This document shows, piece after piece, positions 1-28,405 of a stretch of 28,405 nucleotides of DNA (position 1 is the stretch's first letter; every line of letters starts with the position of its first letter). This DNA is from a virus, in the IMG/VR virus record IMGVR_UViG_3300045611_000251, positions 1 to 28,405 of that record; one strand, 5' to 3'. The notes under the pieces were generated by a model that did no database searches, was not told the DNA's origin, and worked only from the letters and a program-made list of their open reading frames with translations. The translations under genes were made by a program, and so were the position numbers.

Positions 1-2
1 GC

Positions 3-278
3 GCTTATTTTTCGCTGGATTCAAAACATTGGGAGTTTACGACTACATTCAAGGCAATAGGATATAAAGGGTTCAACCTAAATCTTGGGTATAGTTCGCC
101 TGATTCGGTTGTCGCTATGGTTGGCTATGAAGTGGCAAAGTTGGAAAAACTCGGAGTGGAAGTGCCGGTGCTTAAGAATATCGTCATTGATGCCGGATGG
201 CTTGTGGGGTTTCGTGAGCCGACAGAAGAAGCCGAATTTACGCAAGGGCCGGCAGTTACTCTGGCAATAAAATTCTAA
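3..278 (+). CDS. C-terminal part of a beta-barrel-like protein (5' truncated)
   Basis: The frame is open from the first bases to TAA at 276-278, giving 91 residues with no start in the window, so the gene begins outside. The sequence alternates polar and hydrophobic residues with many Gly and aromatics and ends in a terminal Phe (AIKF). In Gram-negative bacteria a C-terminal aromatic on such strands is the usual signal for outer-membrane barrel insertion. I infer an outer-membrane or barrel-like protein. A virion beta-protein is the alternative. The stop overlaps the start of the next small gene (TAATG), so the two are probably translationally coupled at the end of a late operon. Confidence 0.6.
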   Translation, partial: AYFSLDSKHWEFTTTFKAIGYKGFNLNLGYSSPDSVVAMVGYEVAKLEKLGVEVPVLKNIVIDAGWLVGFREPTEEAEFTQGPAVTLAIKF

Positions 279-424
279 TGCAAATACTATTGCTGATATT
301 GTTACCATTTACGATTCCATTGGCAATAATGACAACTTGTATGGTGGTAATTATCAGTTTAGTAAGAGAGATTATAGAAAGTAGGAGATATGGAGCCGAT
401 TACTGGAACAATAATTTTAGGTAA
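278..424 (+). CDS. Small single-pass membrane protein, 48 aa
   Basis: The ATG overlaps the TAA of the upstream gene (TAATG) and the stop lies 35 bases inside the next gene, an arrangement typical of coupled phage genes. Residues 1 to about 30 form a hydrophobic segment (MQILLLILLPF and onward) followed by a basic, polar tail (REIIESRRYG). Its position at the end of a late operon and its small size would fit a holin or spanin-like lysis protein, but no family motif is visible and the function is unknown. Confidence 0.55.
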   Translation: MQILLLILLPFTIPLAIMTTCMVVIISLVREIIESRRYGADYWNNNFR

Positions 425-689
425 AGCAGTTCAAGCTGGAAAGCACGCAATCTTTAGGACAATAAGCGTATTATGCGTAATTGCTGTGATTGCTCTGCTT
501 GGTTTAGGGGTAAAGAGGATACTTTACCCAAAAGCCAGCGAAAGTTACCAGCAAAAGGCAGAGCAGATTACTAATATAGAACATAATTTATATCCTAATA
601 AAAAAGTTTTTGGTATTGGTATTACATTATGGGGATTTGATATTGGGATAATGAAATATGATTATCCAAAAGAAATAAAAAATAAATAA
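390..689 (+). CDS. Membrane-anchored hypothetical protein, 99 aa
   Basis: It starts within the preceding small gene, with AGGAGAT just upstream of the ATG. Residues about 22-45 form one strong transmembrane segment (ISVLCVIAVIALLGLG), followed by a hydrophilic domain with KASESYQQKAEQ and a Gly-rich hydrophobic patch (VFGIGITLWGFDIGI) near the end. The second patch could be another membrane segment or a membrane-interacting hairpin. I do not recognise the family. The clustering of three small membrane proteins suggests a lysis or envelope function. Confidence 0.65.
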   Translation: MEPITGTIILGKAVQAGKHAIFRTISVLCVIAVIALLGLGVKRILYPKASESYQQKAEQITNIEHNLYPNKKVFGIGITLWGFDIGIMKYDYPKEIKNK

Positions 690-712
690 TTATTGAATGG
701 GATAACGATAAA

Positions 713-1183
713 ATGATTGCTTTTTGCCTATTATCAGCTATAAGCGCATTTGCGTATCGTTGTGGCGGTATGTCTCAAGATGATAACGCTAACCCTAAAT
801 GGATGCCCAAATGCCTACGCAGGTTTTGGGTCAGGGATTGGTTATGCCCTTTAATTGCCTTGATTGCCCTATGGTGCTTAAAGGGCTTCCATTTAGCCTA
901 TTGGTGGCAATATCTGATATTCTGGGGGTTGGGTGGTATGGCATTAAGCACCTATTGGGATTGGTTATTTGGCTTTGATAATTATTTTATGCACGGTTTT
1001 GGCTGTGGCTTGGCTTCTATTCCCCTAATGTGGGCGGATGTATCACTCTGGGGTGTATTAGCCAGAATATTTGCCTGCGCTGTCTTGATGGGTGGATGGA
1101 GTGTTTTAATCAAATGGGATGAATTAGAAGAAGAAGGGCGTGGTTTGATTTTCTGCGGAACAATGGGATTGTTAATCTTGTAA
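713..1183 (+). CDS. Polytopic membrane protein, 156 aa
   Basis: A 156-residue protein with four or five hydrophobic segments and an unusually high Trp, Tyr, Phe and Cys content (for example YWDWLFGFDNYFMHGFG around residues 81-97). It resembles a type of conserved phage membrane protein of unknown function that I have seen near lysis genes, but I cannot name a family. The acidic DELEEEGRG loop lies before the last hydrophobic segment. It is the last + strand gene before the convergent - strand block, with 12 bases between the two stop codons and no clear terminator hairpin there. Confidence 0.65.
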   Translation: MIAFCLLSAISAFAYRCGGMSQDDNANPKWMPKCLRRFWVRDWLCPLIALIALWCLKGFHLAYWWQYLIFWGLGGMALSTYWDWLFGFDNYFMHGFGCGLASIPLMWADVSLWGVLARIFACAVLMGGWSVLIKWDELEEEGRGLIFCGTMGLLIL

Positions 1184-1195
1184 ATTTGTCTTTTC

Positions 1196-1486
1196 TTATT
1201 TTATTTTGCGTTTAATATAGCCGTAGTTATATCGCTTTCTCTTTTCTTGTATCTTTTCTAACTCATCTTGCATCTCTCTTAACTCATCTTGTGTCATTTT
1301 TAATTCATCCCGCATATCTTTTAATTTATCTTGTGTCATTTTCAACTCATATTTTAATTTACTGACTGAAGCCTCAGTTTTTCTGCCTATATTGTATCCC
1401 AACCCGATAAAGACAAAAGTATAAATCAAGAGTGCGCCAATTACAACTATCCACTTATCCGCTCCAGTATCTTTTTTGCTATCCAT
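1196..1486 (-). CDS. Membrane-anchored coiled-coil protein, 96 aa
   Basis: One transmembrane segment at about residues 13-32 (IVVIGALLIYTFVFIGLGY) is followed by a continuous coiled coil built from imperfect 7- and 14-residue repeats (KMTQDKLKDMRDEL, KMTQDELREMQDEL), ending in a basic tail. The first 40 bases overlap the end of the upstream 51-aa gene. The layout of one N-terminal helix plus a coiled coil resembles i-spanins or other small phage membrane proteins, but it lies on the opposite strand to the late genes. The function is unknown. Confidence 0.6.
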   Translation of the reverse strand: MDSKKDTGADKWIVVIGALLIYTFVFIGLGYNIGRKTEASVSKLKYELKMTQDKLKDMRDELKMTQDELREMQDELEKIQEKRKRYNYGYIKRKIK

Positions 1487-1602
1487 TTTAGTAGTTTTGC
1501 CTTTCTTTTTTCTGAGCGTTCAATATTCCAATCATTATCAGCTTTGGCATATTCCTTGCCGAAGCGGAGCAGTGCTTTTTCTATCGGGGTAATAAGTGGC
1601 AT
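1447..1602 (-). CDS. Small basic hypothetical protein, 51 aa
   Basis: The ATG at 1602 has a good ribosome binding site (GGAAAGGAT just upstream) and runs to TAG at 1449-1447. The product is helical and basic (EKALLRFGKEYAKADNDW, then a Lys/Arg-rich tail). It overlaps the neighbouring frames at both ends, as do the other small genes here. No family is recognised. Confidence 0.45.
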   Translation of the reverse strand: MPLITPIEKALLRFGKEYAKADNDWNIERSEKRKAKLLKWIAKKILERISG

Positions 1603-1739
1603 TTTATCCTTTCCAATTCCATATCCAACGCATCAACAAAATCACATAAGCTATAATTACAGATAAAAAGTATCAGCCAAAGCAGGCACATCCCGATAAT
1701 GAACAAGACAAATAATCTCTCGGCGCTAATTTCTTTCAA
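1581..1739 (-). CDS. Small membrane protein, TTG start, 52 aa
   Basis: The frame directly after an in-frame TAG (1742-1740) starts with TTG and encodes a hydrophobic helix at about residues 9-28 (LFVLFIIGMCLLWLILFIC) followed by an acidic amphipathic tail, ending at TAG 1583-1581. GGAAGAGAGAG upstream could act as a ribosome binding site. No ATG precedes the membrane segment, so the start rests on TTG. The clean membrane topology makes a real product likely, but the upstream in-frame ambers leave its gene structure uncertain. Confidence 0.4.
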   Translation of the reverse strand: MKEISAERLFVLFIIGMCLLWLILFICNYSLCDFVDALDMELERIKCHLLPR

Positions 1740-1796
1740 CTATGCTCTCTCTTCCTTCTCATAGTCCTTACAATTTTTATAGCCCTTGCACCAATC
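1740..1796 (-). pseudogene. Fragment of a Cys-containing small gene (paralogue of 3052-3177)
   Basis: Reading from GAT at 1796, the frame encodes DWCKGYKNCKDYEKEERA and then TAG. This matches the C-terminus of the intact 41-aa gene at 3052-3177 (DWCIGYENCEDYEEEE) almost residue for residue. There is no usable start codon: an in-frame TAG (1799-1797) sits directly before the Asp. I read it as the remnant of a duplicated small gene. Amber readthrough is the alternative. Confidence 0.45.
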
Positions 1797-1808
1797 CTAT
1801 TTTTTTGT

Positions 1809-1907
1809 CTATTGTGCAGATGACTTTCTTGCTTTTAACCATTGCTTATAGGGTTTTTCTGATTTTTTTATTGGCAATCTTTGTTTTCCCTTTGAACGAC
1901 TCCCCAT
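1809..1907 (-). CDS. Very small basic protein, 32 aa
   Basis: The ATG at 1907 follows GGAGGAGAAAAATAAA, a strong ribosome binding site that lies inside the end of the upstream gene. The product is Lys/Arg-rich (MGSRSKGKQRLPIKKSEK) and stops at TAG 1811-1809. The same frame then continues into the paralogue fragment and the small membrane protein, interrupted only by TAG codons. It could be a real small nucleic-acid-binding peptide or the 5' part of a decayed gene. Confidence 0.35.
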   Translation of the reverse strand: MGSRSKGKQRLPIKKSEKPYKQWLKARKSSAQ

Positions 1908-1908
1908 T

Positions 1909-2271
1909 TTATTTTTCTCCTCCCAATCTCTCCAGTATGTCCTTCAATGCCTGGTTGTAGCCTATATTTCTATCCTTCTCACATCTTTTTAATTCTTCCC
2001 TGTCTTTTTTATTCCAAGTTATACTAAGAATTTTATCTGCTAATCCTTTTGCATAACTATTTTCTTTCGGCACCACTTCTTCTTTGAACCATTGGAGAAT
2101 GGCGGAGCGGGCTTGATTATAAATTTCACCGTTTTTTAATGAACATTCCGTTATATCTCCTTTTTCTGTTTTTTCTATCAACTTATCCCATCCCAAAACC
2201 ATACGATTGTATATATCCAATATTTCCCTTTTGAATTTATTCAATATTTCCGTCAGTTTATCTTGGTTCAT
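1909..2271 (-). CDS. Hypothetical helical protein, 120 aa
   Basis: Highly charged and predicted to be mostly alpha-helical, with an N-terminal amphipathic region (EILNKFKREILDIYNRMVLG) and a Lys/Glu-rich C-terminus (ILERLGGEK). AGGAG lies upstream of the ATG. It has no membrane segment, signal peptide or metal-binding motif. It lies just downstream of the tRNA-like element in the transcription direction. No family is recognised. Confidence 0.6.
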   Translation of the reverse strand: MNQDKLTEILNKFKREILDIYNRMVLGWDKLIEKTEKGDITECSLKNGEIYNQARSAILQWFKEEVVPKENSYAKGLADKILSITWNKKDREELKRCEKDRNIGYNQALKDILERLGGEK

Positions 2272-2285
2272 AACTTCTCCTTTAA

Positions 2286-2407
2286 GGGTGGTTGATTATT
2301 GGCAGGATTTGAACCTACGTTTATATGGTTGCACGCTTCTGTCCATATTACGGAGAGCGAATCTCGTTAGCGTCTTGTCCCGACTTCGCCACAATAACCA
2401 ACCACCC
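2286..2407. repeat. 16-bp inverted repeat extending the tRNA-like acceptor stem
   Basis: Positions 2286-2301 and 2392-2407 are reverse complements over 16 bases with a single G-T type difference. The pairing therefore runs 9 bp (GGGTGGTTG) beyond the normal 7-bp acceptor stem of the tRNA-like element. Such a long continuous helix is not needed for a tRNA and may guide processing or protect the RNA. Confidence 0.7.
2294..2398 (-). tRNA. tRNA-like element with long variable arm, anticodon unclear (possibly TCG)
   Basis: On the - strand, GTTATTG (2398-2392) pairs with CAATAAT (2301-2295) as a 7-bp acceptor stem. A 3-bp D stem GCG/CGC holds a loop containing CGGG. A perfect 5-bp T stem GTAGG/CCTGC holds the classic loop TTCAAAT. 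A long extra arm, TATGG/CCATA, indicates a class II tRNA (Ser, Leu or Tyr type). The anticodon arm is imperfect: ACGAG pairs with CTCCGT only if one C is bulged, which would give loop ATTCGCT and anticodon TCG, wrong for a class II tRNA. CCA is not encoded. It may be a functional but divergent tRNA, a decaying one, or a tRNA mimic. Confidence 0.5.
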
Positions 2408-2414
2408 AAATTTA

Positions 2415-2819
2415 TCATTTCGTCTTTATTACTATCGCATCCTTTCCTTCTGGCACAAGATTCTGGCTGATTTCTGCAGGATTGAAACTATTCACCGAGC
2501 CGGAGACACAGTCAATTACCACCCCGATAATCCCACCGAAGATGATATTGCCGAATACCCATCCGTTAATCCCTTTTTCTAAAGTCAGGATAACAGTTTT
2601 ATACCCTTCTTTTTCTATCTTGACTTGATAACTTGGTATGGTCCTGTCCAATATGAAAAAACAAGGTGATTTCTGCACCATCCCGTTGATTGTTATTATT
2701 GCCTCATCAGGATTAGTATTCACAGACACTTTTTGGCTTCTTCCGCTTACAATCGTGGCGCAACCAAGAAGCAGCAACGGGCAAAACAGAATTGTGATTA
2801 CTTTGAACCAAGTTTTCAT
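2415..2819 (-). CDS. PEGA-domain-like lipoprotein, 134 aa
   Basis: The N-terminus is a signal peptide with a lipobox (LLLLGC, Cys at about residue 19) followed by ATIVSGRSQKVSVNTNPDEA. This start and the later motifs KSPCFF and YQVKIEKEGYKT match the small bacterial lipoproteins that carry a PEGA-type beta domain. A Gly/Ile-rich hydrophobic segment (WVFGNIIFGGIIGVVID) near residues 87-103 is also usual in that group. Lipidated envelope proteins in phages can act in superinfection exclusion or host conversion. That role is inferred. The start overlaps the end of the upstream 78-aa gene by 4 bases, suggesting coupled translation. Confidence 0.75.
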   Translation of the reverse strand: MKTWFKVITILFCPLLLLGCATIVSGRSQKVSVNTNPDEAIITINGMVQKSPCFFILDRTIPSYQVKIEKEGYKTVILTLEKGINGWVFGNIIFGGIIGVVIDCVSGSVNSFNPAEISQNLVPEGKDAIVIKTK

Positions 2820-3052
2820 TTCTCCTCCTTTTTAAATATCTCCTTTAGCCTTTGACGGATTTCGGCTTGGGTTTGGTTGCAACCATCAGTCGCCTCATCG
2901 ATAAGGGCGGAGATTTCGGAGAGGGTTTCATCATAGATTTGATTTACTATTTTTATTCTTTCTTCTTCATCTTCACAACCCATTTCTTCAAGATTACAAA
3001 TTCTACAAGAGTGCCAATAAATAATATCCCTTATCGTCTTCTGCTCTGGCAT
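2816..3052 (-). CDS. Small acidic protein with Cys/His N-terminus, 78 aa
   Basis: His14, Cys16, Cys19 and Cys26 (WHSCRIC and GC) near the N-terminus could bind a metal. The rest is helical and acidic (EEERIKIVNQIYDETLSEI) with a basic end. The start overlaps the stop of the upstream 41-aa gene by one base (TAATG), and both proteins begin MPEQK from a shared 14-base sequence, so the two starts may derive from a local duplication. Unknown function. Confidence 0.6.
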   Translation of the reverse strand: MPEQKTIRDIIYWHSCRICNLEEMGCEDEEERIKIVNQIYDETLSEISALIDEATDGCNQTQAEIRQRLKEIFKKEEK

Positions 3053-3177
3053 TATTCCTCCTCTTCATAGTCCTCACAATTTTCATAGCCTATGCACCAA
3101 TCGTTATGCGGCAATTTACAAACACTGCTATCTTCCTCCCTATGCTTACATTGTCCTTTTGATTTCTGCTCTGGCAT
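3052..3177 (-). CDS. Cys-rich mini-protein, 41 aa
   Basis: ATG at 3177 follows GGAGACCTAA (good ribosome binding site) and TAA overlaps the next start. Cys10, Cys20, Cys28 and Cys34 are spaced in a way that could coordinate zinc or form disulphides, and the tail is acidic (CEDYEEEE). A partial copy lies at 1740-1796, which shows that the coding frame is real and has been duplicated. Unknown function. Confidence 0.55.
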   Translation of the reverse strand: MPEQKSKGQCKHREEDSSVCKLPHNDWCIGYENCEDYEEEE

Positions 3178-3462
3178 TTAGGTCTCCTTTCTTATGCCCA
3201 AGTTGGATAAGGCGGTGGCTAAACTCTTTGATAATTTTTCTCTAATTTCCATATTTATCATAACATTTAGTTTATTATCAGTAACTTCTATCCATTTATC
3301 ACATTCTTCTCTGCAAACTTTCTCAATCTTCTCCTTACTCACCCCCTCCACCAACTCGCCAGAAAGATATTTAGAAGCAAGTTTTTTGAGTAATCGCCAT
3401 TGACTTTCGGTAGTTCCGTATCGGTTTTCTATCGCTTTTCTCACTTCCTCTTTCTCAATCAT
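3178..3462 (-). CDS. Hypothetical helical protein, 94 aa
   Basis: Lys/Glu-rich and probably all alpha-helical (MIEKEEVRKAIENRYG and LKKLASKYLSGELVEGVS), with two Cys in CREEC. AAACA lies upstream and the ribosome binding site is weak. It sits in a row of short, closely spaced - strand genes between the resolvase and the lipoprotein. No recognised family. Confidence 0.55.
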   Translation of the reverse strand: MIEKEEVRKAIENRYGTTESQWRLLKKLASKYLSGELVEGVSKEKIEKVCREECDKWIEVTDNKLNVMINMEIREKLSKSLATALSNLGIRKET

Positions 3463-3465
3463 TGT

Positions 3466-3780
3466 TTAGTCCTTTCTTATTCTTTTGTGGATGGCTTGGG
3501 CTAAATTTTCATTATCTATTTTTTCTATAATATTACCTTTTATAATTTTTGATTCTATAAAATTAGTATCGTGAATTATTTTAGCTATCTCTTCCTCACT
3601 CGGCAACTCACTCTTGGGAATATAGTGCTGGGAGATAAGGGAGAGCAACTCGGAAATAACTTGATTAAATCTTTCTTCATCTATTGTCCATTGATGTGGA
3701 GCATACATTTGAACATTGCAATGACGACAAATTATTTTATTTAATATATCCCTAATCTCCTGCTCAATTTGTGGGGTCAT
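3466..3780 (-). CDS. Hypothetical protein with Cys/His motif, 104 aa
   Basis: Cys18, His20, Cys21 and His29 (ICRHC and PHQW) form a possible metal-binding site. The rest is helical, with LPSEEEIAKIIHDTN, a type of segment common in small phage proteins expressed beside replication genes. The first 17 bases overlap the end of the resolvase gene, so it is likely co-translated with it. Function unknown. Confidence 0.55.
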   Translation of the reverse strand: MTPQIEQEIRDILNKIICRHCNVQMYAPHQWTIDEERFNQVISELLSLISQHYIPKSELPSEEEIAKIIHDTNFIESKIIKGNIIEKIDNENLAQAIHKRIRKD

Positions 3781-4156
3781 TTATTTCTTTTATAAATACC
3801 TCAAAATAATCTTTTTCTGAATTTTCTATTACCTCTACCATTAGTTTTTTTATCTGCCTGTCATTGATATAAACTACTCCATTTTGCAGGGCATCACAAA
3901 TCCCCTTTTGCAAATTAGAACAGTCGGCGTGGCGTTTATTCTTATAATAAGCGATAATGAACATCATCAAATCTTTATCAAGCGGTTTTCCCTTATACTG
4001 CGACTTGGCTTGCCAGATGATATTGTTCTCAAATGCGCGGAACTTCTCCGATAAGAAAGGACGGCCAGTGCGGATAGACCATATCTTCTCATTATCCTTA
4101 CTGATGAGGCGAATATCGAAATAGAGATAAATTATTTTTTCTTTCTTTTCTTCCAT
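3764..4156 (-). CDS. rusA: RusA-like Holliday junction resolvase
   Basis: RusA is a small homodimeric, magnesium-dependent endonuclease that cuts Holliday junctions, helping phages resolve recombination and replication intermediates before packaging. Here 130 residues carry the family signature HADCSNLQKGICDAL at 76-90 and YINDRQI at 96-102. The expected metal ligands correspond to Asp78, Asp88 and Asp99, with Lys84. The second Asp of the E. coli D-x-D-N motif appears to be Ser80 here, which may be a family variant. The gene overlaps neighbours on both sides, in an operon with replication and recombination genes. Confidence 0.85.
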   Translation of the reverse strand: MEEKKEKIIYLYFDIRLISKDNEKIWSIRTGRPFLSEKFRAFENNIIWQAKSQYKGKPLDKDLMMFIIAYYKNKRHADCSNLQKGICDALQNGVVYINDRQIKKLMVEVIENSEKDYFEVFIKEINDPTN

Positions 4157-4407
4157 AGTAGTTTCATTCCTTGTGAGATATGTTGTCGATGCAGATAAGT
4201 GAGTGTTTTTTTATTTAATAATCCGTAAAATTTCCAGATACCTTTCTTCTTGCTGATGATAATGCTATGATGGTAGTGGCAATACTCATGATAATTATAT
4301 GGAGAGAGTATCGTGTTACACCCATCAAATTTACATCTTCGTATCTTATTTATTTTGAAACACTTAGATGTAAATTTTTTTAGTAGAGATGCAGCCCAGT
4401 CCACCAT
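4132..4407 (-). CDS. Zinc-finger-like hypothetical protein, 91 aa
   Basis: The protein has Cys25, Cys30, His40, Cys43 and His46/His47 (CKFDGC then HEYCHYHH), likely a zinc site, followed by a very basic C-terminus ending KKRKKK. This combination suggests a nucleic-acid-binding protein. The start overlaps the stop of the replication initiator gene (TAATG) and the end overlaps the resolvase start, so all three are probably translated together. Confidence 0.65.
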   Translation of the reverse strand: MVDWAASLLKKFTSKCFKINKIRRCKFDGCNTILSPYNYHEYCHYHHSIIISKKKGIWKFYGLLNKKTLTYLHRQHISQGMKLLWKKRKKK

Positions 4408-4979
4408 TATTTTAGATTTGGAAGCACTCGTGATATGACCTCATCTATGCGTCTCTCTGACACGCCTCTGTTCATCACGAAGTTCTTTAGTGCCTGCTTA
4501 CTCGAATATATCTTAGAGACGTTGACGATGAATTCATCGGTAAGTATCTCATCAGTAGTTATCTTGCTCTCCTTGAGTTGCCAGAGAAAGTTCTTGATGT
4601 CAGGCTTATATTTTTCGATGAAGTCTTGTCTAAAACGATGGCTCATTTGGTTCAATTCATTTATCGCCCCAGTGATTATCTTCGGAGATGTCGACATCTT
4701 CATCATCGCCTTGAATCTATTCACCACGAAGATTATCTCATTCTCTGAATCCCACTTTACCATCTGACTCTTGACAAGCTCATCAAATACCTCGTCGAAT
4801 GGACGCCTGAGCTTCTTTCTTACCGGACAGAACTCGAAGTCTATCTCGTATATTCCAGTTAGATTTATAGCTGGATTTCCTATCAGATAGATGAACAGTA
4901 TCTGATTGTCTGCGTCTGATAGTCGCTTAAACTTTGCATCAGACCAGATGTGCGTATAGAATGGGATATAGTTAAGCAT
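4407..4979 (-). CDS. Putative phage replication initiator / replisome organiser
   Basis: The N-terminal third (FYTHIWSDAKFKRLSDAD, then LFIYLIGNPAINLTGIYEI) has the winged-helix pattern of phage replisome organisers (O-like and DnaD-like initiators), where similar segments read HIWSDPKFRKL and NLIGIYELP. It would bind the origin and help load the host helicase. The C-terminal half is helical and lacks a clear ATPase or helicase motif. Length (190 aa) is short for an O-like protein. No strong ribosome binding site precedes the ATG. It lies beside the SSB, recombinase and resolvase genes, in keeping with the role. Confidence 0.6.
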   Translation of the reverse strand: MLNYIPFYTHIWSDAKFKRLSDADNQILFIYLIGNPAINLTGIYEIDFEFCPVRKKLRRPFDEVFDELVKSQMVKWDSENEIIFVVNRFKAMMKMSTSPKIITGAINELNQMSHRFRQDFIEKYKPDIKNFLWQLKESKITTDEILTDEFIVNVSKIYSSKQALKNFVMNRGVSERRIDEVISRVLPNLK

Positions 4980-4991
4980 TCGATTCTAGTA

Positions 4992-5156
4992 TTAGAGTAT
5001 GATACTCTTGTCAGTTATTCTCTTCGTTGTCTGCTTGGAGATAATCTGGTCGATATACTCGTCGATGTGCTTATCCAGCATCATCAGCGCCTTCTTATTG
5101 ATTTGTTTGTTCAGCGCCCACACCTTAGATTTTACTATACTATATTTTATCATCAT
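4992..5156 (-). CDS. Possible minimal histone-fold protein, 54 aa
   Basis: ATG at 5156 overlaps the TAA of the glycosyltransferase gene (TAATG). After a basic start (KYSIVKSKVWALNKQ) the pattern NKKALMMLDKHIDEYIDQII followed by KRITDKSI resembles the long alpha2 helix, loop and KRTI/D element of the single histone folds of archaea and some bacteria. The protein is very short, since a full fold needs about 60-65 residues, so this is a tentative match. If correct, it would bind DNA. Otherwise it is a small basic helical protein of unknown role. Confidence 0.45.
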   Translation of the reverse strand: MMIKYSIVKSKVWALNKQINKKALMMLDKHIDEYIDQIISKQTTKRITDKSIIL

Positions 5157-6001
5157 TATTCACCTTTCTCATCGTCTATCTCTACCAGCTTCATTCCATA
5201 GTTATTAGTCACGTCTGGGATAGCTAATCCAGCTCTCATCACCAGCTTGTTCTTCTTAAATCCATCGTAGTTCACCTCGTGATACCATCGTTCATATCTC
5301 CATACCACCCTGACTATATCTGGGTGCTGTCTCTGCAGTGACTCTGCAAATTCTCTCCTCTTGTCTCCAGTATTATAGATGGTGTCTGTGTTACCTCCTT
5401 TCATCTCCAGCGTGGGTGTCTTATAGCAGAAGAATGCGTAGAATAATACCGTGCACCATCCATCCTTGAGTATCCTTATTGAGAGGTCAGTATCCTCGTT
5501 ATATCTTCCTCTCCAGCGATAGGGTATGTCATTCTTTAGTAGGATACACGAGTAGATGCGTGTGTTGATTGCGAATGGCGCAACTTTAGTCTTCCTCGGA
5601 ATGAAGTAGTCATACTGAAGTCCTGCCATGGCTACGTTCTCATATCTATCCACGAAGTCCTCGGCGCATCTCAGTATAGCTCCTGATGATACCCTTATCT
5701 TCAGGTTATAGTTGAGTCTTCCAAATCCGTCTATGTTGTCATCCATTATCCAGTAGCGTTCTACGCCTGTGGTCATGGCATGCTCCCACACCCAGTTACG
5801 CGCAGGTATAGAACCCTGTCCTAGGTTGCTGAATGGGAGCGTGAATATCTTGTCTCTATCTATCACCGCCGCATAGTTGTCATACTCCTGTGGCTCGACT
5901 ACTATGTGATAAGGAACACGCATCTCTTCGAGAGCTTTACTGGTCAGTCTGCTCTCCCAGCGTCCCTTAGAGATTATGTATATCGGATATCTCGGATTCA
6001 T
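5156..6001 (-). CDS. TET-associated glycosyltransferase (TAGT) family, DNA base modification
   Basis: The 281-residue protein matches the TAGT family closely: YPIYIISKGRWESRLTSKAL at 5-24, VVEPQEYDNYA at 34-44, NLGQGSIPARNW at 59-70, MDDNIDGF at 86-93 (the GT-A metal and nucleotide-sugar Asp motif), RYNEDTDLSIRILKDGWC at 166-183 and MKGGNTD at 200-206. In phages these enzymes are linked to sugar addition onto oxidised 5-methylcytosine in DNA. I chose the ATG at 6001, which has AGAGGTGG upstream. An upstream TTG at 6022 would add seven residues. It overlaps its usual partner gene upstream. No TET dioxygenase or cytosine methyltransferase is seen in the window. Confidence 0.88.
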   Translation of the reverse strand: MNPRYPIYIISKGRWESRLTSKALEEMRVPYHIVVEPQEYDNYAAVIDRDKIFTLPFSNLGQGSIPARNWVWEHAMTTGVERYWIMDDNIDGFGRLNYNLKIRVSSGAILRCAEDFVDRYENVAMAGLQYDYFIPRKTKVAPFAINTRIYSCILLKNDIPYRWRGRYNEDTDLSIRILKDGWCTVLFYAFFCYKTPTLEMKGGNTDTIYNTGDKRREFAESLQRQHPDIVRVVWRYERWYHEVNYDGFKKNKLVMRAGLAIPDVTNNYGMKLVEIDDEKGE

Positions 6002-6374
6002 CCATCCACCTCTTATTCTCAACTCTCATCTCAGGAACTGCAGGAAACCATATCGATGGAGTATTCTCTGTGATGTTCTGTCTAACGAGTTGCACGAAGT
6101 CATGTAAGCTAGCGAGTCTCAGATATTTAGTCTCATGTGTAATCCCAGGTATGTTCATTAGTCTAGAGAAGCTTCGTAGGTCATCTATGTTAGCGAAGTG
6201 GACATAGATTATCCTGTCATGGATGTTATATCCATTCTTATCGAAGTAGTCTTCAAAGTGAACTTCTATGGTATTCCATGGCTCGAGGTCTTCCTGGACG
6301 AACTCTGGCATATTCTTCCAGTGCTGTCGCCATAGAGTCATCTCATCAAAGTTATCGAACAGCGAGTCGTTCAT
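5967..6374 (-). CDS. Conserved phage protein with MPEF and SIWFP motifs
   Basis: The start (WRQHWKNMPEFVQEDLEPW), a central VHF...IDDLRSF segment and the late TPSIWFPAVPEM motif match a widespread phage protein of unknown function that I recall as often being encoded directly before TAGT glycosyltransferases. ATG at 6374 overlaps the upstream stop (TGATG), and the end overlaps the glycosyltransferase start. An earlier GTG at 6377 is less likely. A role in the same DNA modification pathway is inferred from context only. Confidence 0.7.
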   Translation of the reverse strand: MNDSLFDNFDEMTLWRQHWKNMPEFVQEDLEPWNTIEVHFEDYFDKNGYNIHDRIIYVHFANIDDLRSFSRLMNIPGITHETKYLRLASLHDFVQLVRQNITENTPSIWFPAVPEMRVENKRWMDESEISDIHNL

Positions 6375-6769
6375 CACTTTATCCTTAAGGACTCGATGAG
6401 TCTGATTATCTTCTCATCTTTATGATTACAGGAGATATTCAGCCCAGACGGGTGTGGGAGCATGACGAATATACGACTCATTACTCTCGTTGAGCGAATA
6501 CTCATCTTATGTATATCAAAGACTGCTCGCTGAGCAATTCTCCCTAATAGGATTATATATTTATACTTAGATATCTTTTTATCTAACTTATTACTACATA
6601 AGTATTTAGGAATAATATTTATGGCATCTGCATGCTCTCGAAATTCTCGATAGCTCTTATATCCGAGCCATTTCCATACTCGTCGAGCTGTCTGTCCTCT
6701 AGAGAACGGTCTGCATCGAGGATGCTTGTCGTTGAGCTTTTCTCCTATCACTATTATCTTCTTCGCCAT
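6374..6769 (-). CDS. Uracil-DNA glycosylase superfamily-like protein
   Basis: The 131 residues show the order of motifs expected of the UDG fold: IIVIGE at 5-10, a central strand YIILLGRIAQRAVF at 71-84, and LPHPSGLN at 104-111, the last matching the His-Pro-Ser loop of UDG enzymes. The usual family 4/5 start GEAPG is replaced by GEKLNDKHP, and the protein is short, so uracil excision is not assured. It overlaps the SIWFP protein (TGATG) and sits in one operon with the glycosyltransferase. That could mean a role in base recognition, editing or modification instead of repair. Confidence 0.6.
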   Translation of the reverse strand: MAKKIIVIGEKLNDKHPRCRPFSRGQTARRVWKWLGYKSYREFREHADAINIIPKYLCSNKLDKKISKYKYIILLGRIAQRAVFDIHKMSIRSTRVMSRIFVMLPHPSGLNISCNHKDEKIIRLIESLRIK

Positions 6770-6969
6770 CTCATCAGCCCTCTGATGTTGAGTATCTGGA
6801 GTGCCAGTGCTATCATCACGATGTAATATTGCTCGTTAGCTACGCCTATGTATCCCCAGATGCACTGATTGACCATGCTGAGATACCATAGGTTGATGTT
6901 CTTATTTCCAGTGAGATATACTGTGATGATTGTGATTATTGCAGCGATGTATCCTAACGCGGTTACGAT
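6754..6969 (-). CDS. Small two-helix membrane protein, apparent ATC start, 71 aa
   Basis: The frame encodes two hydrophobic segments (ALGYIAAIITIITVYLTG and YYIVMIALALQIL), an NLWYLSMVNQCIWGYIGVA centre and a basic RGLMRWRRR tail. The layout is like a common small phage membrane protein in which a tryptophan-rich middle joins two helices. No ATG, GTG or TTG lies before the first helix. The frame is closed by TGA within the end of ssb. AGAGGAG sits about 5 bases before ATC at 6969, so I placed the start there as the best non-canonical choice. The end overlaps the UDG-like gene by 16 bases. Confidence 0.6.
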   Translation of the reverse strand: MVTALGYIAAIITIITVYLTGNKNINLWYLSMVNQCIWGYIGVANEQYYIVMIALALQILNIRGLMRWRRR

Positions 6970-6971
6970 AC

Positions 6972-7316
6972 TTACTCCTCTTCTCGTCTTCCTCGAAGAA
7001 ACTGAATGTTCTCAGCAACTACCCTAGTCTTGGTCTGAGTCTTCCTATTCTTATCTTCCCAACTATCTTGATGAAGTCTGCCCTCGATGAATATAGGGTC
7101 GCCTTTACGCACGTATGTGTCCATCAACTCGGCAGTCTTTCCATACGCGGTGCATCCGGCAAAGGTAACATCTTCTTTCTGCTCTCCATCCTTAGTTCTA
7201 TATTGTCTATTCACGGCTATCACGAAGTTGAGTATCGCAGTTCCACTCTCTCCTCGCTGCATCTTAGGGTCAGATGTGATGTTTCCCATGAGCAATACCT
7301 TGTTCAAGCTAGGCAT
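6972..7316 (-). CDS. ssb: Single-stranded DNA-binding protein
   Basis: A 114-residue OB-fold SSB: the N-terminal LNKVLLMGNITSDPKMQ, then AILNFVIAVNRQYR, FAGCTAYGKTAELMDTYVRK and GRLHQDSWEDK match bacterial SSB. It coats single-stranded DNA during replication and recombination. The flexible tail and acidic DDDIPF-type tip are missing; the protein ends GRREEE right after the OB domain, as in some phage SSBs, so it may not recruit host partners in the usual way. The ATG overlaps the end of recT by 8 bases, consistent with coupled expression. Confidence 0.9.
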   Translation of the reverse strand: MPSLNKVLLMGNITSDPKMQRGESGTAILNFVIAVNRQYRTKDGEQKEDVTFAGCTAYGKTAELMDTYVRKGDPIFIEGRLHQDSWEDKNRKTQTKTRVVAENIQFLRGRREEE

Positions 7317-8295
7317 CTTGAGCCTCCTGACTTAGCCTGCGAATCAGTTCTGCAGCCATCTCCTCAGTGAGTTCTGAGAGAGTGCTCACGCCAAACTCTG
7401 CACCTATCCTGTTAAGTAACTCTTCGGCATAATTGCTCTTATACACTCGTTTAGCTAATTCTTTGATTGCGTTGTCTTGCTTGGTCGTGAGCTTATTTAT
7501 AGGCAACGGTGCTTCTTTTATCTCACTCTGTGCGTCATCTGCGTTGTTCCAGATTATCTCATCAGCCACCTCTGTCATGTCTGGGGCAATCTCCGTCTTC
7601 ACTGTCTCATCGGTGGATATCGCCTTCTCGCTCTCCACTGAGAGTGGGAGTAGCTTAGCTATGCGTTTTACTGCCGACTTCTTCCACATCTCTGTTGGCC
7701 AGATGGTCCATGGCGAGTATTGCGAATCGCCGGCCTTCGATGCCCGCTTTATCTTCTCTATCTCATCTCGCTGCATATATACGAATACTTTTTCATCAGC
7801 GAGCAGGTTCTTAGCTATGCAGTATACGCCCACCATCTCTCCACGCTCGCTGGATGCAGGGATGTGACGCAGTATCGGATTGAGTCCTTGCTCATACTGG
7901 AATTGGTCATGCTCATATACCACCTCTGCTGATAGGATGGTCGCTTGTCCAGAACGATTCACCAGCTCTATGAATCCTTTATATCCTATTATCAGCTGCA
8001 CCTCGAGAATCCCCTTGTTGACGAATGGGACTAGGTGAATGTGCCCGATGTTACCTGGCTGAAGTCCTAGTTGAGCTGTCTGAATCACCGCAGCAATCAA
8101 GCTCTTCTGTGAGCACTCGCGCAGCTTAGGATTCGTATTGAATATCATCGTGAAGATGCCCAGTAGGCGCTGGGGGGTAATCGTCTTGGGTAAAACCTGA
8201 GCGATGAGCTCCTTCTTCTTCTCAATGAACTCGGACACGGTAGTTATCTCCTGTCTCTGTATCATCTGGTTCACCTTGTCGGTATTAACGGTCAT
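7309..8295 (-). CDS. recT: RecT-family single-strand annealing protein
   Basis: RecT anneals complementary single strands after exonuclease resection. The 328 residues contain the family core: LLGIFTMIFNTNPKLREC, LIAAVIQTAQLGLQPG, HLVPFVNKGILEVQLIIGYK, and the downstream SPWTIWPTEMWKKSAVKRIAKLLP. The ATG at 8295 is preferred because AAGGAGGA lies about 7 bases upstream; a GTG at 8298 is also possible. The C-terminal 90 residues are acidic and variable. It is followed by ssb and preceded, after a small gene, by the YqaJ exonuclease, the usual exonuclease/annealase pair. Confidence 0.92.
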   Translation of the reverse strand: MTVNTDKVNQMIQRQEITTVSEFIEKKKELIAQVLPKTITPQRLLGIFTMIFNTNPKLRECSQKSLIAAVIQTAQLGLQPGNIGHIHLVPFVNKGILEVQLIIGYKGFIELVNRSGQATILSAEVVYEHDQFQYEQGLNPILRHIPASSERGEMVGVYCIAKNLLADEKVFVYMQRDEIEKIKRASKAGDSQYSPWTIWPTEMWKKSAVKRIAKLLPLSVESEKAISTDETVKTEIAPDMTEVADEIIWNNADDAQSEIKEAPLPINKLTTKQDNAIKELAKRVYKSNYAEELLNRIGAEFGVSTLSELTEEMAAELIRRLSQEAQDA

Positions 8296-8310
8296 CACTC
8301 ATCCTCCTTA

Positions 8311-8499
8311 TCAGTTGTTTGTCCACACGAACATCTCGTTGTTCTTTACGGCTATCCTCAGTTTTTCTACTGTGAATCCGGCTCGCTTAAATGCTGACCG
8401 AATTCCTTGCTTGATGGAAATTATACGAGTCGTGTTAGCTCCGCTTATGTCGATGATTACGCACTCGGTTGCCGATAGATACTTTATCTTGTTTACCAC
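8311..8499 (-). CDS. Hypothetical protein, GTG start, 62 aa
   Basis: A small alpha/beta-looking protein (YLSATECVIIDISG, then GIRSAFKRAGFTVEKLRIAVKNNEMFVW), with beta strands separated by one helix. It starts with GTG and has only a weak ribosome binding site. It lies between the exonuclease and recT with short gaps, so it is in the recombination operon. No family recognised. Confidence 0.55.
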   Translation of the reverse strand: MVNKIKYLSATECVIIDISGANTTRIISIKQGIRSAFKRAGFTVEKLRIAVKNNEMFVWTNN

Positions 8500-8577
8500 A
8501 TTGTTCCATATTCCGTGACTACATTTCCGGGTAACTATTCCTCAATGTGTGCGGGGCGCTCGGATACTCTAATCTGG

Positions 8578-9495
8578 TTATCCATCTCTCTCCTCCTTAT
8601 CATAAATGTTCAGCACGCGACTACGTGTCGCACGCGAGTATCTCTCATAAATCTCTGGAAGCTCATCTCTGAGCATGTCTATATTTAATCTTCGAGTTGA
8701 CTGATTCTTCCAGGATATCCTATATCTACTGGTAACTCCCTGCTCGTATTCTCCTAGCTTGGTCTTGATGACATTCTTCTGTTGAAGTATCTCTCGCTCC
8801 AGCACTCGCTTATCTGCCTCGAGACTGTCTAAGCTCTCCACCAGCGCATCCACGTCATCGCCCAGCTGAATCTGTTCTCTCTGTATAGCTTCAGGATATA
8901 GCTGGAATAAGATGTCGCTGTCCGATGCCGATATGGAGATAGGCATCACGTTCGTAGATACGAACTCGTCCCAGAACTTACGCTCCTTTGAGACTATGTC
9001 TGAGATTATCTTCTCGTCTCGCTCTATCTCTTTCCATACGAACTTCTGATTTCCTATGAGACACGCGATATACCACCTGTCCCATTCAGTCACGGCTAAG
9101 TAGTGATAGCACTGCAGGATATACTCGGCAGGAATCTCTTGCCCCTCCCACTCCCTATATCTCCACACGCTGGCTGTCTTGCACTCCAGTCCAGCCCGCT
9201 CACCCACTATCCTCCTATCGATGTTAGCTGCGAGATATGGGTATTGTCTGGAGAACATGGTCTCGTTGACTCGCTGCACCTTCTTTCCAGTCAATCTAGA
9301 GAAGCGCCTGGCCACATAGTCTTCGAGCTCTCTGCCCAACAGCTTGGCCTCGCTGTCTGAGTCGACCGCGGATATGCGCCCAGTCTTCTCAGCCCACAAC
9401 TGAAGCACTGACTTCCAACGAGACATGCCCAACGCTGCGGCTGCATCGCTCCCACCCAGATAATGTTTTCTCTGTGCCAACTGCTCAGCGTCCAT
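8578..9495 (-). CDS. YqaJ-like phage exonuclease (PD-(D/E)XK)
   Basis: The protein (305 aa) matches the YqaJ viral recombinase nuclease: GGSDAAAALGMSRWKS at 14-29, GRELEDYVARRF at 54-65 (Glu58), NIDRR with Asp93, LECKTAS with Glu104 and Lys106, and Gln128 followed by YHYLAVTEWDRWYIACLIG. These form the lambda-exonuclease-type active site that resects double-stranded ends 5' to 3' to make substrate for RecT. The last 110 residues are a coiled-coil-like tail. It overlaps the start region of the upstream 61-aa gene by about 11 bases and has GAGCGAGAGAG upstream. Confidence 0.9.
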   Translation of the reverse strand: MDAEQLAQRKHYLGGSDAAAALGMSRWKSVLQLWAEKTGRISAVDSDSEAKLLGRELEDYVARRFSRLTGKKVQRVNETMFSRQYPYLAANIDRRIVGERAGLECKTASVWRYREWEGQEIPAEYILQCYHYLAVTEWDRWYIACLIGNQKFVWKEIERDEKIISDIVSKERKFWDEFVSTNVMPISISASDSDILFQLYPEAIQREQIQLGDDVDALVESLDSLEADKRVLEREILQQKNVIKTKLGEYEQGVTSRYRISWKNQSTRRLNIDMLRDELPEIYERYSRATRSRVLNIYDKEERDG

Positions 9496-9670
9496 CTCTC
9501 TCGCTCCTTAATCTCTTAATCATCAAGAGCTCCTCATCTAAGAACTCGTTGATGTATTGGAGAAAAGTTTTCCTGAGACTGTTGAATACCTTGTCCTTCT
9601 CCAGCTTACGATAGCTCTCAGCCAGCCACTCCACCTCCTCGTTGCTGAGCAGTCTTCTCTTGTTCGCCAT
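9485..9670 (-). CDS. Small helical protein, first gene of the recombination operon
   Basis: The 61-residue product (MANKRRLLSNEEVEWLAESY and onward) is charged and alpha-helical with a basic end. I prefer the ATG at 9670, because GAGAGGAG lies about 9 bases upstream. An ATG at 9679 sits too close to the same site. It directly follows the extended -10 promoter at 9694-9702, so it is probably the first gene of the exonuclease/recT/ssb transcript. No recognised function. Confidence 0.6.
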   Translation of the reverse strand: MANKRRLLSNEEVEWLAESYRKLEKDKVFNSLRKTFLQYINEFLDEELLMIKRLRSERDGR

Positions 9671-9693
9671 CTCTATCATCTCCTCTCAATACT

Positions 9694-9702
9694 ATTATAT
9701 CA
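9694..9702 (-). promoter_or_regulatory. Extended -10 promoter (TGATATAAT)
   Basis: On the - strand TGATATAAT is an exact extended -10 element (TGnTATAAT). The region at the -35 position is T-rich but weak, as is usual for this promoter class. It lies in the 46-base gap between two - strand genes and about 25-30 bases before the start at 9670. It should drive the recombination and modification genes. Confidence 0.6.
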
Positions 9703-9725
9703 TACTATGGTCGTAGAGAAAAAAT

Positions 9726-9935
9726 CTAAGAGATGAGCGAGTCGTCGAACCTCAGGTGGCCAGAACTGAAGTCTAGCTTATTAGCCTTCTTGAATCTATT
9801 ACCTCGTCTCGACCAGTCGCGTATCTTCTTAGCTGTCCACAGCAAGTCGCCAGCAGTTATCCTCTTCATCTTCTTTACCTGGCTGAGATATATGAACGCC
9901 AGCTCAATCAGTGTCACGTCTATCTCGCACATCAT
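9726..9935 (-). CDS. Hypothetical protein, 69 aa
   Basis: The N-terminal half is helical and hydrophobic enough for a buried core (DVTLIELAFIYLSQVKKM), followed by a helix-turn-like stretch (ITAGDLLWTAKKIRDWSRRG) and a basic, Ser-rich end. AAGGAGG sits 7 bases before the first ATG at 9935. The start overlaps the stop of the upstream gene by four bases. A small DNA-binding role is possible but not shown by any clear motif. Confidence 0.6.
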   Translation of the reverse strand: MMCEIDVTLIELAFIYLSQVKKMKRITAGDLLWTAKKIRDWSRRGNRFKKANKLDFSSGHLRFDDSLIS

Positions 9936-10198
9936 CTCACCGCCTCCTTCGGGACTATCTTGAACACAACATCAGCGTCGAGAAGTCCCTTCGTATTTAT
10001 AGGTAAAGAATTATACTCTATTATTGTTCCTATGCCTTGTGCCACCACCTTATCCCATCCGCATCGACGGAAGTTACCGAATTTTGGATAAGCACAAGTC
10101 TTAAAACTTTTTCCCTCATCGCTCTTGAGGAAAATATAATAGAAGAATTTCCCATAGCGGGATTTCTGCGGCTTAATTTTTAGCACGGTTAAGCGCAT
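9932..10198 (-). CDS. Hypothetical protein, 88 aa
   Basis: A beta-rich small protein (MRLTVLKIKPQKSRYGKFFY, then GWDKVVAQGIGTIIEYNS and DADVVFKIVPKE). It has the alternating pattern of an OB-like or other small beta barrel with a basic N-terminus, but I cannot assign a family. GGGAGGTGAT upstream gives a strong ribosome binding site. It is 4 bases after the lysozyme-like gene and the two look co-transcribed. Confidence 0.6.
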   Translation of the reverse strand: MRLTVLKIKPQKSRYGKFFYYIFLKSDEGKSFKTCAYPKFGNFRRCGWDKVVAQGIGTIIEYNSLPINTKGLLDADVVFKIVPKEAVR

Positions 10199-10202
10199 GA
10201 TA

Positions 10203-10646
10203 TCACCTCCCTTGCTTGGCTAATTGTTTCCTCAAGTTGCCTAGCCAAAATTTATTTAATCTTTTCTCCGCCTTGCTTAGATTACCTGTCACAGGGCAAT
10301 AACGACTGGCTAAGAATGAAAGGAAGTCATCATATCTGTCCTGCCTTATAAAACGCTTGCGGTTGTTCCTTATGGTGTTGAAACAAATCTGGCGAGCTTC
10401 GGATATGGTAGAATAATTGACAGAGCGTATGCCATAGGCATATCGCGCCTTTGCTCCGCCCTCAATCACCCAGATAGCGTTGACTATCTGCGTATCAGAG
10501 TAATCTTCTGCCCTTGCAAGAGAGGTAAAAAAGCAGGCGATAACGATGAATAAAATTACCGCTCCGCAAGTGAGAAGTATCGCCCATCGCCAAAAATTTT
10601 TAATCCGGCATTCTTTTTCATCTACGAAGTCGAGATAGAGCCTCAT
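10203..10646 (-). CDS. Signal-anchored lysozyme / lytic transglycosylase-like protein
   Basis: Residues about 20-42 form a hydrophobic segment (WRWAILLTCGAVILFIVIACFF) followed by SLARAEDYS, either a signal-arrest-release anchor or a cleaved signal. The domain after it (IVNAIWVIEGGAKARYAYGI at 54-73, ARQICFNTIRNNRKRF, FLASRYCPV, LNKFWLGNLRK) has the order seen in small bacterial muralytic proteins of the lysozyme or transglycosylase type. Glu62 in EGG is the likely catalytic residue. It would cut peptidoglycan from the periplasmic side. It sits in the replication-strand block, away from the late genes. Wall cleavage at entry, or an early role, is as possible as lysis. Confidence 0.6.
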   Translation of the reverse strand: MRLYLDFVDEKECRIKNFWRWAILLTCGAVILFIVIACFFTSLARAEDYSDTQIVNAIWVIEGGAKARYAYGIRSVNYSTISEARQICFNTIRNNRKRFIRQDRYDDFLSFLASRYCPVTGNLSKAEKRLNKFWLGNLRKQLAKQGR

Positions 10647-10668
10647 GTCTCCCTCCTCTTAATTGTAG

Positions 10669-10854
10669 CTAATCTTTTTTATCCCTCTCGTGGTCTGGGT
10701 TATCTGGGTCATACTTCCTCTCCCTCTCCTGTATCTCTTTATTCACCTCTGACATCAAGTCGTGATTCTCGAGGTCATAGCGAGATAATACAACACAGGC
10801 ATCCCTGACCTTGAATAGGTCTTGCAAGTCATAAAGCGTAAAATCATACATCAT
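10669..10854 (-). CDS. Acidic small protein, 61 aa
   Basis: A highly charged protein with an N-terminal helical part (FTLYDLQDLFKVRDACVVLS) and a Glu/Asp/Lys/Arg-rich tail ending DPDNPDHERDKKD. Its start overlaps the end of the upstream 56-aa Cys-containing gene by 11 bases. A second ATG at 10851 has better spacing from the GGTGAGG site. No recognised function. Confidence 0.55.
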   Translation of the reverse strand: MMYDFTLYDLQDLFKVRDACVVLSRYDLENHDLMSEVNKEIQERERKYDPDNPDHERDKKD

Positions 10855-11014
10855 TCCTCACCCCCTCTCGGTATATTATGCACATTGACTTGAACATACA
10901 ATCCTTACACCCGTATCTAGCATCGCTGACGCACCCTCTGATGTAATGTTGCTCATAAATCAGGTGATAAAAAGGAAATTCAGGGGATGCGTCTTCGTTG
11001 ACGTTCAGCTCCAT
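10844..11014 (-). CDS. Cys-rich small protein, 56 aa
   Basis: ATG at 11014 follows GAGGAGGGAGAG. Cys28, Cys36, Cys39 and Cys45 (GCVSDARYGCKDCMFKSMC) could bind zinc or an iron-sulphur cluster. The spacing resembles the four-Cys site near the end of some phage PD-(D/E)XK nucleases, but no nuclease domain is present here. Translation continues into the next gene with an 11-base overlap. Function unknown. Confidence 0.6.
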   Translation of the reverse strand: MELNVNEDASPEFPFYHLIYEQHYIRGCVSDARYGCKDCMFKSMCIIYREGVRNDV

Positions 11015-11037
11015 GTCTCTCCCTCCTCTCAGTCGAC

Positions 11038-11169
11038 CTACTCTAGGTCTATGTCCGTGCTCTTACATCTGGGACACCTCGGGTCTCGCTTCGTGCTGAG
11101 CACTCTCCTGAACCTCTTGTTGCACTCTAGGCACTTGAGTCTAATCTTTCGTCGAGTCTTCTCTGCCAT
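11038..11169 (-). CDS. Mini zinc-ribbon protein, 43 aa
   Basis: The protein has two CxxC knuckles, Cys13-x2-Cys16 (KCLECNKRF) and Cys32-x2-Cys35 (RCPRCKS), about 15 residues apart, the classic zinc ribbon spacing, with basic surroundings and an acidic end. GGAGAGG lies before the ATG. It overlaps the end of the coiled-coil gene by 29 bases. Zinc ribbons of this size bind nucleic acid or protein partners. Here it follows two larger proteins with similar cysteine pairs. Confidence 0.7.
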   Translation of the reverse strand: MAEKTRRKIRLKCLECNKRFRRVLSTKRDPRCPRCKSTDIDLE

Positions 11170-11458
11170 CCTCTCCTCCTCTCTGCAGCTCGTCTATCTC
11201 TCTCCGGAGATGCTTGATGCGTTGCAGAGCTGCATCGTGCTTGCTCCTGGCATCATCTCTCTGCGCTATCACGCGCTTGAGCTCCTCCCTGAGATACGTG
11301 TTATCCGCCTTGATGTCGTAGTTCTCGGGGAGAGGCTTGTCAGAGTGCATGAGCTCGAACAGTTCAGCCTGCGCCTGAATCTTCAGCCTGGTGCATCTGT
11401 CCAGCTTGCTCTGCAGCTCTCTTATCACATCGTAAGCTCTGTCCAGTGTTATTCCCAT
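11141..11458 (-). CDS. Coiled-coil hypothetical protein, 105 aa
   Basis: Nearly the whole protein is a predicted coiled coil in two parts (DVIRELQSKLDRCTRLKIQ, then YLREELKRVIAQRDDARSKH and ALQRIKHLRREIDELQ), with an acidic C-terminus. GAGGAGGGTCACAG precedes the ATG. It is encoded directly after the amidotransferase gene and before the zinc-ribbon gene, so may be part of the same functional unit, but nothing in it reveals a catalytic role. Confidence 0.6.
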   Translation of the reverse strand: MGITLDRAYDVIRELQSKLDRCTRLKIQAQAELFELMHSDKPLPENYDIKADNTYLREELKRVIAQRDDARSKHDAALQRIKHLRREIDELQRGGEDGREDSTKD

Positions 11459-11472
11459 CTGTGACCCTCCTC

Positions 11473-12339
11473 TCAGTATCCTAAGTAGTCGTAGTCAGCC
11501 TTGCACTTCTTGCACATGTATCCCATCCTCGTCTGCGACAGCTCTCTTCGCTCATGCCAGTCGAAGCAGTTGCTGCACTGCTTCGCTTCTGACTTGACGG
11601 GCGAGTCATGGCGCAGGTGCTTCTTCCTGCACTTCGCACAGAGCAGCGTGTTCACGAACTTCCCCTGGGTCACGGTGCGCACGCTCTTGCTGCTTCCGCA
11701 CACGTCGCACGTGTCCAGCCATCCAGGCCACTCTCCATAGAGTGACTGCGTCTGCTCGAGGATGAACGGCTTGTAGGTGTGATTGGAGAACAGTAAGCCG
11801 TTGTCGTCTACGTATTCTCCGTAGAGGCGAAGCTCACCACGTCTGTCCAGTATGGCCAGCTTGTCTGAGCCTATGAAATTCTTCACCAGCCTGTCCACAG
11901 CTGGATTGTCCAGCGAGTCGCGTATGGCTGGATTGCTCAGTATCTCCATCACGAACTTCTGCGTGTCGCTGAACTTCTCGTGCCTAGCTAGGTGGCCGAT
12001 GACCCCGTTGTGAGCCAGCGCAGCGTTGCAGACTATCGTCGGCGCTCTCAGCATGCTCTTGTCACTGGTGATAGGAAACGGATGCCTGTTTCCCACGTCG
12101 GTGAGTCCGTGCGTAGCTAGGCGAAAGTGAATCACGCACGTGTCCTCGGTGCTCACGTTGTCCTTCATCCACTCGTGGAACTGGTCCGCATCTCGAAACG
12201 TCTTGTTGATGTGGACTCCCATCGAGTCAGACTTGTGCCACATCACTCCTATCCCATCCTTATTCACCCGCTGACACTGTCTCAGCGTGTCCAGGCTGGG
12301 ACAAGCGACCCCTGGCTTCTTCACTATGATTATGCACAT
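11473..12339 (-). CDS. Class II glutamine amidotransferase-like protein with zinc-ribbon tail
   Basis: The protein starts MCIIIVKK, so Met removal would expose Cys2 as the Ntn-type nucleophile. HFRLATHG at 71-78, NRHPFPI at 84-90, AHNGVI at 109-114 and SDTQKFV at 124-130 match the glutamine pocket and oxyanion motifs of class II amidotransferases, which release ammonia from glutamine. Residues about 205-288 add two zinc-ribbon-like parts: Cys211/Cys214 with Cys234/Cys237, and Cys255/Cys258 with Cys276/Cys279. It overlaps the amidoligase by 10 bases. Such pairs are known from bacterial and phage clusters thought to make amide or peptide modifications. GGAGGGG upstream is a strong start site. 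Confidence 0.85.
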   Translation of the reverse strand: MCIIIVKKPGVACPSLDTLRQCQRVNKDGIGVMWHKSDSMGVHINKTFRDADQFHEWMKDNVSTEDTCVIHFRLATHGLTDVGNRHPFPITSDKSMLRAPTIVCNAALAHNGVIGHLARHEKFSDTQKFVMEILSNPAIRDSLDNPAVDRLVKNFIGSDKLAILDRRGELRLYGEYVDDNGLLFSNHTYKPFILEQTQSLYGEWPGWLDTCDVCGSSKSVRTVTQGKFVNTLLCAKCRKKHLRHDSPVKSEAKQCSNCFDWHERRELSQTRMGYMCKKCKADYDYLGY

Positions 12340-13487
12340 GTCAACCCCTCCATTCTCATCAGCCTCATCAGCTGAGCGTATCTGTTGCTGCTCTCGACGA
12401 ACATCGCGAAGTCGTCCCAGCAGTGACGTCTCATGTGGCCGAATGCGCAGAATTCCACCAGCGCATCCACCAGCTGAACGTCTGCCATCAGCCTCCAGTG
12501 GAGCAGCGTGCCTCTGAAGATGCGCACCTCCAGCGTAGGCTGCGAGCTGTTGCAGTTCAACGCCCAGTATCTTCCCGACTGCGCCTCGCTCGTCTCGGAC
12601 AGCGACTCGAACCTGCAGTAGTCCGTGTTGCGCCCCCTGCGGTTACTCAGCGTGGCCAGCTCTGACTTGTGCAGAGCGAAGAAGCGACGCATGTTATTCA
12701 TCTGTCTCTCGCTCAGTCCAGACTTGCTCACGTGCACGTGGAGGCCGCACCGTCCGTTATCGTGGCTGGTGCATCCTCGTCTCTGGAGCTCCTTGAGGAT
12801 GCGGTGCCATCCTATCAGGTGCATGGACTGGAGCGTGGGGGGATGGGTGACCACCTCGAATCCGCTGCTCAACGACCCGTCATGCTTACAGTATATCCTA
12901 TCGCTCAAGCTCTTCACCCTCGAGGCCACATCGTCCGCATCAGCATCTGGAGACTCGACCTCCAGCTCTACGCCTAGGAACGTGGTGTTCTCCCACGCCT
13001 GCTTCGAGAACACGAACCTGCTGGGTGACCAGCTGTAGCTCTGGATGGGTCGACACGCCTCATAGCACGAGTAACAGACGCGCCTGCCATCGACCTCTCT
13101 GGTATCATCTCTCCACGTCAGCGTGCGACACGACTCGCAGCACACGAGGTATCTCTCCACGCACGATAGGCAGATACGCTCGCCGTCCCAGAAGACTGTG
13201 CGATTGGCGCTGCGCTCACTCACGCTATGGCATCTGTCGCAGCGGACGAATCTCGTGCGCCAGCAATCGTTGTGATATTCTCTTCCGTCTGGACCTGACG
13301 TGGTAAAAATATAAAGGTGGGTGGGTTTATTGCAGATGGGACATCGCGGCTCTCTCGACCACTCTCTAGCTATCCTCTGGATGTAGTGCTCTGATGTTCG
13401 TGGTGACTGGTCACGAAGCGAGGCGACGATTTGCCCTATCGGTGTTTCTCTATCTAGGGCTCGATAGATGAATCTCTTTACGTTCAT
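12330..13487 (-). CDS. Putative amidoligase with N-terminal zinc ribbons
   Basis: The C-terminal half matches the glutamine-synthetase-fold amidoligase family: FLGVELEVES at 170-179, KHDGSLSSGFEVVTHP at 201-216, CGLHVHVS at 247-254 and LEVRIFRGTL at 319-328. These enzymes use ATP to join an amine to a carboxylate. The N-terminal about 150 residues carry successive cysteine pairs (Cys49/52, Cys83/86, Cys106/109, Cys117/120, Cys138/141) with His72 and Cys75, so several treble-clef or ribbon zinc sites, perhaps for binding a protein or nucleic acid target. It is the first gene after the divergent promoter and overlaps the amidotransferase gene, which could supply ammonia or hydrolyse gamma-glutamyl amides. 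Confidence 0.87.
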   Translation of the reverse strand: MNVKRFIYRALDRETPIGQIVASLRDQSPRTSEHYIQRIAREWSREPRCPICNKPTHLYIFTTSGPDGREYHNDCWRTRFVRCDRCHSVSERSANRTVFWDGERICLSCVERYLVCCESCRTLTWRDDTREVDGRRVCYSCYEACRPIQSYSWSPSRFVFSKQAWENTTFLGVELEVESPDADADDVASRVKSLSDRIYCKHDGSLSSGFEVVTHPPTLQSMHLIGWHRILKELQRRGCTSHDNGRCGLHVHVSKSGLSERQMNNMRRFFALHKSELATLSNRRGRNTDYCRFESLSETSEAQSGRYWALNCNSSQPTLEVRIFRGTLLHWRLMADVQLVDALVEFCAFGHMRRHCWDDFAMFVESSNRYAQLMRLMRMEGLTCA

Positions 13488-13546
13488 ATTCTCCTCCTCT
13501 CTTACACCGTCCGGTGCTTTGGTATCTCTTTGTCTCTCCTGAAATC

Positions 13547-13574
13547 ATTATACTATAAAAAAACTGTTTGTCCA
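13547..13574 (-). promoter_or_regulatory. Sigma-70 type promoter for the leftward operon
   Basis: On the - strand TGGACA (13574-13569) and TATAAT (13552-13547) are separated by 16 bases. The first matches the -35 consensus in five of six positions and the second exactly. It lies 60 bases before the amidoligase start and probably drives the leftward operon, making these genes early. Confidence 0.7.
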
Positions 13575-13858
13575 GCTTTTTTTTGTCTTTTTTTGATTAG
13601 AACAGAGGTTGGTAAAAATAGGCTCTTTAGCTATACTATCCGAATTTAGCTAGTATTCTCTATTCTCTCTATAAATCGCTTGTATTACTATATTACCTAT
13701 ATATAGTCTATGCCATAAGTATTGTATAATCTACCTTATAGATAAATAGATAAGATAGATAAAATAAATATATATATACTGTAAATACTTTTAGTATCTT
13801 ATATTTGAATAATTAGAATTCATATTCATATATACTATACTAAGAGCTAAAAAAAATC
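13575..13858. other. AT-rich divergent intergenic region, candidate origin
   Basis: This stretch has no convincing gene and is the most AT-rich part of the window, with long TA alternations, runs of T near 13578-13600 and repeated GATA-type words at about 13737-13770 (AGATAAATAGATAAGATAG). It separates the two transcription directions. Such easily melted DNA with short repeats beside divergent promoters is a typical place for a phage origin or regulator sites. I see no clear iteron set of fixed spacing. Confidence 0.4.
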
Positions 13859-13888
13859 TTTACTTTGACTAGAACTTGTGCTTATAAT
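13859..13888 (+). promoter_or_regulatory. Candidate rightward promoter
   Basis: TTTACT at 13859-13864 and an exact TATAAT at 13883-13888 are 18 bases apart on the + strand. The predicted transcript would begin near 13895, close to a tiny open frame (MNSQAER) whose stop overlaps the start of the first rightward gene at 13913. It faces away from the leftward promoter, forming a divergent control region. Confidence 0.5.
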
Positions 13889-13912
13889 GAGCATGAACTC
13901 TCAGGCTGAGCG

Positions 13913-14086
13913 ATGATAGAACGAACACTCTTTAAGGATAAACCCATACTCGTCATCACCGATGATGAGAAAAAATACAGGAGAATATCCATCGGCACAT
14001 TCAAGGCTAAGCTCATCCTTAAGAATCTCGAGGAGATAAAAAAATTTGTGGATGAGAATGAGGGAGATATAAAAGAGAATGCCTAA
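13913..14086 (+). CDS. Small charged protein, 57 aa, first rightward gene
   Basis: Short protein with a beta-hairpin-like start (KPILVITDDEKKYRRISIG) and a helical, acidic C-terminus (LEEIKKFVDENEGDIKE). It overlaps the terminase small-subunit candidate by 8 bases and has only a weak AGG ribosome binding site. A regulatory or accessory packaging role is possible. No family recognised. Confidence 0.55.
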   Translation: MIERTLFKDKPILVITDDEKKYRRISIGTFKAKLILKNLEEIKKFVDENEGDIKENA

Positions 14087-14450
14087 AATCACTAATCCAG
14101 TCACGCTAGATAAGATAAGAGCTGCAATCTTAGAGGGCAAGAATGACAGCGATATAATGAGAGCTGCAGGATTCTCTCAGTCTATGATAAAGCATAAGAG
14201 TAGGGATAAGATTGTATCTATACAGGTAGAGAAAAGTAGAATAAAAAAAGAGATAGATAAAGAAGGATTAGCAAATAAAGCTTGGAAGAGATTGGAAAAA
14301 AATTTAAATGCTAAGAAGGAGACTGTTCAAACGACTGCTGCAATCGCTATTTTAGATTTTACAGAAGGTAAAAAATCAGAAGTAACTACTATAAATCCAG
14401 ATGATAAGACAAAGGTAGATGGTTACTTAAGTGGGATAAGATTAACATAA
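14079..14450 (+). CDS. Putative terminase small subunit
   Basis: The N-terminal 50 residues (LDKIRAAILEGKNDSDIMRA, then AGFSQSMIKHKSRDKIV) form a helix-turn-helix like those of phage terminase small subunits, which recognise the packaging site. The following helical segment (KAWKRLEKNLNAKKETVQ and ILDFTEGKK) fits the oligomerisation helices. Length (123 aa) and position ahead of the large subunit agree. A different DNA-binding regulator is the alternative, because several small genes separate it from the large subunit gene. Confidence 0.6.
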   Translation: MPKITNPVTLDKIRAAILEGKNDSDIMRAAGFSQSMIKHKSRDKIVSIQVEKSRIKKEIDKEGLANKAWKRLEKNLNAKKETVQTTAAIAILDFTEGKKSEVTTINPDDKTKVDGYLSGIRLT

Positions 14451-14484
14451 GAAGAATTTTGATAAGTTAACATAATGTATATTA

Positions 14485-14511
14485 TAGGAAGTTAGTGTTT
14501 TAAGCTTCCTA
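14485..14511 (+). other. Inverted repeat after the terminase small-subunit candidate
   Basis: TAGGAAG (14485-14491) pairs with CTTCCTA (14505-14511), and TTA/TAA inside extends the stem with one bulged G. No T-run follows, so it is not a standard terminator. A packaging recognition site or an RNA processing hairpin are alternatives. Confidence 0.4.
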
Positions 14512-14559
14512 AGCGATTTAAGACGCTATCTTTAAAAAGTAAGTAAGAATATATGCTTG

Positions 14560-14718
14560 ATGAAAAATATAAGCTCTAATAGGCATAAGAACGCAAATAA
14601 AGCATACTATAAAGAGCGATGGCAAAGTATATTGATTGCTTTAGATATGATTGAAGTAGATAGAGAGCTGGAAAAAGAGACCCCCACCCTTCCGGATTAT
14701 AATAATAATTATGAATAA
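14560..14718 (+). CDS. Small hypothetical protein, 52 aa
   Basis: An open frame of 52 codons with a basic, Asn-rich start (NRHKNANKAYYKERW), a helical middle (SILIALDMIEVDRELEKE) and an Asn/Tyr end. The ribosome binding site is weak, so the call rests on a protein-like composition and on filling an otherwise empty gap. Unknown function. Confidence 0.4.
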   Translation: MKNISSNRHKNANKAYYKERWQSILIALDMIEVDRELEKETPTLPDYNNNYE

Positions 14719-14768
14719 CTCTCTTTCTACTTGCGCAATATTTTTTTAAATTTTATTGATAATGTTGT

Positions 14769-14921
14769 ATGTCCTTAATTTATTATTTTATTATCTCCAG
14801 CATAGGTTTTTTTAGGTTAGGCAGATTCATAGATTTATTTCAGCAGGATTTAATCATCATCCTCTTATCGCTGATTTTGATTTTTGAAATCAAGAGATGG
14901 CACAGGATAAGGGATAAATAA
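14769..14921 (+). CDS. Possible small membrane protein, 50 aa
   Basis: The frame encodes two hydrophobic stretches (LIYYFIISSIGFF and LIIILLSLILIF) and a basic tail (KRWHRIRDK), a topology seen in many small phage membrane proteins. No ribosome binding site is evident before the ATG. The codons are AT-rich like the surrounding DNA. Real expression is uncertain. Confidence 0.35.
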   Translation: MSLIYYFIISSIGFFRLGRFIDLFQQDLIIILLSLILIFEIKRWHRIRDK

Positions 14922-14922
14922 T

Positions 14923-15087
14923 ATGCCCCAGTGGAGAGATGAGTTATTGAGGTGGGGCAAGGTTGCTTATGAGCAGGGTCAGAAGTTGGAGTTCTTTGTC
15001 ATCAGGAGGACTAACAAGCGCTGTTGGAGGATAGAGTTGAAGGATATAAAATCGCACGGAGAGGATGATTTTTTTGAGGAAGATTAA
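14923..15087 (+). CDS. Small hypothetical protein, 54 aa
   Basis: The product begins WRDELLRWGKVAYEQG and continues KLEFFVIRRTNKRCWRIELK, an alpha then beta layout, and ends in an acidic patch (EDDFFEED). AAGGG lies about 9 bases upstream, and the start is two bases from the stop of the preceding frame. It is directly before the structured leader of terL. Function unknown. Confidence 0.5.
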   Translation: MPQWRDELLRWGKVAYEQGQKLEFFVIRRTNKRCWRIELKDIKSHGEDDFFEED

Positions 15088-15115
15088 ATAATTAACTGAT
15101 TGCTGATTTAAGACT

Positions 15116-15194
15116 AAGGCAATCCGCTTAAGCCATACCGAACAAGCGCAAAATACGGTTAGAAAACTGGCTTAAGGACAGGGTTGCCTTTTTT
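15116..15194 (+). terminator. Structured RNA / terminator-like leader before terL
   Basis: Three nested stems can form: AAGGCAA (15116-15122) with TTGCCTT (15184-15190), CTTAAGCC (15127-15134) with GGCTTAAG (15169-15176), and ACCG (15137-15140) with CGGT (15156-15159). The outer stem is followed by T residues to 15194, as in an intrinsic terminator. The terL ATG lies only six bases further and lacks a ribosome binding site of its own. It may terminate, attenuate or shape translation of terL. Confidence 0.55.
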
Positions 15195-15200
15195 ATTTAT

Positions 15201-16799
15201 ATGCCAGAACAGATTGTGGAACAGGAAGAGAGGATAGACCCGAATAGCTTTACTGACGAGCAGAGGTTCTATCTTGCCCAGGAGGCTACAAAGAAGCTGT
15301 CTCTCTTTGGCTTTATCTTTCACACGCTTGGTTACAAGGACCTTAACTCAATACATAAGGACCTGTGCGCTTTTCTTGAGCAGAGCAGCCTATTCAAGCT
15401 AATCCTTATGCCAAGATATTCATTCAAGTCAACGATATGCACTGTGGGTTATTCGTTATACAGGTTATTGAAGAACCCTGACCTGAGGATTTTGATTTAT
15501 TCCGACGCCTCAACGAAGGCTCAGGGCTTCCTGACATCAATAAAGAACCACATTGAGAGGAAGATAATCGGCTCGGTGTTCGGCATACTGTTCAGGTGGC
15601 TGCCCAAGGACCAGAGGACGAAGTGGAACGAGAGCCAGATTATCATCTCCGTAAGGAACACGCACCACTCAGAGCCATCAGTTGATACCGGAGGCATAGA
15701 GACAGCCAAGGTGGGTATGCACTACGACATCATCATCTTTGATGACATCGTTACCGATGTGAACATCACCACCAAGGAGCAGATGGATAAGACCGCCGAG
15801 TGCTACAAGAAGGCGTTGTCATTGCTGAAGCCTGGCGGCGAGGTGCTGATAATAGGCACGAGGTGGCACTTTGGCGACCTATACGGCAGGATTATCGCCG
15901 AGAACGACATAAAGAAGAATTTCCTCATCTTCATCAAGGAGGCGGAGAAGGATGACAGATACGGGGAATACCCCTTTGCGAATATCGGCTTGACCAGGGA
16001 ATTCCTTGAGAGGCAGAAATTGGAGATAGGCTCAAGTTTATATAACTGCCTGTATAAGAATAATCCCATAAGCGACGAGACCTGCGTCTTCAAGATGGAC
16101 GACTTCTCCTTTTATGGCGCAATCAAGCCTGATGACCTGCACATCACGGTTACCTGCGACCCCGCAGGGGAGGGCGAAGACTACACCGCCATAGTCACCG
16201 TCGGCACCGACAACAATATGGATATGCACATACTTGATGTGATAAACGAGCATCTGCAGCCCTCGCAGATAGTGGAGAAGATAATCAACCTGCAATACAA
16301 GTATAAGTTCAGTATGCTCGGCATAGAGACGAACTTCTTCAGGGGTATGCTTGAGCCGGAGATTAAGCGCAGGCGTGACGAGGAGCATAAGAATCACCCG
16401 CAGAGGTTCAGCCTCTTTGGGGTCACCGAGTTTGAGGCGTCAAGCAAGCGTGGGTCAGGGAAGCACGCAAGGATTATGTCATTGCAACCGCTCCACGAGA
16501 GGAGGGCGATAAAGTTCCCCGGTGAAAAGTTTGAGTTGCTTGAGGGTGCTTTCAGCGAGTTGTCTTGGCAGATGGTGCAATATACCCACGACGGGGCAAA
16601 GTCACCCCACGATGACGCAATAGATGCCCTCGCCTATCAGGTGCAGTTGATAAGGCGTGGGGGGATGGTGAAGAAAGCCCAGTTGCCCGTCAACTCACCT
16701 GCCTGGCTTGAGAGGGAAAAATGGAATAAGGAAGTAGCTTTTAACAATAAGCTCCCGAGAAGGCTTAGGAGAAAAATGCCAGATTTGGCATTTAGTTGA
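15201..16799 (+). CDS. terL: Terminase large subunit
   Basis: The 532-residue packaging motor and nuclease. The ATPase has a variant Walker A at 71-78 (PRYSFKST), Walker B DIIIFDD at 176-182 and coupling motif IGTRWHF at 218-224. The RNase H-like nuclease has Asp320 (TCDPAGEGEDYTAIV), Glu376 (GIETNFFRG) and the pair Asp471/Asp472 with Asp475 (DDAIDAL). The first Met gives a normal N-terminus, although no Shine-Dalgarno sequence precedes it and a terminator-like hairpin does. The stop overlaps the next open frame. It pumps DNA through the portal encoded downstream. Confidence 0.93.
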   Translation: MPEQIVEQEERIDPNSFTDEQRFYLAQEATKKLSLFGFIFHTLGYKDLNSIHKDLCAFLEQSSLFKLILMPRYSFKSTICTVGYSLYRLLKNPDLRILIYSDASTKAQGFLTSIKNHIERKIIGSVFGILFRWLPKDQRTKWNESQIIISVRNTHHSEPSVDTGGIETAKVGMHYDIIIFDDIVTDVNITTKEQMDKTAECYKKALSLLKPGGEVLIIGTRWHFGDLYGRIIAENDIKKNFLIFIKEAEKDDRYGEYPFANIGLTREFLERQKLEIGSSLYNCLYKNNPISDETCVFKMDDFSFYGAIKPDDLHITVTCDPAGEGEDYTAIVTVGTDNNMDMHILDVINEHLQPSQIVEKIINLQYKYKFSMLGIETNFFRGMLEPEIKRRRDEEHKNHPQRFSLFGVTEFEASSKRGSGKHARIMSLQPLHERRAIKFPGEKFELLEGAFSELSWQMVQYTHDGAKSPHDDAIDALAYQVQLIRRGGMVKKAQLPVNSPAWLEREKWNKEVAFNNKLPRRLRRKMPDLAFS

Positions 16800-16807
16800 G
16801 GACTGAG

Positions 16808-17002
16808 ATGAAAAAAAAGATTAAGAAAAAAAATGTTGCTAAGAAAAAAGTTAGTAAGAATGCGGTCAAGATAAATCCTAAAAGGAGGAAAAAAATGGCA
16901 AAGAAAAAAGAGGATGTTGCGGAAAAGGTCAAGGATTCCGATAAGGGTGAGGAGCAGACCGAGAATACGATAAACAGTTCCCGCAGAATCAAGACAGAAT
17001 AA
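16808..17002 (+). CDS. Lys-rich protein with possible internal start, 64 or 35 aa
   Basis: From ATG 16808 (GAGG upstream) the first 28 residues are mostly Lys (KKKIKKKNVAKKKVSKNAV), then an acidic part follows (EDVAEKVKDSDKGEEQTEN). A second in-frame ATG at 16895 has a far stronger site, AAGGAGG, 7 bases upstream, which would give a 35-residue acidic product. The long form is extremely basic and might bind DNA or RNA. Both products may be made. It lies between terL and the portal. Confidence 0.5.
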   Translation: MKKKIKKKNVAKKKVSKNAVKINPKRRKKMAKKKEDVAEKVKDSDKGEEQTENTINSSRRIKTE

Positions 17003-17008
17003 CCTTCA

Positions 17009-17185
17009 ATGACTGTCATTGAGTATCTCGCTTCACGATTGGATAGAGAGATGACCCAGGTGGAGATTGACTTTGGGGACAGCAACTTTCTTGAGAGGCT
17101 TGATTTTTTGGCTTTATGCCTTCAGGCAAAAGAACTGCTTTTAGAAGAAAGAAAGAGAGAAAAAGATGTTGCGGATAAACAGTGA
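17009..17185 (+). CDS. Small helical protein, 58 aa
   Basis: Charged, helical product (MTVIEYLASRLDREMTQVEI and RLDFLALCLQAKELLLEERK) ending 20 bases inside the portal gene, so probably coupled to it. No clear ribosome binding site. The amphipathic pattern is protein-like. Unknown function, possibly an accessory packaging protein. Confidence 0.5.
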   Translation: MTVIEYLASRLDREMTQVEIDFGDSNFLERLDFLALCLQAKELLLEERKREKDVADKQ

Positions 17186-19079
17186 TGAGATAAGGCGCTG
17201 GCGCATAGAGATAGAGCAGGCGGAGAAATTCAAAGAGGAGAATTTCGGGAGTTCGGCGAAAGATAGGATAAGGTTGTCAGGAGAGAATATCCTCTACTTT
17301 GAGAAAGGTTATTCTGCCCGCTACCTGCAAGACTATTCCAAGATTGACCCTAATTACATTGTTCCCATCAACATCATCTATCCTATCATCAAGAATGTGG
17401 TCCCGTCGCTGTATTATAAAAATCCTTATGTCCTGGCGATACCCAAGAGGAAGCAGGATGAGGAAAGCTCCTCTTATGTGACCGCCCTGCTGAACTATTT
17501 CTTTAAGCAACTTGACATAAAGTCGGTGAACCAGCAAATTATCTTTGACGCCTATATCATTGGTATGGGGGTATGTAAGATAGGTTATTCAACAAAGTTT
17601 GGGAAGGACATTGAGGATGAGAACCTTGAAAAAGAAAGGGAGAAGGGAAAGATACAGAGAATCAAGGAGTTATTGCGCCTGGCAAAGCCGAAGGAGGAGG
17701 AAGTTAAGCAGAACATAGACTTGAATGAGTTCATCATCTCAGAGAACCCCTATGTGACTTGGGTCAATCCCTTTAATTTCGGCATAGACCCTCAGGCGAC
17801 ATCAATCTACAATGCAAGTTATGTCTATGAAAAAGTCACCACCACCATCTCAAGGGTGAAGAATAACTCAAACTACAACAACACTAAAGACTTGGTGGGA
17901 GGGGAATTAGAGCCTAATTACATAAAGGACATCCCGTCAACCCAAATTGAGAACTTTAAGCCCATAGATTTATATGAGATACATTACAAGACTGACAAAG
18001 GGATAAACATACTGGTATTGGCTAAAGACCAGAACGATTACCTGCCCCTGCGCCACGACGAGAGCATATATGATATGGATGGCTTCCAGTATGAGGTTCT
18101 CACATTTAATAAGCACGGTCATAAACTTTATCCCATATCCGATGTGGATATAATCAAGCCGTTGCAGGACAGGATAAATAATTCCTTTGAGGCTATACTT
18201 GAGCAGATTGATAAATTCGTGAGCAAGATAATAGTTGATGAGACAGGAATGACCGTGAGTGGGAGGAAGGCACTTGAGGATGGAGAGTTGGGTTCTATCT
18301 GCTTCAGCAATAAGAATCCTAATGAGGTTGTAAAGGAGTTATCCCTGACGCAAGTCAGGGGTGATATGATTAGCATCATTGAGAAGATGATTGACATAAT
18401 TTCCCTTGAGACAGGGATTACAAGGGCGATGCTGACAGGGATGACCTCTGCCGAGACCGCCACCGAGGCTCAGATAGGGCAGGCAGGCGCCAACCTGCGC
18501 TTGTCAGATAAGGCGGACATAGTGGCTGATTTCTCAAACAGGCAGGCAAGGAAACTATGGCAGGTAATCAGGCAATTTGTAGACTTGGAAGAAGTGCAGT
18601 TAATCACAGGAGAAAATGCCTTTGATGATATAACTGGGACGCCAAGATATTCCTGGCTTGCAGATATTGACAATGTGAAGAGGGAGAAAATCATCAAGGG
18701 CGAGTATGATTTCCAGATTGAGGTTGGCTCAACCCAGAAGCCTGACTTGCCTATTCTACGCAAGCAGATTGAGAATATGGTGAATATCCTCGGTGGAAAA
18801 GGAGTATTAGAGGCATTTGCCGCACAGGGATACAAGATAGAACTTGCCGAGATATTCAGGAAATACCTGATGCTGTTTCCAGATGTCTTTAACAATGTGG
18901 GAAGGATAATCAAGCCCATACAACAGGCGCAAGCGCCTATGGGGATGGGAAATCCTCCGTTAGGGACTACGGGCGGTGGAATAGGGGCAGTTCCGCAACA
19001 GGTTCAACAGGCACCGCCTAATACCGCAGACATAATCTCAAGTATGGGAGGCGAGAAAGGAAATATACCTATCGCATAA
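17166..19079 (+). CDS. Portal protein
   Basis: At 637 residues this has the size and composition of P22-type or podovirus portals. It forms the dodecameric ring at the capsid vertex through which DNA passes. Visible features include the aromatic N-terminal core (RIRLSGENILYFEKGYSARY), YIVPINIIYPIIKNVVPSLY, the clip/wing region with WVNPFNFGIDPQAT, the long helix with LEQIDKFVSKIIVD, and TGMTSAETATEAQIGQAGAN before the crown. The last 60 residues are Pro/Gln/Gly-rich. It follows terL and precedes the scaffold and capsid genes, the standard order. Confidence 0.88.
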   Translation: MLRINSDEIRRWRIEIEQAEKFKEENFGSSAKDRIRLSGENILYFEKGYSARYLQDYSKIDPNYIVPINIIYPIIKNVVPSLYYKNPYVLAIPKRKQDEESSSYVTALLNYFFKQLDIKSVNQQIIFDAYIIGMGVCKIGYSTKFGKDIEDENLEKEREKGKIQRIKELLRLAKPKEEEVKQNIDLNEFIISENPYVTWVNPFNFGIDPQATSIYNASYVYEKVTTTISRVKNNSNYNNTKDLVGGELEPNYIKDIPSTQIENFKPIDLYEIHYKTDKGINILVLAKDQNDYLPLRHDESIYDMDGFQYEVLTFNKHGHKLYPISDVDIIKPLQDRINNSFEAILEQIDKFVSKIIVDETGMTVSGRKALEDGELGSICFSNKNPNEVVKELSLTQVRGDMISIIEKMIDIISLETGITRAMLTGMTSAETATEAQIGQAGANLRLSDKADIVADFSNRQARKLWQVIRQFVDLEEVQLITGENAFDDITGTPRYSWLADIDNVKREKIIKGEYDFQIEVGSTQKPDLPILRKQIENMVNILGGKGVLEAFAAQGYKIELAEIFRKYLMLFPDVFNNVGRIIKPIQQAQAPMGMGNPPLGTTGGGIGAVPQQVQQAPPNTADIISSMGGEKGNIPIA

Positions 19080-19369
19080 TGGCAAAATATCTCTGGAATG
19101 AGAAAACTCGTAAACTTGAATATATTGGAGATGGCTTTACCGACCCGAATAGAGGACTTAACGGTCCAGTTTATTGCCCAGACGGGGGTTATTTTGACCC
19201 TGTATTAGACAGGCATTTTTCAGATAAATCGGAGAAGAGGAACTATATGCGGGAAAAAGGATTGATGATGCACTCTGGAAGCAAAAAGCAGACAGATGGT
19301 AATTTTGGAAAGACATATTACTTTATTCCAGGGTTATCAAAAAAGAGCAAGTATTACAAAAACAGGTGA
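19079..19369 (+). CDS. Conserved phage protein following portal, 96 aa
   Basis: The ATG overlaps the portal stop (TAATG). The motif GPVYCPDGGYFDPVLDRHFSDKSEKRNYMREKG at about 30-60 (given in parts: VYCPDGGYFD, LDRHF, KSEKRNYM) is typical of small proteins that commonly follow phage portal genes. Its role is not established. It may be a packaging or head accessory protein. The C-terminus is Lys/Tyr-rich. Confidence 0.6.
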   Translation: MAKYLWNEKTRKLEYIGDGFTDPNRGLNGPVYCPDGGYFDPVLDRHFSDKSEKRNYMREKGLMMHSGSKKQTDGNFGKTYYFIPGLSKKSKYYKNR

Positions 19370-19382
19370 AGGAGGTGTTAAG

Positions 19383-19580
19383 ATGGCAAAGATAATAAAG
19401 AATGAACCTGTAGGGATAAAGATAGCGAAGCAACCATCCAAGGGTGCGCCCAGAGACGGATGCTTCAGGGATATTTCTCCTGCAAAAGAAAATCCGCAAT
19501 GTCCCTATACAAATCCTGCGGTGGCAAGCAAGGATAAGAGAGGGGTTGAGGCAGTAACCAAGAAGATGGGGGAAAACTAA
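19383..19580 (+). CDS. Small basic phage protein, 65 aa
   Basis: AAGGAGGTG sits 6 bases before the ATG at 19383, one of the best ribosome binding sites in the window. Longer frames starting upstream overlap the previous gene and are unlikely. The product has a Lys-rich start and a middle with FRDISPAKENPQCPYTNPAV. Its composition and position suit a virion-associated or head accessory protein. No family recognised. Confidence 0.6.
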   Translation: MAKIIKNEPVGIKIAKQPSKGAPRDGCFRDISPAKENPQCPYTNPAVASKDKRGVEAVTKKMGEN

Positions 19581-19582
19581 AT

Positions 19583-19720
19583 ATGCCATTAGGAAAAGGT
19601 GTTAGGTATCGTTGGAAGAAAACAAAATCAGGGAAGATGGTGCGCCTCGCCTTCAAAGGGAATAAGGTTATAGAAGTGAAGAAGAAAGGCGGCAAGGCAC
19701 ATTTAGTCAAAGGATATTAA
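19583..19720 (+). CDS. Very basic mini-protein, 45 aa
   Basis: Encoded two bases after the previous stop, with GGGGG upstream. The product (PLGKGVRYRWKKTKSGKMVR and FKGNKVIEVKKKGGKAH) is rich in Lys, Arg and Gly and resembles a small conserved phage protein often found near the portal. A DNA-binding or head accessory role is possible. Confidence 0.6.
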   Translation: MPLGKGVRYRWKKTKSGKMVRLAFKGNKVIEVKKKGGKAHLVKGY

Positions 19721-19721
19721 G

Positions 19722-19943
19722 ATGGCAGATGAACTTAGGCAAGCCATATCAAAAACCTTGGATGTCAGTGATAATGATGACAGTGAACTTTTGCGGGCAA
19801 TGGCTAATTTGCTGATAATTCTATTATCGCAAATGGGAAATGGGGAAATGTCGGGATTGTCCGAAGAACTGAAGGCGAGGCTTTTAAATAAATATCCAAA
19901 GCCAAGCAGTTTGGCTAATCAACTGATACCAAGTCCAAGTTAA
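19722..19943 (+). CDS. Small helical protein, 73 aa
   Basis: AAGGA lies upstream of the ATG, one base after the preceding gene. The protein is acidic at the start (ISKTLDVSDNDDSELLRAM) with a hydrophobic helix (LLIILLSQMGN) and a Lys/Pro/Ser end. It precedes the scaffold gene. It might be a small head accessory protein; the function is unknown. Confidence 0.6.
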   Translation: MADELRQAISKTLDVSDNDDSELLRAMANLLIILLSQMGNGEMSGLSEELKARLLNKYPKPSSLANQLIPSPS

Positions 19944-19947
19944 AAAT

Positions 19948-19999
19948 CGGTTTGGAGAATAACCGTTGAAATCTCCCGGTTCGTGCCGTAATCCTACGG
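19948..19999 (+). promoter_or_regulatory. Two hairpins before the scaffold gene
   Basis: CGGTT (19948-19952) pairs with AACCG (19961-19965), and CCGTA (19986-19990) with TACGG (19995-19999) around a four-base loop. The second hairpin ends one base before the AAGGG ribosome binding site of the scaffold gene. They may stabilise or process the mRNA, or tune translation of abundant head proteins. Confidence 0.45.
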
Positions 20000-20012
20000 A
20001 AAGGGAAAAGAA

Positions 20013-20738
20013 ATGCCGGAACAAAATCAGGACGCACAAGCAGGCTCGTCCTCTGCATTAGGCGAAGCGATTGCCTCGTTGCCAGAGGTGCAACAAGAAG
20101 CGCAATCTGTTCAGCAAGAGTCGCAGGCGCCAACTGCGCAACAAGGCGAAACTCAAGAGCAGAATGTGCCGTTTAACCAGCATCCCCGTTTTCAGGAGTT
20201 AATTGAGGAGCGGAATTATTACCGTGAACAATTATCTAACCTGATACAGCAACGGCAACAACAACCACAGCAACCGCAACAAGCACCGCAAGAGATAGGC
20301 AATACCCCAGAGGAGAGGGAGTTCTGGAGGATGCAAAGGCAGATTGCCAGGGAAGAAGCGATGAAGGTAGCAAGTGAAAAGGAAAAGGAAATTTCCAATT
20401 CTATTGCTATCCTTACGCAGGAAATTACAAGCACAAGGTTGCAGGATTTTCGTAACCGCCATCCCGACATAAAGCCTAATTCTCCAGAGGAAAGGGCGAT
20501 TGCCGAAAAGGTAGCTCAACGTATACCATTGGAGGATGCCTATCGTATTGTGATGTATGATAAAAAGATTGCCGAAGCTGGAAAGCAGGGGGTGCAACAG
20601 TCAAAGCAACAGATGGAAGCCAAGAAGCAGGCTAATGTTGAGCAAAACTCTATTCCTCCGAATGCGGTTCCTCCCACAAAGGAGAAACTTACACTTCGCC
20701 AGAGGATAGAGAAAAATGCGAAAGAGATGGGCTTTTAG
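20013..20738 (+). CDS. Putative capsid scaffold protein
   Basis: A 241-residue, Gln- and Glu-rich, largely helical protein directly before the major capsid gene, as expected for a scaffold. A disordered start (Ala/Gln/Ser/Glu) leads to NQHPRFQELIEERNYYREQL, a Gln/Pro-rich segment (Q-run near 72-85), then helices with EEREFWRMQRQIAREEAMK and a basic C-terminus (LTLRQRIEKNAKEMGF) that would contact the capsid shell. HPRFxxLIEER-type segments recur in phage scaffolds. AAGGG upstream. The gene ends in TAG. Confidence 0.75.
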   Translation: MPEQNQDAQAGSSSALGEAIASLPEVQQEAQSVQQESQAPTAQQGETQEQNVPFNQHPRFQELIEERNYYREQLSNLIQQRQQQPQQPQQAPQEIGNTPEEREFWRMQRQIAREEAMKVASEKEKEISNSIAILTQEITSTRLQDFRNRHPDIKPNSPEERAIAEKVAQRIPLEDAYRIVMYDKKIAEAGKQGVQQSKQQMEAKKQANVEQNSIPPNAVPPTKEKLTLRQRIEKNAKEMGF

Positions 20739-20742
20739 GTTT

Positions 20743-20757
20743 CCATACAACCTATGG
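20743..20757 (+). promoter_or_regulatory. Hairpin overlapping the capsid gene ribosome binding site
   Basis: CCATA (20743-20747) pairs with TATGG (20753-20757) around CAACC. The following GAG completes the GGGAG ribosome binding site, so two of its G residues are in the stem. The capsid ATG follows at 20767. Confidence 0.45.
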
Positions 20758-20766
20758 GAGTTTTAA

Positions 20767-21732
20767 ATGGCATCGGGTAATTCAAGTTATACTGCATTGA
20801 TTACCTCTACCCTGCAAAATCTCCCCGCAGAAGTCTTTGACGCAGTTTCTACCAACAATGCACTACTTTATATGCTCCAGAAGAAGGGCAACCTAAAGAT
20901 AGTGTCAGGTGGTAGAAGTTTCACTCACCCAATATATTACAAGCAAAATACCTCATTCAGGTCATATGGAAAGACAGATACTATTGATACGCCCTTGATG
21001 GATGACATCACCAGAGCAGAATATCCTATCAAGACAATCGCTGGTTCTGTGGTAATTTCTATGCTTGAAGAGGCGATGAATGCTGGCAATAGAGAGAAGT
21101 TGATTGACTTGGTTGAGGAAACTGTTACCAGGGCAAAGATTTCTATGTCGGAGACTTTAGGGGACCAGGTATTCAAGGATGGTTCTGCAGCAAATGATAT
21201 GGATGGGCTGCAACATTTAATCAATTCTTCGCCGTCAACACAAACAGATGTTGGAGGAATTGACCCATCAGCCACGGGAAATACTTACTGTCGTAACCAA
21301 GCTGATACTAATGCTACTAATTTTAATGCCACCGCTGCTACTACTTTCGCAGAATTATCGGCACAGGTTACAAATTGCACCTATGGTCGCCAAGGTCCGA
21401 GGTTAGTGGTAACGACAAAGACCTTGTATGCTGAATATGAGAGTTTGCTCACATCCAATATCCGCTATGTTACGACTGAACTTGCGGATGCTGGATTCTT
21501 GCACCTCGCATACCAGACTATGCCAGTAGTATTTGATGACAACTGCTCCGCAAATACGATGTATCTGGTTGATACTGACAATTTGTGGTTGCAGGTGTTA
21601 GCACAAGGCAATATGGAGTTAACGGATATGCAACAGTCAACCGACCAGTTAATGAAGGTTGCGTTGCTATATCTATTTGGCAACCTTACCACTGGTTCTC
21701 GTAGAACCAATGGTTATATCTTATGGTCATAA
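20767..21732 (+). CDS. Major capsid protein (HK97-fold type)
   Basis: The 321-residue protein has the features of short HK97-like phage capsid proteins: an N-terminal arm, then GNLKIVSGGRSFTHPIYYKQ, the P-domain-like strand MDDITRAEYPIKTIAGSVVI, the spine helix IDLVEETVTRAKISMSETLG, SSPSTQTDVGGIDPSATGN, and late strands PRLVVTTKTLYAEYESLL and MPVVFDDNC. Position after the scaffold and the high expected expression support this. It ends at the TAA that overlaps the hairpin before the next gene. Confidence 0.88.
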   Translation: MASGNSSYTALITSTLQNLPAEVFDAVSTNNALLYMLQKKGNLKIVSGGRSFTHPIYYKQNTSFRSYGKTDTIDTPLMDDITRAEYPIKTIAGSVVISMLEEAMNAGNREKLIDLVEETVTRAKISMSETLGDQVFKDGSAANDMDGLQHLINSSPSTQTDVGGIDPSATGNTYCRNQADTNATNFNATAATTFAELSAQVTNCTYGRQGPRLVVTTKTLYAEYESLLTSNIRYVTTELADAGFLHLAYQTMPVVFDDNCSANTMYLVDTDNLWLQVLAQGNMELTDMQQSTDQLMKVALLYLFGNLTTGSRRTNGYILWS

Positions 21733-21733
21733 G
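21720..21733 (+). promoter_or_regulatory. Hairpin abutting a strong ribosome binding site
   Basis: CTTAT (21720-21724) pairs with ATAAG (21729-21733) around GGTC, overlapping the capsid stop. Its 3' arm runs into AAGGAGG at 21731-21737, the site for the next gene at 21744. It could hold the site partly closed until ribosomes finish the capsid gene. Confidence 0.4.
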
Positions 21734-21743
21734 GAGGATAAAG

Positions 21744-22271
21744 ATGAAAAGATACCTATTTTTTGTCTTGGCACTCCTATTGACTATTGGAGTTGCCAGT
21801 GCGGCGAATATACCTACCGCAGTTGACCCGCAGAATGGACCAGAAGTATGGACGATGGAAGTCTATAATGATTCCGGTGGTGCATTGACTTCAGGTTCAG
21901 TAGTAGTGTGGGATTATACAGATGACGATATGTATAAAATTGAAAATCGTAAGATGTATATAACCACCACTACAACTGCTGATGATATTGCGGTGGCGGG
22001 AGTTGTCGTTGATGACTCTATTCCTGCTGGTAGTGTTGGGACAATCGCAATTTATGGTCCGGTAAAAGCAAAAGCATCTAATTCAGGAGTCACTGCCGGA
22101 TATATAGTAGGCACCGGCACAACCGAGGGGACTTGCGATAACTATTCCAACACAGGGGACAATGACGGAACTCTCGGATGGGGAATCAGAGCTAACAGTG
22201 AGGGGACGAAAGGTGGTGGAACCAACATTCCGATAATTTTCGTCAATCCTCATCAGGACGCATCGCCGTAA
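21744..22271 (+). CDS. Signal-peptide-bearing putative virion protein, 175 aa
   Basis: Encoded right after the major capsid, where decoration or head fibre proteins usually lie. It begins with a clear Sec signal (MKRYLFFVLALLLTIGVASA, likely cut before ANIPT). The mature part is beta-rich with VWTMEVYNDSGGALTSGSVV, DDIAVAGVVVDDSIPAGSVG and GYIVGTGTTEGTC, like small decoration or spike domains. AAGGAGG lies 6 bases upstream, so the start is secure. Export of a protein in this position is unexpected for a normal phage. Confidence 0.7.
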   Translation: MKRYLFFVLALLLTIGVASAANIPTAVDPQNGPEVWTMEVYNDSGGALTSGSVVVWDYTDDDMYKIENRKMYITTTTTADDIAVAGVVVDDSIPAGSVGTIAIYGPVKAKASNSGVTAGYIVGTGTTEGTCDNYSNTGDNDGTLGWGIRANSEGTKGGGTNIPIIFVNPHQDASP

Positions 22272-22280
22272 AAAACAAAT

Positions 22281-22309
22281 GGGGGGGGTTATCTCCCCCC
22301 TGTCTTTAT
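22281..22309 (+). terminator. G/C hairpin, terminator-like, before the lipoprotein gene
   Basis: A run of eight G (22281-22288) faces CCCCCC (22295-22300) with a short TTATCT loop, followed by TGTCTTTAT. This resembles an intrinsic terminator with a weak T-tract. The next gene begins at once (ATG 22310) with no ribosome binding site of its own. It may reduce expression after the head genes. Confidence 0.5.
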
Positions 22310-22543
22310 ATGAAATATATAATTTTAATCCTAATTTTCTTAATTTCCGGGTGCGCAACTATATATTACCCGATAGATGTTGACACGAGCAAGATAAAAT
22401 ATATCTCCAATTTTGATACTGTGCATATAAAATGTTCTATATGTAAAGGCGATGCCGTGGTTTATAAATATACCAAGAGCGGGAAGATTATCTGCCCAAG
22501 ATGTTTCAGGAAATTAAGAAACCATAACCTTTATGATAGATAA
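22310..22543 (+). CDS. Lipoprotein with zinc-ribbon-like cysteine pairs
   Basis: A lipoprotein signal with lipobox LISGC (Cys15) is followed by a short mature domain that has Cys42-x2-Cys45 (KCSICKG) and Cys62-x2-Cys65 (ICPRCFRK), a zinc ribbon spacing. Zinc ribbons are normally cytoplasmic, so a lipidated, exported one is unusual; in the periplasm these cysteines might form disulphides instead. The stop overlaps the start of the O-antigen ligase-like gene, so the two are probably co-translated. Confidence 0.7.
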   Translation: MKYIILILIFLISGCATIYYPIDVDTSKIKYISNFDTVHIKCSICKGDAVVYKYTKSGKIICPRCFRKLRNHNLYDR

Positions 22544-23657
22544 GTTATTCATAGCGTTCTTTGCTATTTTACCTTTTTCAAATTTTCTTTTCAAGAAAGT
22601 TAATATTTGGCACGCACAAGGGCAGTTCTTTCAGGTAGGATTGTTAGTCCTATTTTGCGCTTCGTTCTTTGAAAAATCTAAATATACCCAATCGGTGAAC
22701 AAGCCTTTGGGGTTATTTCTGCTATGGTCAGGTTTGACTACGGCATATCACTGGATTGATATCATAGCACAGACTAACAATTATCCAGTTAAGCTATTCT
22801 TCCCTTTCTTCAACCTTCTCTGTGCAGTTATATTATACCGATTATGCGTAGAATATTTAGATAAGGAAAAGATTGGGAAAATACTGAAATATTTTTCTTA
22901 TAGCGTCATCATACTGTTGTTCTATTGCGTATTACAATATTTACAGTTAGATGAGTTTTTTAAAGGGATTTCTGGAAATCAAGATGAACTTGTAGGAACA
23001 ATAGGAAACAAAAGTCATCTTTCGGGTTATCTTGCCTTATGCCAACCGTTGTTCTTTGAAAAAAAGATAGTAAATATCCTTGCCTTAATTTTATTATGGT
23101 TAATCATTTTCATTGCGGGTTCAGTTTCGGGATTATGTTGTGGATTTGCTATTTTATTGTTTTATCTTTTTTTTAAGAAAAAATGGGTTTATTTTACTTT
23201 AATCCTGTCATCTATACTATCAAGCGGTATATATCTTTTTGTAAAATGTCCTTATTTTTTTACTTCAAGTCATCGGGTTGAGTTATGGATGGAGATATTC
23301 CAAAAGTTAAGATTAAAAGCAATTACTGGATATGGATTGGGATATTTTGAGACACTTAAAATTTATATTGAAAGGTCTGTCTGGCGGCATTTTCATAATG
23401 AGTATTTACAGGTGGTTTTTGAGATAGGGGTTATCGGCTTGGCGCTGTTGTGCTGGTTAATCTGGGATTATTTTAAGAATTTCAGGGTGCTTAAAACAGA
23501 TTTATCAATAAGGTTAGCCAGTATGTTCTTTGGATACTGCATTCTGGCTCTATTTACCTTTAATGCCCACTTGTGGATATTGAGCGGAATAGGGGTTATG
23601 AGTTATAGTTTTCTTTATTGTTTAAGAGATTTTAAACCTCAGATATTAGGAGCGTAA
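22533..23657 (+). CDS. O-antigen ligase/polymerase (WaaL/Wzy)-like membrane protein
   Basis: A 374-residue integral membrane protein with about ten hydrophobic segments. The family features are GTIGNKSHLSGYLALCQPLF at 155-174 after an extracytoplasmic loop, then the large periplasmic loop with Arg248 and Trp252 (HRVELWMEIFQ), GYGLGYFE at 266-273, and the HNEYLQVVFEIGVIGL motif with His288. These match O-antigen ligases and polymerases that move undecaprenyl-linked glycans. In phages such enzymes alter host surface sugar and block further infection. Its place in the middle of head and tail genes is odd, since such genes usually sit at the edge. Confidence 0.8.
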   Translation: MIDKLFIAFFAILPFSNFLFKKVNIWHAQGQFFQVGLLVLFCASFFEKSKYTQSVNKPLGLFLLWSGLTTAYHWIDIIAQTNNYPVKLFFPFFNLLCAVILYRLCVEYLDKEKIGKILKYFSYSVIILLFYCVLQYLQLDEFFKGISGNQDELVGTIGNKSHLSGYLALCQPLFFEKKIVNILALILLWLIIFIAGSVSGLCCGFAILLFYLFFKKKWVYFTLILSSILSSGIYLFVKCPYFFTSSHRVELWMEIFQKLRLKAITGYGLGYFETLKIYIERSVWRHFHNEYLQVVFEIGVIGLALLCWLIWDYFKNFRVLKTDLSIRLASMFFGYCILALFTFNAHLWILSGIGVMSYSFLYCLRDFKPQILGA

Positions 23658-23658
23658 T

Positions 23659-24657
23659 ATGAAAACCCGTTTGGAAATTCGCACTCGTGTAGCTACAGAT
23701 ACAAGAGAAACACAGATAAATACCGCAATAGAAGAATACATCAACCAGACTCTCTTGGAATTGCAGGAGCCAGCGTGGGCTTTTGAGCAGATACAAGGTT
23801 TCAGGGGCTTTAGCCATCTCTGGAGTTTTAACCGCAGGAAGACTACTCTTGCCACAGCCGCCTCAACAGAGTTCTATCAACTGCCAAGGGATGTGGATAA
23901 AATCGGTTTAATCAGGCAGATTACTACTCCCACAAAGATAAATTTTATTCCTGATGACTTATTTTATGAGTATATCCCCTATCCTACGGCAACAGGGAAT
24001 CCCAGATGGTATAGGATATGGGAAGAAGAAGGGGTTGAGGTGAGGTTGTCAACTGATGATATGATTGAAGTTCTTTCTTCTTCTTCAAGCGATACTTCGC
24101 AGACGGTAAGGATAGTCGGTTATGACACAAACGGGCTATTAAGGACAGAGAGTCTTACCCTGACAGGCGAGACTGCGGTAGCAGGCACGATAACTTATGA
24201 TGCTGGTAAAATTCTGCGGGTGTCAAAATCGGCAGATACGACGGGGATAATCACGGTAAGGGAAAAGACCGCAGATACTACCTTGGTTAAATTAGCCCCC
24301 ACAGAGAGGACAGCAAGATTTAAGATTATATCATTCTATCCAATCCCATCTTCAGCAATAACATTATATATAGAGTATTTTACCGCAATTCGCAGGCTTG
24401 AGGGCGATAATGATGTCCCCGATATTCCAGAAAAGTGGCTTTGGCTTGTAAGAGTAGGAACGATGGCTAAGGTATATCAGTATCAGAATAAGGAAAGTTT
24501 GTTCAACACTATGCAGGGGATATATGCCACCGGCGTAAGGGCGATGGTAAAATCGGATATGCAGAATGCGGATTATATCCCCGCACTCAGGTCGCAACTC
24601 AATAACTTAGGCAATAAGGATATTCTTGATTTAGTTGATTTGCCATTAGGGGTTTAA
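23659..24657 (+). CDS. Head-to-tail adaptor / connector-like protein, 332 aa
   Basis: The N-terminal domain (TRLEIRTRVATDTRETQINT and AIEEYINQTLLELQEP) and the C-terminal segment (DVPDIPEKWLWLVRVGTMAK) match phage connector proteins that bind below the portal. Between these is a beta-rich insertion (residues about 110-225, with SQTVRIVGYDTNGLLRTES). Length is above the usual simple adaptor, reflecting the insertion. AGGAG precedes the start, one base after the previous gene. It would join the head to the tail nozzle. Confidence 0.7.
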   Translation: MKTRLEIRTRVATDTRETQINTAIEEYINQTLLELQEPAWAFEQIQGFRGFSHLWSFNRRKTTLATAASTEFYQLPRDVDKIGLIRQITTPTKINFIPDDLFYEYIPYPTATGNPRWYRIWEEEGVEVRLSTDDMIEVLSSSSSDTSQTVRIVGYDTNGLLRTESLTLTGETAVAGTITYDAGKILRVSKSADTTGIITVREKTADTTLVKLAPTERTARFKIISFYPIPSSAITLYIEYFTAIRRLEGDNDVPDIPEKWLWLVRVGTMAKVYQYQNKESLFNTMQGIYATGVRAMVKSDMQNADYIPALRSQLNNLGNKDILDLVDLPLGV

Positions 24658-26487
24658 ATGAAAAAAATAGCATTCACATTATTGTTCAGTTTATTTTTAA
24701 TCGTTAATTCTTTTGCACAGGAAAAGTCAAGAGTTTATCCTTCCCAAGGTTTGCAGGTCTTTCTTGGTCTTGATGACACTTCAAGTCCTCCTACCGTCAA
24801 GGATGGCAGGGCTGCCGATTTACAGAATATCACCCTTGATGTAACTGGTGCTGCCACAAAGCGCAGTGGTTATGCGTTCTTATCTATGCTTGATATGAAT
24901 GCCGCAGTTGATAGTTTTGAGGCGGTTACAGGGATTTATGAACTCTATAAGTCGGATGGCACAAGGACAATCTTATCTTCTTGCGGCAGCAAGTTATTCA
25001 AGATAACCACCGCAGGAGTTAGGACTGAGATTACCGGCACGGTCACCATAACCGAGGGGCAGAACTATCAGTTCTCCTGGGTTACCGCCCTTGATTATGC
25101 CATAGGGACAAATGGGACTGACCCGATAATAAAAACCAACGGGACTACCACCTCTGTCTTAAATGTCTCCAGTTTATCAAATGCACTTACCGATGCCAAA
25201 TGCGTTATCTGGTGGAAGAATTATCTCGTAGTAGGCAATACCATTGAGGCGGGGACAAAGCATACCACACGCATTCGTTGGTCTAATGTCGGGACTATTG
25301 AGACTTGGTCTGATGATGATTATGTGGATATTGCTGCTTTGGGCGGTCAACAGATAGAGGCATTGATTACCCTCTATGATGACTTATATGTATTCCTTAC
25401 CGATAGCATTTATAAGGTTTCCCTTGTGGGCGGTGATGAGTTAATAAATGTAACAAAAGTGTCGGAAGGCATAGGGTGCATTGCCAAAAACTCCGTCAAG
25501 AATATCGCCATAGGGAACAGTGAGGGGATTATATTTCTCTCAAGGGATAAGACCATAAATTACCTTGATGGCGTAAAGGTTATGGAAATATCATCATCAA
25601 TCATCAACCTGATGGATGGATTGTCTGCCGCACGGCTTCCTTATGCGGTTGCGGTAGATGATAGGACTAACTCCCATTATTATCTCTCAGTCACCAATGG
25701 AAGCGCAAGCACTAATAATCTTCTGCTTGATTTTCATTATGGCATAGGGGAATGGTCAAAACATACTGGAATAAATGCTAATGCTTTTGGTATTGCCAAC
25801 GATACAAATGAAGTCTTGCAAGTATATTTCGGTAACTATAAATCTTTTGTGTATCAGTTATCCGACCCTGATAAGAATAGCGATGTGGCAGGAGAGTTGG
25901 GGGTATTTGACAGCAAGGGGACGATTGATACTGATACCGCAAGTGGATTGGTTATATTATATGATGCTTCGGCAGATTTTACCGATGTTACAGGCGCAAC
26001 AGTAACGATTACTTCCGGCACAGGCGAAGATGAGACATCAATAGTTTGCTCAACGAAGACTGCCACTGGGATAGTTGTAACCGATGCTTTGACTGCTACA
26101 ACAAATTCCGGATATTCCATAGGTGCTATTGATGCCTATTATACGACTAAATGGTATGATACTGGGGTTTCCACGAGGCGCAAGAATTTTGGAGAACTAT
26201 TCCTCTGGGCAACTAGTGAGACTTCAGCCACGATGCAGATTTATTCTGCGACCGATTTTTCATCAACAATCAATTCAACTGATGTGACCTTGGCTACTGA
26301 TGGTTCATTGTGGGGAACGGCTATATGGGGGACGGATACCTGGGGTGGCACATCAACATCACTCACAAGAGTTCCCTTAAGTGTCTCGGGAAGGTTTATA
26401 AAGTATAAATTCTCAGAAAATACCATTGATGAGCCGATGGAGTTATTTGGGTATTCCACATTACTCTGGGATTTAGATGAGTTCTAA
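24658..26487 (+). CDS. Phage tail nozzle/stabilisation-like protein with N-terminal signal peptide, 609 aa
   Basis: The region after residue 30 (SQGLQVFLGLDDTSSPP, GRAADLQNITLDVTG, ATKRSGY) is typical of large phage tail or stabilisation proteins that begin with a short motif about DNA-proximal gene products, and most of the rest is beta-propeller-like (WVTALDYAIGTNGTDPIIKT, RWSNVGTIETWSDDDYVDI, FLTDSIYKVSLVGGDE). However, the protein starts with a clear signal peptide (MKKIAFTLLFSLFLIVNSFA, cut before QEKSR). The ATG directly follows the previous stop, and the next Met is too far inside to be the start. An exported tail protein of this type is unusual. Confidence 0.72.
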   Translation: MKKIAFTLLFSLFLIVNSFAQEKSRVYPSQGLQVFLGLDDTSSPPTVKDGRAADLQNITLDVTGAATKRSGYAFLSMLDMNAAVDSFEAVTGIYELYKSDGTRTILSSCGSKLFKITTAGVRTEITGTVTITEGQNYQFSWVTALDYAIGTNGTDPIIKTNGTTTSVLNVSSLSNALTDAKCVIWWKNYLVVGNTIEAGTKHTTRIRWSNVGTIETWSDDDYVDIAALGGQQIEALITLYDDLYVFLTDSIYKVSLVGGDELINVTKVSEGIGCIAKNSVKNIAIGNSEGIIFLSRDKTINYLDGVKVMEISSSIINLMDGLSAARLPYAVAVDDRTNSHYYLSVTNGSASTNNLLLDFHYGIGEWSKHTGINANAFGIANDTNEVLQVYFGNYKSFVYQLSDPDKNSDVAGELGVFDSKGTIDTDTASGLVILYDASADFTDVTGATVTITSGTGEDETSIVCSTKTATGIVVTDALTATTNSGYSIGAIDAYYTTKWYDTGVSTRRKNFGELFLWATSETSATMQIYSATDFSSTINSTDVTLATDGSLWGTAIWGTDTWGGTSTSLTRVPLSVSGRFIKYKFSENTIDEPMELFGYSTLLWDLDEF

Positions 26488-26806
26488 AAAATTTATAATC
26501 ATCAGTTTTGTTTTAGGTCTTTTTCTTGGTTTGGCAATTTCAGTTAATGCTTACCGATTTGAGAAGCCACAGAGGATAACCGCCTTTGATGAGAATAACC
26601 TTGTGATACTAAATAGGGTCTTGGAGCAACTCTGGGATTTGACTAATGGAAGATACAGTCCTGACTCTGGCTTAACTGCGTCAACAGGGACTGGAACAAT
26701 AAAGATGGGGTCAGTAAATAATGCTAATAGTGTAGGATGGATTAAATTTACCAAGACAGATGGCACAGCAATTTATATCCCATACTGGTCAACGGATGCG
26801 CCATAA
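26477..26806 (+). CDS. Small exported putative virion protein, 109 aa
   Basis: The N-terminus has a signal peptide (about residues 1-25, ending AISVNA before YRFEK). The mature part has a helical segment (ITAFDENNLVILNRVLEQLW) and a C-terminal strand pattern (VGWIKFTKTDGTAIYIPYW) that resembles small phage fibre or collar domains. It overlaps the previous gene by 11 bases, and lies directly before the fibre gene, so is likely tail-associated. The exact role is unknown. Confidence 0.6.
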   Translation: MSSKKFIIISFVLGLFLGLAISVNAYRFEKPQRITAFDENNLVILNRVLEQLWDLTNGRYSPDSGLTASTGTGTIKMGSVNNANSVGWIKFTKTDGTAIYIPYWSTDAP

Positions 26807-26815
26807 GGAGAAATT

Positions 26816-27835
26816 ATGAAAAAGTTGTTTTTATCTCTATCTTTGTTTTTAATCCCATTACTTTGCTTCGCAGCACCTCCCTCCAGAACGTATAGTTATG
26901 TCTCCGGTAGTATAATCCAGCCAGATGAAGTTCAGACCAATGAGGATAATATATATCGGTATCTGCAGGTTGGCGTGGATACACTTTCCAATAATTCAGT
27001 AACTACTTCAAATATAACTGATGGCACAATCGTTAATGCGGATATTTCTGGAAGTGCCGCAATCGTAGGGAGCAAACTTGATTTATCTACGCCTGGAGCA
27101 ATAGGTGGGACTACGCCATCAACAGGGACTTTTAGCACCTTGACTGCAACAACAATCAATGCCTTTACGCTTGGTGGAAAAATTACCGGAGGTTCAAGTG
27201 AGATAGAGGGTTCTAACTTTGATATTGATGGTGGCACAATAGATGGGGCAACGATAGGCGGGGCTTCTGCAGGAGTAGGGACATTTACCTCTATAACTAC
27301 CCCTTCATTAACCGCTACAGGTAACCTTGATATTGGTTCTTATTCTTTTACTGCTCAAACTTTAGTTTCCGATATTGCGATTGGCACTGCGCCTTTTACA
27401 GTGACATCCACAACAAAAGTAACTAATCTTAATGCCGACCAACTTGATGGACAAGATGATTCGTATTATACCAATATGTCTAATGCGGCTTCTGGAACAT
27501 TGGCAGTTGCAAGAGGTGGAACTGGAATAACTGGAAAAATTCTTAATATTGTAACATATACAGGAAATAATAGCAATCAGACGGTGGCACACGGATTAGG
27601 GACAACTCCTGCGATTATAATAATTTGCGAAACAGGTGATAATAATAGCAATCCGTATTTATGGATGACTGGGTATCCTACTAATAAAATGCGTTCAATA
27701 GATGCTGCGGGAAGTATCGTATCAAGTGTTTTTACAGCTGCACCTGACGCAACTAATGTTTATCTTACAGGCGGTAAAACCGATGTTAATGAAAATGGTC
27801 TTGGTTATATGATGATTTCTATAAGAAGCCAATAA
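26816..27835 (+). CDS. Tail-fibre-like protein with signal peptide, 339 aa
   Basis: Residues 1-19 are a signal peptide (MKKLFLSLSLFLIPLLCFA before APPSR). The next part has phage fibre repeats: GGTTPSTGTFSTLTATTIN, GGTIDGATIGGASAGVGTFT, LNADQLDGQDDSYY and GTLAVARGGTGITGK, patterns of trimeric shaft segments. The last 90 residues (NQTVAHGLGTTPAIIIICE and NVYLTGGKTDVNENG) look like a receptor-binding tip of the H-type. AAGGAG gives a good start. It should bind the host surface; the exported form is unexpected. Confidence 0.78.
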   Translation: MKKLFLSLSLFLIPLLCFAAPPSRTYSYVSGSIIQPDEVQTNEDNIYRYLQVGVDTLSNNSVTTSNITDGTIVNADISGSAAIVGSKLDLSTPGAIGGTTPSTGTFSTLTATTINAFTLGGKITGGSSEIEGSNFDIDGGTIDGATIGGASAGVGTFTSITTPSLTATGNLDIGSYSFTAQTLVSDIAIGTAPFTVTSTTKVTNLNADQLDGQDDSYYTNMSNAASGTLAVARGGTGITGKILNIVTYTGNNSNQTVAHGLGTTPAIIIICETGDNNSNPYLWMTGYPTNKMRSIDAAGSIVSSVFTAAPDATNVYLTGGKTDVNENGLGYMMISIRSQ

Positions 27836-27842
27836 GAAGAAT

Positions 27843-28145
27843 ATGATTGAAATTTTACACGATGAACAGAATAATATAAAGGCAGTATGTGAGTATTATG
27901 TAGTTAATTCCAATGGGGAATTTGATAGGAATGGAGAATTTATCTGGATAAATGAATATGAGGTTTCTTCGCAATACCGCAATAATGGCATATTCAAGAT
28001 AGTTAAGCATTTGGCAAAAGCGGTTATGGAAAAAAATCCACAAGCGAAATTTGGATACTTTCATAGGATTAAAAAATATCCTGAAAGAGGGATTAGATTA
28101 TATCATAAATATCGTTGGTTAAAACTAATAGGAGGGATTAAATGA
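27843..28145 (+). CDS. Small GNAT-like acetyltransferase protein, 100 aa
   Basis: A short protein with the acetyl-CoA loop pattern of GNAT enzymes (SSQYRNNGIFKIVKHLAKAV, comparable to R-x-x-G-x-G/A), then FGYFHRIKKYPERGIRLYHKY. It is shorter than a full GNAT domain and the usual second Gly is replaced, so activity is uncertain. Such proteins recur in phage late regions near fibre genes. It overlaps the next gene by four bases (ATGA). Confidence 0.6.
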   Translation: MIEILHDEQNNIKAVCEYYVVNSNGEFDRNGEFIWINEYEVSSQYRNNGIFKIVKHLAKAVMEKNPQAKFGYFHRIKKYPERGIRLYHKYRWLKLIGGIK

Positions 28146-28405
28146 TAATGTTCTTGGCTTTAGGATTTATTGGATGGAGTTTATTTCTTTTTACACAGAA
28201 AATAAAATATGGAAGATTTTTAGGAAATGAGAGAGGTGGTGGCAGTAAACCGCAGGTAATTCAAACTCCAACTACACCAGCTCCAAGTCCAAGCCAATCA
28301 GCAGAGGATATTTATAGGGCAAGATTGAAATATGACCCGCAAGTGGCTGCTCTTGAAATGCAGTTACAACAGCAATATATGCCACAGCAGGCAGCATTAT
28401 ACCAA
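28142..28405 (+). CDS. Membrane-anchored internal virion or ejection protein (3' truncated)
   Basis: The start overlaps the previous stop (ATGA), and the frame is open to the window end. An N-terminal membrane segment (MFLALGFIGWSLFLFTQ) is followed by a Pro/Ser/Thr linker (TPTTPAPSPSQSAEDIYRAR) and LKYDPQVAALEMQLQQQY. The combination resembles the start of long phage ejection or internal virion proteins. Only 88 residues are visible. Confidence 0.55.
   Translation, partial: MIMFLALGFIGWSLFLFTQKIKYGRFLGNERGGGSKPQVIQTPTTPAPSPSQSAEDIYRARLKYDPQVAALEMQLQQQYMPQQAALYQ

Follow-up and report, generated by a model that had tools for sequence, protein, structure and literature searches.

The closest described phages are the SU10/P22-type podoviruses (SU10, P22, Pa223 and VP1, with Mx8 and BUCT555 by capsid protein). 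These phages and the clade analysed here have the portal and adaptor families and the nozzle fold in common, and their genes follow the same order of major capsid protein (MCP), cement, adaptor, nozzle, fibres and ejection proteins. Unlike in the clade, however, no virion-module protein tested had a signal peptide (0/78), and no WaaL-like gene was found in the isolates. Standard teaching places all of tailed-phage morphogenesis in the cytoplasm, and the broad set of uncultured phages described here appears to break this rule. That a protein has no signal peptide has been taken as a point in favour of phage origin (PMC6199706).

In the filamentous phage M13, the virion proteins pIII and pVIII are made as Sec/YidC-dependent preproteins (PMC8310372), and the clade resembles M13 in having predicted preprotein virion parts. 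The M13 coat proteins, however, remain inner-membrane proteins until the particle is extruded, whereas the clade consists of tailed dsDNA phages with predicted soluble exterior parts. Membrane assembly of the filamentous type did not agree with the data: the mature parts of the signal-bearing proteins had no second hydrophobic or transmembrane segment, and the head genes were of the tailed-phage type.

PglL, TfpO/PilO, TfpM and PglS share with the clade the Wzy_C fold and a gene position beside an exported substrate candidate, and the genes of substrate-specific O-oligosaccharyltransferases (O-OTases) typically adjoin those of the exported proteins that they modify (PMC12645811, PMC3643930). 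The enzyme found here differs from PglL-type O-OTases in being phage-encoded, in lying beside capsid genes and in lacking the first conserved Arg, and its activity is putative. The fold, the second Arg and the His are shared with the O-antigen ligase WaaL (7tpg), but the identity is 12%, the first catalytic Arg is missing and the gene is not in an LPS locus.

None of the INPHARED isolates carried this enzyme or a signal-bearing cement or fibre. No precedent for signals on tailed-phage virion proteins or for phage O-OTases was found in the literature searched, with preprints and most subscription papers outside its scope. The single components are known, and no tailed phage combining them turned up in these searches; for the mechanism the odds were about even.

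Gene layout of the window

The window, that is, the whole stretch of DNA analysed, is a 28.4-kb IMG/VR virus record and represents a podovirus fragment with an SU10/P22-type head. Genes for recombination, replication and DNA modification occupy its left half; the head genes comprise terminase, portal, scaffold-position protein, MCP and adaptor. The features were as follows:

17166..19079, + strand: portal (SU10_portal, 2.1e-16); no signal peptide
20013..20738, + strand: scaffold-position protein, between portal and MCP; no signal peptide
20767..21732, + strand: MCP (phrog_9953, 5.7e-55); no signal peptide
21744..22271, + strand: cement/decoration-position protein directly after the MCP; predicted Sec signal 21744-21803 (20 aa, ASA^AN)
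22310..22543, + strand: small lipoprotein with an ISGC lipobox; position kept in most relatives
22533..23657, + strand: Wzy_C/WaaL-fold polytopic membrane protein (PF04932 above gathering); candidate O-oligosaccharyltransferase or ligase
23659..24657, + strand: head-tail adaptor (SU10_adaptor, 2.4e-13); no signal peptide; stop abuts the nozzle start
24658..26487, + strand: predicted tail nozzle (beta-propeller); predicted Sec signal 24658-24717 (20 aa, SFA^QEK)
26477..26806, + strand: small tail protein (fibre/attachment type); predicted Sec signal 26477-26551 (VNA^YR)
26816..27835, + strand: fibre-type protein; predicted Sec signal 26816-26872 (CFA^APP)

An ORF cut by the window edge (3-281, + strand) ended in ...GPAVTLAIKF, like the C-terminus of an outer-membrane beta-barrel, and a signal-bearing 149-aa protein in the late region of relative G002 (L052:16392-16841, - strand) ended in ...AFVKLEVKF. 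These barrel-like ends suggest a phage-encoded outer-membrane protein. A diderm host is indicated by the lipoprotein and the barrel-like C-terminus at the window edge, encoded at 3-278; a search of GTDB contigs for the host with MCP and nozzle alignments gave no match. Also observed on the - strand were a TAGT glycosyltransferase (5156-6022; PF20691, 2.2e-46), of a family tied to hypermodified DNA bases, an Amidoligase_2 gene adjoining a gene with weak likeness to glutamine amidotransferase (11473-13487), a pair unusual in phage, and a PEGA-domain protein with a lipoprotein-type N-terminus (LLLGCAT; 2415-2819).

Signal peptides and the proteins that carry them

Signals were called by a rule-based caller that used n-region charge, h-region hydrophobicity and the -3/-1 rule; it recovered 8/8 textbook E. 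coli signals and called 0.24% of shuffled window proteins. The sequence-only reading had placed Sec signals on the proteins at 21744, 24658, 26477 and 26816. All four were called, and the signals were kept in the homologues. Each had the basic n-region, hydrophobic h-region and small -3 and -1 residues of a Sec/SPI signal, and the predicted cuts were MKRYLFFVLALLLTIGVASA^ANIP (21744), MKKIAFTLLFSLFLIVNSFA^QEK (24658), MSSKKFIIISFVLGLFLGLAISVNA^YRF (26477) and MKKLFLSLSLFLIPLLCFA^APP (26816).

The relatives were about 30 related contigs, a few of them near-duplicates, obtained from scans with the nozzle and the capsid protein. By the same caller, signals were present in the cement family in 25/25, the nozzle family in 20/22, the small tail protein family in 16/16 and the fibre family in 16/17; the three misses (two nozzle, one fibre) lay just below the cut-off and by eye were signals. 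Portal (0/22), scaffold (0/28), MCP (0/28) and adaptor (0/23) had none. In these uncultured short-tailed phages, the predicted signals are on the particle-exterior parts (cement, nozzle and fibres) and not on the parts of the DNA-filled head. The longest relatives (39-43 kb) encoded further signal-bearing late proteins, two with LamG domains, and three ejection-type genes of the long relatives were without signals.

The small residues at -1 and -3 were kept although the signal cores diverge. Residue -1 was Ala, Ser or Gly in 24/24 cases when the small-protein and fibre families were aligned on the mature motif alone; the nozzle family was left out of this independent count because its alignment anchor itself used Ala. 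An artefact of wrong starts or chance hydrophobic N-termini is highly improbable. Weak ribosome-binding sites before some nozzle genes would favour it, but conservation of the signals across dozens of contigs refutes it. A start-codon error was ruled out by an AAGGAGG ribosome-binding site just 5' of the 21744 ATG, by the conserved cleavage residues and by the finding that the relatives have no recurrent in-frame start (ATG, GTG or TTG) at the cleavage site from which a signal-less form could arise. Chance hydrophobic N-termini were ruled out by the rate for shuffled proteins and by the count of 0/78 that the same caller gave for virion-module proteins of SU10, Mx8, BUCT555, ctMlz233, T7 and P22.

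Distant relatives with 26-33% identical capsid proteins were without the signals, and in the capsid-protein tree a single branch set the signal-bearing phages apart, with support of 85/75 and recovery in 84% of bootstraps. A single gain of the signals is likely, if not firm, on these sequences. Homologues starting after the hydrophobic segment, which the sequence-only reading had taken to speak against it, were found only outside the clade (L015, L042 and known phages); the signals would therefore have been added on the stem of the clade and are not thereby unreal.

The position of the 21744 protein after the MCP fits cement. It matched Phage_cement_2 weakly (PF09956, 18.0 bits; gathering score 24), and in its family 4/20 members gave weak matches (best 3.3e-5). 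For the 609-aa protein at 24658, an AlphaFold2 model had a mean pLDDT of 64.7, with the propeller much better. The top 30 Foldseek matches were all podovirus nozzle or tail chains (Pa223, SU10, VP1, P22 gp10 and T7 gp12), the best being 9nwi_Y (1.7e-18) and SU10 (4.8e-15), and structural alignment with known nozzles gave Z values of 24-29. The predicted beta-propeller fold and the adaptor directly upstream identify this protein as a podovirus tail nozzle. In the structural alignments, residue 23-25 of the model paired with residue 1-2 of the known chains; known nozzles thus start just after the predicted cleavage site, and the signal appears to be an addition to an otherwise normal nozzle. No second, signal-less nozzle copy was present in the six records searched, each having one full-length nozzle match; a weak second match in G002 was another signal-bearing protein and not a nozzle copy.

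Family alignments of the small tail protein (A5) and the fibre (A4) showed a conserved block right after the signal and variable C-termini, which by analogy is the usual layout of virion-attached fibres. The fibre protein at 26816 matched the minor tail protein phrog_2012 (4.6e-5) and DUF7483, and matched INPHARED isolates only via pieces of its variable part. Cys residues in the predicted mature parts were few and variable.

The WaaL-fold enzyme and its signal-bearing neighbours

Between cement and adaptor, a Wzy_C polytopic protein was found wherever this stretch was covered in the clade, and a lipoprotein in most relatives. Neither these two genes nor the recurrence of the enzyme with a signal-bearing protein had been part of the sequence-only reading. 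The protein at 22533 scored 32.8 bits against PF04932 (gathering 31.7), which was matched by 14/14 relatives tested. Its AF2 model (pLDDT 83.6) had WaaL 7tpg as the best solved match (Z 18.0, rmsd 3.9, 301 residues), and RodA/FtsW scored below it (Z about 13). Profile and predicted fold place the protein in the Wzy_C superfamily (WaaL, O-OTase and Wzy).

Compared with the catalytic residues of WaaL (R215, R288 and H338) and PglL (R224, R298 and H349), two of the three positions were kept, namely the second Arg and the His (R248 and H288 of the 22533 protein). No member of the enzyme family had the first Arg, and the activity is uncertain for this reason. One relative's enzyme matched the O-oligosaccharyltransferase TfpM (NF058641, 1.1e-7). 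Neither a glycosylation sequon nor a signature of paired Cys was detected, and a C-terminal Ser/Thr acceptor of the O-OTase type was rejected, as it was not kept in the cement C-termini.

A scan with the enzyme led to phages whose capsid proteins were unrelated by BLAST. WaaL-like genes were present with the capsid type phrog_1005 (L094, L095, L098 and L101), with an MCP-protease capsid type (L115, L116, L123 and L128; phrog_4523, 2e-43) and with further unrelated capsid types (L096/L122 and others). In many of these phages, the gene order was capsid gene, signal-bearing protein and WaaL-like gene. Signals were called in 23/59 immediate neighbours of the enzyme versus 12/172 genes at least three away (Fisher p=4.5e-8, with loci that are not all independent). 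Two signal-bearing neighbours outside the window's clade matched cement families weakly. One signal-protein family travelled with the enzyme beside different capsid families, as would be expected of a working pair, and for the signal-bearing families A8, A9 and A10 homology was not demonstrable. The nozzle, where seen in the unrelated lineages, was without a signal; what all these phages have in common would thus be the signal protein with its enzyme, to which the window's clade would have added the export of nozzle and fibres. The cassette of signal protein and WaaL-like gene common to phages with unrelated capsids was seen at L115:5188-6798, L094:5088-6825 and L096:4896-6699.

Possible readings of virion assembly and further signal-bearing proteins

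The preferred reading is virion assembly in two compartments, with a probability of about 0.5. The proteins without signals (portal, scaffold, capsid, adaptor and the internal ejection type) would be made in the cytoplasm, where the heads would be filled with DNA. Cement, nozzle, small tail protein and fibres would pass through the inner membrane by means of their Sec signals, lose these to signal peptidase I and fold in the periplasm. There, glycan from a lipid carrier would probably be attached by the phage WaaL-fold enzyme, if only to the cement protein encoded next to it, and the exterior parts would meet the DNA-filled heads when lysis opens the inner membrane.

Export of the exterior parts is strongly supported by the predicted signals. 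Fold, synteny and single-copy status argue that these proteins are present in the virion, and we infer that they join the heads late; glycosylation and the place of assembly are put forward as hypotheses. The suggestion that the repeated signals stand for export and that assembly takes place at the inner membrane or outside it was partly supported and fits best, because the cleavage sites are conserved, the signals are only on exterior parts, and the nozzle is otherwise normal and single-copy. Two-compartment assembly is also supported by the ejection-type proteins without signals and the further fibre-type and LamG proteins with them, as well as by the WaaL fold in the clade and the WaaL-like gene adjoining a signal-bearing protein in unrelated lineages. 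Phages of the P22 type depend on the nozzle for retaining DNA in the head. Heads waiting for a periplasmic nozzle would therefore have to be closed otherwise, which is the main difficulty; the missing first Arg of the enzyme, the lack of a sequon or Cys-pair signature and the finding that no holin or endolysin was identified also count against this reading. A fuller version remains tentative and falls somewhat short of even odds: Sec-exported exterior parts would be O-glycosylated at a periplasmic stage by the phage WaaL-type enzyme with host lipid-linked sugar and fitted at lysis to give glycan-coated particles, the cassette being shared between unrelated lineages.

The signals might instead serve only to hold cement, nozzle and fibres at the inner membrane during their synthesis, so that virions are built on its cytoplasmic face with little or no translocation and the leader is removed later. 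Such tethering would avoid the problem of DNA retention, and beta-rich proteins are able to fold before export; it is rather unlikely, since a mere anchor needs no small residues at -1 and -3, which were kept despite diverging cores, and the pairing is with an enzyme of a superfamily acting on the periplasmic side. Phage lipoproteins and O-antigen-modifying enzymes are known exclusion and conversion factors, P22 gtrABC being an example. The exported proteins, the lipoprotein and the WaaL-like enzyme could thus act on the producing cell (receptor masking, superinfection exclusion or surface change) and not be virion parts, for which the outer-membrane-barrel-like protein encoded nearby would also speak. 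This is unlikely: no nozzle copy was found other than the one in this set, which has the virion-nozzle fold and lies directly after the adaptor, the small and fibre proteins have the virion-fibre layout of constant N-terminal block and variable C-terminus, and the gene order is that of ordinary relatives, where these are virion genes.

Export could also serve other folding or maturation (periplasmic chaperones, disulfides), with the WaaL-like enzyme modifying the host surface glycan independently. The absence of one catalytic Arg and of a sequon is in line with this, but the disulfide explanation was rejected on the few and variable Cys in the mature parts, and the enzyme is again found next to a signal-bearing protein in lineages with unrelated capsids, making it decidedly unlikely. 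If assembly in two compartments is true, lysis would include an extra maturation step, virions could acquire a glycan coat, and the time and place at which nozzles and decoration proteins have to bind could be clearly tested. For annotation, signal-bearing phage proteins should not be discarded as non-virion.

In the longest relatives, clusters of signal-bearing, mostly fibre-like or LamG proteins were located 3' of the ejection genes (L050:2237-5784, L055:851-4749 and L052:16392-19437). At L045:12218-13591, a phage whose capsid protein is 26% identical, and which had no WaaL-like gene within the stretch examined, encoded a 457-aa protein with a signal and with parts resembling cyanophage tail fibres; fibre export may have arisen independently here. 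At L006:8280-9944, the adaptor gene contained a long extra inserted stretch (KLLLHCDGIDAST...) with lectin-like resemblance.
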